From: Micromonospora echinofusca
Lineage (GTDB): Bacteria; Actinomycetota; Actinomycetes; Mycobacteriales; Micromonosporaceae
Assembly (NCBI RefSeq): GCF_900091445.1
Contig: NZ_LT607733.1
Location: forward strand, 5,235,001 to 5,299,000
DNA: 64,000 bases
Direction: 5' to 3'
Below are positions 1 through 64,000 of this stretch, one piece after another. Position 1 is the first letter of the stretch; every line of letters begins with the position of its first letter. A program made the position numbers and the translations under genes. The notes under the pieces are model-generated. The model worked only from the letters and a program-made list of their open reading frames with translations, searched no databases and was not told the origin of the DNA.

Positions 1-156
1 CGAGGTGCCGGCCTTGTTGATGGTGGCGGCCCCCGGCGACGGGGTGGGCGTGTCCGCGCTGGCGGCGGCCGGCAGCGCGACGGCGATACCGGTGGCGGCG
101 AGCAGCACCGCCGCCCGGCGGGCCGAGATCAGGGCCGGAGCCTTCCGCATCGTCAT
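1..156 (-). CDS. Secreted protein, N-terminal part only
   Basis: This is the first 52 codons of a minus-strand gene that runs off the left edge of the window. The translation begins MTMRKAPALISARRAA and has a charged n-region, a hydrophobic core rich in Ala/Leu/Val and an AxA-type end (AAASA), which together form a Sec signal peptide. A Thr/Pro/Ser-rich stretch follows. The ATG overlaps the stop of the upstream VWA gene as ATGA, so the two are probably translated together. A second ATG two codons in (position 150) is an alternative start. The function cannot be told from this fragment. Confidence 0.7.
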   Translation of the reverse strand, partial: MTMRKAPALISARRAAVLLAATGIAVALPAAASADTPTPSPGAATINKAGTS

Positions 157-1457
157 CGGGTCCTCCAGACCGCTACCCACCAACGGGTCAGCCAACCAAC
201 GATCAACCCACTGAGCAGGCCCGCGAGGGTCAGTACGCCCAGCAGCACCCAGCCCCGGCCGAGACCCGGGCTGTTCGGGGCGGGCGACGCGTCGACCAGG
301 TCGATGGTCAGTTCGAGCGGCATGCCCGGGGCCTGACCGGCACCCGCCTTGGCGGAGAAGGAGTTGCTGACGACCAGGCAGACGACGGTGGGCTCGGGAG
401 CCTTCTCCGTCGAGTCGGAGAAGACGCCGCCCTCGTCGCCGTCCTCCGCCTCGTCCTCGTCGTCGTCCGTCGCCGCCCAGCGCACGCCGGTCGACAGCAC
501 GTCGGTACGACCGCTGCCGGCGTCGTTGCCCCGGACCAGTTCCCGTCCGTCGGTGGCAGTGGCCCGCAGCAGTACGCCGTAGTCCCGGTTCAACGGCCGG
601 TCCAGGCCGATGCTCACCGAGGCCCGCAGCTCCTGCCCCGGCTGGACCGGAATCCGGTACCACCGGTGCTCCTCGAAGCGCTCCCGGTCGGTGTAGACGC
701 CGGGGGTGAGCACGGGCGCCTTGGCGCAGACGTCGGTGCCGGCCACCTTCGCCGGAGTCTTGGCGTGGGTGTCCTTGGCCCGCTGCACGAGCTGCTTGAT
801 CCGCCGGGTCAGGTCGTCCTTGCTCTGCGCCGAGGTGTACGTGCCGCCGGTCGCCGAGGCGATGCAGACAAGCTGCCTGCGTACCTTCTCGTCGGGGATG
901 AGGCCGAGCGTGTCGACCACCAGTTTGGTGCCCTGGGCGGCCAGCTCGCGGGCCACCTCGCAGGGGTCCGGCGGCGCGCAGGTGTCCTCGCCGTCGGTGA
1001 TGAGCACGATGCGCCGGGTGGTCTCGCCGGTGCCGAGGTCCTTGGCCGCCTCGCGCAGGGCCAGCCCGACCGGGGTGAAGCCGGTGGGGCGCAGGGTGGC
1101 GATGGCGTTCTTGGCCTTCACCCGGTCGACGGGGCCGACCGGTACGAGCTGCTGGGTGTCCTGGCAGCCGACCTTCTTGTCGTCGCCGCCGTAGGTGGCG
1201 CCGAGGACGCGGATGCCGAGGTCCGTCGTCTCGGGCAGCGCGTCCACGACGTCGTTGAACGCCTCCTGGGCGACGGCGATGCGGGAGCGCCCGCCGATGT
1301 CCTTGGCGCGCATCGAGCCACTCACGTCGAGCACCAGCTCCACTTTGGGCGGCTCGACGGGTGCGGTCTCGTGCTCGTCGGCGTAGGCGGGAACGCCAAG
1401 TGTCGGGAAGGCCACCAACAGTCCTATGAGGACTATTGGAAGCCGTCGTTTGATCAT
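153..1457 (-). CDS. Secreted, membrane-anchored VWA-domain protein
   Basis: The 434-residue protein has a signal peptide at residues 1-27 (MIKRRLP then a hydrophobic core ending AYA). A von Willebrand A domain follows, with a complete metal-ion (MIDAS) motif DVSGSM near residue 44, a downstream Thr in TGFTPVG and ITDGED. A single C-terminal transmembrane helix at about 395-425 is followed by Arg/Trp-rich residues. The topology suggests an extracellular binding domain tethered to the membrane; the ligand is unknown. An ATG 24 bases upstream (1481) is possible, but the chosen start gives a normal signal peptide. The protein carries an acidic Asp/Glu run around residues 330-345. It is coupled by ATGA to the next secreted gene. 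Confidence 0.8.
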   Translation of the reverse strand: MIKRRLPIVLIGLLVAFPTLGVPAYADEHETAPVEPPKVELVLDVSGSMRAKDIGGRSRIAVAQEAFNDVVDALPETTDLGIRVLGATYGGDDKKVGCQDTQQLVPVGPVDRVKAKNAIATLRPTGFTPVGLALREAAKDLGTGETTRRIVLITDGEDTCAPPDPCEVARELAAQGTKLVVDTLGLIPDEKVRRQLVCIASATGGTYTSAQSKDDLTRRIKQLVQRAKDTHAKTPAKVAGTDVCAKAPVLTPGVYTDRERFEEHRWYRIPVQPGQELRASVSIGLDRPLNRDYGVLLRATATDGRELVRGNDAGSGRTDVLSTGVRWAATDDDEDEAEDGDEGGVFSDSTEKAPEPTVVCLVVSNSFSAKAGAGQAPGMPLELTIDLVDASPAPNSPGLGRGWVLLGVLTLAGLLSGLIVGWLTRWWVAVWRTR

Positions 1458-1518
1458 CACGGCGCCGATCCTAGTGATCATCGTGCTTATGGCCGCCGGG
1501 TGGCGTCACTCCGTCCAC

Positions 1519-1785
1519 TCAGGATGTGTTGGGCTGCGTGCGCTCTTCGGCGTGCCGGGTCTGCCAGGTGCGCAGCGCCTCCTTGATGCGGTGGTTCTCG
1601 GCGCGGGTGAGGTCGAGCTGGCGGGTGCGGTCGCGCAGCTCGTGGGCGAGGCGGCACAGCAGCGCGTCGACCTCGTCGACCCGGTAGCCGCGCCGGCCGA
1701 GCGGCGTACGCGGCAGGGTGACGTCGAGGACCCGGTCGGGGGTGAGCGGGCCGGGCAGGGCGTGGCGGCTGCGGTAGACGGCCAT
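1519..1785 (-). CDS. Small DivIVA-domain protein
   Basis: The 88-residue protein contains the short DivIVA N-terminal signature (LTPDRVLDVTLP ... GYRVDEVDALLCRLA) and a charged helical tail, but no long coiled coil. DivIVA domains bind curved membranes or partner proteins. This minimal version lacks the oligomerising tail of Wag31/DivIVA, so it is not the polar-growth protein. It is the last gene of a four-gene minus-strand operon, and its ATG overlaps the stop of the reductase gene by one base (TGATG). Its role in the operon is unknown. Confidence 0.75.
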   Translation of the reverse strand: MAVYRSRHALPGPLTPDRVLDVTLPRTPLGRRGYRVDEVDALLCRLAHELRDRTRQLDLTRAENHRIKEALRTWQTRHAEERTQPNTS

Positions 1786-2855
1786 CAGGGCACCAGCTCC
1801 GCCGGCAGGTGGATGCGGTCGGCGGGCACCCCGGCGGCGAGCAGCCGCAGCCGCGCGCCGGCGAGCATCGGCGGCGGGCCGCAGACGTACACGTCCTGCT
1901 CGGGGCGGCGGTGACCGAGGGCGATCGTGAGGGCGTCGCCCCGCTCGGCGGGCTCGGCGCCGGGGTCGTGGCTGAAGGCGGGCACGACGGTCAGCCAGTC
2001 GTGGGCACGCTCGAGCTTGTCGAGGGCGGGCGCGTCGTACAGGTCCGCGAAGGTGCGCGCGCCGACGACCAGGGTCACCTGCCGGCTGTCGGGCGCGGCG
2101 GCGACCTGCTCGACCAGGGCACGCAGCGGCGCCAGCCCGGTGCCCCCGGCCACGAGCAGCAGGTCCCGCCGCGCGGACAGGTCCAGGCACAGACCGGCGT
2201 CGCGCGGCGGGCCGAGGTGGAGCAGCTCGCCGGGGCGTACGTCGTGGACGAGGCGGTGGGCGACGGCCCCGGCGGCGACGGCGCGGACGTGCAGCTCGAC
2301 GGTGCCGTCGGGGCGCGGGGCGTTGGCCGGGGAGAGCCAGCGCCAGCGGCCGGGCCGGCGCGGCGTGCAGACCGGGACCGCCTGGCCGGGCCGGTGGGGC
2401 AGGCGCTGCCAGGGGCGTACGGTCAGGATCGCGATCGTGTCGCACGGCCGGTCGTGGCCGATCACCTCGGCGGGGCACCAGGCCGGGCCGTCCTCGGCGC
2501 GGGCGACGGCGCGGCGCACGGCCTCGTCGGCGCGGCGGCCGGCGCGCTCCCAGGCGTCAGGGAGCCGTGGCGTCCACAGTGGCCGGGCGTGCCGGGCGAC
2601 GGCGGCGAGCAGCGCGTCGCCGATCGTGGCGGCGTGCGGCAGCAGGCCAAGCTGGCGGTACGCGCGGCCGAGCACCGCCAGCAGCGCCGCCCGCCCGGCC
2701 GGGTCGTCGCCGCCGACCGTGAGGCGGCCGAGCGCGGCGAAGAGCAGCGGCGCGTCCCGCTCGGGCAGCAGGCCGGGGCGGCGGTCCTCCAGCGTGCACC
2801 AGAAGTCGTCGGCGCCCCGCTCGACGGCTGCCTCCCAGGCGGCCACGATGCTCAC
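1785..2855 (-). CDS. Flavohaemoglobin-like FAD/NAD(P)H oxidoreductase with degenerate globin domain
   Basis: The 356-residue protein resembles a flavohaemoglobin. It has a globin-like N-terminus of about 130 residues, an FAD-binding barrel (LSPAN replaces the usual RxYS motif) and an NAD(P)H domain with GGTGLAP near residue 232 and C-terminal CGPPPML. The globin segment aligns by eye to the Hmp F helix, but the proximal haem histidine is replaced by Tyr66 (AYRQLGLLP instead of KHxSLGI). Haem binding, and hence NO dioxygenase activity, is therefore doubtful. The GTG start overlaps the preceding stop (GTGA), supporting translational coupling. An alternative role is a plain flavin reductase. The fold assignment is fairly sure; the reaction is not. 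Confidence 0.7.
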   Translation of the reverse strand: MSIVAAWEAAVERGADDFWCTLEDRRPGLLPERDAPLLFAALGRLTVGGDDPAGRAALLAVLGRAYRQLGLLPHAATIGDALLAAVARHARPLWTPRLPDAWERAGRRADEAVRRAVARAEDGPAWCPAEVIGHDRPCDTIAILTVRPWQRLPHRPGQAVPVCTPRRPGRWRWLSPANAPRPDGTVELHVRAVAAGAVAHRLVHDVRPGELLHLGPPRDAGLCLDLSARRDLLLVAGGTGLAPLRALVEQVAAAPDSRQVTLVVGARTFADLYDAPALDKLERAHDWLTVVPAFSHDPGAEPAERGDALTIALGHRRPEQDVYVCGPPPMLAGARLRLLAAGVPADRIHLPAELVP

Positions 2856-3145
2856 GCGCCCACCTCCCCGGCGAAGGTCCGGCGGGCGCGGGCGATCCGC
2901 TCGTCGGGCACGTCGAGCGCCCAGAGCACCCCGGCCAGGTAGTCGACGATGCGCCGGTGCTGCTCCTCCGACAGGCCGAACCCGCGCCACGGGTCGGTCG
3001 CCGGCTGGCCGTCGACGGCCGCGGCGAGGCCCGCCGCCAGGTGCGCGCCGAGCCGCTCCAGGTCGACCCCGATGAGGTACGGCGACAGCTCCGCGTCCGC
3101 CACCACGAGCCGCAGCCACCGCCCGACCACCTCCTGCACGCTCAC
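2852..3145 (-). CDS. Truncated-haemoglobin-like protein lacking an obvious proximal His
   Basis: The 97-residue protein matches the pattern of group I truncated haemoglobins: a VVADAELSPYLIGVDLERLGAH segment early, a Gly-containing loop, and a final helix DYLAGVLWALDVPDERI. The F-helix stretch that normally carries the haem-ligating histidine (M-x-x-x-H form) is shortened to PWRGFGLSEEQHRR, so the ligand appears to be missing. It starts at GTG, overlapping the preceding stop as GTGA, and itself overlaps the reductase gene by GTGA. Two ligand-less globin-like genes side by side suggest a non-haem structural or sensory role; this is an inference. Confidence 0.55.
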   Translation of the reverse strand: MSVQEVVGRWLRLVVADAELSPYLIGVDLERLGAHLAAGLAAAVDGQPATDPWRGFGLSEEQHRRIVDYLAGVLWALDVPDERIARARRTFAGEVGA

Positions 3146-3369
3146 GCCCAGCCGCCCTGCTCGACCTGGGCGGCGCTCAGGCCGGCGGCCTCCAGGGTGG
3201 CGCGACCCCAGCGGGCGAGGCGGCAGGGGTACGGGACGCGCTCGCTGCGGCACAGCTCGCCCTGCGGCCAACTCTCGGGGGCGTGGGTGCGTACCGCCTG
3301 GACGGCGATGGCGAGATCCTCGTCGGTGACTGGGGTGAGCACCGGGAAGTCGTCGAGCAGGGTGGGCAT
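3142..3369 (-). CDS. Hypothetical 75-residue protein, first gene of globin operon
   Basis: I do not recognise this family. The small protein begins MPTLLDDFPVLTPVTDEDLA and contains two Cys (LCRSERVPYPC) about ten residues apart, followed by an amphipathic helix ending in GGWA. It is the promoter-proximal gene of the operon, and all four genes overlap by one to four bases, so they are probably made as a stoichiometric set. The 258 bases upstream (3370-3627) are shared with the divergent HTH gene and should hold both promoters. I could not pick out convincing -35/-10 boxes there. Confidence 0.6.
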   Translation of the reverse strand: MPTLLDDFPVLTPVTDEDLAIAVQAVRTHAPESWPQGELCRSERVPYPCRLARWGRATLEAAGLSAAQVEQGGWA

Positions 3370-3627
3370 GCCGGGCTCCTTGGTGTTCAGGGACGGCTTC
3401 GGGCCCCTGTCGACAGGTGGAGTGGCGCCGGGGCGGGCGGGAGCGGAGCTGTGTCGTTCGGGTCGACGCAGCTCCGGAGCCAGCACCCGCCCCGGGCCAT
3501 GCGTCGACCCTTTCCGAGCTGCGGGAAGACCAGAACGACCACGCACTGCACTTGGCCGGTAACTGCGCTGCATCCGCTGCCGGTAAGGTGCACGGTGACC
3601 GATCTCGACATGATCGAAGGCGGCACG

Positions 3628-4653
3628 ATGACACCCGTGCAGCGATGGACCGGCCGTGAGACGAAGGCACTCCGCCACGCGCTCCGCATGAGCATCCGCG
3701 ACTTCGCCGTGCACCTGGGCGTGGCCGAACGGACCGTCTCGAAGTGGGAAGCCGGCGGGGACTGCGTGAACCCCCGCCCCGAGATGCAGGCGGCCCTGGA
3801 CACTGCCCTCGCCCATGCTGCCGACGAGGCGCAACACCGGTTTGCTTCGGCGCTACCTCACGCGAACCCGCCGGCCCCAGGCTCCGGGGACGGACTCGAC
3901 CTTGGAGCCGCCGCGCGCGAGCAGGTCGCGCGGACTCGTCAAGCTCTCGGATTGAGCGTCGGAGACTTCGCCGCCGCGCTGGCCCGGACGCTGACCTGGC
4001 GGCCGACTGGAGACGACGTCACCAACTGGGAGACGAGCACGGTCCCGCCCGGTGACGTGGTCCTCGCGCTGTCCGCGATTCTCGACCCATCCGGCGCAGG
4101 CAACGTGGGTGAGGAGCGGTTCGGAGACCTGATCGCCGTCCACCCAAACCGCTCCGAGTTCTCCACCAGCCTTCCACCCGATCGACTGCTCGGCGGCGCG
4201 AGCACCGTGCGCGCCGTTGGCCTGTCGCTCAACCTCCTGTCGCAGGGTTACCCGGATCGCCGCTGGCACGACCTGGTCGAGGCTGGTGCGCACGTCCGCC
4301 TTCTGTTCCTCAACCCGGCTGGGCAGGCTGTTCAGGCACGCGAGGCGGAGGAAGGCTTTCCGGCGGGGCAGCTGTCTGGGCTGACGAAGCTCAACATTGA
4401 GACGCTGATGCGCGTGCGTGACCGGCTACCCGACGGGCTCCAGGACCGCATGGAACTGGCGGTCTACGACGACACGTTGCGCTTCAACGTGATCCTGGTC
4501 GACGATCTCTGCGTCGCGCAGCCGTACTTGGCGGAGAGCCGAGGGGTCGACTCCCCCGCGTTCGTCGCCAGACGGAGCCAGGCTCGCGGCGGCCTGTATC
4601 CGGTGTTCGAACAGCACTTCGAGACGCAGTGGCGACGGGGGCAGCAGTTGTGA
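3628..4653 (+). CDS. Helix-turn-helix regulator with DUF5919-like C-terminal domain
   Basis: The 341-residue protein has an XRE-type HTH at residues 10-55 (RMSIRDFAVHLGVAERTVSKWEAGG) and a second HTH-like repeat near 105-150 (LGLSVGDFAAALARTLTW). The C-terminal half contains GASTVRAVGLSLNLL, RWHDLVEAGAHVRLLFL and a late ARGGLYPVFEQHF segment, typical of DUF5919, which is distantly phospholipase-D-like. The ATG at 3628 is preceded by a good GAAGG site; an ATG at 3610 is in frame but poorer. The stop overlaps the next gene's GTG (GTGA), so regulator and inositol-phosphatase-like enzyme are coupled. Its ligand and targets are unknown. Confidence 0.75.
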   Translation: MTPVQRWTGRETKALRHALRMSIRDFAVHLGVAERTVSKWEAGGDCVNPRPEMQAALDTALAHAADEAQHRFASALPHANPPAPGSGDGLDLGAAAREQVARTRQALGLSVGDFAAALARTLTWRPTGDDVTNWETSTVPPGDVVLALSAILDPSGAGNVGEERFGDLIAVHPNRSEFSTSLPPDRLLGGASTVRAVGLSLNLLSQGYPDRRWHDLVEAGAHVRLLFLNPAGQAVQAREAEEGFPAGQLSGLTKLNIETLMRVRDRLPDGLQDRMELAVYDDTLRFNVILVDDLCVAQPYLAESRGVDSPAFVARRSQARGGLYPVFEQHFETQWRRGQQL

Positions 4654-5471
4654 GCGACTACGGACCACTGTTGCCTGTTGCGATCCAGGCGGTTGCACGG
4701 GCGGCCGAGGACATGCGGCGTAAGCCACCGGGCGCGCTCACAGCCAAGGGCGACCGCGACATGGCGTCCGCGTTAGACTACGAGATCGAGCGCAGCGTCC
4801 GCGAGCTCCTCCGTGTCGCAACTCCCGACATCGGGTTCCTCGGCGAGGAGGACGGCATCAGCGGGTCGGGAGAGCTGCAATGGGTGCTCGATCCGATCGA
4901 CGGGACGGCCAACTTCGTCCGAGGCATCCCGCTCTGTGCGGTGTCGCTCGGGCTGCTGCACCACGGCGAGGCGGTCCTCGGGGTCATCGAGCTGCCCTTC
5001 CTCGGCAACCGTTACGCCGCCGCCCAGGGCGACGGCGCAACGGTTGACGGCAAGCCGATTCGGGTGAGCCAAACGAGCCGGCTGAGCATGGCGATCGTGG
5101 CGATCGGCGACTACGCCGTGGGTGAAGATGCTGCGGCCAAGAACCGACTTCGACTCGCACTAACTGCACGGCTCGCCGAGTCCGTGCAGCGTGTACGCAT
5201 GACTGGCTCGGCGGCGCTCGACTTGGCCTGGCTAGCCGAAGGCAAGGTCGATGCCGCACTCACGCTATCCAACCGACCCTGGGACATGTCGGCAGGGGTT
5301 GCAATCGCTCGGGAATCAGGTGCCCTGATTGTCGATTGGGACGGCACGAAACATAACGCCCACTCTGCAATCACCTTAGCCACTAACGACACGCTATTAA
5401 CAGACATTCTTGGCTATGTAAATCCGTTAGGACAAGGATCCGACGCAGCTTTGATCAACCCTAAAATGTGA
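4650..5471 (+). CDS. Inositol monophosphatase family phosphatase
   Basis: The 273-residue protein has the metal-binding signatures of the IMPase/SuhB family: GEEDG near residue 67, DPIDGTANFVRG near residue 81 and the late RPWDMSAG motif near residue 210. These proteins hydrolyse phosphate from myo-inositol phosphate, histidinol phosphate or PAP; the substrate is not decidable here. The GTG start overlaps the upstream HTH gene. The last ~45 codons are odd: G+C falls to about one half (28 of 60 bases at 5401-5460) and two rare Leu TTA codons occur (5376 and 5397). That tail suggests a recombination joint inside the gene at the border of the low-GC insert. Confidence 0.85.
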   Translation: MSDYGPLLPVAIQAVARAAEDMRRKPPGALTAKGDRDMASALDYEIERSVRELLRVATPDIGFLGEEDGISGSGELQWVLDPIDGTANFVRGIPLCAVSLGLLHHGEAVLGVIELPFLGNRYAAAQGDGATVDGKPIRVSQTSRLSMAIVAIGDYAVGEDAAAKNRLRLALTARLAESVQRVRMTGSAALDLAWLAEGKVDAALTLSNRPWDMSAGVAIARESGALIVDWDGTKHNAHSAITLATNDTLLTDILGYVNPLGQGSDAALINPKM

Positions 5472-5511
5472 ACCGCAGCGCGTTGAGGCTATCCATATTC
5501 CCATGCGAATT

Positions 5512-8500
5512 TCACGCCCTGCCAACCACTCGATCATACTTTTCCTCTCGATTATCGAAGGCCGCCCGGGTGCCCTCAAGCACATCGATAGACTGCGAGC
5601 CAATTGAGCTCCGAGCAAGTGACCCCGACTCATATGAGAAGGTGCCACTATTCAACGTTGCAACTATCAGCTGATCAGCGTCGCCCACTACAGCCAAATT
5701 CGGATTATGCGTCACTACTATCACCTGACGCCGGTCAACAGCCGCACGAAGAGCCGGGATGAGGAGTTCTCTCACCGTCTGGTTATCTAGATTCTCCTCA
5801 GGCTGGTCCAACAGCAGCGGCTTATCAGATTTATCAATCAACAGGTAAAACATCAGGAGCACAAGGCCCCGCTGGCCAGGCGACAGCTCACTAAGCTCCG
5901 CCCCCGATGATCGAATCACATACTCGCCCTCCAGCCACTTAAGGTCGAACATGGCCAAGAGTAAGTCGGAGGCCGAATAGCTAGCCCGGACCACGGAGGA
6001 CAAGGCACGTCGAGCTCCAGCCCTATTACCCCTCTCTCGACCAATCCGATCTTGCAACTTCAGCAGTGCCGTAAATACTTCCTCGGCAGAGGCAAGGTTC
6101 ACGCCCTCAAGAAGAGACTCCTCATTTGGATTCTCGAAGACTGCGTGGAGATCCGAAAGTCGCTGTTTGTTCACGATGTCGCACCACGAAGCGGTGAAGC
6201 CCTTGATGCGCAGCTCAACGTCAAACTCAAGGCCGACCTGTCTTGCAAGAGAATGCGAGGCGACGTATGCGGTGGCATCCGAATACGCCTCCTTCTGGAT
6301 CGCAAATATCGACATGGCGGCCCTATGAGCTTGAAGAAAACCTTCCCTTAGCTCTCCTCGCGCTCGGTCCTCCGCTTCAGGAATGGCTTTGAGTTCGGCT
6401 GCCAGAGCCTCCGCTCCGCGCAAGCAACCCGGATTCGCCACGTCACCCAAGAGGTAGTCTCGGCGCTGAGTCAAATCGGCCGCCTTTCTCATCAGGTCTT
6501 CCGAGCCTTCCGCCCTTGCCTGTAACTCTTCCTCACATCTCCTAACCTTTTCGTCAATAGTGGCAATGCGCGAGTCGATTCCTTGCTTCGGATCAGAAAT
6601 CCCTCGGCGCGCGTCAGCGATGTTGTTAATCAGTTTGGCACGCCACGCCTCCGACTCTCCACTGTGGTAGACAATGCTGAAAATAGCATCTCCGTCAATA
6701 CCCATCCTTCGCGCCAACTCTTCGGCCGCAGCGCGTGCAGCCTCGAAATGGTCCAGGAATGACGCTTCGAGGCGAGAGATATCGTCGATAGATTCCTCGC
6801 TATTCCGAATCTCTTGCAGGAGCTTTACCTTTTGTCCCCCAAGGGCTAGTCGCTCTTCCCTTAACCCCTCAAGCTCCCTCTGTAGCGCATCGGCACCTGC
6901 GGCCACCTGCAGCTCAGACAATTCCTTTTGGGTTTGATCTACCTGCCGCTCAATCTCATTTACCTGTGAAGACAGTGAGTCAATCCGGGCGGGCAAATGA
7001 AGCGCTTCCAGTTCCGCCTTCCGATCTTCGGAACTCGTGAGCGCTTTAGCAGCCGTCGAAATTTTGGTCCGCGCGATTTGAAGATCCCCATAAGCTCGGA
7101 CCGAGCGCGCCTCCAAAAACTGGCGCAGCGAGGTCGCGTTTCCTCGGTCTTCAGGAGGGATATGACCCAGTACCACGCGCTCAATCTCTGCCTCAAACTG
7201 TCGCTCCTGCTTGCTGTAAGGGTCCGCTAGACACACTCTCTCGATAAGAGATTGAGGGAGGTAATCTACACCGACAGGCGCTCTAGCAGTAAACGGCTCG
7301 TCCAAGGAAGCAACTGCGCTAGTCCCGTCCGCCCAACAAATAGCGCCCTCATAGTGCCTAGCCTCACCATTCTTACGCCGGAATCGTGCTGGCGTAAGGA
7401 AGGAGTAGTCATCATAACGGTCGCTATTTGCCGCAGCGGCTACGATATCAAGAAGAGCAGATTTTCCTTGACCTTTATTACCCAAGATTACAACGAATCC
7501 TGGGTTAAGGTCTACTTCACAATTGAAGAGCCTGTGACTGTCGTCGCCACTGACTTTCGGACGCACCGAAACCTTATCGATTACAGTGGTTGGCCGGGTA
7601 GCTCGTCTTTTCAGGGTAGAGGGACGGTCATCGACAGTCACGCGGTGCCCATATTCCTGAACCGCATGCTGAAGACCCTTGAAGGTAGGGTCTGCGTTTA
7701 TCCACGTGAGCGCGTTCCCCAAGCGATCCTTCTCGTTCGCGTCCTTCCAAGTGTGGGCATCACTGCAGTCCAGAAGTCTGGCGTTCACGCCAGCGCTCGC
7801 TAGGGCCTGCTGCGAACGCCGAAATTCATCTCGATTCCCGGCCGCCGTGAAAACCACATTGGCAGAATTAATTAGCGTCTTCTTTGTAGCGATCGACTGG
7901 TCGTTCCATTTCAGTGCAGCCCATTCAGTTTTCCCTACCGCGATTAGCACTCGATCCGCTAGGGCGCTGTTGTCGCGAACCGACTTAATAGTCTCATTGA
8001 AGGGCACACAGACATTATTGAAGCCTTCAATAATGTCTGAACCGTATCGACTGCGCTCCCCCTCAGGCACCTGACTCTTAATTTTCTGCCCCAGATCCGT
8101 CAGAGCTTCGCGCGTCACAACCTGGCTCCAGGTTTCATACGGGTCCGTATTAGTCAAACGATACGTAGGCCTAAGCGATGCGATCAACTGTCGTTCGATT
8201 ACGCCCACCGAAAGAAGGGGGTCGCAGATGAAATGCAAGTTAATCCGCTTCAGCTTGCCTTCGGTGCCGCCAAAGTTCTCCGTTCTCACCTCGATAACCG
8301 GGAAGACCGCAGCGAGGTTGGGAAACCTGCCGCTGTCGAACTCCGCGCGCACCCGACTATACCCGTCAAGGAACCAATAGTCGTTTATGCCGAGAACTGC
8401 AATCTCTGGTGGAAGCTGCGCCAGTTCGGAGAAAAACCTGTCCCATGGGTCTGCCCCAGAATAGTTTTGACGGAGAGAATCGGGCGTATGGACATGCAAA

Positions 8501-8535
8501 TCCCACTTACGCCATTCCGTGCCGCGGCGATACAT
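5512..8535 (-). CDS. PHP-domain plus ABC/SMC-like ATPase (TrlF-like), probable defence protein
   Basis: The 1007-residue protein begins with a PHP phosphoesterase domain (WDLHVHTP at residues 11-18, further metal ligands in GINDYW and DCSDAHTWKD). An ABC/SMC-type ATPase follows, with Walker A GNKGQGKS near residue 350, coiled coil at roughly 480-720, signature LSPGQRG near 882 and Walker B LLLDQPEEN near 905, then an H-loop VVTHNPN. This PHP-head plus split-ATPase layout is that of TrlF-family proteins, and RecF/SMC-like ATPases fused to nucleases are common in phage defence. The substrate is unknown. G+C is far below that of the neighbours and codon use is much looser, which points to recent transfer. 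No partner gene is tightly linked, so it may act alone. Confidence 0.85.
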   Translation of the reverse strand: MYRRGTEWRKWDLHVHTPDSLRQNYSGADPWDRFFSELAQLPPEIAVLGINDYWFLDGYSRVRAEFDSGRFPNLAAVFPVIEVRTENFGGTEGKLKRINLHFICDPLLSVGVIERQLIASLRPTYRLTNTDPYETWSQVVTREALTDLGQKIKSQVPEGERSRYGSDIIEGFNNVCVPFNETIKSVRDNSALADRVLIAVGKTEWAALKWNDQSIATKKTLINSANVVFTAAGNRDEFRRSQQALASAGVNARLLDCSDAHTWKDANEKDRLGNALTWINADPTFKGLQHAVQEYGHRVTVDDRPSTLKRRATRPTTVIDKVSVRPKVSGDDSHRLFNCEVDLNPGFVVILGNKGQGKSALLDIVAAAANSDRYDDYSFLTPARFRRKNGEARHYEGAICWADGTSAVASLDEPFTARAPVGVDYLPQSLIERVCLADPYSKQERQFEAEIERVVLGHIPPEDRGNATSLRQFLEARSVRAYGDLQIARTKISTAAKALTSSEDRKAELEALHLPARIDSLSSQVNEIERQVDQTQKELSELQVAAGADALQRELEGLREERLALGGQKVKLLQEIRNSEESIDDISRLEASFLDHFEAARAAAEELARRMGIDGDAIFSIVYHSGESEAWRAKLINNIADARRGISDPKQGIDSRIATIDEKVRRCEEELQARAEGSEDLMRKAADLTQRRDYLLGDVANPGCLRGAEALAAELKAIPEAEDRARGELREGFLQAHRAAMSIFAIQKEAYSDATAYVASHSLARQVGLEFDVELRIKGFTASWCDIVNKQRLSDLHAVFENPNEESLLEGVNLASAEEVFTALLKLQDRIGRERGNRAGARRALSSVVRASYSASDLLLAMFDLKWLEGEYVIRSSGAELSELSPGQRGLVLLMFYLLIDKSDKPLLLDQPEENLDNQTVRELLIPALRAAVDRRQVIVVTHNPNLAVVGDADQLIVATLNSGTFSYESGSLARSSIGSQSIDVLEGTRAAFDNREEKYDRVVGRA

Positions 8536-8709
8536 CCGTTACGCCCCTTCCTCAACGGACAACACTCAAACGGGTCGTGCTGACGTTCACGGTAAGTCCG
8601 CGAGTTCCTTCCCATTGGAAGGTTGCCATTCGACATACAGCCAACACAGCCGCCGATTACTAAGAGTTCCAGATAGAGCTAGCAGGCCGCCCGGTCTGAC
8701 GCTATACAT

Positions 8710-9024
8710 TTACTTTGCAAAGTAGGGTGACCGACTGCCCGCCTTAAGTTTTGAGCCAACCGAGCCAGGGCGCAGCCCTTGAATAGATTTGCCGGCGTTG
8801 GTCAACGACCATAAGCTGCGATCAGTGCCATCGTCCATGCACTGGTCAGCTAACGCAACAGCCATAACGCGTTTCTGTTTCTGAGCATAGGCGGCAGTTC
8901 CAGTCCAGACGCTGCTAATCACCCCCACAAGGCGTGCCGAAGACCCTACCGGACAGAGTCCCGCCAGCGGGACGCGGGTCTTCACCTGATCAGGCAGCAA
9001 TGATTCATCTGTCTGAGCTGTCAA
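8710..9024 (-). CDS. Doubtful 104-residue hypothetical protein
   Basis: An open frame on the minus strand begins MTAQTDESLLPDQVKTRV and ends SRSPYFAK. I recognise no domain. The composition is not extreme, it has one Cys pair, and its 3' end runs into the 14-base palindrome. In a lower-GC region an uninterrupted frame of this length is somewhat less likely to be chance than in the rest of the window. However, no ribosome-binding site stands out and no neighbour supports it. It could equally be a decayed gene or a chance frame. Confidence 0.2.
   Translation of the reverse strand: MTAQTDESLLPDQVKTRVPLAGLCPVGSSARLVGVISSVWTGTAAYAQKQKRVMAVALADQCMDDGTDRSLWSLTNAGKSIQGLRPGSVGSKLKAGSRSPYFAK
8711..8724. 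promoter_or_regulatory. Perfect 14-base palindrome TACTTTGCAAAGTA
   Basis: The sequence equals its own reverse complement over 14 bases and lies in an AT-rich patch (with TATACAT just before it) about 175 bases upstream of the PHP-ATPase start. Its symmetry fits a homodimeric repressor site. No regulator gene is adjacent; the nearest HTH proteins are at 3628 and 13261. Confidence 0.4.
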
Positions 9025-9259
9025 CTGCCTGAGAGGGTCGTACTGTCACTGCAACTAGCGTCTGAAAGCAGCTGTCGCCCCAGTTCAATCACCTGGTGCG
9101 CTCAGCCTTCCACGTCGGCAGGACGTCTGGGCGTCTGGGCGTGTGCATCTGGAGCTTCTTGGAAAGAACGGCCTTGGATCGAGTTGTCCAATACCTGACA
9201 CCACTTTCAAGGAGGCGTAGCAGGGATAGCCGCTTGAGGGTGAAATTGGCTATCTTGCC

Positions 9260-12200
9260 ATGGTGATGGATCTTGAGCGGGGCGTTTACGAGCACCTCAT
9301 CACCGGCGAGCTGGCTGGCCGCCTCCAGCACGTCGACCCCGCCCTCGTCCAGCATCAAAAGCTCGACCCCGCCGACGCGCCCGACGCCCTCGCCCGTCAC
9401 ATCGCCACCCTGGCCCTCCGCGCCCTGCACGCCGTCCCCAGCGGCGACGACAAGCTCCACCGCCAGATCAAACTCGCCAACCGCATCGCCGACGCCATCG
9501 CCTCCGGGAGCCCGCAGGCGTCGACGGCACAGGACCAGGTGACCGACGCCAAGCACCTCCTGCACGCCATCGCCGCCCCACCCACCCCGCCCGCGCAACC
9601 AGCCTTCCCCCAACGCCCCACCACCCCGCTCTCCACCGGCGCGCTGCTGGTCAACGGCCGCCACCAGCCCCGCATCGGCCACGAGGTCACCCACGAAATG
9701 GCCTCGGCGGAGCAGGTCGACCTGCTCTGCGCGTTCATCAAGTGGTACGGCCTGCGCATCGTCGAGCCCGCCATCCGCGAGCTGATCGCCCGGGGCGGCA
9801 AGCTGCGCGTCATCACCACGACCTACCTGGGCGCGACCGATCAGCGGGCCCTCGACCGGCTCGCCGAGCTGGGCGCCGAGATCAAGGTGTCCTACGAGAC
9901 CAGGACCACCCGGCTGCACGCCAAGGCGTGGCTGTTCCGCCGGGGCAACGGCATGAGCACCGCGTACGTCGGATCGTCCAACCTGTCGAAGACCGCGCTG
10001 ATCGACGGCGTGGAGTGGAACGTACGCGTCTCCAACGTCGAGCAGCCGCACGTCATCAACACGTTCACCGCCACGTTCGAGGACTATTGGAACGACCCGG
10101 CGTTCGAGGACTACGACGCCACCCGGGACGCCGAGCGGCTGCGGAACGCCCTCAGCGGGGAGCGGCGCGAGGACTCGCCGACGCAGATCGCCAACCTGGA
10201 CGTGCGTCCGTACCCGTACCAGGCGGAGATCCTCGCCGACCTCGACGCCGAGCGCCAGGTGCACGGCCGGCACCGGAACCTGGTGGTGATGGCGACCGGC
10301 ACCGGCAAGACGGTCGTCGCGGCGCTGGACTTCCGGCGCCTGCAACGCAAGGGCCAGGTCGACTCGTTGCTCTTCGTCGCCCACCAGGAGCAGATCCTCA
10401 CCCAGAGCCTGGCGACGTTCCGGCAGGTGATGCTCGACGGCAGCTTCGGCGAAACGCTGGTCGGGGGCAAGACCCCGACCAGGTGGCGGCACGTCTTCGC
10501 CTCCATCCAGTCGCTACACCGGCGGGAGATCGACCCCGAGGCGTACGACATGGTGATCGTCGACGAGTTCCACCACGCGGAGGCACCGACGTACGCCCGG
10601 CTGTTGGAGCGGCTTCGGCCGCGCGTACTGCTGGGGCTTACGGCGACCCCCGACCGGGCCGACGGTCGGGATGTGCGGCGGTGGTTCGACGGCCGCGTGG
10701 CGGTGGAGCTGCACCTGTGGGAGGCGTTGGAGCGGCAGTTGCTCGCGCCGTTCCAGTATTTCGGGCTGCACGACGACGTGGACCTGTCGCGGCTGCGCTG
10801 GAAGCGCGGCCAGGGGTACGACATCGGCGAGCTTGACGGCCTCTACACCGGCAACGACGCGCGGGCGCGGCTGGTGCTGAAGGCGGTACGCGACACGGTC
10901 GACGTGGACCGGATGCGGGCGCTCGGGTTCTGCGTGAGCATCGCCCACGCCCGCTTCATGGCGGAGTGGTTCACCCGGCACGGGGTTCCGTCGGCGGCGG
11001 TGACCTCCCAGGTCGACCGGCCCGTGCAGCATGATCTGCTGCGGGAGTTCAAGGCCGGCAAGCTGCGGGTGCTCTTCACCGTCGACCTGTTCAACGAGGG
11101 CGTCGACCTGCCGATGGTCGACACGATCCTGATGCTGCGGCCCACCGAGAGCGCCACGATCTTCCTCCAGCAGCTCGGCCGTGGGCTGCGCCTGGACGAC
11201 GACAAGCCCTGCCTGACGGTGCTCGACTTCATCGGTGGGCAGCACGCCAACTTCCGCTTCGACCTGCGCTGGCGCGCCCTGACCGGGGTCAGCCGCCGGG
11301 AGATCAGGGATGCCGTCGAGCAGGGCTTCCCGTCGCTGCCCAGCGGCTGCCACATCCAACTCGACCCGGTCGCCCGCAGGGTCGTGCTCGACAACCTGCG
11401 TACCGTCATGCCGACCTCGAAGAACGGCCTGCTGGCGGAGCTACGCCATCTCGGGGACGTCAGCCTCGCCGGGTTCCTGCGGGAGACCGGCGTGGAGATC
11501 GAGGACGTCTACCGGTCGGCGACCATCGGCGGATGGACCGGGCTGCGGCGGCTCGCCGGGCTGGAGCCGTCCACGCCGGGGCCGGACGACCGGGAGCTGG
11601 GCCGGGCCATCGGGCGGATGCTGCACCTCGACGACCCGGACCGGCTGGCCCTGCTGACCCGGGTGGCGGCGGGCGACCGGCCCGGTGCCGGACGGCTGTG
11701 GGACATGCTCCACTTCGACCTGTGGGGGCCGAACGTGCCGCTGACCTCGCGGGACGAGCGGCTGACGCGGCTCTGGGCCGAGCCGGCACGCTGCGCCGAG
11801 CTGCGGCAGGTGGCCGAGGTGCTGCGCGAGCGGATCCACCGGGTCACGCCGCAGCCGCTGTCGGCGGAGGTGCCGCTGCGGGTGCACGCCCGCTACAGCC
11901 GCAACGAGGCGTGCGCGGCCTTCGGCATGCCGAACCCGGGTTCGCTGCGCGAGGGCGTGAAGTGGCTGCCCGACGCCAAGGCGGATCTCTTCTTCGTCAC
12001 CCTGGTCAAGTCGGAGGCGCACTACTCTCCCACCACCATGTACGCCGACCGGGCCATCACCGACAGCCTGTTCCAGTGGGAGTCGCAGAGCACCACGTCG
12101 TCGGCGTCGGTGACCGGTCAGCGCTACATCCACCACGCCTCGCGCGGCTCGACGGTGCACCTGTTCGTACGGGAGACCCGGGTCGCGGACCGGGACCTGG

Positions 12201-12337
12201 GCGCGCCGGCCTACCTCTACGCCGGCCCGATGACCTATCGGGAGCACACCGGCGACCGGCCCATCCGGATCATCTGGCGACTGGCGCACGCCCTCCCCGC
12301 CGACGTGTACGCCACCGCCCGCACCATCGCCGCATGA
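9260..12337 (+). CDS. PLD-nuclease / SF2 helicase / DUF3427 fusion
   Basis: The 1025-residue protein shows an N-terminal helical region, then a phospholipase-D-type nuclease segment (RLHAKAWLFRR near residue 218 and GSSNLSKTAL) at about 130-290. A superfamily 2 helicase follows, with Walker A ATGTGKT near 345, DEFHHAE near 435, GLTATPDR near 456 and motif VI QQLGRGLR near 637. A C-terminal DUF3427-type region runs to about 1000, including FGMPNPGSLREGVKW and HYSPTTMYADRAI. Such proteins are thought to act on foreign DNA. Its stop overlaps the start of the HNH nuclease gene (ATGA), implying that the two work together. The first ATG has no strong ribosome-binding site; ATG 9266 is an alternative. 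Confidence 0.85.
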   Translation: MVMDLERGVYEHLITGELAGRLQHVDPALVQHQKLDPADAPDALARHIATLALRALHAVPSGDDKLHRQIKLANRIADAIASGSPQASTAQDQVTDAKHLLHAIAAPPTPPAQPAFPQRPTTPLSTGALLVNGRHQPRIGHEVTHEMASAEQVDLLCAFIKWYGLRIVEPAIRELIARGGKLRVITTTYLGATDQRALDRLAELGAEIKVSYETRTTRLHAKAWLFRRGNGMSTAYVGSSNLSKTALIDGVEWNVRVSNVEQPHVINTFTATFEDYWNDPAFEDYDATRDAERLRNALSGERREDSPTQIANLDVRPYPYQAEILADLDAERQVHGRHRNLVVMATGTGKTVVAALDFRRLQRKGQVDSLLFVAHQEQILTQSLATFRQVMLDGSFGETLVGGKTPTRWRHVFASIQSLHRREIDPEAYDMVIVDEFHHAEAPTYARLLERLRPRVLLGLTATPDRADGRDVRRWFDGRVAVELHLWEALERQLLAPFQYFGLHDDVDLSRLRWKRGQGYDIGELDGLYTGNDARARLVLKAVRDTVDVDRMRALGFCVSIAHARFMAEWFTRHGVPSAAVTSQVDRPVQHDLLREFKAGKLRVLFTVDLFNEGVDLPMVDTILMLRPTESATIFLQQLGRGLRLDDDKPCLTVLDFIGGQHANFRFDLRWRALTGVSRREIRDAVEQGFPSLPSGCHIQLDPVARRVVLDNLRTVMPTSKNGLLAELRHLGDVSLAGFLRETGVEIEDVYRSATIGGWTGLRRLAGLEPSTPGPDDRELGRAIGRMLHLDDPDRLALLTRVAAGDRPGAGRLWDMLHFDLWGPNVPLTSRDERLTRLWAEPARCAELRQVAEVLRERIHRVTPQPLSAEVPLRVHARYSRNEACAAFGMPNPGSLREGVKWLPDAKADLFFVTLVKSEAHYSPTTMYADRAITDSLFQWESQSTTSSASVTGQRYIHHASRGSTVHLFVRETRVADRDLGAPAYLYAGPMTYREHTGDRPIRIIWRLAHALPADVYATARTIAA

Positions 12338-13188
12338 GCATCCGCCAGGAGGTGTTGGACCGGCTGACCTCGCTGCGACTGCATCAGCAGCGTGGCCGAC
12401 GCGCACCGCACAAGCCACTGCTGGTGTTGCTGGCACTCGGCCAGCTCGACCGGGGAGGATCCAGCGAGCTGGCGTGGTCGCAGACGCAGGAGCGGCTCAG
12501 CGACCTGATCGCGGAGTTCGGCCCGGCGTCGAAGACGGGGCGGGCGCAGAGCGCCGCGTACCCGTTCACCCGGCTCCGCAGCGACGGCGTGTGGACGCTG
12601 AACCGGGACGTGCCGATGGATCTGGTCGGACCGTTGGCGGCCCACGACGTGGTAGGCCGCCTCGATGCCGCCACCGAATCCGCCCTACGCAAGGACCCCG
12701 ATCTGGTACGGCGCGTCGCCCGCGCCCTGGTGGAGCAGCACTTTCCGCCCACCATCGCGCCCGACGTGCTCACCGCCGCCGGGCTCGATCCCGACGACAT
12801 CCTCCAGGCGCCGGGCGTCATGCCAGTTCCCGCGCGGCGGCGTGATGCCTCCTGGCGGGTGGCGGTACTCCAGGCATGGGACAGGCAGTGCGCGTTCTGC
12901 GGGTACGACGGCCAACTCGGCCACGCCTCGGTTGGGGTGGAGGCGGCGCACGTGCGCTGGTGGGCCTTCGACGGCCCGGACAGCCCCGACAACGGCCTGG
13001 CTCTCTGCGTGCTGCACCACAAGCTGTTCGACTTTGGCGCGCTGGGCCTCGACGGTGACCTGCGAATTGAGGTGTCGGCCGCCTTCACCGCCCGTACGCC
13101 GGCGGGTCGGTCGACCTATGACCTGCACGGCAGGATGTTGCAGCCTCGCCCCGGGACGCAGGTTCCCGCTATCGTGCACATCTCCTGA
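12334..13188 (+). CDS. HNH restriction endonuclease with phosphorothioate-DNA-binding-like N-terminus (ScoMcrA type)
   Basis: The 284-residue protein has an N-terminal domain (residues 1-150) with the pattern of the sulphur-binding domain of type IV enzymes such as ScoMcrA: HKPLLVLLALGQL, LAWSQTQERLSDLIAEFGP, AAYPFTRLRSDGVW. A C-terminal HNH nuclease follows: CAFCGYD near 186, VEAAHVRWW near 203, DNGLALCVLHHKLFD near 217-232. The family cuts DNA carrying phosphorothioate (Dnd) marks. No dnd genes are seen in this window, which fits a defender rather than a modifier. It overlaps the helicase gene by ATGA, so helicase and nuclease are very likely one system. It ends 73 bases before the convergent XRE gene. 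Confidence 0.85.
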   Translation: MSIRQEVLDRLTSLRLHQQRGRRAPHKPLLVLLALGQLDRGGSSELAWSQTQERLSDLIAEFGPASKTGRAQSAAYPFTRLRSDGVWTLNRDVPMDLVGPLAAHDVVGRLDAATESALRKDPDLVRRVARALVEQHFPPTIAPDVLTAAGLDPDDILQAPGVMPVPARRRDASWRVAVLQAWDRQCAFCGYDGQLGHASVGVEAAHVRWWAFDGPDSPDNGLALCVLHHKLFDFGALGLDGDLRIEVSAAFTARTPAGRSTYDLHGRMLQPRPGTQVPAIVHIS

Positions 13189-13260
13189 CACCGCCGTGAA
13201 GTGTTCAAGGGCGAGTCCCTCGCCGCATAGGGACGGGCGAACCGATTCGGGGAGGGGCGC

Positions 13261-13560
13261 TCAGGTAGCGTCTGCGTCCGGAGCGAATCTGACATCCAAT
13301 TTCATGCTAAGCGCACGTGCGAAACACTCCAGTACCGGCAGGGTTGGCACGGTGCCGCCAGCCTCGAACCGGGCCACGGCGGGCTGGGTCATTCCCGCAG
13401 ACTTCGCTAACTGACTCTGGCTCCACCCCTTGTGTTCCCTCAGGTGCCGCACCTCTTGCCCAAGCTCGAAGGCGATGCGCGTCACCTCGTAAGCCTCGGC
13501 GGCTCCGGGCTCCGCCATTCGGCGATCACGCAGGTCGTTCCAGTCGACGCGATCGCTCAT
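13261..13560 (-). CDS. XRE-family antitoxin-like DNA-binding protein
   Basis: The 99-residue protein has a typical HTH at about residues 37-90 (HLREHKGWSQSQLAKSAGMTQPAVARFEAGG). It is preceded by MSDRVDWNDLRDRRMAEPGAAEAYE, which matches the N-terminal arm of HigA/RelB-like antitoxins. No toxin gene lies immediately upstream (13561-13667 holds none) or downstream on the same strand, so it appears to be an orphan antitoxin or a stand-alone regulator. It sits between the HNH nuclease and the macrodomain gene and could control either one. Confidence 0.8.
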   Translation of the reverse strand: MSDRVDWNDLRDRRMAEPGAAEAYEVTRIAFELGQEVRHLREHKGWSQSQLAKSAGMTQPAVARFEAGGTVPTLPVLECFARALSMKLDVRFAPDADAT

Positions 13561-13667
13561 CGCTTCACCCTCTCATTCGCGCCATCAGGTAATAGCAGCG
13601 ATGCTATGGCCCGCTCCCACCACATGTCTCGCTGACAGCCCGAGGTACTTCTCTGGACGGAAGCGCG

Positions 13668-14150
13668 ATGTCACAGCCGAGTGGTAGCAACGGCTTCGTG
13701 ATCAGCATTCGGCACGGCGACCTGCTCGACGCGGACGTCGAGGCACTCGTCAATCCCGTCAACACCGTCGGCGTGATGGGCAGGGGCCTCGCCCTGGCCT
13801 TCAAGCAGGCCCATCCCGCGAACTTCACCGCATACCGCGCGGCCTGCGCAGCAGGCACCGTCCGTCTCGGACGGATGTTCGTGTACGACTCGGGCACGCC
13901 GGGCCGGCACCGCTACGTCGTCAACTTCCCGACCAAGGGTCACTGGCGCTCGTCGTCCCGCCTTGCCGACATCGAGGCCGGGCTGCCCGATCTGGTACGC
14001 GTCCTGCGCGACAACTGCATCGCCTCGGTGGCGGTGCCGGCGCTCGGCTGCGGCAACGGCGGCCTCGACTGGGCCGAGGTCCGCCCCCTGATCGAAGCAG
14101 CTCTCGCCGACCTGCCGAGCGTGCAGACGTTTCTGCACGAACCCGGATGA
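13668..14150 (+). CDS. Macrodomain protein of DarG antitoxin type
   Basis: The 160-residue protein is essentially one macrodomain: IRHGDLLDADVEALVNPVN near residues 14-33, GVMGRGLALAFKQAHP following, then NFPTKGHWRSSSRLADIEAGL near 87-107 and VPALGCGNGGLDW near 125-137. The NFPTKxHWR and GCGNGGL motifs are those of DarG, the antitoxin that removes ADP-ribose from thymidine in DNA. DarG normally has a longer C-terminus and a darT toxin gene upstream; neither is present here. It may be an orphan guard against DarT-carrying elements, or an ADP-ribose hydrolase with another substrate. Confidence 0.85.
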   Translation: MSQPSGSNGFVISIRHGDLLDADVEALVNPVNTVGVMGRGLALAFKQAHPANFTAYRAACAAGTVRLGRMFVYDSGTPGRHRYVVNFPTKGHWRSSSRLADIEAGLPDLVRVLRDNCIASVAVPALGCGNGGLDWAEVRPLIEAALADLPSVQTFLHEPG

Positions 14151-14323
14151 CCTGTCAGAGAACACCGGTGACGGCCATGCGCTCCAACTGGCGGCTGGTT
14201 GCCGCCTGGATGCGCCGCCCAGCATCTGCGCATCGGGCCACTCGGCTGAGAGGTCCTGGCCCTGCCCGGAAGGCGCTCGCCCGACTACCGCCGTGGCCCT
14301 GCTGGCACCGCCACGATGGAGGC

Positions 14324-14659
14324 TCAGTTTTCAAGCTGTCTGCGGAAGCGCTCCTCCTCGGCCTTCTTACGGCTCTTGACGACCTCCGTCGCGTTGATCT
14401 GCGGATCGGTCCTGTCGAAGACTGCCTTCTTTCCGTCGGGGCTCACGAGCAGCGGCACTGTGGCGCCAACTGCGACCCCGAGGGTGCGGGAGTCCCCCAT
14501 GACCTCGAGCCTGGTTTTTTGCCCGTCCGGCCCCACGAACTGGACAATGAAGGCCCACTTCGCATGCGAGTTCTGGACGCTGTGGAGCCGCGAGTCGAGC
14601 ACGCGCCCCATGGCCTTGACCCATTTGCGGTGAAAGAAGCGAAAGAACATGGGGCTCAT
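14324..14659 (-). CDS. Conserved hypothetical 111-residue protein
   Basis: The protein begins MSPMFFRFFHRKWVKAMGR and contains VQFVGPDGQKTRLEVMGDSR and LLVSPDGKKAVFDRTDPQINA, followed by a charged C-terminal helix (VVKSRKKAEEERFRR). The middle part looks like a small beta-barrel similar to DUF3592/NfeD-like domains, but this is a weak impression. There is no signal peptide or membrane segment. It is separated from the macrodomain gene by about 170 bases and transcribed toward it, and it marks the right edge of the accessory region. Confidence 0.6.
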   Translation of the reverse strand: MSPMFFRFFHRKWVKAMGRVLDSRLHSVQNSHAKWAFIVQFVGPDGQKTRLEVMGDSRTLGVAVGATVPLLVSPDGKKAVFDRTDPQINATEVVKSRKKAEEERFRRQLEN

Positions 14660-14788
14660 TTCTGCGACAGATCGTTGACCGGAGACTTGCTGCTGGCGCT
14701 AATGTGCCAGCCATTGTCAAAGGCCCGGTCGGTGCGCGCAACGAGCGCGGCAGCAAGCCCACTTCATCGTGACGCTGCTGGTCACGGG

Positions 14789-15964
14789 TCACCGGGCAGC
14801 GGGTGCGAGCGCCTGCTGCAGGTATCTGTCGACGTCCGTGGCGTGGTAGATCCGTTCGCTCGCCTCGATGCCGTCGAGGAACATCGCGTACACCGCCGCC
14901 AGCCGCAGCGCCGCGACCGGCCGCAGCAGCTCCACGGCCCGCTCCGGCTCGCACCCCGGCACCTCGGCCCGCCACCGCGCGCACCACTCGGCGAGCACCG
15001 GGGCGGCGACGTCGTCCGCGAGCCCCTCGGCCAGCCGCAGCGCGTCGAACGCCGGGTGTCCCACGAACGCGTCGCCCCAGTCGATGACCACGTGCCGCCC
15101 GGCGTCGGCGCGTACGTTGCCGGGGTGCAGGTCGCCGTGCACGAGGGTGTCCGGCAGCCCGCACCCGCGTACCTCGTCGAGCCGCGCATCCAGCCCCGCC
15201 AGCAGCGCCCGCACCGACGAGGCGTCGTGGCCGGCCAGCCGATCGCGGATCCAGCCGGGCAGGGCGTCGGCGCGCAGGTCGGGTACGCCCGCCGCGACCA
15301 GGTCCGCCACGTCCGGGACGGACCGCACCTGCACCGGATGGAAGGCGGCGGCCATCGCCAGCCGCTCCTCGATCGGCGCCCCGTAACGGTCCTCGCCGGG
15401 CACGTGCGCGATCAGCATCCGGCCGTCGCCGTCGTCCGCGAGCAGCGTCGACGTCCTCCCCGGCGCGGCCCGGCCGAGCCAGCGCAGCACGGCCGCCTCG
15501 TGCCGGAAGAACGCCGGCACCTGCTTCAGCCAGGCCGTCCCGCCCGGCCCGTCGAGCCGCCAGACGGCCGACAGGTTCCAGGTGCGCTGCTGGGTGACGG
15601 CCTCCGCCGGGCAGCCGAGCCGCCGCAGCTCGGCCGTCGCCCACGCGAGGCTGCGCGCCGGGCCGCCGGGCTCGGCGTAGGGGGCGCGCAGCGGGTCCGC
15701 CGACAGGTCGAGCGTCGCCGGTACGAGCGGCGTGGCGGGCGGCCCGTCGACCTGTGCGAGGTACGTGACCGAGCCGCCCATCGGCTGCGGCGCGTCGCCG
15801 GTCAGCAGGCGGAGCACGGCCACCTCCACGCCGTACCGTCGGCGGGCCTCGGCCACGACGGGGCCGACCTCCTGCCACCAGGGCGACGGGACGTCGAAGG
15901 GCGGCAGCACGCCCAGCGGGGCGCCAGCGGCGTCGACCAGGACGAGGGTGACGGAGCGGGACAC
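14789..15964 (-). CDS. Phosphotransferase of the APH / choline-kinase fold
   Basis: The 391-residue protein has the catalytic loop VHGDLHPGNV near residue 275 and the metal-binding IDWGD near 293, both diagnostic of aminoglycoside-phosphotransferase-like kinases. The N-terminal ~110 residues (VTLVLVDAAGAPLGVLPPF ... PWWQEV) look like an extra domain as seen in NUDIX-APH fusions. The substrate is unknown and may be a small-molecule alcohol rather than an antibiotic. The start is GTG. The gene runs in the same direction as the upstream efflux pump gene, 40 bases away, so they may share a transcript. Confidence 0.8.
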   Translation of the reverse strand: MSRSVTLVLVDAAGAPLGVLPPFDVPSPWWQEVGPVVAEARRRYGVEVAVLRLLTGDAPQPMGGSVTYLAQVDGPPATPLVPATLDLSADPLRAPYAEPGGPARSLAWATAELRRLGCPAEAVTQQRTWNLSAVWRLDGPGGTAWLKQVPAFFRHEAAVLRWLGRAAPGRTSTLLADDGDGRMLIAHVPGEDRYGAPIEERLAMAAAFHPVQVRSVPDVADLVAAGVPDLRADALPGWIRDRLAGHDASSVRALLAGLDARLDEVRGCGLPDTLVHGDLHPGNVRADAGRHVVIDWGDAFVGHPAFDALRLAEGLADDVAAPVLAEWCARWRAEVPGCEPERAVELLRPVAALRLAAVYAMFLDGIEASERIYHATDVDRYLQQALAPAAR

Positions 15965-16004
15965 GCCGGCACGCTACCGCCGGCCACCCGGCCCGAGCGA
16001 GGGG

Positions 16005-17234
16005 TTAACGGCGGGCGCGGGCCAGGGTGCCGACGACGGCGAGGGAGGCGGCCGCCGCCCCGGCGAGCACCACGGCCATCGGGACGGCGCTGCCCTCGCC
16101 GCCCAGCCCGACCAGCGGGGCGGCCATCGCGCCCACCAGCGACTGGATGGTGCCGAGCAGCGCGGCGGCCGTCCCGGCGTGGGCGGGGTGCCGGTCCAGG
16201 GCGAGCGCGGTGCCGTTCGGCATCACCATGCCGAGGGAGCCCATGAAGACGAAGAGCGCGACGGCCACCAGCGGCAGGCTGCCGAGCAGCGCGCCGGCGA
16301 GCAGGACGGCGGCGGCCAGCAGCCCCACGCCCAGCGGGCGCAGCAGCAGGGTGCGGGGCGCGAAGCGGTCCAGCAGGCGGGCGTTGAGCTGGCCGGCGGC
16401 GACCAGGGCGAGCGCGTTGACGCCGAAGATGAGGCTGAACGCGCCGGCCGAGACGCCGAAGACGTCCTGGAAGACGAAGGACGACCCGGAGATGTAGGCG
16501 AAGAGCGCGGCGAAGGCGAGGCCCTGCGCCAGCGCGTACCCCAGGAAGATCCGGTCGGCGAAGAGCGAGCGACCGGCGGCGGCCGTGGCGGCGAGGCCGC
16601 CGGTGCTGCGCCGCGCGGCGGGCAGCGTCTCCGGCAGCCGCCACGCGACGGCGGCGGCGAGCAGCGCGCCGATCACCGCGAGGGCGACGAAGACGGTACG
16701 CCAGTCCCCGAAGCGCAGCACCAGGCTGCCGAAGGCCGGCGCGGCCATCGGGGCGACGCCGAAGACCAGGATGAGCCGGGAGAAGTACTTGGCGGCCTCG
16801 CGCCCGGAGTAGAGGTCGCGGACGACGGCGCGGGCGACGACGACGCCCATGCCGCCGGCGAAGCCCTGCGCGAGGCGCGCCGCCGCCAGGGTCTCGGCTG
16901 TCGGCACGGCCGCGCACACCAACGACAGCAGGGTGTACGCGGCGACGCCCACCAGCACGGGCCGGCGCCGCCCGAAGCGGTCGCTGAGCGGACCGGTGAC
17001 GAGCTGGCCGAGGGCCATGCCGATGAGGCAGGTGGTCAGCGAGAGCTGGATCCGCGCCTGGCTGGCGGACAGGTCGCCGGTCATCTCCGGGAACGCCGGC
17101 AGGTAGGTGTCCAGGGAGAGCGGCCCGACGGCGGTGAGCGTGCCGAGCAGCACCAGCAGCACGACGGCGGCCCGCCCGGTGGGCGCGGCGACGCGCTCGC
17201 CCGGTCGTACGGGTGGCGCGGTGGCGTGCGGCAT
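16005..17234 (-). CDS. Bcr/CflA-family multidrug efflux MFS transporter
   Basis: The 409-residue protein has 12 predicted transmembrane segments. It carries the family features LDTYLPAFPEMTGDL in the first loop, the MFS motif GPLSDRFGRRRPVL near residue 80 and LAQGFAGGMGVVVARAVVRDL near 125. This subfamily exports drugs such as bicyclomycin, chloramphenicol or sulfonamides by proton antiport. The ATG start is 78 bases from the divergent MarR gene, and the perfect palindrome between them (17269-17290) is the likely operator. That arrangement fits drug-inducible efflux. Confidence 0.9.
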   Translation of the reverse strand: MPHATAPPVRPGERVAAPTGRAAVVLLVLLGTLTAVGPLSLDTYLPAFPEMTGDLSASQARIQLSLTTCLIGMALGQLVTGPLSDRFGRRRPVLVGVAAYTLLSLVCAAVPTAETLAAARLAQGFAGGMGVVVARAVVRDLYSGREAAKYFSRLILVFGVAPMAAPAFGSLVLRFGDWRTVFVALAVIGALLAAAVAWRLPETLPAARRSTGGLAATAAAGRSLFADRIFLGYALAQGLAFAALFAYISGSSFVFQDVFGVSAGAFSLIFGVNALALVAAGQLNARLLDRFAPRTLLLRPLGVGLLAAAVLLAGALLGSLPLVAVALFVFMGSLGMVMPNGTALALDRHPAHAGTAAALLGTIQSLVGAMAAPLVGLGGEGSAVPMAVVLAGAAAASLAVVGTLARARR

Positions 17235-17268
17235 GGTGGTCCCTCACTGACGGCTCGGCCCGGCTACG

Positions 17269-17290
17269 ATAGCTCTGACTACAGAGCTAT
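17269..17290. promoter_or_regulatory. MarR-type operator, perfect 9-9 inverted repeat
   Basis: ATAGCTCTG, a four-base spacer ACTA, then CAGAGCTAT: the arms are exact reverse complements and lie midway between the efflux gene (start 17234) and the marR gene (start 17313). Length and symmetry fit a MarR dimer covering both promoters. Confidence 0.75.
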
Positions 17291-17312
17291 TGCGCCGACG
17301 AAGGGCCTGACT

Positions 17313-17756
17313 GTGACGGACGAGACGGTCGACCAGCTCGGCGGAGCGCTCGGCGACCTGCACCGGATGCTGCGCCGGACCGCCATCCAGCGGGTCGGCC
17401 GCACCGCCCTGCCGGACGCCCAGGTGGAGGTGCTGCGGCTCGTGCAGCGGTGGCCGGGAATCGGCGTCCGTGAGGCCGCCGAGCGACTCGGCACCGCGCC
17501 GAACACGGTCAGCACCCTCGTCGGCGAGCTGACCACCGCCGGCCTGCTGCGCCGGGAGCGCGACCCGGCCGACCGCCGCACCGTCCGGTTGGATCTGACC
17601 GACGCGGCCCGGGAGCGGATGGCCGCGTACGGGCGGCACCGGCGCGACCTGCTCGCCGCCGCCCTGGCCGAGCTGGACGGCGCGGACCGCGAGACGCTGC
17701 TCGCCGCCGCCCCCGCCCTGCGCCGCCTCGCCGACCGGATGACGGCACGGGACTGA
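17313..17756 (+). CDS. MarR-family transcriptional regulator
   Basis: The 147-residue protein is a winged-helix MarR repressor. A dimerisation helix at residues 5-30 is followed by a recognition region GVREAAERLGTAPNTVSTLVGELTTAGLL and the conserved wing DPADRRTVRLDLTDAAR. The GTG start lies 7 bases downstream of AAGGGC; longer in-frame starts upstream would run through the operator and the efflux gene. It is divergent from the Bcr/CflA pump and probably represses both genes through the palindrome at 17269-17290, releasing it on binding a drug-like ligand. Confidence 0.9.
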   Translation: MTDETVDQLGGALGDLHRMLRRTAIQRVGRTALPDAQVEVLRLVQRWPGIGVREAAERLGTAPNTVSTLVGELTTAGLLRRERDPADRRTVRLDLTDAARERMAAYGRHRRDLLAAALAELDGADRETLLAAAPALRRLADRMTARD

Positions 17757-17842
17757 GCCACCGGAGCCGGGACGGCCTGTCGGGCGTCGACGCTACGGTG
17801 GCGGTGGACGGTGCCGGGTCGTAGGTGGAGGGTCGCCGGGTG

Positions 17843-18310
17843 ATGGAGCAGCGGATCAGCCTCGTGACGCTCGGCGTCGCCGACGTGGCCAGGGCACGCG
17901 CCTTCTACGAGCGGCTCGGCTGGCACGGCCAGGAGGTCGAGCAGACCGTCTTCTTCCAGGCCGGCGGCCTGGCGCTGGTGCTGTGGAGCCGGGAGAAGCT
18001 GGCCGCCGACGCGGGCGTTCACGACCTGGGCGCGGGTGGCTTCGGCGGGACGACGCTGGCGCAGAACGTCCGCTCCCGGGACGAGGTCGACGAGCTGCTG
18101 ACGGCGGCGGCCGACGCCGGGGCGCGGGTGACCGTGCCGGCGCGCGAGACCTTCTACGGCGGCTACGCCGGCTGCTTCGCCGACCCCGACGGGCACGTCT
18201 GGGAGATCGCCTGGAACCCGGGCCTCCCCCTCGGCCCCGACGGCGCCCTCACCATCCCCGACCTCGGTGCTGGTGCCGGTCCCGCCGAGGCCGGCAGCGG
18301 CCCGGAGTGA
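17843..18310 (+). CDS. VOC / glyoxalase-fold protein
   Basis: The 155-residue protein has the paired beta-alpha-beta-beta-beta units of the vicinal-oxygen-chelate family: ISLVTLGVADVARARAFYERLGW at the start and FADPDGHVWEIAWNPG near residue 122. Members include glyoxalase I, dioxygenases and antibiotic-binding proteins (bleomycin, mitomycin). Metal ligands are only partly recognisable, so catalysis is uncertain. The ATG at 17843 overlaps a GTG at 17840, and GGAGGGT lies about 10 bases upstream. It lies 86 bases after marR and may be in the same drug-response unit. It ends one base before the convergent membrane gene. Confidence 0.8.
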   Translation: MEQRISLVTLGVADVARARAFYERLGWHGQEVEQTVFFQAGGLALVLWSREKLAADAGVHDLGAGGFGGTTLAQNVRSRDEVDELLTAAADAGARVTVPARETFYGGYAGCFADPDGHVWEIAWNPGLPLGPDGALTIPDLGAGAGPAEAGSGPE

Positions 18311-18311
18311 C

Positions 18312-19121
18312 TCAGGCGTCCGGCCGGCCGGCCCGGGTGGGACGACGCCGCGACCTACCGGGACCGCGCCGATGCCCGCGCCGCCATCGGGCAAGGGTCG
18401 CCGCGGTGATCAACCCGGTGCCCAGCAACGCGATCACCGTGCCGACGAGCCACTGGGTCACCACCCAGCCGCCGCGGGTCGCCTCGCGCGCCGTGTAGGC
18501 GCCCGTCCTGGTCACCGTGAGCTCGATGTCCACCCGCTCCCGGGGTATCAGCAGCGTCTCGGAATCGCCCGCGAGAACCGACACGCTCGCGACGAGCGGG
18601 TACGTGCCAGGTCGGGTGGCCTTCACGAACCAGGCCCAGTAGGCCACGTCGTCGCGTTCGGTCAGTGGCTGTGCCGGATCCCCGGTCGCGTCCACCGACC
18701 TGACAGTCATCGCTTCGGGGTTGCCGCCGGTCAGGTCGATCCGCACCCGGGCACCGAGCGGGACGGCCACCGGTTCACGGCTCGCGTCCGGGACGGGCCC
18801 GGACGTCGCCGTGGCGGCCGGGCAGGCCACACCGCTGTCCGGGCCGCACGCCCAGATCCCGATCCTGCTTTCTGCGCCCACCGGCACCCGCCGCTCGGCC
18901 TCCACGTGGAGGGTGCCGGGGAAGAGACCGGACCGGCCGGCGCGGATCCGCGCCTGGTACTCGACCTGGTCGGAGGGCCCGCCCACTTCGTCCGACGAAT
19001 GGACGATGGCGGCGACGGCGAAGGCCAGTGCCACGAGGGTGACCCCGGCACCGAGCAGCCCCACCGTCCAGACCCGTCGCGACGACCACCGTCGGATCTC
19101 CGTCCGCTCCTCGTCGGCCAT
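18312..19121 (-). CDS. Two-transmembrane hypothetical protein with extracytoplasmic domain
   Basis: The 269-residue protein has one membrane helix near residues 20-45 (VWTVGLLGAGVTLVALAF), a ~170-residue extracytoplasmic domain of beta-rich appearance with two Cys (IWACGPDSGVACP), a second helix near residues 220-245 (WLVGTVIALLGTGLI) and a very basic Arg-rich tail. I do not recognise the family. The ATG at 19121 is chosen because AGGGGG lies just upstream; another in-frame start exists at 19163. There is no operon partner. Confidence 0.65.
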   Translation of the reverse strand: MADEERTEIRRWSSRRVWTVGLLGAGVTLVALAFAVAAIVHSSDEVGGPSDQVEYQARIRAGRSGLFPGTLHVEAERRVPVGAESRIGIWACGPDSGVACPAATATSGPVPDASREPVAVPLGARVRIDLTGGNPEAMTVRSVDATGDPAQPLTERDDVAYWAWFVKATRPGTYPLVASVSVLAGDSETLLIPRERVDIELTVTRTGAYTAREATRGGWVVTQWLVGTVIALLGTGLITAATLARWRRGHRRGPGRSRRRPTRAGRPDA

Positions 19122-19217
19122 CCCGCCCCCTGCGGTTCGTCGTCCGTCCAGTGTCGCCGCCACCGCCCCACGCGGTGACCCGGTAGGCGGAAAATCGACT
19201 TGCGAGCAGGCCGACCG

Positions 19218-19706
19218 TCAGCAGGTGGCGCGGTGGGGGTACGCGTCGGTTTCCCGCGCCCACTGCTCGGCGGCCATGGAGAGGGCGTCGGCGGAGACGG
19301 TGAGCGTCAGCGGGTAGACCGCGCCCGACGGCTGGCGCCGCATCCACGGCGGCAGCGACTCGTACGCGAACTCGACGGTCAGCGCCAGCCGGCGACGCCG
19401 CAGCACCCGGGTGCGGAAGGCCAGGTTCGGCTCGGTGAAGCGGGCCACCGCCAAGGGCTCCGCCGGGTCGCTGGTCGTCTCGGCCTGCTGCCGCAGCCAG
19501 CCCGCCAGCGCGTACGCCTCGGCCACCGTCAGGCAGGGTTCGAGATGCGACCAGGCCTGCCCGTCGGCGGTGCGGGCGTCGGTCTCGACGAGCAGCCAGT
19601 CGTCCCACTCCGCCGCCTCGTCCGGGTCGTCCGGCGGCTCGACCCCGGGCTGGTAGCCCACGGGCCGGATCCTCACCCGGGCGCCGTCGTCGGAGCGGAT
19701 CTCCAT
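19218..19706 (-). CDS. WapI-like conserved hypothetical protein
   Basis: The 162-residue cytoplasmic protein begins MEIRSDDGARVRIRPVGYQPG and contains EWDDWLLVETDART, WSHLEPCLTVAEAYALAGWLR and a beta-rich C-terminal half (LAFRTRVLRRRRLALTVEFAYE). The pattern matches small proteins annotated as WapI-family immunity proteins, which protect against polymorphic toxins, but no toxin gene is adjacent. The assignment is tentative. It may simply be a conserved actinobacterial protein. Confidence 0.55.
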   Translation of the reverse strand: MEIRSDDGARVRIRPVGYQPGVEPPDDPDEAAEWDDWLLVETDARTADGQAWSHLEPCLTVAEAYALAGWLRQQAETTSDPAEPLAVARFTEPNLAFRTRVLRRRRLALTVEFAYESLPPWMRRQPSGAVYPLTLTVSADALSMAAEQWARETDAYPHRATC

Positions 19707-19798
19707 GCTGTCATCATGACCGATCCCGAGGCGCGGATGGGGGCATCCCCGCAGCTCAGAGCACCCCGACGAGCAGCGCACCGGTCGCCGGCACCCGG

Positions 19799-20245
19799 TC
19801 AGCGCACCGGGTCGTGGGTGCCGCGCGGCACGTCGGGCCGGCAGCGGCGCACCCGGTCGGCGGCCATCCGCCCGCCGACGGCCAGCCCGTGCCGCTCGAC
19901 GACGGCGAGCCCGTACGCGCTGCACGTCGGGGTGAAGCGGCACTGCCCGGGCCAGCGGTGCGACAGCCAGCGCCGGTAGCCCAGGATCGCGGCCCGTCCG
20001 GCCCGGTCCACCAGCGGCGCCCGCCCGGCGGCGACGGTGGGTCCGGCCGCGACGGTGGGCCCGGCGGCGACGGTCGACGGCGCCGAGGTCCGGCCGGGCG
20101 AGACGAGCCGGGCGGCCAGCGCGCCCAGGGTCAGCAGGGTGGAGAAGAGCCCCAGGTCGCAGCAGGGAATGTCGCAGTTGCAGGCGTCGCAGTTGTCGAA
20201 GCGGCTCTTCTTCTTGCGACGCCCGTCGCTCGGGAGGTAGATCAC
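19799..20245 (-). CDS. YidD-like membrane protein insertion factor with Cys-rich N-terminus
   Basis: The 148-residue protein ends in a YidD/DUF37 domain: YRRWLSHRWPGQCRFTPTCSAYGLAVVERHG, then RMAADRVRRCRPDVPRGTHDPV. The CRFxPTCSxY motif is diagnostic. The N-terminus is unusual: a basic KKKSRFDNCDACNCD stretch with five Cys in about 15 residues, and a hydrophobic segment near residues 30-45. YidD normally lies between rnpA and yidC; this copy stands apart and is probably a paralogue. The GTG at 20245 is assumed, and a GTG at 20293 is also possible. Confidence 0.8.
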   Translation of the reverse strand: MIYLPSDGRRKKKSRFDNCDACNCDIPCCDLGLFSTLLTLGALAARLVSPGRTSAPSTVAAGPTVAAGPTVAAGRAPLVDRAGRAAILGYRRWLSHRWPGQCRFTPTCSAYGLAVVERHGLAVGGRMAADRVRRCRPDVPRGTHDPVR

Positions 20246-20342
20246 CGGAACATCATGCGACGGCCGCGCCACCCGGGATCCCTCGGATGGCACCGCATCG
20301 CCTCGGCGGTAGTCGGCGAGCCGGCCCGACCGGCCGGCAGGG

Positions 20343-21488
20343 TCAGCGCCAGACGGTGCGGCGCACTCCGTCGTGTGCGGCGCAGGCGTCGCGCCGCCCG
20401 CCGGTGAGGCTGACCGAGCCGTCGCCGCACTGAACGAGGTGGCCCCGGCCGGCCCAGAACTCGGGTACGCAGTCGAACCAGTCGCACACCTCGACGGCCG
20501 GCCTGCGGATGCGCTCGCCGCCGCAGAAGTCGTACCCCATCGGGTTGGCCGGGGCGCCGCAGCGCGGTTCGCGGGCGGGCGTCGGCGTGGCGGCGGTGCT
20601 GCCGCGTCGCGGCTTCGACACGGCGGGCGGCGCCTTCGCCGGCGCGGCCGGCAGGACGACCGGCGGGGCGGCGGTGCTCGGCGCGGGGGTCGCGGCGACG
20701 GCGACCTCGGAGCCGGTCGGGTCGGAGGGATCGGTGTCCAGCAGGGCAGCGGGCACCAGCAGGGCGATGCCGGCGGCGACGGCCACGGTGCGCCGGCCGC
20801 CGGGCACGAACGCGAAGTGCCGGGCCTGCGCGGGGGTGGCGATCTGCGGCCGGAACGGCTTGAGCTGCGCGTGCTCGGCGATCGCCTCGTCGAGCTGGTC
20901 GAGCACCGCGCCGCGCTGTTCGATGGCGTCGGCGAAGGCCAGGGTCAGTTTGAACCGGAAGTCCGCGGCGACGTCGGCGGGGAGCATGAGACCGGAGGTG
21001 CGCCGCCGGTCCAGCACCTGCATGAGGGTGACCGGCGCGTGCGGGTCATGGGCCAGGCCGGTCATCCTGCCGTACGACCAGTCGCGCCGGCCGCGACCGC
21101 CGAGCAGCACCAGCCGGCGGTTGGTGATGACCGCCATGCCGGCGTCGGCGATCCGGACGCCGTCGGGCCGCCGTGGCCGTGGCGGCGCGGCCGCCGGGGC
21201 GACCGTCAGGTCCGGCGCCGGCAGCACGGTGGTGTGTCGGACCTCCACCAGCTGCGCGGCCGGCAGCACCCAGAAGACCACCTCGTCGGGCGCGAGCTCC
21301 AGGGGCAGGCCGGCGCCCGCCTCGGCCGAGCCCTGGAACTCCTCGGCGAGGGTACGCAGGCGGCGCAGTTCGTCGTCGCGTCGTCGCCATGCCTTGTCGG
21401 CGCTGCGGAACTCCCGCCGCCGCCGTTCGTTCTGCCGGTGCACCCACCGGTACCGCCACGTGGAACCCGTCGAATCAGTCCTTGCCAC
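20343..21488 (-). CDS. Single-pass membrane protein with DUF3761-like Cys-rich C-terminus
   Basis: The 381-residue protein has an N-terminal coiled-coil-like charged region, a cytoplasmic domain that includes AVITNRRLVLLGGRGRRDWSYGRMTGL (a PH-like pattern seen in proteins with a bPH domain), one transmembrane helix near residues 260-280 and a Pro/Ala-rich linker. The extracellular tail has six Cys (CGGERIRRPAVEVCDWFDC ... VQCGDGSVSLTGGRRDACAAHDGV) resembling DUF3761. The GTG at 21488 has a strong AAGGAG site 8 bases upstream. It could link a cytoplasmic signal to a surface domain. No function is known to me. Confidence 0.65.
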   Translation of the reverse strand: MARTDSTGSTWRYRWVHRQNERRRREFRSADKAWRRRDDELRRLRTLAEEFQGSAEAGAGLPLELAPDEVVFWVLPAAQLVEVRHTTVLPAPDLTVAPAAAPPRPRRPDGVRIADAGMAVITNRRLVLLGGRGRRDWSYGRMTGLAHDPHAPVTLMQVLDRRRTSGLMLPADVAADFRFKLTLAFADAIEQRGAVLDQLDEAIAEHAQLKPFRPQIATPAQARHFAFVPGGRRTVAVAAGIALLVPAALLDTDPSDPTGSEVAVAATPAPSTAAPPVVLPAAPAKAPPAVSKPRRGSTAATPTPAREPRCGAPANPMGYDFCGGERIRRPAVEVCDWFDCVPEFWAGRGHLVQCGDGSVSLTGGRRDACAAHDGVRRTVWR

Positions 21489-21673
21489 GCCGACTCCTTC
21501 GCCGCGCAGGCCACCAACCGGGGTGTCACAGCTGTCAACTGCGACAACGCCCGGCGGGGACACGCCGTAACGGGGCAAATTGACCGAACGGCGGCCGAAA
21601 TCGGGCGAGAGGAGGATTTCGCCGAGGCGATGCGCATCCGTCGGGCGTGTCGACGCTGCCGGGTGAACGGTGG

Positions 21674-21723
21674 AGATCTTGGTACGAAAGGGCCCTTGGA
21701 GGGGCCGTTCCGTACCAAGATCT
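21674..21723. terminator. Long hairpin, likely terminator of the acylase gene
   Basis: A perfect 13-base inverted repeat (AGATCTTGGTACG with its complement at 21711-21723) encloses a second GC stem around GGGCCC. It lies 33 bases beyond the stop of the minus-strand acylase gene. Confidence 0.65.
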
Positions 21724-21755
21724 GCGAGGACCCCAGCGGCGGACGCGAGCGTGGG

Positions 21756-24134
21756 TCAGTGGCGGCGGCCCTCCCCCACCCGGTAGGTGCGCAGGTTCGG
21801 GTCGGCCTTGATCTGGGCCTCCGTGTACTTGATGGTGTCCCAGCCCTTGCCGGAGTAGAGCCGGGTCTGGTCGGCGTACCAGGGCGAGTTCGGGTTGCTC
21901 GACTGGGAGTAGGTGAGGATCTGGCGGCCCGAGGGGCCGTCGCGACCCAGCTCGACGGCCATCACGAAGGACGAGCCGTGGACCACCTTCGGGTAGCCGA
22001 CGCCGGGCGCCAGCGGACTGATGATCATGTTGAAGACGCCGGCCTCGGCGCGTCCACCGTGGATCGGGACACGCCGGTCGCCGCGCGGCTCGGTCTGGAT
22101 GTCGCCGAGGCGCGCGTCGAGCGGGATGCCGGCGAGCTTGCGGACGGCGTCGGCGAGGGCGGTGAGCACGCGCGGGTCGGCGGTGTTCAGTCGGCTCGGC
22201 GTACGCACCGGGTCGGCGGCGTCGAACGCGTCGGCGAACCGGACGCCGCCGGCCAGGGCGAACTCGGTGAACAGGTGTGCGCCCCGGCTGTCCAGGTCGA
22301 CCCGCAGGTCCCAGCCCTTCAGCGCCGCGCACGCCCCGCGCAGGTCGACGGTCGTCCCGTCCGAGGCGGTCGCCGTCGGGTGCGCGGCGCACAGCGCCAC
22401 CAGGTCGTCGCGCAGCAGCTCGCCGCCGTACGCGCGGTTGCCGAAGACCGTCTGCCAGAGCCGGGACGTGGTGTAGCCCCGCCCGGGCAGCCCGTCGGTG
22501 CCGGCGAGCCGCTCCCGCACCTGCTCCACGCCGAGGCGCGTACGCAGGCTGCGCTCGGTGCGCTCGTTGCCGATGATGCGCGGGAAGCCCTCCAGCGGCG
22601 CCTCGGGGTTGGCCAGCCAGTGGCTGTCGTTGGAGTTCGTCACGTAGTCGGCGCGGAAGCGGATCGGCAGGTTGGCCGGGCCGAGGATGCCGGGCACCAC
22701 CGCGTCGCGGTCGCGGCCTAGCGCGCAGACCGACCGGGAACCGTCGAGGACGGCCTGGCCGCTGGAAGCGTAGAGCGGCTGGAACGGCGCGGGGATGCAG
22801 GCGGCGGCCAGCTCGTCGGTGACCCGGGGCACCACCGAGTGGTCGGCGTAGAGCGCCTCGCCACGGGCGTCGGCGGCGATCACGTTCACCCAGGGCAGGA
22901 ACTGGTGCCGGTCGAGGACCCGCTTCAGCTCGCGTACGGTCTTCGCCCGGCCCATCTCCAGCCAGCCGTCGAAGGCGCGGTTGTTGGTGGCGTTGACGTC
23001 GGTGATCGCGTACGCGGCGGTGGCGGTCCAGTCGAAGGTGCCGGGGACGACGACCACCGGCCCGAAGTGGGTGTCGTGGAAGGTGCGGCTGACCGGCACC
23101 GTGCCGCCGCCCGGGGCGGGCACCTGGACGGTGACCGTACGGGTGGTCATCTTCCGGGCTTGGCCGTCCACGTAGTACGAGGTGGGGTCGCCGGGGACCA
23201 GGGCGAGGCGGTGCCAGACGAAGCGGCGGGCGGTGGAGACGGTGTGGCTCCAGGCGAGCGTGCGGTTGTGCCCGATCTCGATGATCGGGTCGCCGACCAG
23301 CGCCGCGCCCTCCACGTCGTAGCGGCCGGGAACCTTCAGGTGCATCCGGTAGAAGCGCTCCGCGCCCTCCCACGGGAAGTGCGGGTTGGCCAGCACCATG
23401 CCGCCGCCGTGGGTGGTGGCCCGCGCGCCCAGCCCGTACGCGTTGCTGCCGACGCCGGCGGGCGCGCCGTCACGGGCGGCGACGACCGCCGCGGCGCCCG
23501 GGGCGTCGAGGACGGCGGCCGGGCCGGTGGCCGTGGGCGGGGCGGCGGCGACGATGCCGTCGAGCACCGCCCGGGAGCTGGCCCGCACCATGCTGGCCCA
23601 GCTCGTGCGCCACATGTCCAGCTCGGTCAGCGGGCGCACCCACGGCTTGCCCCGGCAGGCCGGGTCGGTGAGGTTGGCCGCGCCGGTGCGGCGCAGGTAG
23701 CTGTTGTAACCGGCGACGAAGCCGCGGATCTGGTCGCGGACCTCGTTCGACGGGGAGTGCACGCCGTCGCGGGGGCCCTGCAGCAGCCGCTCGGCGGTGC
23801 GGTCGTCGATCGCCTTGCGGTGGAACAGGTCGCTGCGCACGTTGGCGTCCGTGGGGCTCGCGGCGCCGAAGTAGCGGGACCGCTCGGCGTTGACCGTGAC
23901 GACCTTCTCCGCGATCACGCAGATGTTGTCCTCGGCCTGGACGTGGCCGACGCCGAAGCCGAGGCTGGCGAAGTTACGGGCGGTGATGTGCGGAACGCCG
24001 TACGACGCCCGGCGGACCTCCGCCGAGTAGCCGCCGTCCTGGTGCCGCGCGGCGGCGGGCGGGACGCCGGCGACCGCCGTGGTGGCGACCGTGGCGAGGG
24101 CGGTGACCAGCGCGCAGAGCGGCTTCGGCCTCAT
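21756..24134 (-). CDS. aac: Aculeacin-A-acylase-type Ntn hydrolase (penicillin acylase family)
   Basis: The 792-residue protein is a secreted N-terminal-nucleophile hydrolase. It has a signal peptide (residues 1-30), then RRASYGVPHITA, an alpha-subunit region, the autocleavage site Gly-Ser in GVGSNAYGLGA with the nucleophilic Ser near residue 229, then LANPHFPWEGAERFYRMHL and NSNDSHWLANPEAPLEG. These stretches match, as I recall it, the Actinoplanes utahensis aculeacin A acylase closely along the whole length. That enzyme removes long fatty acyl chains from echinocandin lipopeptides and also hydrolyses acyl-homoserine lactones. The start has GGAGG seven bases upstream. No peptide-antibiotic genes are nearby, so the natural substrate is open. 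Confidence 0.92.
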   Translation of the reverse strand: MRPKPLCALVTALATVATTAVAGVPPAAARHQDGGYSAEVRRASYGVPHITARNFASLGFGVGHVQAEDNICVIAEKVVTVNAERSRYFGAASPTDANVRSDLFHRKAIDDRTAERLLQGPRDGVHSPSNEVRDQIRGFVAGYNSYLRRTGAANLTDPACRGKPWVRPLTELDMWRTSWASMVRASSRAVLDGIVAAAPPTATGPAAVLDAPGAAAVVAARDGAPAGVGSNAYGLGARATTHGGGMVLANPHFPWEGAERFYRMHLKVPGRYDVEGAALVGDPIIEIGHNRTLAWSHTVSTARRFVWHRLALVPGDPTSYYVDGQARKMTTRTVTVQVPAPGGGTVPVSRTFHDTHFGPVVVVPGTFDWTATAAYAITDVNATNNRAFDGWLEMGRAKTVRELKRVLDRHQFLPWVNVIAADARGEALYADHSVVPRVTDELAAACIPAPFQPLYASSGQAVLDGSRSVCALGRDRDAVVPGILGPANLPIRFRADYVTNSNDSHWLANPEAPLEGFPRIIGNERTERSLRTRLGVEQVRERLAGTDGLPGRGYTTSRLWQTVFGNRAYGGELLRDDLVALCAAHPTATASDGTTVDLRGACAALKGWDLRVDLDSRGAHLFTEFALAGGVRFADAFDAADPVRTPSRLNTADPRVLTALADAVRKLAGIPLDARLGDIQTEPRGDRRVPIHGGRAEAGVFNMIISPLAPGVGYPKVVHGSSFVMAVELGRDGPSGRQILTYSQSSNPNSPWYADQTRLYSGKGWDTIKYTEAQIKADPNLRTYRVGEGRRH

Positions 24135-24308
24135 CGTGACTTCCTCCCCGTCGGGTGGACGTGTGAAGCGTTCACACTGACGGGCATTCGCGCCGGGCGC
24201 GGGCGTGCCGAGGAAGACCCGACCGGGAAACCGGGTTGTTCCCCCTACGGACCACCCGGACGCTGGGTAACGTCGGCGGCACCCAGGGCCGACGAGGGGG
24301 TGGGACCG

Positions 24309-24573
24309 GTGGGTGACCCGCTCCGCCCGGTGGTGATCGGCGTCGACATCGGCACCACCAGCACCAAGGCGATCGCGTACGACGTGGACGGTGTGCGCCT
24401 CGCCCACCACTCGGTGGGCTACCCGCTCGACGAGCCGCACCCCGGCTACGCCGAGCATGCCGGTGCGCTTCCCTGCCGGGCACGAGGGCTCCGGTTTCGG
24501 CGCGGCCCTGCTCGGCATGCAGGCGCTGGGGCTGATCCCGTCCGTCGACGTCGCCGCCGACCTGGTGCCCTAG
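24309..24573 (+). pseudogene. Remnant of an FGGY-family sugar kinase (internal deletion)
   Basis: A GTG-started frame encodes the N-terminal kinase motif VIGVDIGTTSTKAIAYDVDG up to about 24455 (HPGYAEHAG). The next frame (+1) then reads PAGHEGSGFGAALLGMQALG and stops at 24573; that is the C-terminal end of a gluconokinase or xylulokinase. About 400 internal codons are missing and the two ends are out of frame, so the gene is dead. It lies divergent from the acylase gene. Confidence 0.75.
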
Positions 24574-24586
24574 TGACCCGGCCCGG

Positions 24587-24871
24587 TCAGGGCGCCTCGA
24601 CCCCGGAGATCAGGTAGCGGTGCACCTCCGCGCCGCGGATCGCCACCGTCTGCTCCTCGGCGGGGCCGGATCCCCGGAAGTCGAGCAGTTGCTCCTCGGA
24701 CTCCCAGCGCTCGTAGACGTTGATCCGGCCGGGCTCGACCAGGTCCGCGCCGATCGCGAAGTCGACGCAGCCCGGCGCGGACCGTGCCTGCCGGACGACC
24801 TCCACGCAGTCGGCGAGGTAGGCGTCCCGCTGGTCCGGGTCGACGTAGAGACTGCCGGCGACGATGAGCAC
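24587..24871 (-). CDS. Antibiotic-biosynthesis-monooxygenase (ABM/YgiN) domain protein
   Basis: The 94-residue protein is a single ABM domain: IVAGSLYVDPDQRDAYLADC at the start, SAPGCVDFAIGADLVEPGRINVYERWES in the middle and a C-terminal strand with HRYLISG. These dimeric ferredoxin-like proteins oxidise quinols or polyketide anthrones without cofactors, or merely bind hydrophobic compounds. The GTG start is preceded by GGAGG. It lies 26 bases downstream of tipA on the same strand and is probably co-transcribed with it. Its stop is 14 bases from the end of the convergent kinase remnant. Confidence 0.8.
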   Translation of the reverse strand: MLIVAGSLYVDPDQRDAYLADCVEVVRQARSAPGCVDFAIGADLVEPGRINVYERWESEEQLLDFRGSGPAEEQTVAIRGAEVHRYLISGVEAP

Positions 24872-24897
24872 TGCTGACCTCCGGGGTCGGCCGCGCC

Positions 24898-25656
24898 TCA
24901 GGCGCGGGTGATCGCGTTGGCGTGGATGGCCTCACCCAGGTACGCGGCCATCCCCGGTTTGATCGTCTCGAAGTACGCGGTGAACCGCTCGTCCGACACG
25001 TACATGTCGGCCAGGCAGGTGTGCAGCTCGACCGGGCAGTCGTAGAACCAGCGGCTGATGAGCTGCCGGTGCTCCTCGGCCAGGTCCATCGCCGCCGGCC
25101 CGTCCGCGGGTGCCCCGGAGGACATCACCTCGACGAACCGCCGCGCCCAGTCCTCGTTCTCGGCCTTGTTGCGCAGCCAGTCGTCCTTCGTGTAGCGGGA
25201 GACCCGCTCGTTCGACTGGCGGTACGCGTCGGTGTCGCCCCAGCGCTGCTCGACCTCCTCGGCGTGCGCGTCCGGGTCGAAGTCGCCGAAGACCTCGAAG
25301 CGCTCCTGCGGGGTGAGTGGAATGTTCAACTTGCTCGCCTCCATCGCGAACTCGATCGCCGCGACCATCTCCTGGAGCTTCCTGATCCGTACGGACAGCA
25401 GCTCGTGCTGGCGGCGCAGGTGCGCCGCCGGGTCGCTCGCCGGGTCGTCGAGGATCGCGGCGATCTGCTCAAGCGGGAACCCCAGCTCCCGGTAGTAGCG
25501 GATGTGCTGCAACCGCTCCAGGTCGGCGTCGTCGTAACGCCGGTAGCCCGTGCCGCTGCGTCCGCTGGGCGAGAGCAGTCCGATCTCGTCGTAGTGGTGC
25601 AGCGTCCGCACGGTCACGCCGGCCGCCTTCGCCACCTGTCCCACCGTGTAGGCCAT
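24898..25656 (-). CDS. tipA: TipA-type MerR regulator with antibiotic-binding domain
   Basis: The 252-residue protein has a MerR winged helix at residues 1-70 (AYTVGQVAKAAGVTVRTLHHYDEIGLL), a coiled-coil linker (LRRQHELLSVRIRKLQEMVAAIE) and a TipAS domain (KFEVFGDFDPD-like EVFGDFDPDAHAEEV, RWGDTDAYRQS, HTCLADMYVSDERFTAYF). Cys214, which covalently traps thiopeptide antibiotics in Streptomyces TipAL, is conserved at the same residue number. The protein should activate its own promoter on drug binding. An internal start giving a separate TipAS protein is possible; I did not resolve it. Confidence 0.9.
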   Translation of the reverse strand: MAYTVGQVAKAAGVTVRTLHHYDEIGLLSPSGRSGTGYRRYDDADLERLQHIRYYRELGFPLEQIAAILDDPASDPAAHLRRQHELLSVRIRKLQEMVAAIEFAMEASKLNIPLTPQERFEVFGDFDPDAHAEEVEQRWGDTDAYRQSNERVSRYTKDDWLRNKAENEDWARRFVEVMSSGAPADGPAAMDLAEEHRQLISRWFYDCPVELHTCLADMYVSDERFTAYFETIKPGMAAYLGEAIHANAITRA

Positions 25657-25695
25657 GGTTTCCCTCCCTTCCGCCAACGAGGCTCCCGCCTGCCG

Positions 25696-27198
25696 TTACG
25701 TGAGGGTCAAGCCCGATTCCTCGCCCGAGTCGCCGGTGACGGCCGGCGGGCCGCCGTGCGTCCACGGTGTCTCCTCCGGCGCCGGGAACGTCCCCGCCGG
25801 CATGAACGCGTCCGACAGGGTCGTGTAGCAGAGGCGCTCCCCCACCTCGGGCACGCTGCCCGGCGGCGCGGTCAGCCCCCGCCCCATCCCGCCGGAGAGC
25901 TCCAGCACCACCTCGGTCTTGCCGTCCGGCGCCGGGGTCACGAAGACCACCCGGGCCTTCTGCGCCGGCCGGGCCGGCGAGTACAGCGCCGCACCGGCCG
26001 GCATCGGCACCGGTTCGGTGGTGACCAGCTGGATGCGGGGTCGCAGCACCGGCCGCTTGCCGGTGTCGTCCACCCGCTTCGGGTCCACCAGGGTCACCTC
26101 GCCGACGAACGCCTCCCCGGTCAGCCGGTGCTCCGCCATCACCAGCGGGTCGTCGTAGGCGCGCTGCACCGCGTACGAGGTCAGGGCCCGTTCCAGCCGG
26201 TGCAGCCGCTGGGCGGCGGTGACCGCCCCGTCCCGGCGGGGCTGCGGCGCGCCGCCGGCGTCGACGTGCTCGGCGTAGCCGGTGAAGGCGTCCTTGTCGC
26301 CGTCCCACCGGCCGGCCACCCGGGCGCCGGGCGGCAGGGCACGCAGCAACCCCACGCCGCGCCACATCAGCTCCCAGGTGGGCGCGAGCTGCTCGTGCAG
26401 CAGGCGCCGCAGCTCCGCGTACGCCCCGGCGCGCGCGACCGGGTCGTCCTCGGCGGCGGTGTACGCGGCGATGGCCGGGGCGAGGAGCGTGTTGTCGAAG
26501 TCGGGGTCGGTGGCCGGGCCGGCGGGCGGACAGGTCGCCGGGTCCTCGGCCCGGGCCGCCGCCTCGGCGCCGGTGAGCCCGGCGGGCGGGTCGATCCAGC
26601 CGAGCAGCGCCGGCAGGTGCAGGTCCTCCACCACGCTCTGCCCGGTGGCCCAGTGCAGGCTCAGCGCGTCGGTCATCGCCAGCAGCGCCGACGAGCCCGG
26701 GTGCTCGGCCCGCTCGGCGAAGAAGGTCAGCCAGCGCCCGAGCACCGGCACCGACGGGTGCACCGGGTACTCCCCGTCGGGGCGGCGGAACCGGGTGGAG
26801 CGGCCGAGCAGCCGCAGGAAGGTGATCCCGGCGGGGTTGGGCACCAACAGCTGCGGGGCGTCGACGTGGCGGTACCGCACGTCCCGGCCCCGGTCGACCG
26901 GAACCGCCTCGGAGACGCCCCGGAACCCGTCCAGGTGGGGCAGCACGATCGCGGCCAGCTCGGCGGCGAACGCGAACCGCTGGTCGCGGTTGCGGGGCTG
27001 CGGCACGATCAGCAGCCGCGCCGCGTCCGGGGCGTCGCCGACCAGCGCCGCCAGCGGCGCGTTCGCCTCGCCGGCCATCGCCAGCGGCACCAGCACCAGC
27101 GGCCGCTCGGACAGGTGCAGGTGCCGGACGGTGGCGACCGGCTGGGCCACGCCGGCGGCCAGCGCCTGGGCGCGGGCGAAGGCGCGCAGCGTACTCAC
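25696..27198 (-). CDS. Conserved hypothetical 500-residue protein linked to a nuclease-like gene
   Basis: I do not recognise this family. The protein has no signal peptide or membrane segment, is rich in Ala/Pro/Arg, and includes recognisable stretches HLSERPLVLVPLAMAGEANAPL, LLIVPQPRNRDQRFAFAAELA and a C-terminal beta-rich third (TGEAFVGEVTLVDPKR, LVTTEPVPMPAGAALYSPAR). It is transcribed after the PD-(D/E)XK-like gene with a 23-codon mini-frame in between, all overlapping by four bases. The tight coupling implies a joint function with that protein. The GTG at 27198 is chosen; another GTG lies at 27213. Confidence 0.65.
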   Translation of the reverse strand: MSTLRAFARAQALAAGVAQPVATVRHLHLSERPLVLVPLAMAGEANAPLAALVGDAPDAARLLIVPQPRNRDQRFAFAAELAAIVLPHLDGFRGVSEAVPVDRGRDVRYRHVDAPQLLVPNPAGITFLRLLGRSTRFRRPDGEYPVHPSVPVLGRWLTFFAERAEHPGSSALLAMTDALSLHWATGQSVVEDLHLPALLGWIDPPAGLTGAEAAARAEDPATCPPAGPATDPDFDNTLLAPAIAAYTAAEDDPVARAGAYAELRRLLHEQLAPTWELMWRGVGLLRALPPGARVAGRWDGDKDAFTGYAEHVDAGGAPQPRRDGAVTAAQRLHRLERALTSYAVQRAYDDPLVMAEHRLTGEAFVGEVTLVDPKRVDDTGKRPVLRPRIQLVTTEPVPMPAGAALYSPARPAQKARVVFVTPAPDGKTEVVLELSGGMGRGLTAPPGSVPEVGERLCYTTLSDAFMPAGTFPAPEETPWTHGGPPAVTGDSGEESGLTLT

Positions 27199-27266
27199 GC
27201 GTGCCCACCCCACCCGGCGGGCGCGGCGCTCGGCGTGGTCGGTCGGGGCGCGTGGGGCGTACTCAT
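27195..27266 (-). CDS. 23-residue mini-frame bridging two coupled genes
   Basis: An ATG at 27266 overlaps the upstream gene's stop (ATGA) and reads MSTPHAPRPTTPSAAP to a TGA that overlaps the GTG of the next gene (GTGA). It begins with the same bases (ATGAGTACG / GTGAGTACG) as the downstream gene. It may carry ribosomes across the gap by coupled translation, or it may be a true micropeptide. It could also be chance. Confidence 0.3.
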   Translation of the reverse strand: MSTPHAPRPTTPSAAPAGWGGHA

Positions 27267-28372
27267 GCGGGGGTCCCGGTGAGGGCGTCGGCGCGCAGCC
27301 GGGCGGCGGCCCGCAGCAGCGCGGCGGCCTCCTCCTGCCCGGGCTCCGGGGTGCGCTCGCCGGCGGCCAGCGCCAGCACCTCGGCGACCTCGGCGATCCC
27401 GCCGAGCGCCTCGCGGACCGGCCGGCCCAGCGCTCCGGTGTGCCCGCGCGCCTCGTCGCGGCAGAAGTACGCCAGCTCGCAGGCCGCCAGGCAGTCGGGC
27501 GCGTAGCGGGCCGCCACCCCCGACAGCGCGGCGAGCAGCGCCGCCGGCTCGGCCGTCACGTCGGCGGTGAAGTCCTCGGGCACGGCCGCCAGCAGCGCGT
27601 CCAGCCGGGCCATCCGGTCGAGCTGGCGGCGCAGCACCAGCAGTTGCTTGCGCACGTCGACCAGGCTGGCCACCGGCTGGTTGGCGAAGTCGCGCGGGCA
27701 GACCAGCACCGCGTCGTGCGACACCAGCTCCGGGTCGTGGCCGGCGGCGGCGAGCAGCTCGCGCAGGGCCAGCACGTAGACGGCGGCCTGGATGGCGGCG
27801 GCGGACACCTTGGCCGGGTCGGCCTGGCCGTCGACCACCGGGAACGACTTGATCTCGACGACGTGGAACCTGCCGGCGAGCCGGGCGGCGACCAGGTCCG
27901 GCTCCAGGTGCACCCGGCGGCCGGCGACGTCCAGGCCGAGCAGCGGGTGGTCGAACAGCGCGGCGGTGTCGTCGGGCCCGCCCGGGGTGGCGTCGGTCAG
28001 CAGCGCGGCGGAGCGTCGGTGCCGGGCGGCCGTGTCGTCCTCGACGCCGTCGCCGAGGTCCGTCCAGCTCGCCGCCGCCGGCACCGGTACGCCCAGCCGC
28101 TCGGCGACCAGCCGCAGCAGCTCGGCCCCGCCGTCGGCCTTGACCTGTGCCTCGAAGGCGTTGCCACGGGTGATGGCGAACCGGGACTGCCCGAAGCGGG
28201 CCGGGAACCCGATCCGCTCGGCCAGTCGGGGCTTGTCCACCCCGGCGCCGTCCAGCACGGCCCGCCGGGTGCAGCCCGGGTTGCCGGTCAGGGCGGCGAT
28301 GGTGCGCGCGTTGTGCCGCCTCGGTGGCACGCCGCCGCGGATCGCGGCCAGTCGTTCCTCGGTGCTCGTCAC
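27263..28372 (-). CDS. PD-(D/E)XK-nuclease-like protein with C-terminal Cys cluster
   Basis: The 369-residue protein contains a core resembling RecB/Cas4-type nucleases: LEPDLVAARLAGRFHVVEIKSFPVVDG, with acidic residue, E-x-K and a following AAAIQAAVYVLAL helix. Near the C-terminus is CLAACELAYFCRDEARG, reminiscent of the Fe-S or zinc cluster end of Cas4/AddB-like proteins. Catalytic residues are plausible but not proven. It is the first gene of a unit with the 500-residue protein. Possible roles are DNA repair, defence or processing of mobile DNA. The GTG at 28372 (VTSTEERLAAI) is chosen over a longer frame. Confidence 0.6.
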   Translation of the reverse strand: MTSTEERLAAIRGGVPPRRHNARTIAALTGNPGCTRRAVLDGAGVDKPRLAERIGFPARFGQSRFAITRGNAFEAQVKADGGAELLRLVAERLGVPVPAAASWTDLGDGVEDDTAARHRRSAALLTDATPGGPDDTAALFDHPLLGLDVAGRRVHLEPDLVAARLAGRFHVVEIKSFPVVDGQADPAKVSAAAIQAAVYVLALRELLAAAGHDPELVSHDAVLVCPRDFANQPVASLVDVRKQLLVLRRQLDRMARLDALLAAVPEDFTADVTAEPAALLAALSGVAARYAPDCLAACELAYFCRDEARGHTGALGRPVREALGGIAEVAEVLALAAGERTPEPGQEEAAALLRAAARLRADALTGTPA

Positions 28373-28464
28373 GATCCGCCACGATAGGCGGTTCCCGCCG
28401 CCCGTGCCCGGCGCCGCCCCGGCCGGTGGCACCCGGCGCAGGGGCCGACGGGGGCGGGACCGGC

Positions 28465-28944
28465 TCAGAGCATGGTGGTGAACGGCCCCAGGGCACCGCA
28501 GCAGAGCAGCCCGAAGATGCCGAGTGTGAGCAGCGCGATGCTGTAGTTCGACCAGAGCCCGAACTTCGTCACGTCGGTGCCGTACCCGTCGTAGGCGCGG
28601 TTGCGCCAGCCACCGAAGCGGAACGACAGGTGGTACGCCACGCCGGGCTGGGCGACCAGTGCGGTGGTGATCAGCGGCATGCCCAGGAAGTCGGTGTACC
28701 GGACGTCGTGCGGCCCGGCGGGGATCACCACGTACCAGGTGCCCTCACCGGGGATCGGCACCGACTGGCCGTCGATCTTGAACTTGCTCGTGGTCGGTGC
28801 GGGCACGATGTAGGGGCCCCGGTTCACGGAGACGACGAGCACCGCGTAGCCCGGCGGGGGCGCGACCGGGTGGGGGTACGCCATTGGCGTCATGGGGCCG
28901 GGCATGTGCGGGTACGACGCAGGAGGGGGGTACGACACCGCCAC
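28465..28944 (-). CDS. Pro-rich membrane protein
   Basis: The 159-residue protein has a Pro/Tyr/Met-rich cytoplasmic start (YPPPASYPHMPGPMTPMAYP), a beta-rich middle (VLVVSVNRGPYIVPAPT, GTWYVVIPAGPHDVRYTDFLG) and one C-terminal hydrophobic hairpin (IALLTLGIFGLLCCGALGPF). The middle resembles domains found in Streptomyces proteins that bind other membrane components, but I know no function. It stands alone. The 234 bases downstream of its start (28945-29178) hold no gene. Confidence 0.65.
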   Translation of the reverse strand: MAVSYPPPASYPHMPGPMTPMAYPHPVAPPPGYAVLVVSVNRGPYIVPAPTTSKFKIDGQSVPIPGEGTWYVVIPAGPHDVRYTDFLGMPLITTALVAQPGVAYHLSFRFGGWRNRAYDGYGTDVTKFGLWSNYSIALLTLGIFGLLCCGALGPFTTML

Positions 28945-29178
28945 ATCCTGGCACGCCCCGACCAGCCTGCCGAGAGCCGACGGATCACGAACCGGTCAGC
29001 GGCCGGCCGAACGGTTCCAGGGCGACCGGGGCAGGGCGGTGCCGGCGAGCGGCCGGCGGTCGCGACGACGGCGGCGACGCCCGGGGGTGCAGGGCGGCCG
29101 CGAGACGGTGTGTACGGGCGCGGGCGCGGCGGGCTGCCGGCCGATCAGCCAGCAGAGGAAACGGGCCATCGGGGGTGT

Positions 29179-29412
29179 TCAGCCGACGGGGAGGCGCTCG
29201 GCCTCGGCGCGGGAGATGTCGTACTGGACGCCGCAGAAGGTGCACTGCTGCACGTAGCGGGTGCGGATCGGGATGATCGGCACGAAGAACAGGCTGAACT
29301 TCGTCGACCGGCGCGTGATCACCTGCGCGGCGTGGTTGCGGCAGTTGCGGCAGACCTGCTGCACCACGCCGGACTGGCTGACCTTGGTACGAAGGCCGAA
29401 GATGAAGAACAT
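29179..29412 (-). CDS. Zinc-ribbon protein
   Basis: The 77-residue protein has two CxxC knuckles (VCRNCRNHAAQ near residue 21 and QQCTFCGVQYD near 56) separated by a hydrophobic stretch (KFSLFFVPIIPIRTRY). This is the usual zinc-ribbon layout of small actinobacterial proteins that begin MFFIFGxRTK. It probably binds zinc and nucleic acid or protein. It stands alone after the ArsR/SRPBCC unit, from which it is separated by a strong hairpin. Confidence 0.8.
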   Translation of the reverse strand: MFFIFGLRTKVSQSGVVQQVCRNCRNHAAQVITRRSTKFSLFFVPIIPIRTRYVQQCTFCGVQYDISRAEAERLPVG

Positions 29413-29462
29413 CGCCTCTCACTACCCACCGAAGGCCCGACTATCACCTCGAATTCCGACCG

Positions 29463-29500
29463 GTTCCGGGCGTGGTCCAGGGCTGGACCACGCCCGGAAC
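29463..29500. terminator. 17-base perfect hairpin, terminator of the SRPBCC gene
   Basis: GTTCCGGGCGTGGTCCA, four-base loop, then its exact complement. It begins 8 bases beyond the minus-strand stop at 29508. There is no U-tract, as is usual for high-GC terminators. Confidence 0.8.
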
Positions 29501-29507
29501 ACGTACG

Positions 29508-30386
29508 TCAGCTCGTCGCCTTCGCGGACTCCGGTTCCAGGCCCGGCACCTCCGCGGGGAGCCAGATGGGCTGCCAGTCCTTCATCTCGTGGAAGCGGCG
29601 CAGCTCGAACAGCCCCGAGACCGACCCGGCCCAGGCCCCGTACGGCGGGTTCTGCTCGTCGAAGCCGGACTGCACGAAGGTCAGCTTCGTCCTTCCCTGC
29701 GACTCGGCCAGCTCCCAGGTGCTGACGCCCGTCGGCCCCCAGTCCACCGACAGCTTCCGGTCGGGCTCCAGGTCGACGATCTTGGCCGCGTAGCCGGACT
29801 CGAAGCCGCCCATGGCGTAGCGCCCGCCGACCCACGGCTCGATGCCGATCGGGTAGCCGAACCAGGCGCTGGCCTGCTCGGAGTCGGTCAGCGACTCGAA
29901 CACCTTCGCCACCGGCGCGTCGATCAGCAGCTCGCCGCGCATCTCGGCGGAGGTGAAGTCGACCTTCGGCAGCAGCGGCTGGCCCTCCAGGTGGGCGGCC
30001 AGGTTGGCGATCGACAGGCTCCAGAACGTCTGGAGCACGCCCCGGATGGTGCTGCCGCTCATCGCCTCGGCGAAGTCGAAGTGGCTCTGGGTCAGCGTCA
30101 GCACGGTGGTGTCGGGACCCTCCGCGCGCAGGGCGAACTCGGCGGTGGTCTCGACCCCGTCGAGCAGCCAGGCGAAGCGCAGCGTGTCGTCGTCGACGTG
30201 CAGCAGCCGCTGGTGCGGCGCGTCGCCCTCCGGGGTGTGCCGGCCCCAGAACTCGTACCGTCGCGGCAGCTCGACCTCGACGTGCTCGGCGAGCCAGACG
30301 CGCAGCTCGGCCGGGTCGGTCAAGGCGCGGCGGACGGCCTCGGCGGGCGCGGCGAGCCGGACGGGCAGCCTCATCGGTTCAGTCAC
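29508..30386 (-). CDS. Double SRPBCC (AHSA1-like) domain protein
   Basis: The 292-residue protein holds two START/SRPBCC-type folds. The first is at residues 1-135 (VRLAAPAEAVRRALTDPAELRVWLAEHVEVELPRR, TTAEFALRAEG, LTLTQSHFDF). The second is at about 150-280 (GELLIDAPVAKVFESLTDSEQASAWFG, DWGPTGVSTWELAE, LTFVQSGFD). The domain binds hydrophobic ligands or acts in stress responses. Its GTG overlaps the end of the ArsR-type regulator by eight bases, the common ArsR-AHSA1 pairing. The regulator probably controls the pair. The ligand is unknown. Confidence 0.85.
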   Translation of the reverse strand: MTEPMRLPVRLAAPAEAVRRALTDPAELRVWLAEHVEVELPRRYEFWGRHTPEGDAPHQRLLHVDDDTLRFAWLLDGVETTAEFALRAEGPDTTVLTLTQSHFDFAEAMSGSTIRGVLQTFWSLSIANLAAHLEGQPLLPKVDFTSAEMRGELLIDAPVAKVFESLTDSEQASAWFGYPIGIEPWVGGRYAMGGFESGYAAKIVDLEPDRKLSVDWGPTGVSTWELAESQGRTKLTFVQSGFDEQNPPYGAWAGSVSGLFELRRFHEMKDWQPIWLPAEVPGLEPESAKATS

Positions 30387-30936
30387 GGTCTTTCCCCTTC
30401 GGATAGCAGGCCACGGCGAGCTTGAAGGCGTCGCCATCGGCGCCCCCGTAGCGCGTGAACAGGTCCCGCAGAGTGCTCTGCAGGTCGTGCAGGAACTGCT
30501 GGCGCAGCTCCGCCGGCACCCGGATCTCGCCGGCGACCCCGATCGAGGGGAGCTCGGGGGCGGCGCGGTCCAGCCCGGCGATGTCCTCCTGGACCTCCTC
30601 CATCAGGTCCAGCAGGTGGCCGAGGCTCAGCTCGTCGCGGGCGCGGCGCAGGCCGATCCGGCCGACCAGCCGGGGCGACAGCCAGTAGGACCGGGCGGCG
30701 GCCTGGTAGATGCCCTCGGTGATGCCCCGGACCTTGCGCTCGTCGACCAGCTCGACGAGCCCGGCGGCGACGAGCTGCTTGACGTGGTAGTAGACGCGCT
30801 GCGGCGTCTGCTCCAGCCGGGTGGCGACCTCGGTGCAGGTGCGCGGCTCGGCCAGTTGCCGCAGCACCTCGACGCGGTGCGGCTTCAGCAGGACCTCGGC
30901 CTGCTCGATCTGTTCCAGGTACAGGACGTCTCTCAT
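30379..30936 (-). CDS. ArsR-type winged-helix regulator
   Basis: The 185-residue protein has an N-terminal winged helix (LKPHRVEVLRQLAEPRTCTEVATRLEQTPQRVYYHVKQLVAAGLVELV) followed by a helical C-terminal domain that carries IPxELRQQFLHDL-like sequence, typical of ArsR regulators paired with AHSA1 proteins. No metal-binding Cys pair is seen, so it probably senses a small molecule or acts through its partner. It starts at ATG 30936, directly behind an AT-rich promoter (30946-30974). Confidence 0.85.
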   Translation of the reverse strand: MRDVLYLEQIEQAEVLLKPHRVEVLRQLAEPRTCTEVATRLEQTPQRVYYHVKQLVAAGLVELVDERKVRGITEGIYQAAARSYWLSPRLVGRIGLRRARDELSLGHLLDLMEEVQEDIAGLDRAAPELPSIGVAGEIRVPAELRQQFLHDLQSTLRDLFTRYGGADGDAFKLAVACYPKGKDRD

Positions 30937-30945
30937 GGCAAAATC

Positions 30946-30974
30946 AGCTTGTACGTAAAAAATTTGTTTGTCAA
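30946..30974 (-). promoter_or_regulatory. AT-rich promoter of the ArsR-SRPBCC operon
   Basis: Reading the minus strand, TTGACA (30974-30969) is followed after about 15 bases by TACAAG, close to the ATG at 30936. The stretch is strikingly AT-rich for this genome (AAAAAATTTGTTTG on the plus strand). Spacing is slightly short; the -35 match is exact. Confidence 0.5.
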
Positions 30975-31024
30975 TCGGTTCGACGACAGCCGCGCCGGAG
31001 GCCGGCGCGGCTGTCGGACGCGGA

Positions 31025-32368
31025 TCAGGGCAGCCAGTCGGGGCGCAGCGGATAGCCGCTCGCCCCCTCCGGGCCGTTGCGGGTGGCCAGCACCTGGTGC
31101 AACTGGATGCCGTTACGCTCGAAGGCCAGCCGGGAGCCGGCCATGTAGAGGCCCCAGACCCGGGCCGTGCCGGCCCCCACCTCGGAGACGCAGAAGTCCC
31201 AGTGCGCCACGAGGTTGCGGCACCAGGCGGCCAGGGTCAGCGCGTAGTGCAGCCGCAGGTTCTCCTCGTGCTGCACCTCCAGCCCGACGTCGTGGATCTC
31301 GCCGACCAGGCGCCCCGGGCCGGCCAACTCCCCGTCCGGGAAGACGTAGCGGTCGATGAACGCGCCCGAGCGGTGCGGCGCGCGGTTGTCGGCCCGGGTG
31401 ATGCAGTGGTTGAGCAGGCGGCCGTCGGGCCGCAGCCGGTCGGACAGGGCACCGAAGTAGGCCGGGTAGTTGCGCACTCCGATGTGCTCGGTCAGGCCGA
31501 TCGAGGAGACCGCGTCGAACTGCTCGCGCGGCGCGTCCCGGTAGTCGAGGTGACGCACCTCGGCCAGGCCGGTCAGCCCCTCCCGCTCGATCGCCGCCCG
31601 CGCCCACTCGGCCTGCGCCCGGGACAGGGTCACCCCGAGCGCCTTCACCCCGTACTCGCGGGCCGCGTGCCGGACCATGCCGCCCCACCCGCAGCCCACG
31701 TCGAGCAGCCGCATCCCCGCCCCGAGCGCCAGCTTCTGGGCCACCAGGTCGTACTTGGCCGCCTGCGCCTGCTCCAGCGTGTCGTCGGACGAGCGGAAGA
31801 CCGCGCAGGTGTACGTCATCGACGGGCCGAGCACCTTCTCGTAGAAGGCGTTCGAGACGTCGTAGTGGTGGGAGATCGCCGTGCTGTCCCGCAACCGGGA
31901 GTGCCGCAGCCCGTTCATCAGGCGCTTCCAGCGCGGCTGCGCCTCCTGCGGCGGGGGCGGCGGCGGCATCAGCCGCTCCCAGCCCAGCCCGCGCACCAGG
32001 GCCAGCGCCTCGGCCAGCGACGGCGTACGCAGCCGCAGCTCGTCCTTGAGCACCCGCAACGCCTCGTACGGGTCGCCCGGGTGCACCCCCTGCAACGCCA
32101 GGTCGCCGCCGACGTACGCCCGGGCCATGCCCAGGTCGCCCGGCGCGGTGAGCAGGTACGTCAGGCCCCGCTCGGAACGGATCGACAGGGTGATCCCGGC
32201 GTCGGCCGGGCCCACCGCACTGCCGTCGTACCCGGTGACCCGCACCGGCAGGGCACCGGTGGTCAACGCGCGGACGACGTCCGCGACGGTCGGACCCGGG
32301 CGCCGGCTCCCCGCCGGCGGGCTGGCGGGAGCGCTCGCCGCCCCCTGGTCTCGATCGGTCAGGCTCAT
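31025..32368 (-). CDS. tmsB: SAM-dependent fatty acid methyltransferase (UfaA/TmsB-type, CFA synthase family)
   Basis: The 447-residue protein belongs to the cyclopropane-fatty-acid synthase family: AISHHYDVSNAFYEKVLGPSMTYTCAVF near residue 170, SAM-binding LLDVGCGWGGM near 238, then SIGLTEHIGVRNY and a C-terminal HYALTLAAWCRNL. Its start overlaps (ATGA) an FAD oxidoreductase gene. That pair is the arrangement of TmsA/TmsB (BfaB/BfaA, ufaA locus), where TmsB adds methylene at C10 of oleoyl phospholipid and TmsA reduces it to 10-methylstearate. Micromonosporaceae do contain 10-methyl fatty acids. A true cyclopropane synthase is less likely given the partner. Confidence 0.85.
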   Translation of the reverse strand: MSLTDRDQGAASAPASPPAGSRRPGPTVADVVRALTTGALPVRVTGYDGSAVGPADAGITLSIRSERGLTYLLTAPGDLGMARAYVGGDLALQGVHPGDPYEALRVLKDELRLRTPSLAEALALVRGLGWERLMPPPPPPQEAQPRWKRLMNGLRHSRLRDSTAISHHYDVSNAFYEKVLGPSMTYTCAVFRSSDDTLEQAQAAKYDLVAQKLALGAGMRLLDVGCGWGGMVRHAAREYGVKALGVTLSRAQAEWARAAIEREGLTGLAEVRHLDYRDAPREQFDAVSSIGLTEHIGVRNYPAYFGALSDRLRPDGRLLNHCITRADNRAPHRSGAFIDRYVFPDGELAGPGRLVGEIHDVGLEVQHEENLRLHYALTLAAWCRNLVAHWDFCVSEVGAGTARVWGLYMAGSRLAFERNGIQLHQVLATRNGPEGASGYPLRPDWLP

Positions 32369-33765
32369 GCTCGTGCTACCGCCTTCTCGTACAGTCCGGT
32401 GAGCCGATGGTCCGGGTCGTAGCGGTCCCTCACCACGCGCCACGTCGCGCCGCCGTATAGCCGGTCGAAGGAATCCCGGTCGTAGTACGCGTCGGAGTAG
32501 AGCGACTTGTGGCCGCCCAACTCCGACACCATGCGCTCGATCGCCCGGTTGACGTCGCCGTCGGCGGCGCCCTCCTTGATCGGCACGCTGCCCCAGAAGC
32601 CGATGTTCACGTAGTTCTGACCGGCTCGGAGCGGATACAGCGGCCAGGCCCGACCCGATCCGGGACCGGCCGCCTCGCGCAGCCGCAGCGGGCACAGCCA
32701 GACCGGGGTCATCCCGACCGTGCCGGCGAACCAGCGCAGGAACTCCGCCGTGCGCTCCAGCGGGATCTCCACGTCCTGCACCACCCGCTCGCGCGCCGGC
32801 TGACCGCGCAGGCGGTCGATCCGGGCGGCCACGCCGTGCCGGTGCTCCAGCCGGACCAGCCGGTGGTAGACGTCGCTGCGTCGCCACCGCGCCGGCCAGA
32901 CCCGCCGGAGGACCGGGTGCTGCACCCCGAACGCCGCCGAACACCAGAACCAGTCGGTGTCCCAGCGCCAGAGATAGTCGTACGTGGTCAGTGCGTCGCG
33001 GGTGCGCCGGCGCAGCGACCGGTAGTAGATGTCCTGGCCCGTGTAGTCGCTAGCCGCCGGCACGTCGTCGGTGAAGGTGCCGAGCACGAGGTACGCCTCG
33101 CCGGGGCTGAACATCACCCCGTCCATCGCGTCCACCGCCTCCCCACCCCAGGACCGGGTCGCGGTGACCTCGGCGAGCGCGTCGGCCAGCGCCTCCAGCC
33201 GGGTGAACCGGACGTTGCGCAGGGCCACGAAGCGGCGTACCGGCTGAAGCTCGATGCGCAGCCGGGTGGCGTAGCCGAGGCTGCCCAGCGAGTTGGGGAA
33301 CGCCGCGAAGAGGTCGGCGTGCTCCCCCTCCGCACGGGCGGTGACGAGCGCACCCGCCCCGGTCAGCACGTCCATCTCGACCACCGACTCGTGCGGCAGG
33401 CCGTTGCGGAACGAGGTCGACTCGATGCCGAGCCCGGTCACCGCCCCGCCGAGGGTGATGGTGCGCAACTGCGGCACCACCAGCGGCATCAGCCCGTGCG
33501 GCAGGGTCGCGTCGACCAGGTCCTCGTAGGTGCACATGCCCTGCACGTCGGCCGTGCAAGCGACCGGGTCGACGGCGAGCACGCCCGTGAGCCCGGTGAC
33601 GTCCAGACCCGGCGCGCGCGGGGCGGACCGGGGGCGGAACAGGTTCGAGGTGCGCTTGGCGAGGCGCACCGGCTCGCCCGCGGGCACCGCCGCGTACGAC
33701 CGTCGCAGCCGGGCCACCGCGCCCTCGTGGTCGACCGGATGATGATCCACACGGACCGCACACAT
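32365..33765 (-). CDS. tmsA: FAD-binding oxidoreductase of 10-methyl fatty acid synthesis (TmsA-type)
   Basis: The 466-residue protein is a PCMH-type FAD oxidoreductase of the DHCR24/DprE1-like group. It has RLAKRTSNLFRPR, then VDPVACTADVQGMCTYEDLVDATLPHGLMPLVVPQLRTITLGGAVTGLGIES (FAD domain, residues 60-115), ESVVEMDVLTGAG and a C-terminal substrate domain ending VRDRYDPDHRLTGLYEKAV. It reduces the C10 methylene intermediate made by the overlapping methyltransferase, probably with NADPH. No third tms gene is present downstream. It is divergent from the DUF427 gene. Confidence 0.82.
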   Translation of the reverse strand: MCAVRVDHHPVDHEGAVARLRRSYAAVPAGEPVRLAKRTSNLFRPRSAPRAPGLDVTGLTGVLAVDPVACTADVQGMCTYEDLVDATLPHGLMPLVVPQLRTITLGGAVTGLGIESTSFRNGLPHESVVEMDVLTGAGALVTARAEGEHADLFAAFPNSLGSLGYATRLRIELQPVRRFVALRNVRFTRLEALADALAEVTATRSWGGEAVDAMDGVMFSPGEAYLVLGTFTDDVPAASDYTGQDIYYRSLRRRTRDALTTYDYLWRWDTDWFWCSAAFGVQHPVLRRVWPARWRRSDVYHRLVRLEHRHGVAARIDRLRGQPARERVVQDVEIPLERTAEFLRWFAGTVGMTPVWLCPLRLREAAGPGSGRAWPLYPLRAGQNYVNIGFWGSVPIKEGAADGDVNRAIERMVSELGGHKSLYSDAYYDRDSFDRLYGGATWRVVRDRYDPDHRLTGLYEKAVARA

Positions 33766-33875
33766 GCGATCACTGTACGCGCCACGACGCCCGTCGCGGG
33801 GGACGTGACCAGGGCGCGTCCGCGACGTGACCGGACGACTGGCCGCAGCCGGCCGACCGGCATAGCGTGGAAGCC

Positions 33876-34160
33876 ATGCCGAGAGCCGTCTGGAACGACC
33901 TGGTCGTGGCCGAGAGCGACGACACCGTGCTGGTCGAGGGGAACCACTACTTCCCGCGTACCGCCCTGCGCGACGACCTCGTCCGCGAGTCCGACACGCA
34001 CACGGTGTGCCCGTGGAAGGGCACCGCGTCCTACTACACCCTCGAACACGAGGGCCGGACCAGCACCGACGCGGTCTGGTACTACCCCGAGCCGAAGCCG
34101 GAGGCGGAGCAGGTCCGCGACCGGGTCGCCTTCTGGAAGGACGTCCGGGTCGTCGACTGA
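33876..34160 (+). CDS. DUF427 protein
   Basis: The 94-residue protein is a complete DUF427 domain: MPRAVWNDLVVAESDDTVLVEGNHYFP, then TVCPWKGTASYY near residue 47 and AVWYYPEPKPEAEQVRDRVAFW. The CPWKG(T/R)ASYY motif is diagnostic. The family folds as a small beta barrel and its reaction is unknown. An in-frame ATG three codons upstream (33867) is possible. It stands alone, convergent with the DinB-like gene. Confidence 0.9.
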   Translation: MPRAVWNDLVVAESDDTVLVEGNHYFPRTALRDDLVRESDTHTVCPWKGTASYYTLEHEGRTSTDAVWYYPEPKPEAEQVRDRVAFWKDVRVVD

Positions 34161-34197
34161 CGAGGCCGAGGGCCCACCCGGCTCACCTGGCGGTGTC

Positions 34198-34662
34198 TCA
34201 GCCGGCGCGCAGCATCCGCAGTTGGGCCAGGTGCTTCGGCAGGTGCACCCGGGTGTGCAGGTCCAACGTGCGGGCCCAGGGCAGCGGCTCGTCCACGACC
34301 AGGTCGAAGCCCTCGCGCAGGTGGGTCTCCACCGGAGTCTGGGCCGCCGGGCCGAGCCGCTCGGTCAGGGCGCAGAGCTTCTGGCTCGTGGCCCGCAGCA
34401 GGGTGGCCAGCCCGTCCAGCCCACCGCACTCGGCGACCAGCGCGTCCACCTGGGGACGGTGGATGGTCTCCAGGTCGTAGTACGCGAACGGCGAACCGGC
34501 GAGGACCGCCTCGGTGGCCTCCGTCATCAGCTCGTCGTTGGCGGCGAGGTGGGCGACGATCTGCTCGGCGCTCAACTGCCCGGCCGGCGGCGCCGCGAAC
34601 CCGCCCGCCTCGACCTCCGCGAGCACCTCCGCGTACGCCCCCCGCAACGCCCCGCTGTCCAT
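34198..34662 (-). CDS. DinB-like / mycothiol-dependent-fold protein
   Basis: The 154-residue protein has the four-helix pattern of the DinB/MDMPI superfamily (LRGAYAEVLAEVEAGGF, LSAEQIVAHLAANDELMTEATEAVL, WARTLDLHTRVHLPKHLAQLRML). Two or three His that could bind metal are present (AHLAAND, LDLHTRVHL). Family members include mycothiol S-transferases, which detoxify electrophiles in actinobacteria. The substrate is unknown. It has no operon partner. Confidence 0.7.
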   Translation of the reverse strand: MDSGALRGAYAEVLAEVEAGGFAAPPAGQLSAEQIVAHLAANDELMTEATEAVLAGSPFAYYDLETIHRPQVDALVAECGGLDGLATLLRATSQKLCALTERLGPAAQTPVETHLREGFDLVVDEPLPWARTLDLHTRVHLPKHLAQLRMLRAG

Positions 34663-35110
34663 GCCCCCAGTCAATCCCGGCCCGCGCTGTCCGGCCCGGC
34701 GTTCCCGCGGACGGTTCACCCGGAAGGGACCGGCCGGGAGGGACCGGCGGAACGCGTGCCGGAACGGCGCCGGCCGAAGGGCTGATCGGGCGCTGTCGAG
34801 CTGCCCCGTCAACAGGACCAGGGGCAGCGGCCGAAGGGAGAGCCCCAGCAGGCGACGCGCGTCGAATCGGCCCGCAGCCCCGGACGAGGCCCCGGGTTCG
34901 GAACGCCCTCCGGCCGGCGTTGAAGCCTCGCCATCGGCCCCGACTCGCGGATGAGGCCGCGGCATCGACATGGGCCGTGGTCTCACCAACGGGGCAGCTC
35001 GACAGCGTTCGAGGTGGCACCATCCCCGGGCCGAGCCGAGCCGAGCCGAGCCGGGCCGCGCCGAGCCGGGCCACGGGACGCAGCCGCTCGGTTCCCTCGA
35101 ATCCGCCGGG
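34663..35110. other. 448-base gap with a distant inverted repeat and GCCGA repeats
   Basis: No convincing gene lies here. The gap contains a perfect 19-base inverted repeat, CGCTGTCGAGCTGCCCCGT at 34791-34809 and its complement at 34989-35007, and a run of short GCCGA/GCCGG units at about 35030-35080. It lies upstream of the DinB-like gene and downstream of the VWA gene. Confidence 0.6.
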
Positions 35111-37066
35111 TCAGCGGCGGCGGGGCTGACGGGTGCGCAGGTAGTCGGAGACCACGTACTCGCCGAGGTCATCCAGGTCCGGCGTGAACATGCGGCCCTT
35201 CGATCGGCGGGCCACCGCGTCGACGAAGCGGCGCAGGCCGGGGTCGTCGCCGAGCATGAACAGGTTGAGCGTGGCGCCGTAGCGGGTGAGCCGGTCCACC
35301 TCGCGTACGGTCGCCTCGATCGTCTCCGGCAGCGGCGGCCAGTGGAACAGCGCCTCCCCGTCGTCCGGGTCCAGGTGGGCGGTCGGCTCCCCGTCGGTGA
35401 CCACCAGCACCACCGGCTCGGCGTCCGGGTGCCGCCGCAGGTGCCGGGCGGCCAGCCGCAGCGCGTGCTGGAGGTTCGTGCCCTGCCGCAGGTCGGGCTC
35501 GACGGCGGCCAACTCCTGCTGGGTCAGCGGCAGCGCCTCCAGGCCGAAGCCGACGATCTGCAACGCGTCCTGCGGGAACCGGGTCGCCATCAGGTGCGCC
35601 AGCGCCAGCGCGGTCTGCTTCATCGGGCCCCACCGGCCCTGCGAGATCATCGAGTAGGACAGGTCGACGCAGAGCACCACCGCCGCCGAGGCCCGCCGCT
35701 CGGTCTCGACCACCTCGAAGTCCTCGACGGCCAGCTGCACCGGCACGCCGGATCCGGCACGGCGGACCGCCCGGGTCAGCGTCCGCACCACGTCGAGGGG
35801 CTGCTCGTCGCCGTACCCCCACGGCCGGGAAGCGCCGCTGACCTCGCCGGCGGCGCCCGCCGCGCGCAGGTCGTGCTGGCCGCGCGGCCCGGCCGTCAGG
35901 TCGGCGAAGACGCGCCGCAGCGCCGTGCCGCCGAGCCGGCGCAGCGCCTTCGGGCTCAGGGTCAACCCGTCGGCGTCCCGGCTCACCCAGCCCTGCCGGC
36001 GCAGCTCCCGCTCCAGCTCCCGCAGCCGGCGTACGTCGTCGGCGGCGTCCCGACCCAGCGTCCGGGCCACCGCGTCGACGTCGACGTCGTCCAGGGTGGC
36101 GCCCGGATGCTCCTGGTCGAGCTGGTCCAGCAGGTCGTCCAGCTCGGCGATCTCGCCGAGGGCGCCGGTGGCCTCGCCGTAGCCGAGCGGCCGCTCGCCG
36201 CGCACCCGCTCGCCCGGGCCCCGGTGCAGGTCGGGGCGGAGCGCGCGCAGGTTGGCGTCCAGCGCGGACAGCTCCCCGGCGAGCCGGTCGCCGAGCGACT
36301 GCCGCATCAGGCCGGCCAGTTCCTCGCGCTGGCGCTCGGACAGCGAACGCATCAGCCGCTCGCCGGCGGCCGACCGCCGGGCCAGTACGTCGACCAGCTC
36401 GTCGACGTCGGCCGGCTGCTCCGGGAAGAACTCGCCGTGCCGCCGCATGAACTCGGCGAAGGCGTCGGTGGTGTCCTCCGACCGGGCGTGCCGGGCGAGC
36501 AGGTCGTTGAGGTCGCGCATCATCTCGGCCAGCCGCTGCTGGGCGGCCGGGTCCGCCGAGGCGCGCACCGCGTCGCGCAGCCCGGCGAAGCGCTGGCCGA
36601 GCACGTCGTCGCGCAGCCCGTCGAGGATCCGCTGGTAGGTCTCGCGGGCCTCGTCGCTGGCCCACCGGTATCCGGTCAGCTCCTCCACGGCCCGGGCCGT
36701 CGAGCGGGGCAGGTTGTCCAGCACCGCCTCGGCGAACCGCGCGTCGTCGTCGCCGCGCCCGCGCAGCTCGTCCCGCTCGGCGGCGAGCGCCTGGTCGAGC
36801 AGTGCCCGGGCCCGGGTGACGGCCCCGTCCAGGTCGCCCCGGCGCAGCGCCTCCCGACGCAACCGCCTGGCCCGGGCGGCGAGGTCGTCGAGCCCGCCGC
36901 GCCCCTGGGGCCCGTGCCGCAGCAGGCCGCGCAGCGCCTCCCGCAGGCTGCCGCCGGCCAGCACCTCGGCGCCGACGGCGTCCACCGCCCCCCGCACGTC
37001 GTACGGGGGCGCGAGCGGGTCGGGGCCGCCCCGCCACTGCCCGTACCGGAACCGGTTGCCGGCCAT
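35111..37066 (-). CDS. VWA-domain protein, partner of MoxR-type ATPase
   Basis: The 651-residue protein has a long helical N-terminal part (residues 1-400, many Leu/Arg/Glu heptads, FAEFMRRHGEFFPEQPADVDEL) and a C-terminal VWA domain with MIDAS DLSYSM near residue 470 (VVLCVDLSYSM), TNLQHALRLA and VTDGEPTAHL. It is the metal-binding partner (ChlD/CoxE-like) of the AAA+ ATPase encoded two bases upstream. Such MoxR-VWA pairs act as chaperones for metal insertion or complex assembly; the client is unknown. It is cytoplasmic. Confidence 0.85.
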   Translation of the reverse strand: MAGNRFRYGQWRGGPDPLAPPYDVRGAVDAVGAEVLAGGSLREALRGLLRHGPQGRGGLDDLAARARRLRREALRRGDLDGAVTRARALLDQALAAERDELRGRGDDDARFAEAVLDNLPRSTARAVEELTGYRWASDEARETYQRILDGLRDDVLGQRFAGLRDAVRASADPAAQQRLAEMMRDLNDLLARHARSEDTTDAFAEFMRRHGEFFPEQPADVDELVDVLARRSAAGERLMRSLSERQREELAGLMRQSLGDRLAGELSALDANLRALRPDLHRGPGERVRGERPLGYGEATGALGEIAELDDLLDQLDQEHPGATLDDVDVDAVARTLGRDAADDVRRLRELERELRRQGWVSRDADGLTLSPKALRRLGGTALRRVFADLTAGPRGQHDLRAAGAAGEVSGASRPWGYGDEQPLDVVRTLTRAVRRAGSGVPVQLAVEDFEVVETERRASAAVVLCVDLSYSMISQGRWGPMKQTALALAHLMATRFPQDALQIVGFGLEALPLTQQELAAVEPDLRQGTNLQHALRLAARHLRRHPDAEPVVLVVTDGEPTAHLDPDDGEALFHWPPLPETIEATVREVDRLTRYGATLNLFMLGDDPGLRRFVDAVARRSKGRMFTPDLDDLGEYVVSDYLRTRQPRRR

Positions 37067-37068
37067 GC

Positions 37069-38523
37069 TCAGGCCCGGCCGCCGTAGCGGGTCCGGCCGG
37101 AGTCGGTGACGTCCTTGCCGAGCCGGCGGGTCAGGTGCAGCCCTTCGAGGACGAACTCCACGCCGGCCGCCGCCTGCTCGGGGCTGGGCGCGTCGCCCAA
37201 CCCCAGCCGGTCCAGGGCCTTGGCGAGCCCGGGGACGGTGCCCACCTGGCGCAGCAGCTCGGCGGAGCCGACCAGCTCCCCGGTCTCGATCACCGCGTCC
37301 CCGTCGACGAGGGCGGTGAAGCCGGAGAGGTCCAGCCCGGCCAGCCGGGCCCGGAACGTCTCGGCGGTCGCGGTACGCAGCAGGTGGCCGAGGATCTCCA
37401 CCTCCCGGCCCTCCTCGCCGCTCTCGAACTCGACCTTGCCGCGCAGGGTCGACGTCACCGGCACCGCGTCGCCGACCCGGGCGACCGGCGCCTCGGGGCG
37501 TACCCCCTCGGGGGTGTCGCCGGCGGCCAGCAGGCCGGCGCGGCGCAGCGCGGCGGCGGCGACCGTCTCGGCGGCGGCGATGGCGAAGCGGGCGGAGACC
37601 CCGGAGCGCGGGTCCACCGACGGCGACTCGCGCACCGCGCGGGCGAACCGCGCGAGGACCTCCAGCACGTGCTCCGGCACCTCGGCGACCAGGTCGGCCT
37701 CCTGCCGGATCAGGGCCAGCTCCAGGTCGAGGTCGACCGGGTAGTGGGTGCGGACCTCGGCGCCGAAGCGGTCCTTCAGCGGGGTGATGATCCGGCCCCG
37801 GTTGGTGTAGTCCTCCGGGTTGGCGCTGGCCACCAGGAACAGGTCCAGCGGCAGCCGCAGCTGGTAGCCGCGGACCTGGATGTCCCGCTCCTCCAGCACG
37901 TTGAGCAGCGCCACCTGGATCCGCTCGGCCAGGTCGGGCAGCTCGTTGACGGCGAAGATGCCCCGGTTCGTACGCGGGACGAGCCCGAAGTGGATGGTCT
38001 CCGGGTCGCCGAGGGTGCGCCCCTGGGCGATCCGGATCGGGTCGACGTCGCCGATCAGGTCGCCGACGCTGGTGTCCGGGGTGGCGAGCTTCTCGCCGTA
38101 GCGCATCGAGCGGTGCAGCCACGCCACCGGCAGGGCGTCGCCGACCTCGGCGACCAGCGCCCGCGAGCCCGGCGTGAGCGGGTGCAGCGGGTGCTCGTTG
38201 AGCACCGAGCCGGCGATCACCGGGGTCCACTCGTCGAGCAGGCCGACCAGCGAGCGGATGAGCCGGGTCTTGCCCTGGCCGCGTTCGCCGAGCAGCACCA
38301 TGTCGTGGCCGGCGAGCAGGGCCCGCTCGACCTCGGGCAGAACCGTGTCGTCGTAGCCGACGATGCCGGGGAAGCGGTCGGCGCCGGAACGCATCCGGGC
38401 CAGGAGGTTGTCGCGGAGTTCCTGCTTGACCGTGCGGTACGCGTGGCCGGCCGCCCGCAGCTCGCCGAGCGTGCCGGGCAGGTCGGCCGGTGGGGCCGGG
38501 GTAACCGGGGAAGGCGCAGTCAC
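37069..38523 (-). CDS. MoxR / Mg-chelatase-type AAA+ ATPase
   Basis: The 484-residue protein has an AAA+ core: GIVGYDDTVLPEVERALLAGHDMVLLG, Walker A GERGQGKTRL near residue 80, Walker B-like RGIFAVNELPDL near 190, sensor 1 DLFLVASANPEDYTNRGRI near 230 and LKDRFGAEVRTHYP. A helical C-terminal extension follows. It is followed after two bases by the VWA gene, the classic ChlI/ChlD-like pair. The GTG at 38523 or 38532 may start it; I see no strong ribosome-binding site, so it may be leaderless. Confidence 0.85.
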   Translation of the reverse strand: MTAPSPVTPAPPADLPGTLGELRAAGHAYRTVKQELRDNLLARMRSGADRFPGIVGYDDTVLPEVERALLAGHDMVLLGERGQGKTRLIRSLVGLLDEWTPVIAGSVLNEHPLHPLTPGSRALVAEVGDALPVAWLHRSMRYGEKLATPDTSVGDLIGDVDPIRIAQGRTLGDPETIHFGLVPRTNRGIFAVNELPDLAERIQVALLNVLEERDIQVRGYQLRLPLDLFLVASANPEDYTNRGRIITPLKDRFGAEVRTHYPVDLDLELALIRQEADLVAEVPEHVLEVLARFARAVRESPSVDPRSGVSARFAIAAAETVAAAALRRAGLLAAGDTPEGVRPEAPVARVGDAVPVTSTLRGKVEFESGEEGREVEILGHLLRTATAETFRARLAGLDLSGFTALVDGDAVIETGELVGSAELLRQVGTVPGLAKALDRLGLGDAPSPEQAAAGVEFVLEGLHLTRRLGKDVTDSGRTRYGGRA

Positions 38524-38717
38524 CCGACCCACGCTAGCTCACGAGGCGACGCGGCGACCTCGTCGAAAGCTCACTTCCCCATCCCGGACAGCGGCGGGCG
38601 GGGCGCCGCCGACCGGCCGCTCGCGCGCGGCCCGTCGACGACACCCCCGTCCGCCACGCGTCCCGGGCCGGGCACCCCCCGTCAGGTCCCCCGGCCCGCA
38701 ACCGCGTGCGGAAGGCC

Positions 38718-39785
38718 TCAGCCGCGCCCGCAACGCCGGCAGGCGCCCCGGCGGCGCAGGTGGTACGCGTACGTGGCGGCGCCGAGCGTGACGCCCCAGA
38801 GCGGCCAGAGCAGCATCGGGGCGGTGGCCAGGCTGAACCCGCCGGAGAAGTCCCAGAAGTCGGGGCTGGCGAGCAGGCCGAGGCTCGCCGCGGTGACCGC
38901 CACCGCGACCAGTGTCGCCGGGACGACGGCCAGCGCGACCGGCACCGGCCGCCCGGCCAGGCCCACCGTCCAGCGCGGGAACCGCTCCCCCCAACGCTGC
39001 ACCAGCCCGAGGGTGAGCACCGCGCCCACCAGGGCGAAGCCGCCCAGCCCGGCACCGGCCCAGACCAGGCCGGACTCGCGCATCTCGGCGAGGAACGACC
39101 GTTCGATGCCGAGCGGGACGCCGAGCGCCCAGGCGAGCCGGGTGACCGCGTACAGGGCGGGGATGGTGGCCGCCGTCCAGGCCGCCACGCGCCCCCAGCG
39201 GGCGGCCGAGGCGGGCGAGGTCCAGCCGTGCTCGACGCCGTCGCGTCCGCACGCCGGGCAGACGCCAGCGGTGCGCCGCTGCCAGCGCAGCGCCGCCCCG
39301 GCCAGGAGCACCCCGCCGACCACGGCCGCGAAGCGGGCGGCCAGCGCCCAGGTGAACACCTCGGCGTAGTCGACCGGCGGCCAGCCGAACGACGCGCCGA
39401 CGATCAGGATCGGGGCGTAGCCGAGGATCGTCAGCACCCCCACGTCCGGCACGACGACGGCGAGCAGGAAGGCGACGGCCCAGGCGTACGCCAGCAGCAG
39501 GGTGCGCAGCGGCCGGGCCGGGCGGCGGGCCGGCCCGGTCATGGCGAGCGCGGCCACCGCGGCGCCGAGCAGCAGTACGGCGAACAGGGGTGGCCCGAGG
39601 TCGGTGGGGACCAGCCGGAGCAGGTTGGCCTCGCCGCCGCGCGGATCGTTCGCCCCGAACGGGTAGCCGGCGCCGGTGACGGCGCTGACCAGGGCGAGCA
39701 GTCCCCAGAGGCCGAGCCAGCCGGCGGCGGCCGGGGCGAGCCGGTCGAGGGCCGTTCGGTGGGTGGGAGCGGTGGTCGTCGTCAT
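38718..39785 (-). CDS. Polytopic membrane protein with zinc-knuckle motifs
   Basis: The 355-residue protein has about eight hydrophobic segments (for example AAGWLGLWGLLALVSAV near 20 and PPLFAVLLLGAAVAALAM near 66). A CxxC pair in the central cytoplasmic loop (GVCPACGRDGVEHG near 178) and another at the C-terminus (GACRRCGRG) may bind zinc together. I recognise no transporter family. It lies 77 bases upstream of a two-component system on the same strand, from which it may receive control, but that is only proximity. Confidence 0.65.
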   Translation of the reverse strand: MTTTTAPTHRTALDRLAPAAAGWLGLWGLLALVSAVTGAGYPFGANDPRGGEANLLRLVPTDLGPPLFAVLLLGAAVAALAMTGPARRPARPLRTLLLAYAWAVAFLLAVVVPDVGVLTILGYAPILIVGASFGWPPVDYAEVFTWALAARFAAVVGGVLLAGAALRWQRRTAGVCPACGRDGVEHGWTSPASAARWGRVAAWTAATIPALYAVTRLAWALGVPLGIERSFLAEMRESGLVWAGAGLGGFALVGAVLTLGLVQRWGERFPRWTVGLAGRPVPVALAVVPATLVAVAVTAASLGLLASPDFWDFSGGFSLATAPMLLWPLWGVTLGAATYAYHLRRRGACRRCGRG

Positions 39786-39862
39786 GCCTCCCAGCCTCGG
39801 CCGACGGGCCGCGCCCGCCCTCCCGTACGGCGGTGAACCGGCTCCCCCTCGGGAGGGAAAGC

Positions 39863-40534
39863 TCAGCCCGACGGGGTGACGAATCCCGACTCGTACGCGG
39901 CGATCACCGCCTGGGTGCGGTCGCGTACGCCGAGCTTGGCCAGCACGTTGCCGACGTGGGTCTTCACGGTCTCCACCCCGACCACCAGGTGCGTGGCGAT
40001 CTCCGGGTTGGACAGTCCGGTGGTCATCAGCCGCAGCACCTCGGCCTCCCGGTCGGTGAGCCGCGCGGACGCCAGCCGGTCGGCGCCCCGCCCCCCGTAC
40101 GCCCCGGCGAGGCGGCGGATGGCGGCGGGGAAGAGCAGCGACTCGCCCCGCGCCACCACCCGGACCGCCTCCACCACCTCGGCGGGCCGGGCCCGCTTGA
40201 GCAGGAATCCGCTGGCCCCGGCGCGCAGCGCCTCGTAGACGTACTCGTCGTTGGCGAACGTGGTCACCACGAGGACCCGGGGCGGGTCGGCGGAGGTGGC
40301 GAGCAGCCGCCGTGTCGCCTGGATGCCGTCGATGCCGGGCATCCGCACGTCCATCAGCACCACCTGCGGGCGCAGCCGGGCCACCAGGGGCGGCACCTCC
40401 GCGCCGTCGGCGGCCTCGCCGAGCACCCGCAGGTCGGGTTGGGCGTCGAGGATCGCCCGCAGCCCGACCCGGATCAGCTCGTCGTCGTCGACGATCAGCA
40501 CGCCCGTGCTCGGCGTCGCGGTCCCGCTCGTCAT
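39863..40534 (-). CDS. LuxR-family (NarL-type) response regulator
   Basis: The 223-residue protein has a receiver domain (residues 10-125: VLIVDDDELIRVGLR, phospho-acceptor in VVLMDVRMPGIDGIQ near residue 61, the conserved Thr in VVTTFANDEYV and Lys in FLLKRARP). A GerE/LuxR HTH follows (LTDREAEVLRLMTTGLSNPEIATHLVVGVETVKTHVGNVL). Its ATG overlaps the stop of the histidine kinase gene (ATGA), so the pair is made together. Targets are unknown; the adjacent membrane protein gene is a candidate. Confidence 0.93.
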   Translation of the reverse strand: MTSGTATPSTGVLIVDDDELIRVGLRAILDAQPDLRVLGEAADGAEVPPLVARLRPQVVLMDVRMPGIDGIQATRRLLATSADPPRVLVVTTFANDEYVYEALRAGASGFLLKRARPAEVVEAVRVVARGESLLFPAAIRRLAGAYGGRGADRLASARLTDREAEVLRLMTTGLSNPEIATHLVVGVETVKTHVGNVLAKLGVRDRTQAVIAAYESGFVTPSG

Positions 40535-41772
40535 CGGCCCTCCTCGAACGGCAGCCGCGCCCGGATGCGCCAGCGGTCGCCGTCCGGCCCGACGGTCAAC
40601 CGGCCGCCCAACAGCAGCACCCGTTCCCGCATCCCGTCCAGGCCCCGGCCGCCCCGGCCCGGGTCCGCGCGGCGCGGCCGGCCCAGCGCGTTGTCCAGCT
40701 CCAGCTCCAGCGCGTCGGCGTGCACGTCGAGGCGCAGCGCGACCGGCCCCCGGCCGTACCGGGCGGCGTTGGTCAGCCCCTCCTGGACGATCCGGTAGCC
40801 CTCCCGGGAGACCGCCGCCGGCAGGTCGGCCGGGTCGCCGGTGCGCCGGACGTCGACGGGCAGGCCGGCCGCGCGGGTGTCGGCCACGAGCCGGTCCAGG
40901 TCGGCGAGCGTACGCTGCGGCGCCGGCGCCGGCCGTCCGTCGGGCTCGCGGAGCAGCCCGAGCACGTGGTCGAGGTCGTCCATGGCCCGCCGCCCCGCCT
41001 CCTCGATCGCGCCCAGCGCGCGCCGGACGAATTCCGGGTCCCGGTCCAGCAGCTCGCGGGCGGCCCCGGCCTGGAGGGTGGCGACGGTGAGGGCGTGGCC
41101 CACCGAGTCGTGCAGCTCCCGGGCCAGCCGGTTGCGTTCGGCCAGGCGGGTGGCGCGCGCCTCCAGGGCCGCGATCCGTTCCGCCGGGGCCGGGCCGAGC
41201 AGCACGGGGGCCATCGACACCGCCAGCGCGCCCAGCCCCGCCACGGCGTAGCCGAGCGCCACCAGCACCACGACTCCCGCGACGGTCAGCCAGCCGGTGT
41301 CCCGCCCGTCGAGCGGCCCGAACCGGTCGCCGCCGGTCATCTGGGTGTCGAGCCCGAACTGCTGCCCGATGAAGGCCAGCGCCATGGGCACGGCGCTGAA
41401 CAGCGCGGCCACCACGAGCCCGCCGCTGATCAGGTGCAGCCCGATCCAGAGCGCCGAGCGCAGCCGGGTCTCCCGGTCGGCGGCGTGTCCGGGGGCCGGG
41501 TCCGGCAGGTCGACGCCGAGCAGGGTCCGCGCGGCGGCGATCTCCAACGCCCGGGGCCCGTCGAGGAAGACCGGGACCGCCGCGATGGTCGCCGCCACGC
41601 CGAGCAGGGCCAGCACCAGCGGCCGGGGCACGTCCGAGCGGGACAGCATCTGGGCGAAGGCGACCGCCAGCAGCACGTACGGCAGCGCGAGCACCCCGCC
41701 GAGCAGCAGGAACACGCCGCGCCGCCAGGTGCTGGCGGCCACCAGCGGGGCGACGACCGTGCGGGGCTTCAC
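40531..41772 (-). CDS. Membrane sensor histidine kinase (HisKA_3 type)
   Basis: The 413-residue protein has about six N-terminal transmembrane segments within residues 1-195, then the phospho-acceptor helix LARELHDSVGHALTVA near residue 220 and a compact HATPase domain with ISGGLTNAARYG-like VQEGLTNAARYGRG near 330 and GRGLDGMRERVLLLGG near 378. There is no long extracellular sensor loop, so it probably senses membrane state or an intramembrane ligand. It is the partner of the LuxR-type regulator that overlaps its stop. Confidence 0.92.
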   Translation of the reverse strand: MKPRTVVAPLVAASTWRRGVFLLLGGVLALPYVLLAVAFAQMLSRSDVPRPLVLALLGVAATIAAVPVFLDGPRALEIAAARTLLGVDLPDPAPGHAADRETRLRSALWIGLHLISGGLVVAALFSAVPMALAFIGQQFGLDTQMTGGDRFGPLDGRDTGWLTVAGVVVLVALGYAVAGLGALAVSMAPVLLGPAPAERIAALEARATRLAERNRLARELHDSVGHALTVATLQAGAARELLDRDPEFVRRALGAIEEAGRRAMDDLDHVLGLLREPDGRPAPAPQRTLADLDRLVADTRAAGLPVDVRRTGDPADLPAAVSREGYRIVQEGLTNAARYGRGPVALRLDVHADALELELDNALGRPRRADPGRGGRGLDGMRERVLLLGGRLTVGPDGDRWRIRARLPFEEGR

Positions 41773-41852
41773 CGGCCCATTCTGTCCCGGTCCCGCCCCG
41801 CGCCGACTCCCCCACGTCGGGGAGATCGCCGGCGGTCAGTGCGGCGGCGGGG

Positions 41853-42821
41853 TCACCGGCCGATCCGGGCCCGGAGCAGGCGGGGCGCCGCCGCGAGGCC
41901 GGTGATCGGGCGGAACTCCCTGGCCGCCCGCGCGAGCGCGGCGTGTTCGTCGTCGGCCAGGTCGATGTCGGCGGCCGCCGCGTTGCGTTCGACCTGCTCC
42001 ACGCCGGACGCACCGGGGATGGCCAGCACGTTCGGGTGGCGCAGCAGGTAGGCCAGGGCGATCTGGCTGGGGGTGGCGTCGTGGGCGTCGGCCACCTGCC
42101 GCAGGGTCTCGATCAGGGTCGCGCCGCGTTCCAGGTTCTCCGGCAGGAAGTACGGGTTGGCCCGGCGTACCGCGCCGCTCGGCGGGTTCTTCGCGTCGTA
42201 GCGGCCGGAGAGGAACCCCTGGGCGAGCGGGCTGTAGGCGATGACGACGCGGCCGGCCTGCTTCGCGTACGGCAGCAGGTCGTGCTCGGGCCCACGGTCG
42301 ATCATGCTGTAGCGGACCTGGTTGCTCAGCACCCGCCGGCCGAGCGCCGCCTCGGCGACCTGCCAGCGGCGCAGGCCGTAGTTGCTGACGCCGACCTCGC
42401 CGACCAGCCCGACGTCCTGCAACGCGCGCATGCCGCGCATCGTGGTGTGGTCGGCGACCAGCGGGTTGGCCTGGTGCACCTGGTAGAGGTCGAGGTGGGT
42501 GACGCCGAGCCGGGCAGCCGAGGCGACCGCCCGCTGCTGCACCACCGGGGCGACCGGCAGGATCGGGAAGATCTTGGTGGCGAGCACCACCTTCTGCCGG
42601 TCGTCGCCGAGGGCGTCGCCGAGGATCCGCTCGCTGCGGCCGAAGCCGTACAGCTCGGCGGTGTCGAAGACGGTGATCCCGAGGTCGACGGCGCGCCGGA
42701 CGATGTCGGCCGCCCGGCGCTCGTACTCGGGGCCGTAGCCCCACTCCCGGGACCCGAACTGCCAGGTGCCGAGGCCGATCTTGGACAGGGGCTTCGGGGT
42801 GTCGAGCTCGACGAAACGCAT
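41853..42821 (-). CDS. Aldo/keto reductase
   Basis: The 322-residue TIM-barrel oxidoreductase shows the catalytic set: Asp in FDTAELYGFG near residue 53, Tyr in the same motif, Lys in VLATKIFP near 83 and His in YQVHQANP near 117. The NADPH-binding end AYLLRHPNVLAIPGAS follows. Substrates are aldehydes or ketones of unknown type. The gene is divergent from another aldo/keto reductase 82 bases away, and the two may share regulation. They are of different subfamilies, so this is not a simple duplication. Confidence 0.88.
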   Translation of the reverse strand: MRFVELDTPKPLSKIGLGTWQFGSREWGYGPEYERRAADIVRRAVDLGITVFDTAELYGFGRSERILGDALGDDRQKVVLATKIFPILPVAPVVQQRAVASAARLGVTHLDLYQVHQANPLVADHTTMRGMRALQDVGLVGEVGVSNYGLRRWQVAEAALGRRVLSNQVRYSMIDRGPEHDLLPYAKQAGRVVIAYSPLAQGFLSGRYDAKNPPSGAVRRANPYFLPENLERGATLIETLRQVADAHDATPSQIALAYLLRHPNVLAIPGASGVEQVERNAAAADIDLADDEHAALARAAREFRPITGLAAAPRLLRARIGR

Positions 42822-42902
42822 GGACCCGAAACTACCCCGGCGTCCGTTGCCCCAGGCCCGTTAGCCGCGCGCCGGCGGCCGGCGGGGCTAGGCTCGGTGA
42901 CC

Positions 42903-43892
42903 GTGACCTACCTCGCCGCGGACCAGCGCTACGACAAGATGACCTACCGGCGCAGCGGACGCAGCGGGCTACGGCTGCCCGTCATCTCGCTCGGGCTGTG
43001 GCACAACTTCGGCCCCGACCGGCCGTACGAGCGGCAGCGGGACATCGTGCGCCGCGCCTTCGACCTCGGTGTGACCCACTTCGACCTGGCGAACAACTAC
43101 GGGCCGCCGCCGGGCGCCGCCGAGGAGAGCTTCGGCCGGATGCTCGCCACCGACCTGAGGGCGTACCGGGACGAGCTGGTCGTCTCCACCAAGGCCGGGT
43201 ACCTCATGTGGCCCGGCCCGTACGGCGAGTGGGGCTCGCGCAAGTACCTGGTCTCCTCGCTGGAGCAGTCGCTGCGCCGCCTCGGGCTGGACCACGTCGA
43301 CGTCTTCTACTCGCACCGGTTCGACCCGGACACTCCGCTGGAGGAGACGATGGGCGCCCTGGACGCCGTCGTGCGGGCCGGCAAGGCGCTCTACGTCGGC
43401 GTCTCCAACTACGACTCGGCGCAGACCGAGCGGGCCGCCGCGATCCTGCGCGACCTGGGTACGCCGCTGCTGATCAACCAGCCGTCGTACTCGATGTTCA
43501 ACCGGTGGACCGAGGACGACGGCCTGCTCGACACCCTGGAGCGGGTCGGCGCGGGCTGCATCGCGTACAGCCCGCTGGCCCAGGGGCTGCTCACGGACCG
43601 CTACCTGGGCGGCATCCCGGCGGACTCCCGGGTGCGCACCAGCACCTTCCTGAGCGAGAGCGACCTCGGCGAGGCCAGGATGGCCACCATCCGGGCGCTC
43701 GGCGGCCTGGCCGAGCGGCGCGGCCAGTCGCTGGCCCAGCTCGCGCTCGCCTGGGCGCTGCGCGATGCCCGGATGACCAGCCTGATCATCGGGGCGAGCA
43801 GCGTGCCGCAGCTGGAGGCGAACCTCGCCGCCCTCGACAACCTCGACCTCGGCGCCGACGAGCTGGCCGAGATCGAGCGTCACCTCGGCTGA
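42903..43892 (+). CDS. Aldo/keto reductase, L-glyceraldehyde-3-phosphate reductase (YghZ) type
   Basis: The 329-residue protein matches the YghZ/Gpr subfamily from its first residues (VTYLAADQRYDKMTYRRSGRSGLRLP) through SLGLWHNFG, HFDLANNYGPPPGAAEESFG and VFYSHRFDPDTPLEETM to C-terminal IIGASSVPQLEANL. These enzymes reduce L-glyceraldehyde 3-phosphate and methylglyoxal with NADPH; some act as beta subunits of potassium channels. The GTG at 42903 is chosen from that alignment; GTG 42897 is equally near. It is convergent with the PhyH gene. Confidence 0.88.
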   Translation: MTYLAADQRYDKMTYRRSGRSGLRLPVISLGLWHNFGPDRPYERQRDIVRRAFDLGVTHFDLANNYGPPPGAAEESFGRMLATDLRAYRDELVVSTKAGYLMWPGPYGEWGSRKYLVSSLEQSLRRLGLDHVDVFYSHRFDPDTPLEETMGALDAVVRAGKALYVGVSNYDSAQTERAAAILRDLGTPLLINQPSYSMFNRWTEDDGLLDTLERVGAGCIAYSPLAQGLLTDRYLGGIPADSRVRTSTFLSESDLGEARMATIRALGGLAERRGQSLAQLALAWALRDARMTSLIIGASSVPQLEANLAALDNLDLGADELAEIERHLG

Positions 43893-43904
43893 GCCGCGGC
43901 GTCC

Positions 43905-44849
43905 TCAGTAGATGTCGGCGTACGGCGACGCCCGGGAGAAGGCCCTGAGCACGTCGAGGTCGTAGCCCTCCTCGAAGTTGGTCAGCTCGGTCAGCAGGTC
44001 CTCGGGCTCGTAGCGGTACCGGCCGGCCCAGGTCTCGAACGACTCGACCCGGGCCGGGTCGGCGGCGCTGAAGCAGCGGTAGCCGCGCGGCGAGTTGCGG
44101 ATCACCTCGTCGACGGCCGGGGCGAACCGGATGTCGATGTTCCACCGGATGCGGTCCGACACGTTGGGCGTCGAGCGGTGCAGCGTCGTGTCCGTGAAGA
44201 TCACCACGTCGCCGGGCTCCATCCGGGCCGTGCTGACCGGGCCGTCCCCGACGGCCTCGTCCGATGTGCCGTACTCGCCGTTCGGCAGGCGGTCGCGGGA
44301 GATCCAGCCCCGGGTGTGCGAGCCGGTGACGAACTGGAGGCAGGCGGTGTCCTCGTCGACCGGCACCAGCGGGATCCACGCCGACAGCAGCGGCCCGACC
44401 GACGGGTCCCAGCCCTTGTAGTAGTAGGCGTCCTGGTGCCAGGCGACCTGCTGGGTGCGGCCGTGGGGGTCACGCGGCCGGGCGTTCCACACGCCGTGCG
44501 CGTAGACCTCGTCACCGATCAGGCTGCGCACCGGCCCGAGCAGCTCCGGGGTGCGCCACAGGTCGTACACCGGGCGTCCCACCAGGATCCGCCGCCAGGC
44601 GGCCGGCACGCGGACCTGGCTGGACTCGATCAGGCGCAGGTAGCGCTGGTCGTACGGCAGGTCGGCGAAGGTCTCGGTGACCACTCCCCGCTGCTGCCAC
44701 TGCCGGGCGAGGTGGTCGACGACGCGGCTGAACGAGCCGTGCAGCGCGTCGAGCGTCGCGGTGGGCAGCACGCCCCGCAGGATCAGGTGCCCGTCGCGCC
44801 GGAACTGCTCCGACTGCTCGGCTGTCAACGCGTGGGGGTGATCCACCAT
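43905..44849 (-). CDS. Phytanoyl-CoA-dioxygenase (PhyH) family Fe(II)/2-oxoglutarate oxygenase
   Basis: The 314-residue protein has the metal triad in WHQDAYYYKGWDP (HxD) near residue 145 and a distal His in TDTTLHRSTPNVSDRIRWN near 220, with the Arg that holds 2-oxoglutarate. FTDTTLHRS and VTGSHTRGWISRD are typical of bacterial PhyH proteins that hydroxylate natural products or lipids. The ATG at 44849 has GAAGGAG close upstream; an extended frame to 44945 lacks support. It stands alone between an aldo/keto reductase and a tRNA gene, so the substrate is unknown. Confidence 0.85.
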   Translation of the reverse strand: MVDHPHALTAEQSEQFRRDGHLILRGVLPTATLDALHGSFSRVVDHLARQWQQRGVVTETFADLPYDQRYLRLIESSQVRVPAAWRRILVGRPVYDLWRTPELLGPVRSLIGDEVYAHGVWNARPRDPHGRTQQVAWHQDAYYYKGWDPSVGPLLSAWIPLVPVDEDTACLQFVTGSHTRGWISRDRLPNGEYGTSDEAVGDGPVSTARMEPGDVVIFTDTTLHRSTPNVSDRIRWNIDIRFAPAVDEVIRNSPRGYRCFSAADPARVESFETWAGRYRYEPEDLLTELTNFEEGYDLDVLRAFSRASPYADIY

Positions 44850-45024
44850 CGGCTCCTTCACGGCGCGCCACGGGATCGGCCCCACCACCGGGCGGGGAAG
44901 GGCCTCCGGTGCGGCGATCGTGGCACGGGCGCCGACGGGCGACAACGCCTCATTTGTGGGACGGAACCCCTATTCCGGTCGCCGTCGGCGGGCGGCGGTG
45001 CGGGACCACGCCCGGGAAAGCCGA

Positions 45025-45060
45025 AAGCCCTGGTGCGGGACAACTCCCGCACCAGGGCTT
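45025..45060. terminator. 16-base perfect hairpin downstream of tRNA-Ala
   Basis: AAGCCCTGGTGCGGGA, loop CAAC, then the exact complement. It starts 8 bases past the tRNA 3' end (minus strand). Confidence 0.8.
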
Positions 45061-45068
45061 CGCAAGGG

Positions 45069-45141
45069 TGGAGCCGAGGGGACTCGAACCCCTGACCCCC
45101 ACACTGCCAGTGTGGTGCGCTACCAGCTGCGCCACGGCCCC
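45069..45141 (-). tRNA. tRNA-Ala(GGC)
   Basis: The 73-base minus-strand transcript folds as a cloverleaf. The acceptor stem is GGGGCCG with CGGCTCC and has the G3:U70 pair that specifies alanine. The D arm is GCGC...GCGC, the anticodon arm CACAC-TGGCAGT-GTGTG with anticodon GGC, and the T arm CAGGGGTTCGAGTCCCCT-like. The CCA end is not encoded. A strong hairpin follows. Confidence 0.95.
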
Positions 45142-45228
45142 TTGCCTCGTCCCGGTCACCCGGGCACGAGAGAACTATACACAGCGCCCGCCGCATGGTC
45201 ATCTCGCGGGGGGCCACCCGTGCGCCGC

Positions 45229-45819
45229 TCAGTTGAGCGCCACGTCCGGCGGGAAGTGTGCGACCGCCGCCATCATGCCGCCCTGGCGGCGCAGCACCAT
45301 CGGCCACAGGTCGTCCGGCCGGTCGACGAAGGCGTCGCCGGGCAGCGCGTCGAGGACGAACCAGGAGCCGTCCTCGATCTCCTGCTCCAACTGCCCCGTG
45401 CCCCAGCCGGAGTAGCCGGCGAAGACCCGGATGCCGGTGATGCCCTCGCGCAGCGGCCCCGGGTCGACGGAGAGGTCGAGGGTGCCGACCGCACCGGAGA
45501 CCTGGTGGAACCCCCTGAGCCGCTGCACCGGGTGCCGCATCCGGGCCAGGCAGATCGCCGAGTCGGGCTGCACGGGGCCACCCTCGAAGAGCACCGCCGG
45601 GTCGCGGGCCAGGTCGCTCCAGTCGCCGAGCACGTCGGCGACCGGCACCTCGGTGGCCCGGTTGAGCACCACGCCGAGGGCGCCGCCGGGCTCGTGCGCC
45701 ACCAGCAGCACGACCGTACGGTCGAAGTTCGGGTCCTTCAGCGCCGGCGTCGCGACCAGCAGCCGCCCGGTCATCGACCCCGTCGCCCGCCCGCCGATGG
45801 CCTGCCCCTCTCCCTGCAT
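45229..45819 (-). CDS. YqgE/AlgH family protein (DUF179)
   Basis: The 196-residue protein carries the DUF179 signatures: GRLLVATPALKDPNFDRTVVLLVAHEPGGALGVVLNR at residues 16-52, VLFEGGPVQPDSAI near 75, RVFAGYSGWGTGQLEQEI near 130 and DDLWPMVLRRQGG near the end. The structure of this family is known, but its function is not settled. The ATG at 45819 has GAGG about eight bases upstream; a GTG at 45828 is an alternative. It stands alone next to tRNA-Ala. Confidence 0.92.
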   Translation of the reverse strand: MQGEGQAIGGRATGSMTGRLLVATPALKDPNFDRTVVLLVAHEPGGALGVVLNRATEVPVADVLGDWSDLARDPAVLFEGGPVQPDSAICLARMRHPVQRLRGFHQVSGAVGTLDLSVDPGPLREGITGIRVFAGYSGWGTGQLEQEIEDGSWFVLDALPGDAFVDRPDDLWPMVLRRQGGMMAAVAHFPPDVALN

Positions 45820-45970
45820 GCCGGACACCTCGTCAGACCGACCGGACCGGGACGCCCGGGGGCACCGGTGTCATCCGCGCTGTGAACGCCATGCCTGGCA
45901 CCATAGCTTGCCCCCGGGGCGGTGGCTAAGGTCTGACGGTCGGTTGATCGACAGACACGAGGGAGGACCG

Positions 45971-46774
45971 ATGGGTCCCACGGCGGAACTCGCGGTGATC
46001 GGTGGTTCAGGGCTCTACGCGCTACTCGACGGCGCGACCGAGCATGTGGTGGAGACGCCCTACGGGCCGCCGTCCGACGCCGTCACGGTCGCCGAGGTGG
46101 GCGGGCGGCGGGTGGCGTTCCTGCCCCGCCACGGCCGCGACCACCGCCACCCGCCGCACCTGATCCCGTACCGGGCCAACCTCTGGGCGCTGCGCTCTCT
46201 CGGCGTACGCCAGGTGCTCGCCCCCTGCGCCGTGGGCGGCCTGCGGCCGGAGCTCGGGCCGGGCACGTTCGTGGTGCCCGACCAGCTGATCGACCGCACC
46301 AGCGGGCGGACGCAGACCTACTACGACCGGGGCGCGGTGCACGTCTCCTTCGCCGACCCGTACTGCCCGGCCGGGCGGCGTACGCTGCTGGCCGCCGCGG
46401 CCGGCCGGGACGTGCCGGCGGTCGACGGCGGGACGGTGGTGGTGGTCGAGGGCCCGCGCTTCTCCACCCGGGCCGAGTCCCGGTGGTACGCCTCGATCGG
46501 CGGCACGGTGGTCAACATGACCGGCCACCCGGAGGCGGTGCTCGCCCGCGAGCTGGCCCTCTGCTACTCCTCGATCGCCCTGGTGACCGACCTGGACGCG
46601 GGCGTCGAGGGCGGCGGCGCGGTGACGCAGGAGGAGGTGTTCCGGGTCTTCGGCGAGAACACGGACCGGCTGCGGGGCCTGCTGCTGGCGGCCGTCGCGG
46701 CGCTGCCGACCGAGCGGGACTGCGACTGCGGGCGCGCGCTGGACGGCATCGCCCTTCCCTTCGCGCTGCCCTGA
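45971..46774 (+). CDS. mtnP: S-methyl-5'-thioadenosine / purine nucleoside phosphorylase
   Basis: The 267-residue protein shows the family pattern: AVIGGSGLYALLDGATE at the start, FLPRHGRDHRHPPHLIPYRANLWAL near residue 57, VEGPRFSTRAESRWYASIGGTVVNMTGHPEAVLARELALCY near 160-200 and ALVTDLDAGVEG. MTGHPEAVLARE is the MTAP/PNP active-site segment. It phosphorolyses 5'-methylthioadenosine from polyamine and SAM metabolism; inosine or guanosine preference is possible. The ATG is preceded by GGGAGGA. It is followed after 57 bases by the benzoylformate decarboxylase gene, without an obvious pathway link. Confidence 0.88.
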   Translation: MGPTAELAVIGGSGLYALLDGATEHVVETPYGPPSDAVTVAEVGGRRVAFLPRHGRDHRHPPHLIPYRANLWALRSLGVRQVLAPCAVGGLRPELGPGTFVVPDQLIDRTSGRTQTYYDRGAVHVSFADPYCPAGRRTLLAAAAGRDVPAVDGGTVVVVEGPRFSTRAESRWYASIGGTVVNMTGHPEAVLARELALCYSSIALVTDLDAGVEGGGAVTQEEVFRVFGENTDRLRGLLLAAVAALPTERDCDCGRALDGIALPFALP

Positions 46775-46831
46775 GGCGCGAGGAGGCGAAAGGCCCGGAC
46801 CGCCCGAGTCGTCCCGATAGATTGGGAGGCG

Positions 46832-48427
46832 ATGGCTACGGTCCGCGACACCACGTACGACCTGCTCCGTGCCCTCGGCCTGACCACCGTCTTCGGCAAC
46901 CCGGGCTCCACCGAGGAGCCGTTCCTGCGGGACTTCCCCGACGACTTCCACTACGTGCACGCCCTGCACGAGGCGTCGGCCGTCGGCATGGCGGACGGCT
47001 ACGCGCAGGTCACCGGCCGGCCGGCGCACGTCAACCTGCACACCGCCCCCGGCACGGGCAACGGCATGGGCAACCTGGTCACCGCGTGGCACAACCGCAC
47101 GCCGCTGATCGTCACCGCCGGCCAGCAGACCCGGGAGATGCTGCTGGCCGAGCCCCGGCTGACCAGCCGGCGGGCCACCGAACTGCCCCAGCCGTACGTC
47201 AAGTGGAGTCACGAGCCGGTGCGCGCGCAGGACGTCCCGGCGGCGCTGATGCGGGCGTACGCGACGGCCGTGCAGCCGCCCGCCGGGCCGGTCTTCCTCT
47301 CGCTGCCCCTCGACGACTGGGCGCAGCCGGCCGACCCACCGCCGGCGGTGCGGACGGTGGCCACCCGGTTCGCGCCCGACCCGCACCGGCTGCGCGATTT
47401 CGCCGACGTGCTGGCCGCCAGCCGCGCGCCCGTGCTGGTGCTCGGCGCGGCCGTCGACCGGGCCGACGGCTGGCCCGCCGCCGTGGCGCTGGCGGAGCGG
47501 CTGGCCGCGCCGGTCTGGTCGGCCCCCGCCCCGGAGCGGGCCGCCTTCCCCGAGGACCACGCGTCCTTCCGGGGGGTGCTCCCCTTCGCGATCGGGCCGC
47601 TGTCGCAGGCGCTGGACGGGCACGACACCGTGCTGGTGGTGGGGGCGCCGGTGTTCCGCTACTACCCGCACGTGCCGGGCGAGCACCTGCCCCCCGGGGC
47701 ACGCCTGCTGCACGTCACCGACGACCCCGACGAGGCGGCCCGGGCCCCCGTGGGCGACAGCCTGCTCGGCGACGCCGGGCTGGCCCTGGCCGCCCTGGTC
47801 GACCTGCTCCCGGCGGCGGACCGGCCGGCGCCGCCCGCGCGCCCCGACCCGCCCCCGCCGGCCGACGGGCTGCCGCTGGAACCCGATGCCCTCTTCGCGG
47901 CCCTGGCCCGGCACTGGCCGGCCGACGGGATCCTGGTCCAGGAGTCGCCGTCCAACCTGCCGGCGCTGCGCCGCCGGCTGCGCGCCACCCGCCCCGGGTC
48001 GTACTTCACGATGGCCAGCGGTGGCCTCGGGTACGGCCTGCCGGCAGCGGTCGGTGTCGCGCTCGCGCAGCGCGACACCGGACGGGGACGGCCGGTGGTG
48101 GCGGTCATCGGGGACGGGTCGTTCCACTACTCGGTGCAGGCGCTCTGGACGGCCGCGCGGCTGCGTCTGCCGCTGGTCGTCGTGGTGCCGGTCAATCAGC
48201 AGTACGCCATCCTGAAGGCCTTCGCCGCGTTCAAGGACACACCCGGGGTGCCCGGGCTGGACCTGCCCGGGCTGGACCTCACCGCCATCGCCCGCGGCTA
48301 CGGCTGCGCCGCCACCGTCGCGGAGACCCCGGAGCAGCTCGGCACGGCCCTGGCCGCCGGGCTGCGCGCGGACGGCCCGACGGTGCTGCCGGTGCCGGTC
48401 AGCACCGAGGTGCCCCGCCTCCTGTGA
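46832..48427 (+). CDS. mdlC: ThDP-dependent benzoylformate decarboxylase-like enzyme
   Basis: The 531-residue protein has three domains of thiamin-diphosphate enzymes. The pyrimidine-binding part holds VFGNPGSTEEPFLRDFPDDF (active-site Ser), ALHEASAVGMADGYAQVTGRPAHVNLH (activating Glu and first His). The ThDP motif GDGSFHYSVQALWTAARLRLPLVVVVPVNQQY is near residue 430, and the region before contains the second active-site His candidate (YYPHVPGEH). This pattern matches benzoylformate decarboxylase (mandelate pathway), though related 2-oxo acid decarboxylases cannot be excluded. No other mandelate genes are present. GGGAGG precedes the ATG. Confidence 0.82.
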   Translation: MATVRDTTYDLLRALGLTTVFGNPGSTEEPFLRDFPDDFHYVHALHEASAVGMADGYAQVTGRPAHVNLHTAPGTGNGMGNLVTAWHNRTPLIVTAGQQTREMLLAEPRLTSRRATELPQPYVKWSHEPVRAQDVPAALMRAYATAVQPPAGPVFLSLPLDDWAQPADPPPAVRTVATRFAPDPHRLRDFADVLAASRAPVLVLGAAVDRADGWPAAVALAERLAAPVWSAPAPERAAFPEDHASFRGVLPFAIGPLSQALDGHDTVLVVGAPVFRYYPHVPGEHLPPGARLLHVTDDPDEAARAPVGDSLLGDAGLALAALVDLLPAADRPAPPARPDPPPPADGLPLEPDALFAALARHWPADGILVQESPSNLPALRRRLRATRPGSYFTMASGGLGYGLPAAVGVALAQRDTGRGRPVVAVIGDGSFHYSVQALWTAARLRLPLVVVVPVNQQYAILKAFAAFKDTPGVPGLDLPGLDLTAIARGYGCAATVAETPEQLGTALAAGLRADGPTVLPVPVSTEVPRLL

Positions 48428-48559
48428 GCCGCCCGGTCCGCGCCGGGCGGCCCACTCCGTCAGCCCGCCGCGCGGTGCCGGTCTCGCCGGCCGGGGCCGG
48501 TGGCGTGACCGCCCTGTGCCGGCGGCTGCGCGAGCGCGGCAGGACCGGCACCCGGCGCG

Positions 48560-49522
48560 TCAGCTCGACGCGAGGCGCAGCGGCGCGCCGGTGAGCACGT
48601 CGAGGACCGGCCGGCCGCCCAGCGGCGCCTTCAGCGTGGCGGTGACCGGTTCGAGCTTCAGCATCGAGTTGCACACACCGGTGGCGGTGACCACGCTGCC
48701 GCCCACCACCACGACATCGTCGCGCTCCTGCACCAGCGGCGTGATACCGGTGTCGCAGCTGCCCACGCCGAGCCGCCAGGTCAGCTCGGCGCCGTCGACG
48801 GACTGGACGTCCTGGGCGCCGACCACGCCATGCGGGGCCGGGCCGGCCGGCGGGGCGGGCTCGGGCGGTGCGCTGACGGCCTGCGGCGCCACGGCGAGCC
48901 GGGCGACCGGCGCGGCGAGTTCCTCGACGGTGAACAGCCACGCCGGCACCTGCGCCTCGCCCCGGCTGGTGCGCACCGGCGCGGTGCCCAGCTTCACGGC
49001 GGTGACCGTGAGCGGGACGCAGGCGGTCTGCGGGGCGCTGCTCACCGGGCCGTCGGGGCCCGGCTCGATGGTGGGACCACCACCGGGGAGCTTCGGCCCG
49101 GGGTCCCGGGGACGGCCGTCGCACGGCGGCGGGTCGCCCTGGTCGAGCTGCCCGTACGCGGTGGCGGCGCTGACCAGCGGGACGCTCAACGTGCCGTCCG
49201 GGAACCGGATGGCGCCGTCGGCGGGCTTCGCGGTCGGCAGGTCGATCTGGTCGCGGTACCAGCCGCTGCGGAAGGCGACCCTGGTCTCGTCGGTGAAGCC
49301 CGGGTCGCCGACGAGCACCGTCGGGTCCTGCAACGGCACGTAACCGGACTTCCACGCGGGGAGCGGTCGCCACGCGTCGGCCACCTCGGTGGCCCGCTGG
49401 GCGAAGGCGTCCCGGCGCGGGTCGGCGGCGGGCGCGTCGACGGCGGGGTCGGAGCCGGCCGGCGCGCACCCGGCGACGATCATCAACAGCGGAAGGCCCA
49501 GCAGGGCGGCGGTACGGCGCAT
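48560..49522 (-). CDS. Lipoprotein of unknown function
   Basis: The 320-residue protein has a lipobox (LMIVAGCAPAG, lipid-attached Cys at residue 19) after a short signal sequence. The mature protein is beta-rich, with RFPDGTLSVPLVSA, VPLTVTAVKLG and four or more Cys (SCDTGITP, VVTATGVCNSM) that may form disulphides outside the cell. I do not recognise the fold. It has no operon partner, although the following gene is 40 bases away on the same strand. Confidence 0.7.
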   Translation of the reverse strand: MRRTAALLGLPLLMIVAGCAPAGSDPAVDAPAADPRRDAFAQRATEVADAWRPLPAWKSGYVPLQDPTVLVGDPGFTDETRVAFRSGWYRDQIDLPTAKPADGAIRFPDGTLSVPLVSAATAYGQLDQGDPPPCDGRPRDPGPKLPGGGPTIEPGPDGPVSSAPQTACVPLTVTAVKLGTAPVRTSRGEAQVPAWLFTVEELAAPVARLAVAPQAVSAPPEPAPPAGPAPHGVVGAQDVQSVDGAELTWRLGVGSCDTGITPLVQERDDVVVVGGSVVTATGVCNSMLKLEPVTATLKAPLGGRPVLDVLTGAPLRLASS

Positions 49523-49562
49523 GTCGGTTGGACGCCGGCACGCGCACGCCGGTTCCCCGCGA

Positions 49563-50018
49563 TCAGGTCTCCCCGCCGAGATCCGTCTCGTACGCCTCCC
49601 AGAGCAGGTCCGCGCCCCGCTGCCGGTGCCCGGCGAGGGCCCGCAGCAGGTACCCGGCCCGGCCGAGCAGGTCGTCGACCGAGGCGTCCGGCGCCTCCGC
49701 CGCGTGCTGGAGGGCGGCCAGCGCGGTGGTGATCATGACGTGCTCCCGGGCCAGCAGCCGTACGCCGCGTGCCAGCCGGGGCGCCTGGCCGAGCAGTTCG
49801 GCGTACAGGCCGGCGGGCCCCTCGGTGACCCGGACGTGCTCCGCGAAGCTCCGCCGCACGGGGCACAGCCCCACGAGGAGGCGTTCCCGCCAGCGCGGTT
49901 CGGCCGGCGCGGCGGCCAGGGCCCGGGCGAACGGATGCAGGTCCCCGAGCCCGGTGACGCCGGGCGGCCGGAGCCCTCCGGGAAGGGTGGGCGGCTGCTG
50001 GATCGGACCGGTGACCAT
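49563..50018 (-). CDS. Helical hypothetical protein
   Basis: The 151-residue protein is predicted to be almost all helix (LHPFARALAAAP, RWRERLLVGLCPVRRSFAEHVRV, LLAREHVMITTALAALQHAAEAP, LLGRAGYLLRALAGHRQRGADLLWEAYE). Several His and Glu spaced along the helices recall hemerythrin-like or DUF-type four-helix bundles, but the ligand set is not clear. The ATG at 50018 has GGGAGG upstream. It is co-directional with the lipoprotein gene. Confidence 0.6.
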   Translation of the reverse strand: MVTGPIQQPPTLPGGLRPPGVTGLGDLHPFARALAAAPAEPRWRERLLVGLCPVRRSFAEHVRVTEGPAGLYAELLGQAPRLARGVRLLAREHVMITTALAALQHAAEAPDASVDDLLGRAGYLLRALAGHRQRGADLLWEAYETDLGGET

Positions 50019-50230
50019 GGGCACCTCCCGCGTCGCGTCTGACCGCGTACAGCGATGGTGGACCCGCCGCGCCGCCCTGTCCAGGGGCCAGCCCCGCCTC
50101 ATCGGTCCCGCCCGCCCCACCTGTCCCCTGAGGCCCAGCAACCTCACCGCCCGGGACGGCGCGGCGGCCCCACGGCCCCAGGGCGGCCCGGCGGCCCCAC
50201 GGCCCCGGACGGGCGGCCGGGGCCGGACAC

Positions 50231-50269
50231 GACGATGCGCCCCGGTCGTGTGGACCGGGGCGCATCGTC
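50231..50269. terminator. 17-base perfect hairpin terminating ssrA
   Basis: GACGATGCGCCCCGGTC, five-base loop, and its exact complement, starting 4 bases beyond the CCA end of the minus-strand tmRNA. Confidence 0.85.
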
Positions 50270-50272
50270 TGG

Positions 50273-50648
50273 TGGTGGAGGTGCCGGGAATCGAACCCGG
50301 GTCCTTCGCCGGTTTGTCAGGGCTTCTCCGAGCGCAGCTCGCTATGCCTCTACTCGGCCCCACCGCTCACGCGAGCAAGTTGGTGTGACGGGCCCAGTCG
50401 CTGATTGATCTCGCCGCACGGACCCCGCGACCGGGTCCGATTGGCCAGCCTTCTAGCTGATGCCGGCAGACTGGGTCGAAGGCGCTCCCAGGCCGACAGA
50501 CTCACTACTCGCCTCAGGCGGCGAGAGCGAAGTCAGCGCGATTGTTCTTGGCGCTTATTGGTTTCCGACGACCGATTCTCGAGACGACGTCGGCTTCCTC
50601 GGCTCGCTTCCCCTGTCGCTGCGTACGAAGTCGAAACCAGTCACCCCC
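50273..50648 (-). ncRNA. ssrA: tmRNA (transfer-messenger RNA)
   Basis: The 376-base RNA has a tRNA-Ala-like end: 5' GGGGGUG pairs with 3' CACCUCC (G3:U70-type wobble kept), followed by ACCA at 50273, and a T arm GGGTTCGATTCCCGG. The tag frame at 50552-50514 encodes AKNNRADFALAA then TGA; DFALAA is the expected degradation signal for ClpXP/Tsp. The non-templated first Ala would precede it. It lies downstream of smpB on the same strand and rescues stalled ribosomes with SmpB. Confidence 0.95.
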
Positions 50649-50754
50649 TCGACAGGCCGCCCATGTGGCGGCACCGACAAGCGTAACGCCTACCGCAACG
50701 GGTTTCATCCCGAGCCCCGGGGGCCGGCGAGCCGACCGGGACGAATGCGACAGA

Positions 50755-51234
50755 TCAGTCGTCCATTCCCTTGCCGCGCCGGCCCGCGACCCGGGCGATC
50801 TCCCGGTCCGCGTCCCGCTTGGCGAGGTCCTGGCGCTTGTCGTACGACTTCTTGCCCTTCGCCAGGGCGATCTCCACCTTCGCCCAGCCGTCGGAGAAGT
50901 AGACCTGCAACGGCACCATGGTCAGGCCGCCCTCGCGGGTCTTGCCGATCAGCCGGTCGATCTCCAGCCGCTTGAGCAGCAGCTTGCGGGTCCGCCGGGG
51001 CTCGTGGTTGGTCCACGTGCCCTGCGTGTATTCCGGGATGTGCATCCCGTGCAGGTAGAGCTCGCCGTTGCGCTCCTGCGCGAACGCGTCGACCAGTGAC
51101 GCGCGCCCGGCCCGCAACGACTTGACCTCGGTGCCGGTCAACGCCATGCCCGCCTCGTAGGTGTCGAGGATCGCGTAGTCGTGCCGGGCCTTCTTGTTGG
51201 AGGCGACGACCTTGCGTCCCTTTTCCCGTGGCAT
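50755..51234 (-). CDS. smpB: SsrA-binding protein SmpB
   Basis: The 159-residue protein begins [22 protein letters not shown] and has the hallmark segments [36 protein letters not shown] and [20 protein letters not shown]. SmpB folds as an OB barrel that binds the tRNA-like part of tmRNA and enters the ribosomal A site. The ATG at 51234 has AGGGGG upstream and starts at the conserved residue; a GTG nine bases upstream is less likely. It lies between ftsX and ssrA, as in other actinobacteria. Confidence 0.97.
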
Positions 51235-51310
51235 CGGCGCCACCCCCTTTCCGGTGATCCGCGCCGGACGTCACCGGCCGCGGGGCGGAGATCATGCTAC
51301 CCGAACGACA

Positions 51311-51352
51311 AGGACCCTCCCGCGCCGTTTATTCCTGGCACGGAAGGGTCCT
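51311..51352. terminator. Hairpin between ftsX and smpB
   Basis: AGGACCCTCCCG pairs with CGGAAGGGTCCT (one mismatch) across an 18-base AT-containing loop, 17 bases after the ftsX stop. It probably ends the ftsEX transcript, so smpB has its own promoter. Confidence 0.55.
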
Positions 51353-51369
51353 CGTCGAGCCGTACGGCG

Positions 51370-52245
51370 TCAGACCCGCAGGTAGAAGCGGAGCGTGACC
51401 CAGGCGGTCACCGCGCTGACCAGGGCACCGACGCCGGCCATCAGCGGGAACATGAACAGGATGTCGCCCCAGCTCACCGGCGAGAGCAGACCCTGCAACG
51501 CCTGGAGCGACCCGTCGAACAGCAGGTACTTGGCCGCTATCAGGGCCACCAGGCCGAGCAGCGAGCCGACCAGACCGGCGACCACGGCCTCCAGCACGAA
51601 CGGCGCCTGGATGAACCAGTTCGACGCGCCGACCAGCTTCATGACCGCGACCTCACGCCGCTTGCTGTACGCGGCCACCTGGATCGTGTTGGCGACCAGG
51701 AGCAGCGCGGCGACGGCCATCACGATGGCGGCGGCCAGGGCGATGTTCTGGATCGAGGTGAGGATGTCGAAGATCTTGTCCAGCAGCCGACTCTGGTCGA
51801 CGATCTCGTCGACGCCCTCGGTGTCCTTGTACTGGTCGTAGATGCTCTTGTACTGCTCGGGATTGTTGAGCGTGAGCCGGAACGACTCGGGCAGGCTGTC
51901 GGCCTTCACGGCGCTGAGCAGGTCCGGAGCGTCCTGGAACATCTCCTGGAAGCGCTTGTACGCCTCGTCCTTGTTGACGTAGATGACCTCCTTGACCAGC
52001 GGGTCGCCCTTCAGCTTGGCGTCCAGCGCGTCACGCTGCTCGGGGCTCACCTCCTGGTCCAGGAAGATGGAGACCTGGATGTTCTTGTAGTACAGGTCCT
52101 TCATGTCGTCGACCTGGCGGTACATCAGACCGCTGGCGCCGAGCATGGTCAGCGAGACCGCCATCGTAATGATCATCGCGATGGTCATGGTCACGTTGCG
52201 CCACAGTCCGACCAGTACCTCGGACAGGACGTATTTCACGCGCAT
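51370..52245 (-). CDS. ftsX: Cell division protein FtsX
   Basis: The 291-residue protein has four transmembrane helices: residues 18-42 (VTMTIAMIITMAVSLTMLG), then a ~115-residue extracytoplasmic loop (VSIFLDQEVSPEQRDAL ... YKDTEGVDEIVDQSRLLDKI), and three helices near the C-terminus (AAAIVMAVAALLLVANTIQVAAYSKRREVAVMKLVGAS). FtsX couples ATP hydrolysis by FtsE to a peptidoglycan hydrolase such as RipC outside the cell. It follows ftsE after 65 bases on the same strand. Confidence 0.96.
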   Translation of the reverse strand: MRVKYVLSEVLVGLWRNVTMTIAMIITMAVSLTMLGASGLMYRQVDDMKDLYYKNIQVSIFLDQEVSPEQRDALDAKLKGDPLVKEVIYVNKDEAYKRFQEMFQDAPDLLSAVKADSLPESFRLTLNNPEQYKSIYDQYKDTEGVDEIVDQSRLLDKIFDILTSIQNIALAAAIVMAVAALLLVANTIQVAAYSKRREVAVMKLVGASNWFIQAPFVLEAVVAGLVGSLLGLVALIAAKYLLFDGSLQALQGLLSPVSWGDILFMFPLMAGVGALVSAVTAWVTLRFYLRV

Positions 52246-52310
52246 CGGGATTTCCTCCGGGTCTCCGGCATGAGGTGTTCGTCGTCAGGCTGCGCAGGGG
52301 TGGCGTCGGC

Positions 52311-52991
52311 TCAGCCGTAGACGCCGCGGGCCTGGTCGCGCACGATGCGGCCGCTCTCGATCTCGATGACCCGGCGGCGCATCTGGTTCACGATGTTGGA
52401 GTCGTGCGTGACCATCACGACGGTCGTGCCGGTGCGGTTGATCCGGTCCAGCAGGCGCATGATCTCGATCGAGGTGTCCGGGTCCAGGTTTCCGGTCGGC
52501 TCGTCCGCGAGCAGGATCAGCGGACGGTTCACGAACGCCCGGGCGACGGCGACCCGCTGCTGCTCACCACCGGAGAGCTCGTGCGGGTAGCGGTGCTCCT
52601 TGCCACCGAGCCCGACCAGCTCCAGAACCTCGGGCACGACCCGGCGGGCGACCGCCTTGGTCTTGCCGATCACCTCGAGGGCGAACGCCACGTTCTCGTA
52701 CGCGGTGCGGTTCGGCAGCAGCCGGAAGTCCTGGAACACGCAGCCGATGGAACGCCGGAAGTGGGGTCGCTTCCAGGAACGCATCGACGTGACGTCCTTG
52801 CTGTTGACGACGACCCGCCCCTTGTTGGGCGAGACCTCGTGCAGCAGCAACTTGATGATGGTGGACTTGCCGGAGCCGGATGGACCGATGAAGAAGACGA
52901 ACTCGCCCTTCTCGATCGAGACGGACACGTTGTCGAGCGAAGGCCGGGACGCCTTCGGGTACGTCTTCGTCACTTGCTCAAGCTGAATCAC
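52311..52991 (-). CDS. ftsE: Cell division ATP-binding protein FtsE
   Basis: The 226-residue ABC ATPase has Walker [10 protein letters not shown] near residue 38, Q-loop VFQDFRLL, signature [14 protein letters not shown] near 138, Walker [14 protein letters not shown] and H-loop [26 protein letters not shown] at the start is typical of FtsE. It powers FtsX at the division septum. The GTG at 52991 ([12 protein letters not shown]) gives the usual family length; an upstream frame adds 24 residues without homology. A ribosome-binding site is weak, so the mRNA may be leaderless. Confidence 0.96.
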
Positions 52992-53109
52992 GGGTGGTGA
53001 GTCTACGCGGTGTAACCGGGGAGCCAAGCCCCACGCCCCGCCGTTGCGAGTCGCGTCATCCAATTCGGGCGTACCGGAGAGATCGACGACGCGCTCCGCC
53101 CACGGTCGA

Positions 53110-54231
53110 TCACGCAGCGTCGCCGGCGAGCTGCTGCTGCTTGCGCCACCGGATGCCCGCCTCCAGGAACTTGTCCAGGTCGCCGTCGAAGACCGCGGTC
53201 GGGTTGCCCGTCTCCTGCTCGGTCCGCAGATCCTTCACCATCTGGTACGGGTGCAGGACGTACGAGCGCATCTGGTCGCCCCAGGAGCCGGCGGCGTCGG
53301 TCTTCAGGCCCTGGAGCTTGGCCTGCTCCTCCTGGCGCTTGCGCTCCAGCAGCCGGGCCTGGAGCACCCGCAGCGCGGAGGCCTTGTTCTGCAGCTGGGA
53401 CTTCTCGTTCTGGCAGGTGACCACGATGCCGGTCGGGATGTGCGTGAGCCGCACGGCCGAGTCGGTGGTGTTGACGCTCTGCCCGCCCGGGCCGGAGGAG
53501 CGGTAGACGTCGACCCGCATCTCGTTCTCGGGGATCTCGATGCTGTCGGTCTGCTCGACCACCGGCAGCACCTCGACGCCGGCGAAGCTGGTCTGCCGGC
53601 GGCCCTGGTTGTCGAAGGGGCTGATCCGGACGAGCCGGTGGGTGCCCGACTCGACGCTGAGCGTGCCGTACGCGTAGGGCACCTTGACCGTGAAGGTGGC
53701 CGACTTCAGGCCCGCCTCCTCGGCGTAGGAGGTCTCGTAGACCTCCGTCGGGTAGCCGTGCCGCTCGGCCCAGCGCAGGTACATCCGCAGCAGCATCTCG
53801 GCGAAGTCCGCCGCGTCCACGCCGCCGGCGCCGGCCCGGATGGCGACGAGGGCCTCCCGGGAGTCGTACTCGCCAGAGAGCAGGGTGCGGACCTCCATCT
53901 CCTCGATGGCCTTGCCCAGCGAGGCGATCTCCGCCTCGACCTCGGTGAGCACCCCCGGGTCGGACTCCGCCTCGGCCAGTTCCAGCAGCACCTTGGCGTC
54001 GTCGAGCCCGGAACGGAGGCTGCCGAGCTTGCTGATCTCGCCGTTGACGTACGACAACTGGGAGGTCACCTGCTGGGCCTTCGCCTGGTCGTCCCACAGG
54101 TCGGGCGCGGAGGCCTCCTGCTCCAGGCGGTCCTTGTCCGCGCGCAGCCGGTCGATGTCGAGCACCGCCTCGATGTTGCGCAGGGTGGCGTCGAGGTCCT
54201 TGAGCTGTTCGGCGTAATCGGCAGCGGTCAC
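53110..54231 (-). CDS. prfB: Peptide chain release factor 2
   Basis: The 373-residue class I release factor recognises UGA and UAA. It has the SPF-type recognition motif ([21 protein letters not shown] near residue 205) and the catalytic GGQ in [17 protein letters not shown] near 248. The frame is continuous, so there is no programmed frameshift of the E. coli kind, as is usual in actinobacteria. The GTG at 54231 ([14 protein letters not shown]) fits the family length. A continuous upstream frame to 54285 is made of the repeat unit described next and is probably not translated. It heads the prfB-ftsE-ftsX-smpB order. Confidence 0.95.
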
Positions 54232-54256
54232 GACAGACAAGGGTACTGCTCGTGGG

Positions 54257-54419
54257 AGGAGTGAGCTTGCGAGCCCCGCAGTCACGAGCCAAAAAGGTGC
54301 CGCTCGGGCGAGGAGTGAACCTACGAGACCCCGCAGTCACGAGCCAAAAAGGTGCCGCTCGGGCGAGGAGTGAACCTACGAGACCCCGCAGTCACGAGCC
54401 AGAAAGGTGCCGTCGGGCG
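54257..54419. repeat. Three tandem copies of a 54-55-base repeat upstream of prfB
   Basis: Copies begin at 54257, 54311 and 54366. Copies two and three are almost identical; copy one differs at a few bases. Each contains CGCAGTCACGAGCCAAAAAG then GTGCCG. Read on the minus strand each copy offers a GTG-started frame (VTAG...), so copy one extends the prfB frame artificially. The array fills the space between prfB and the PadR gene. Confidence 0.9.
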
Positions 54420-54426
54420 GGGGCGG

Positions 54427-54942
54427 TCAGCCGACCGGGGCGCTCTTCAGCCAGGACAGGGCGGCCTTGTGGTAGGCGACGGCGAACTCCAGCGCGCTGG
54501 CGTCGTACGCGTCGCCCTCCTTCTTGGCGTTCTTGACCTGCTCCCGGACCTTGGCCAGGGCCTCGGTGTGGTATTCGTTGGCCGCCGCCTGGAGGTTCTT
54601 GAGCTGGCTGGCCGAGTGCAGCTCACCGAATGCGATCCGCAGTGCGATCGGGTTGCGGATGGTGTCCCGCCCCGGCTCCTCGGCCAGCCAGCGGGAGAAT
54701 GTCCGTTTTCCCGCTGCGGTGATCGCATACGGTTGGCTGGAGCGCGGGCCGGGCTTGCCCATCCGGACCAGGCCCCGCTCGGCCAGCACCGGCAGCTCCC
54801 GGTAGACCTGGCTACGCGTCATCGACCAGTACGGCGCCAGCCGGCGCTCGGCGGCGGCCATCAACTGGCCACCTGTCATGGGGCCCTCGTGGAGCAGCCC
54901 GAGCAGGGCCGCCGCCGTGGGGTTGACTCCGGAATCCGCCAT
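54427..54942 (-). CDS. PadR-family transcriptional regulator
   Basis: The 171-residue protein has a PadR winged helix (AAALLGLLHEGPMTGGQLMAAAERRLAPYWSMTRSQVYRELPVLAERGLVRMG) with the wing GPRSSQPYAITAAGKRTFSRWL. A C-terminal helical dimerisation domain (LKNLQAAANEYHTEALAKVREQVKNAKKEG) follows. PadR proteins repress genes for small-molecule stress. The ATG at 54942 is the family-like start. It is not divergent from a clear target; the tryptophan dioxygenase gene lies 139 bases upstream in the same direction. Confidence 0.88.
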   Translation of the reverse strand: MADSGVNPTAAALLGLLHEGPMTGGQLMAAAERRLAPYWSMTRSQVYRELPVLAERGLVRMGKPGPRSSQPYAITAAGKRTFSRWLAEEPGRDTIRNPIALRIAFGELHSASQLKNLQAAANEYHTEALAKVREQVKNAKKEGDAYDASALEFAVAYHKAALSWLKSAPVG

Positions 54943-55081
54943 GCCCCTCACGCTGCCACTTTGCCGACCCCGCGTCCAGGATTTGGCATTTTCGCCACCC
55001 GGTCGGGTTCCTATGTGCACTGTCGGCGCGAGACAGTCCGTCGGGGAGGCGAGCGGACGGTCCCCCGGGGAGCCCCGGGGG

Positions 55082-55885
55082 TCACAGTCGGCTACGCAGC
55101 TCCCACAGCTCCGGGTAGAACCGGGTCTCCACGCGCGAGCGCAGGTACGCCCCGCCCGCCGAGCCCCCGGTGCCGGGCTTCGTGCCGATCTGCCGCTCGG
55201 CCATCAGCACGTGCCGGGCCCGCCACAGCGAGAACGCCTGGTCGTGGGCGACCAGCGCCTCCGCGAGGTCCCACAGCGGCCCGAACCGCTCCCGGTCCCC
55301 CGCGATGGTGGCGTACGCGGCGAAGCGCGACTCCTCCTCGGCGACGTCGAAGCCGGCCCTGCCGAGCACGGCCAGGAAGCCGTCCCAGAGGCTCGGCTCG
55401 GCCAGCCGCCGCTCCAGGCGCTCCCGCTCGGCCTCGGGCAGGCCCCGGAAACGGCGCAGGTAGTCCGGGTCCTTCAGGCCGGAGAGGAACTCGATCTCCC
55501 GGAACTGGGCGGACTGGAAGCCCGAGGCCGGGGCGAGCTTGGTGCGGAAGGCCAGGAAGTCCTGCGGGGTCATCGTGTCGATCACGTCGACCTGACCGAT
55601 CAGGACCCGCTCCACCACGTGGCAACGCTCCAGCCGCACCCGGGGCAGGTAGGTCTCGCCGGCGAGCAGCCGGTCCCGGGCGTCGGTCAGCTCCGCGAGC
55701 AGCAGCTTGAACCACAGCTCGTAGACCTGGTGGATGGTGATGAAGAGCAGCTCGTCGTGGGAAGCCGGGTCGGACTCCGGCACCTGGGCGGCCAGCAGGT
55801 CGGCCAGCCGGAGGTAGTCGGTGTAGGTGAGCAGGCCACCCTGCTCGCCGAAGTGGGGATCCTGCGCGGGGGTGGGGTGGGTCAC
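55082..55885 (-). CDS. kynA: Tryptophan 2,3-dioxygenase
   Basis: The 267-residue haem enzyme opens the indole ring of L-Trp, the first step of the kynurenine pathway. It has LLTYTDYLRLADLLAAQ, ELLFITIHQVYELWFKLLLAEL (substrate-side His), TPQDFLAFRTKLAPASGFQSAQFREIEFLSG and the axial-His region LWRARHVLMAERQIGTKPGTGGSAG. The motifs are complete. The GTG at 55885 is chosen because a longer frame would run into the terminator hairpin. No other kynurenine genes are adjacent. In actinomycetes this step also supplies precursors for antibiotics. Confidence 0.93.
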   Translation of the reverse strand: MTHPTPAQDPHFGEQGGLLTYTDYLRLADLLAAQVPESDPASHDELLFITIHQVYELWFKLLLAELTDARDRLLAGETYLPRVRLERCHVVERVLIGQVDVIDTMTPQDFLAFRTKLAPASGFQSAQFREIEFLSGLKDPDYLRRFRGLPEAERERLERRLAEPSLWDGFLAVLGRAGFDVAEEESRFAAYATIAGDRERFGPLWDLAEALVAHDQAFSLWRARHVLMAERQIGTKPGTGGSAGGAYLRSRVETRFYPELWELRSRL

Positions 55886-55941
55886 AGCGGCCACGGTACC
55901 GCCGTACGGCTGCCCCCGCCTCTCCCCGGTAGGGGTGCGGG

Positions 55942-55985
55942 GAAGGGCCCCCTCCCGTGCGCTCGACGACGGGAGAGGGCCCTTC
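55942..55985. terminator. Hairpin between pruA and the tryptophan dioxygenase gene
   Basis: GAAGGGCCCCCTCCCGT pairs with ACGGGAGAGGGCCCTTC, 16 of 17 positions matched, loop of 10 bases. It lies 9 bases past the pruA stop. Confidence 0.75.
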
Positions 55986-55993
55986 GGCACGCC

Positions 55994-57622
<1,629 letters not shown>

Positions 57623-57976
57623 CAAGGCTCCTGGCGATCTCGGCAGCGGTGGCGAAACCGGACCCGCGGGCACCGGCCGGACGACCGGCGCCGACGCCGC
57701 GCCGGGTTCACCGGTCGCGACAGCGGGGCCTTTCCCGATTCTTCCACGCCCCGCCCTCACCGCCGTCCCACCCGTGGCCGTCGCCACCGCGGCGCCGCCC
57801 CGCGCCCGGCTTCGTCGATCGAAGGCTCCTCCGCCGGGGCCGGCGGGCTCATCGACTCCGGCCCCGGGTCGGCGGCGGGAGGGCGGGCACGGGGGCCCGG
57901 GGGTCGTGGACGCGTACGCTGGGTGGCCGGTGAACTGCCGGCCCACCGGGGCCGGGCGTCCGTCGGAGGGAACACG
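57623..57976. other. 354-base divergent intergenic region
   Basis: This region lies between pruA (minus) and the membrane protein gene (plus). It is very GC-rich, with no repeat, hairpin or promoter match that I can support. It should hold both promoters. Confidence 0.5.
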
Positions 57977-59089
57977 ATGACCAAGCAGCCCGGCAGCTCC
58001 GCAGCCGCGGAGTCGGACCGGTCGGCGTCGGCCGCCGACGCCGCCACGACGGACGCCGTCGGGGACGCCGCCACCGAAGCGCAGGACGCCACCGGCGCCG
58101 GACCGGTGGACACGACCGACGCCCCCGGCGCCGGGCCCTCCGCCGACCCGCGGGACGGGACGGCCGGGGCGCTCGCGCCCGGGGCCCCGGTGCTCGCCCT
58201 GCTGGCCCTCGGGTGGCTCGCCGCGATGCTCTTCTCGACCCGCGAGGTGATCAGCTCGGCGGCAGCCGGGCTCACCGCCATCAGCCTCTCCGCGTTCGCC
58301 CTGCCGGGGGTGATCTCGGCCGCGCTGGTCGCGGGCGCCAGCTTCGCCCTCTTCGGCGTGGACCTGCTCGCCCGCCGGGGCACCGACCGGGCCACCCTGC
58401 GCTTCCTGGCGGCCATCGGCACCGGCCTGCTCGTCGGGCTCGCCGCCGCGTTCGCGATCAACCTGACGTACGCCGACAACGCGACCACCAACGTGATCGC
58501 CGCCACCACCGCCGCCGCCGCGACCATCGGCGGAGCCGTCGCCGGCGCCCGCAGCGGGTCCGTGGTCGGGGCCGTGGTGGCCGCCGCCCTCGGCACGCTG
58601 ATCTTCGTGGTGGCCTTCAGCCAGGCCCGCGACCCGCTCTTCGACCTGTTCGGCAGCGGCGACGGCCAGGAGTCGCTGCTGAGCGCGGCCAAGTGGGTCT
58701 CGCGCACCGAGTCCCTGCTCGCCGGCCTGGTGGCCGGGCTGCTGGCCTTCGGATACCTGACCCTGGCCCGCCGTCGGGCCGCCCGGCTCGACGCGGCGGC
58801 GCCCACGCCCCGCTGGCCCGCCTACCTGCTGGCCGGGGCCGGCCCGGGCCTGCTCCTGCTCGTGGCCGAGGTGATCATCCGGGTCGGCGGGCGGTCCCTG
58901 CTCGACCTGGCCGGTGCGCTGAGCGAGGCGGACGCGGTGGCCCAGACCTCGCTGGGCACCTCCCGGATCGACAACGCGATCTGGGTGCTCTTCGTCGGCG
59001 CCCTGACCGCGATGATCGCCTTCGGCCGCACCCTGGGGCCGGCCCACGCCGACGACGACGAGCCGGCCGAGGCCGCGCCTACCCGCTGA
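57977..59089 (+). CDS. Polytopic membrane protein with acidic Ala/Thr-rich N-terminus
   Basis: The 370-residue protein has a disordered acidic start (residues 1-70, many Ala/Asp/Thr/Gly) and about eight transmembrane segments from residue 72 (VLALLALGWLAAMLF) to 350 (IWVLFVGALTAMIAFG). It includes a Gly/Ala-rich segment near 180-210 that could pack helices closely. A small charged loop EVIIRVGGRSLLDLAG lies near residue 300. I recognise no family. The ATG has CGGAGGGA upstream. It is conserved-looking but unassigned. Confidence 0.7.
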   Translation: MTKQPGSSAAAESDRSASAADAATTDAVGDAATEAQDATGAGPVDTTDAPGAGPSADPRDGTAGALAPGAPVLALLALGWLAAMLFSTREVISSAAAGLTAISLSAFALPGVISAALVAGASFALFGVDLLARRGTDRATLRFLAAIGTGLLVGLAAAFAINLTYADNATTNVIAATTAAAATIGGAVAGARSGSVVGAVVAAALGTLIFVVAFSQARDPLFDLFGSGDGQESLLSAAKWVSRTESLLAGLVAGLLAFGYLTLARRRAARLDAAAPTPRWPAYLLAGAGPGLLLLVAEVIIRVGGRSLLDLAGALSEADAVAQTSLGTSRIDNAIWVLFVGALTAMIAFGRTLGPAHADDDEPAEAAPTR

Positions 59090-59112
59090 CCCGGGCACCC
59101 GCCACGCCGCTG

Positions 59113-59177
59113 GCGGCGGTCGGCGCCCCGTCGGTGCGGGCGGCGGTCGGCGCCCGCACGGTGCGGGCGGCGGTCGG
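59113..59177. repeat. 27-base tandem repeat, about 2.4 copies
   Basis: Copies of GCGGCGGTCGGCGCCC... begin at 59113, 59140 and 59167, an exact 27-base spacing. The last copy is cut off by the stop of the convergent gene at 59178. It lies between two convergent genes. Confidence 0.8.
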
Positions 59178-59687
59178 TCAGGAGGCGGCGCGCAGCAGCA
59201 GGTCCAGCTCGGTGACGTCGTACCACTCCAGCTCGTGGTCCTCGGCACCGTCGACCGTGAACTGCGCGTCCGCGTCGCCGGCCAGGGCCTCGGTGACCAC
59301 CTCCGTCGCGGCGGTGACGTCCTCGACCGCGTCGACGCCGTCCACGTGGACGGCCGCGACGGCGCCGACCGGCACGGGGTCGCCCAGCTCGACCGCGCTG
59401 GAGCCCAGCTCCCCGTCGCCCCGGGCCACCGCCGAGGCGGGCAGGTCCACCGAGACGACCACCCGGCGGCGGGGCGCGTCCGGGTCGGCCCGCAGCAGCT
59501 GCAACGCGTCCTGGGCGGCCCGCGTGAAGGCGACGTACTCCAGCTCCTCCTCGTCGCCCTCGGCGTACCACTCGCGCAGCGTGGGGGTCACCGCGTGCGC
59601 GGCGGCCACCGGCAGCCCGGGGCCGCGCAGGAGGGTCAGCATCGGAACGGTCGCCGGCACGTACACCCGGACAAGCTGCTCGGTCAC
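59178..59687 (-). CDS. Conserved actinobacterial hypothetical protein (DUF6912-like)
   Basis: The 169-residue soluble protein begins [20 protein letters not shown] and contains [54 protein letters not shown] and a C-terminal [15 protein letters not shown]. This pattern occurs across actinobacteria close to secA in what is often called DUF6912; the family name is from memory. It has no predicted catalytic motif. The start may be GTG or ATG at 59687. Confidence 0.7.
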
Positions 59688-59901
59688 CGGTCGTCTCCCC
59701 GCTCAGGTTCCGCGCCGGCCTCCGCCGGTCCCGGCCGATCATGCCCTATCCCGTGACCGTCATACACCGCGACCTGTGCGGGCGGAAGCGCACCGCCGGT
59801 GTGTCCCGGGAAGGCGTCGCCGCAGGTCGCGACCCGTCGGCTGGGCCACGTCGGTGGTCGGTGGCAAACTGAACCAAACGACGCCAACCCCGGGGGTTCT
59901 C

Positions 59902-60129
59902 GTGGAGCCGAGGTTCCTGCTGCTCTCCGACGTGGCCACCGAGCTGAACGTGTCGGACTCGCAGGTCTACCACATGGTGCGCAGCGGCGAGCTGCCCGCG
60001 ATCAAGATCGGCGGGCGCGGCCAGTGGCGCGTGGAGCGCGCCCGGCTGGAGGAGTACATCGAGCGCAAGTACGCCGAGACGGCCGAGTGGGTGCGGAGCA
60101 ACCCGCTGACCGAACGCGACCCGGAGTAA
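59902..60129 (+). CDS. BldC/excisionase-type helix-turn-helix protein
   Basis: The 75-residue protein is a single winged helix of the MerR/excisionase type: LLLSDVATELNVSDSQVYHMVRSGELPAIKIGGRGQWRVERARLEEYIERKYAETAEW. The GGRGQWRVER wing is typical of actinobacterial proteins found near secA; it is not a phage excisionase, as no integrase is near. It starts at GTG 59902 after GGGGG. It probably binds DNA as a small regulator related to BldC. Confidence 0.85.
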   Translation: MEPRFLLLSDVATELNVSDSQVYHMVRSGELPAIKIGGRGQWRVERARLEEYIERKYAETAEWVRSNPLTERDPE

Positions 60130-60234
60130 CCGGGCCGATCCGAAGGGCATTGACCGCAGGCTCTGCCATGCCCGAGAATGGAGCCCGTCGAAGGCAAACG
60201 AAAGCAAACGTAGGAATCATGGGAGGACCCCCGG

Positions 60235-60828
60235 ATGACCGACCCCCGCCGTCCCGGGCCGGCGCGGCCTCCCGTCCGGCTGCGCCCCGCCCCCTCGTTC
60301 GAGCCGCCGTTCACCGACGACGACGCCGCCCACTGGCCGGCCCCGGGCCACGCCCAGCTCGTGCTCGACCTGTTCGAGCCGGCCCGACGCGAGGCCGACC
60401 GGCCGCTCGGCCGCCGGCAGCGACCCGCGCCGACCGGCCCCGGCCGGCGCACCGCCCCGCTGCCGCTCGACGCGCTCGTGACCGCCACCCCCGAGGCGAC
60501 CCGGGCCGCGCACCGCTTCGTCAGCACCTGCCTAGAGGTGATCAACGGATACCGCCCGCCCGGGCAGCTCAGGCCGCTGCTCGACCCGTCCCGGGCCGCC
60601 GGGCTGCTGCCCGAGCTGGCCCGCGCCACCGCCCGCTCCGGTCCGGTCCGCCGCCGGTCGACCCGGCCGGCCGTACGCCTGCGTCGGCTGCGGGTCTGCG
60701 AGCCGCGCGCCGCCGCCGTCGAGGTCGCCGCGGTCCTCGCCGGCGCGGGCGGGCGCACCTGGGCGATGGCGCTGCGCCTGGAGCACCGCCGAGGCAGCTG
60801 GCTCTGCACGGCCCTACAGGTGCTCTGA
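60235..60828 (+). CDS. Rv3235-family protein (DUF6459-like)
   Basis: The 197-residue protein has a Pro/Arg-rich N-terminus and a C-terminal alpha-beta domain with AAHRFVSTCLEVINGYRPPGQLRPLLDP, RLRRLRVCEPRAAAVEVAAVL and WAMALRLEHRRGSWLCTALQVL. This matches the Rv3235 family of actinobacteria, whose fold is NTF2/wing-like and whose function is unknown. Its location beside secA agrees with mycobacterial synteny (secA1 is Rv3240c). It is convergent with secA. Confidence 0.8.
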   Translation: MTDPRRPGPARPPVRLRPAPSFEPPFTDDDAAHWPAPGHAQLVLDLFEPARREADRPLGRRQRPAPTGPGRRTAPLPLDALVTATPEATRAAHRFVSTCLEVINGYRPPGQLRPLLDPSRAAGLLPELARATARSGPVRRRSTRPAVRLRRLRVCEPRAAAVEVAAVLAGAGGRTWAMALRLEHRRGSWLCTALQVL

Positions 60829-60875
60829 GCTACCGGGCTTCGGCCACGGCGCCCGGACGTTCGCCGAGACGGAAG

Positions 60876-60905
60876 CGAGCCGTGGTCCACGAGGACCACG
60901 GCTCG
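60876..60905. terminator. Bidirectional terminator hairpin
   Basis: CGAGCCGTGGTCC, loop ACGA, then the exact 13-base complement, placed between the convergent Rv3235-family and secA genes. Confidence 0.8.
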
Positions 60906-60941
60906 ACTGCTCCGGCGGGCGCGGGCCCGCTCAACTGCTTG

Positions 60942-63863
<2,922 letters not shown>

Positions 63864-64000
63864 GGATCAACGCTCCCCTAGACAGTCTCGAACCATCGTA
63901 GGCGCTCCATCGGCGCGATGGTCACTGGTGGCGGCCCTCCGAGTCGGCGAAACCGACATAATATGCCCGGCACGCGCACGCGCCGCCGAAATCCGGTTAC

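Follow-up and report, generated by a model that had tools for sequence, protein, structure and literature searches.

The overlap of a helicase–nuclease gene with the start of an HNH nuclease gene raises the question of whether the two products form a single restriction machine or act as separate enzymes of a common operon. The pair is encoded in a stretch of 64,000 nucleotides from the genome of Micromonospora echinofusca (hereafter the window). The first gene (positions 9260–12337, forward strand) encodes a SauUSI-type protein of 1025 aa with a PLD nuclease domain, an SF2 motor, a coupler, and a DUF3427/SRA-type recognition domain. The second (12334–13188, forward strand) encodes a protein of 284 aa in the phosphorothioate-dependent restriction family NF045808, which combines a sulphur-binding domain (SBD) with an HNH nuclease; an in-frame TGA ends its frame early. 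The two reading frames share 4 nt, ATGA (12334–12337, forward strand), which contain both the start codon of the SBD-HNH gene and the stop codon of the helicase gene. The original prediction of a 1025-residue PLD–SF2–DUF3427 protein overlapping an HNH gene in this manner agrees with both the open reading frames and the Pfam matches.

The arrangement of the two genes goes beyond chance, because the 4-nt overlap is retained in seven of the eight distinct loci in which the helicase gene precedes the HNH gene (as ATGA in five and GTGA in two; in the eighth, L066, the genes lie 2.3 kb apart) and because, in a comparison of loci, the two open reading frames form a single homologous block whose edges coincide with the gene edges. 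Inspection of the sequence immediately 5′ of the helicase start identified a –10-like hexamer, TATCTT (9251–9256, forward strand), and similar TANNNT-like words occur, as judged by eye, near the corresponding site in several relatives, which suggests a putative leaderless promoter serving both genes.

Sequence and fold matches place the 1025-aa protein among the type IV restriction enzymes of the SauUSI type, with its own nuclease, its own motor, and a predicted 5-methylcytosine (5mC) pocket. It matches PLDc_2, ResIII, Helicase_C, and DUF3427 of Pfam (the latter with 75.3 bits; cut-off 27.7) and the PADLOC profile mREase_IV (PDLC03659; 936.5 bits). The structure of SauUSI (PDB 7clg) is matched by sequence (E = 7.9e-75) and ranks first in a Foldseek search with the helicase model (E = 6.4e-41); the whole-chain TM scores of the model against SauUSI are low (0.33/0.41), and 7clg is absent from the best 50 rows of VIA-align, which are filled by the motor domain. 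The PLD nuclease domain (9635–10159, forward strand; approximately residues 126–300), delimited by Pfam and the 7clg alignment, carries H220, K222, N241, and E252, which are invariant in all 44 aligned helicase rows; N241 and E252 presumably represent the remaining catalytic positions, as in PLD nucleases in general. The SF2 motor (10205–11254, forward strand; approximately residues 316–665), delimited in the same way, likewise retains its motifs (Walker A K350, D435-E436, R641, and R644) in 44 of 44 rows. In the SRA-type target recognition domain, which corresponds to DUF3427 (11807–12313, forward strand; residues 850–1018; Pfam), W902, F912, V913, D930, and W940 align with Y831, F841, I842, D858, and W868 of SauUSI, a pairing counted by hand on a weak stretch of the alignment (10.2 bits for the second segment). 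The PLD motif of SauUSI was taken from PMC3874153 and PMC7913695, which also describe SauUSI as sufficient on its own as one polypeptide, and its 5mC pocket residues from PMC7913695. The target mark predicted for the first enzyme is probably methylated cytosine.

Of the 44 rows, 14 are helicases with an SBD-HNH gene close by; the remaining 30 include several from loci with only 1.5 kb of flank, and SBD-HNH traces also occur near the helicases L043 (G198; degenerate pieces at about 2 kb) and L045 (G085; SBD- and HNH-like matches at about 3 kb). The catalytic residues are the same in both groups of rows, and the predicted base-pocket residues are mostly retained in both. A role of the helicase as an effector alone of the HNH protein was therefore set aside as the leading explanation, as its own nuclease and reader residues are kept with or without an SBD-HNH gene nearby.

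The 284-aa protein is, as judged by its profile, fold, and pocket residues, an enzyme of the phosphorothioate-dependent type, with cleavage as its predicted activity. It matches NF045808 of NCBIfam (“phosphorothioated DNA-binding restriction endonuclease”) with 257.5 bits (cut-off 180) and HNH_2 of Pfam with 41.1 bits. Its N-terminal SBD (12334–12804, forward strand; residues 1–157) is matched by the solved SBDs of SprMcrA and ScoMcrA both by sequence and by fold; the sulphur-pocket residues H, R/K, Y, and P are present as H26, K27, Y76, and P77, and the less conserved pocket position A168 is R80. The HNH nuclease domain (12889–13050, forward strand; residues 186–239), delimited by the HNH_2 match and by conservation, contains the catalytic residues H206, N220, and H229, as seen in an alignment of relatives, and the Cys/His zinc positions; this part of the structure model is of low confidence, and most alignment rows stop around residue 284. 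Neither Pfam, NCBIfam, nor the structure revealed an SRA domain in this chain, whose 284 aa comprise the SBD and HNH domains alone. Purified SBD-HNH enzymes such as EcoWI cleave phosphorothioated (PT) DNA, according to PMC7461809, and backbone sulphur is probably the mark of the second enzyme. The ScoMcrA-like sulphur-binding N-terminus that had been proposed for this protein is confirmed by NF045808 and by the sequence and fold matches to SprMcrA and ScoMcrA, and a structural check of the domain found both the fold and the pocket residues. Family matches also support its assignment to type IV restriction with PT-sensing HNH enzymes.

The SBD-HNH copy of this strain may nevertheless be impaired, either weak or inactive, because an in-frame TGA cuts its frame short by 14 residues relative to the end that 79 of 82 relatives share. 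The TGA (13186–13188) is followed in the same frame by 13 codons and a TAG (13228–13230, forward strand) that match the C-terminal tail of the relatives, and the change looks recent because these codons are still readable. Every pocket and HNH residue examined precedes the TGA. Broken SBD-HNH copies are present also in other loci, with an internal stop in L085 and L086, a broken frame in L104, and fragments in G078 and G198. Neither this TGA nor the SauUSI-type identity of the first protein had been noticed in the original prediction.

The pairing is asymmetric, and the SBD-HNH gene would be an accessory that most helicases do without. In a sample of 121 Micromonospora genomes, all four SBD-HNH genes come after a helicase, whereas four of the 63 intact helicases are paired and 59 occur in genomes without an SBD-HNH gene. 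The mutual co-occurrence expected of an obligate two-component system thus holds from the HNH side but fails from the helicase side. Solo helicases in G220 and G277 (L147 and L149) are 95–96% identical to that of the window, and in the helicase tree (L146, L155, and L162 omitted as duplicates), paired helicases are scattered among solo ones, with seven label changes, of which well-supported branches force six; as few changes arose in 122 of 500 shuffles.

By contrast, the coupled pair is conserved within one clade of Micromonosporaceae. In the tree of HNH nucleases (which lacks L085, L086, and L100, with eight loci with little flank named for omission from the counts of arrangement changes), the nine rows with the order helicase-then-HNH form a single clade (SH-aLRT 99), and the helicase is present in all nine; the clade is independent of L104, where the order is reversed. 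When flanks of at most 8 kb (less where a contig ends) were searched, 14 of the 80 named SBD-HNH loci had a helicase match above 400 bits, other gene arrangements included, and 66 had none, with weak matches of about 250 bits in L089 and L099. Seen from the HNH gene, the pair is conserved; seen from the helicase, it is not. The proposal that the HNH protein reads the mark and the helicase–PLD protein executes the cut does not fit a SauUSI-type enzyme that has its own nuclease and predicted reader and is mostly solo.

Searches with the SBD-HNH protein also retrieved 67 plasmid records and one phage record, all with less than 60% identity. In two of the five plasmid loci inspected, an NTPase gene lies directly in front of the SBD-HNH gene; this order occurs on plasmids of Euzebya (PLD-SNF2) and Azospirillum (strawberry-notch type). 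A survey of upstream neighbours picked 66 ORFs, some of them probably spurious, by script from the 80 named loci and 3 plasmid loci (83 in total); among the 52 that were scanned (leaving out five SauUSI-type and nine others), no family occurred in more than two ORFs in the first 25 of 42 families.

In the window, the pair is flanked by defence-type genes for a TrlF-family ATPase of 1007 aa (5512–8535) and a DarG-type macro domain (13668–14150). In PbeABCD, ABC-ATPase and DndE-type partners accompany the HKD-helicase; among the other ORFs of the window that were scanned (five by Pfam; four by NCBIfam plus PADLOC), none received a Dnd or Pbe assignment. Many copies occupy one variable chromosomal hotspot, because pieces of the outer flanks of the window (1.6–3.5 kb on the left and 17.8 kb onward on the right) reappear in three of seven paired loci (L063, L064, and L067) and in ten of 17 solo loci (L148, L151, L152, L153, L155, L156, L159, L160, L161, and L163), with different genes between them. 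In the stretch compared, L144, L145, and L066 share nothing with the window outside the two-gene block, and L062 shares a single piece of 0.5 kb (66%). The recurring outer flanks speak against movement of the two genes between unrelated sites. A GIY_YIG_2-type ORF adjoins the pair in L064, L083, and L104, the HNH gene in L089, and the helicase in L044. Of 200 genomes of the order, 33 have such a match, but G190 (with an internal stop) and G029 are the only ones to have it within approximately 2 kb of a helicase; in G085 the distance is 8 kb. The GIY-YIG gene was not retained as a regular third component.

Profile searches of the host genome revealed no match to C5-methyltransferases (control positive in 10 of 14) or DndC (control positive in 5 of 14). 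Among the 121 Micromonospora genomes, a full-length C5-methyltransferase is present in 19 of 63 with an intact helicase vs. 36 of 58 without (p = 5e-4, ignoring kinship and using one of three definitions tried); the depletion is weaker when any match is counted (38 of 63 vs. 46 of 58; p = 0.03). The 19 genomes include G163, in which the helicase is paired, and G220, which has the helicase nearest to that of the window; G277 has a two-piece match.

The individual parts are known, but their arrangement is new. The first protein shares with SauUSI of Staphylococcus aureus the order of PLD domain, SF2 motor, coupler, and C-terminal SRA-type domain, identical PLD residues, and a largely retained predicted 5mC pocket; it differs by moderate similarity, approximately 70 additional residues (1025 vs. 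953), the replacement of Y831 by W902 and of the E126 position by R227, and the second restriction gene coupled behind it. The second protein resembles SprMcrA and EcoWI-type SBD-HNH enzymes (NF045808) in profile, SBD fold, HR/HK and YP pocket, and HNH residues, but lacks the last 14 residues and is coupled to a SauUSI-type gene. In ScoMcrA (SBD-SRA-HNH), PT recognition, SRA-type recognition, and an HNH nuclease likewise come together (PMC7461809 and PMC6224610), albeit in one chain, whereas the SRA-type reader of the window resides on a separate, ATP-dependent PLD enzyme. According to PMC10853773, the nucleases of Dnd loci include HKD+SF2 and wHTH(SBD)+SAD+HNH proteins, and an HKD/PLD nuclease is fused to an SF2 helicase also in PbeA and the HKD+SF2 helicases of Dnd-type loci; the window protein, however, scores 116 bits with the PbeA profile vs. 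936 bits with mREase_IV, and its genome has no DndC match. The titles and abstract openings searched contained no description of the pair, with subscription literature mostly outside their reach.

On balance, the pair appears to encode, within a single type IV restriction operon, two nucleases that each act autonomously and depend on different DNA marks; both marks, both activities, and the independence of action are what we infer. The helicase would read 5-methyl- or 5-hydroxymethylcytosine via its C-terminal SRA-type domain and move along the DNA using ATP while its PLD domain shreds it; the SBD-HNH enzyme would read phosphorothioate via its N-terminal domain and cut adjacent to it, and co-translation would create a single small unit against two unrelated marks. 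This is suggested by the match of each half to a known autonomous family, by the single block that the two reading frames make up, by the equality of catalytic residues (and largely kept pocket) in helicases with and without an SBD-HNH neighbour, by the prevalence of solo helicases and the scatter of paired ones among them while the HNH rows form one clade, and by the absence of host C5-methyltransferase and DndC matches together with the depletion in the genus. The weak pocket alignment, the low TM scores, and the 19 helicase genomes that retain a full-length C5-methyltransferase, with weaker depletion for any match, speak against it, as do the constant presence of the helicase in the HNH clade and the NTPases preceding SBD-HNH genes in Euzebya and Azospirillum, which fit cooperation. 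The missing conserved end and the damaged copies elsewhere would also be explained if only the helicase worked in this strain and the SBD-HNH protein were a broken passenger, which is unlikely but deserves consideration; the pocket and HNH residues upstream of the stop argue against it, as does the possibility of a base-calling error or stop-codon readthrough. A broken passenger here would be compatible with two autonomous enzymes in the intact relatives.

The defence-type flanking genes, the recurrence of the outer flanks around differing intervening genes, and the mostly separate occurrence of the two families could also mean that the genes are merely neighbours in a variable defence island, linked by a shared promoter alone. 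This is rather improbable given the exact 4-nt overlap, a block cut at the gene edges, and an HNH clade that always includes the helicase. The overlap, the shared block, and the constancy of the helicase in the clade are also what one would see in a true two-component machine, in which the SBD-HNH protein detects phosphorothioate and then brings in or switches on the SauUSI-type motor to shred the DNA, or in which the two marks form a joint gate; the recurrence of adjacency in other arrangements and with other NTPases points in the same direction. A helicase with its own mark reader and nuclease that is mostly solo, and the 66 HNH relatives without a strong helicase match in their flanks, make such a machine quite unlikely. 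It is more doubtful still that the SBD-HNH protein docks on the motor to form one complex that reads both PT and methylcytosine, in effect a ScoMcrA split in two and fitted with a motor, and that it serves as a plug-in reader for several unrelated NTPase-nucleases such as the SauUSI-type enzymes and those of Euzebya and Azospirillum.

With two autonomous enzymes, a predicted base mark and a predicted backbone mark would be covered by one translational unit, which represents a simple way of widening defence. That C5-methyltransferases are rarer in genomes with an intact helicase yields a prediction for actinobacterial SauUSI-type enzymes that can be tested, and if the two proteins cooperate, PT sensing would gain an ATP-driven effector.

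Inspection of the open reading frames in the window bore out the original prediction of two genes overlapping by ATGA. The first codes for a PLD–SF2–DUF3427 protein of 1025 residues (9260-12337, plus strand; hereafter the helicase), and the second for a protein of 284 residues with a sulphur-binding domain and an HNH nuclease (12334-13188, plus strand; SBD-HNH), whose closest relatives are Micromonospora proteins, with 92% identity to one of M. peucetia, so that the host is probably a Micromonospora. Each half of the pair is already known. A study of SBD-HNH enzymes includes an examination of their neighbourhoods for dnd genes (PMC7461809), and the Dnd-associated nucleases listed in a survey of Dnd loci include HKD+SF2 helicases and wHTH(SBD)+SAD+HNH proteins (PMC10853773). 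Among the papers covered by a literature search, none describing the helicase together with SBD-HNH was found.

The helicase is of the SauUSI type. It comprises the Pfam domains PLDc_2, ResIII, Helicase_C, and DUF3427 and matches the PADLOC mREase_IV profile PDLC03659 with 936.5 bits (best PbeA profile, 116). Its best solved relative by sequence is 7clg (E 7.9e-75), and a Foldseek search with the AlphaFold model (mean pLDDT 79.7) again placed 7clg (SauUSI) on top (E 6.4e-41), albeit with a low whole-chain TM of 0.33/0.41. SauUSI is described as a single-chain, ATP-dependent enzyme that reads 5mC/5hmC with an SRA domain, translocates, and shreds DNA (PMC7913695, PMC3874153). In the sequence alignment to 7clg, counted by hand and with a weak second segment of 10.2 bits, the SauUSI pocket residues Y831, F841, I842, D858, and W868 pair with W902, F912, V913, D930, and W940. 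In an alignment of 44 helicases, D930 and W940 are each kept in 43 (one gap each), W902 in 39, V913 in 38, and F912 in 34; the four PLD residues, the Walker lysine, the DE of the DExH box, and the two motif VI arginines are present in all 44. The 14 helicases with an SBD-HNH gene nearby show no difference of a loss-of-function type from the 30 others, a part of which was checked for such a gene within 8 kb.

Among 200 genomes of the order (including that of the window), the helicase is present in 48 (E up to 1e-30) and SBD-HNH scores above the cut-off in 6; the genes are directly coupled in the window's genome and in genome G163, and lie 1.6 kb apart in opposite order in G152. An intact helicase is encoded in 63 of 121 Micromonospora genomes and fragments alone in 5, whereas all four copies of SBD-HNH (E up to 1e-40) are located directly behind a helicase on the same strand. 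In the available flanks (up to 8 kb) of the best 80 of 334 confirmed HNH-gene relatives, 14 loci have a helicase match of more than 400 bits. It precedes the HNH gene on the same strand in six (directly adjacent in five, 2.3 kb away in locus L066) and follows it, again on the same strand, by 0.2-4.3 kb in another six; in the remaining two it is divergent at 77 bp or lies 5.8 kb away on the opposite strand. Two further loci of these 80 (L089 and L099) have a weak helicase match of about 250 bits.

In the HNH tree, the nine entries with a helicase followed by an HNH gene (eight distinct loci) form a single clade (SH-aLRT 99). In the helicase tree, the nine paired entries are scattered among 24 solo helicases, with seven changes, of which well-supported branches require six; values as low arose in 122 of 500 shuffles. 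The window helicase shares 95-96% identity with its counterparts at loci L147 and L149, which belong to genomes (G220 and G277) where a search did not find SBD-HNH. The immediate homology to these two begins about 11 nt ahead of the helicase gene and ends 2 nt beyond its stop codon, with only 0.4 kb of sequence behind the helicase of L147. When paired loci are compared with one another, the homologous block mostly begins close to the start of the helicase and ends close to the stop of the HNH gene, except that L063 and L064 have a further 1 kb or so in common upstream and the block of L066 is in two pieces. As a partner, the HNH gene is thus optional, and in its clade it always occurs with the helicase.

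The HNH gene of the window ends early, at an in-frame TGA (13186-13188, plus strand) that was also flagged in the family search. The conserved C-terminal end of its relatives lies 14 residues beyond the end of the window protein, and the 13 codons past the TGA still match this tail, up to a TAG at 13228-13230. Of 82 relatives (80 named loci plus L144 and L145), 77 have the tail by pattern and two (L097 and L103) in a variant form; the other three are located at a contig end (L100), broken in frame (L104), or divergent (L110). Intact copies of the gene are present in relatives. Interrupted copies occur also at L085, L086, and L104 and in genomes G078 and G198, and the helicase is fragmented in G282, G236, G237, G231, and G249 within the genus, which suggests that both genes decay frequently.

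The window's genome gave no match to the C5-methyltransferase family (control matches in 10 of 14 genomes) or to DndC (control matches in 5 of 14, all of them short of the cut-off). Among the matches listed for Micromonospora, full-length C5-methyltransferases (single-piece matches spanning nearly the whole profile, picked by hand from the E-value-sorted matches) are encoded by 19 of the 63 genomes that have an intact helicase and by 36 of the 58 that do not (Fisher p=5e-4); the counts are 24 versus 41 when two-piece matches are added (p=5e-4) and 38 versus 46 for any match (p=0.03), with p values for three definitions tried, uncorrected for kinship or multiple definitions. Among the same matches, the paired genomes G000 and G262 have none, G163 has a full-length match, and G270 has no more than a partial match; the genomes whose helicases are nearest to the window's have a full-length (G220) and a two-piece (G277) match. 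DndC was found in one of the 121 genomes (G266, with helicase and without SBD-HNH), too few for a test.

The simplest account of the sequences is that the pair would comprise two modification-dependent enzymes, each autonomous, that share one translational unit, the helicase directed at 5mC/5hmC and SBD-HNH at phosphorothioates as their predicted marks. The division of labour originally proposed, in which the HNH protein reads the mark and the helicase executes, is not needed because both proteins carry a nuclease and a predicted reader of their own. Nevertheless, the two proteins may cooperate, which would fit the overlap of their genes, the fact that the HNH clade never lacks the helicase, and the position of some SBD-HNH genes immediately after other NTPase genes. 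On a plasmid of Euzebya pacifica (L164; NZ_CP031166.1, 161658-174392), a PLD-SNF2 helicase gene, preceded by a large methyltransferase-like gene (recognized by eye), overlaps an SBD-HNH gene by 4 nt, which is a distinct case of a PLD-helicase paired with such an enzyme; on a plasmid of Azospirillum argentinense (L166; NZ_CP032328.1, 77086-89889), an SBD-HNH gene starts 28 nt after the end of a strawberry-notch-like NTPase gene.

The gene pair adjoins a TrlF-family AAA-like ATPase (5512-8535, minus strand; NF045780, 482.8 bits, cut-off 350). Directly behind the pair is an XRE-like ORF of 99 residues, named by eye (13261-13560, minus strand), which also occurs at L149 (4027-4332), about 1.9 kb behind the solo helicase of that locus with two other ORFs between, and at several other solo loci. 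A macro-domain ORF of 160 residues (13668-14150, plus strand) matches the N-terminal part of the antitoxin DarG (234.9 bits, below the cut-off of 250) and has relatives near the helicase in L067, L063, and L160; it overlaps by 4 nt a 699-residue ORF (14147-16246, plus strand) without a match among Pfam, NCBIfam, and PADLOC families. GIY_YIG_2-type nuclease ORFs lie beside helicase or SBD-HNH genes in varying arrangements (L064, 8977-9534; L083, 8892-9515; L104, 3354-4022; L089, 8929-9519; L044, 770-1072).

The outer flanks of the window (1.6-3.5 kb and 17.8-27.7 kb) recur in pieces at other Micromonospora helicase loci, namely three of seven paired loci (L063, L064, and L067) and ten of 17 solo loci (L148, L151-L153, L155, L156, L159-L161, and L163), and the genes between them differ from locus to locus. 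Many copies therefore reside in one variable chromosomal region, a defence hotspot in which several cargoes are exchanged, among them the helicase, either alone or accompanied by the HNH gene.
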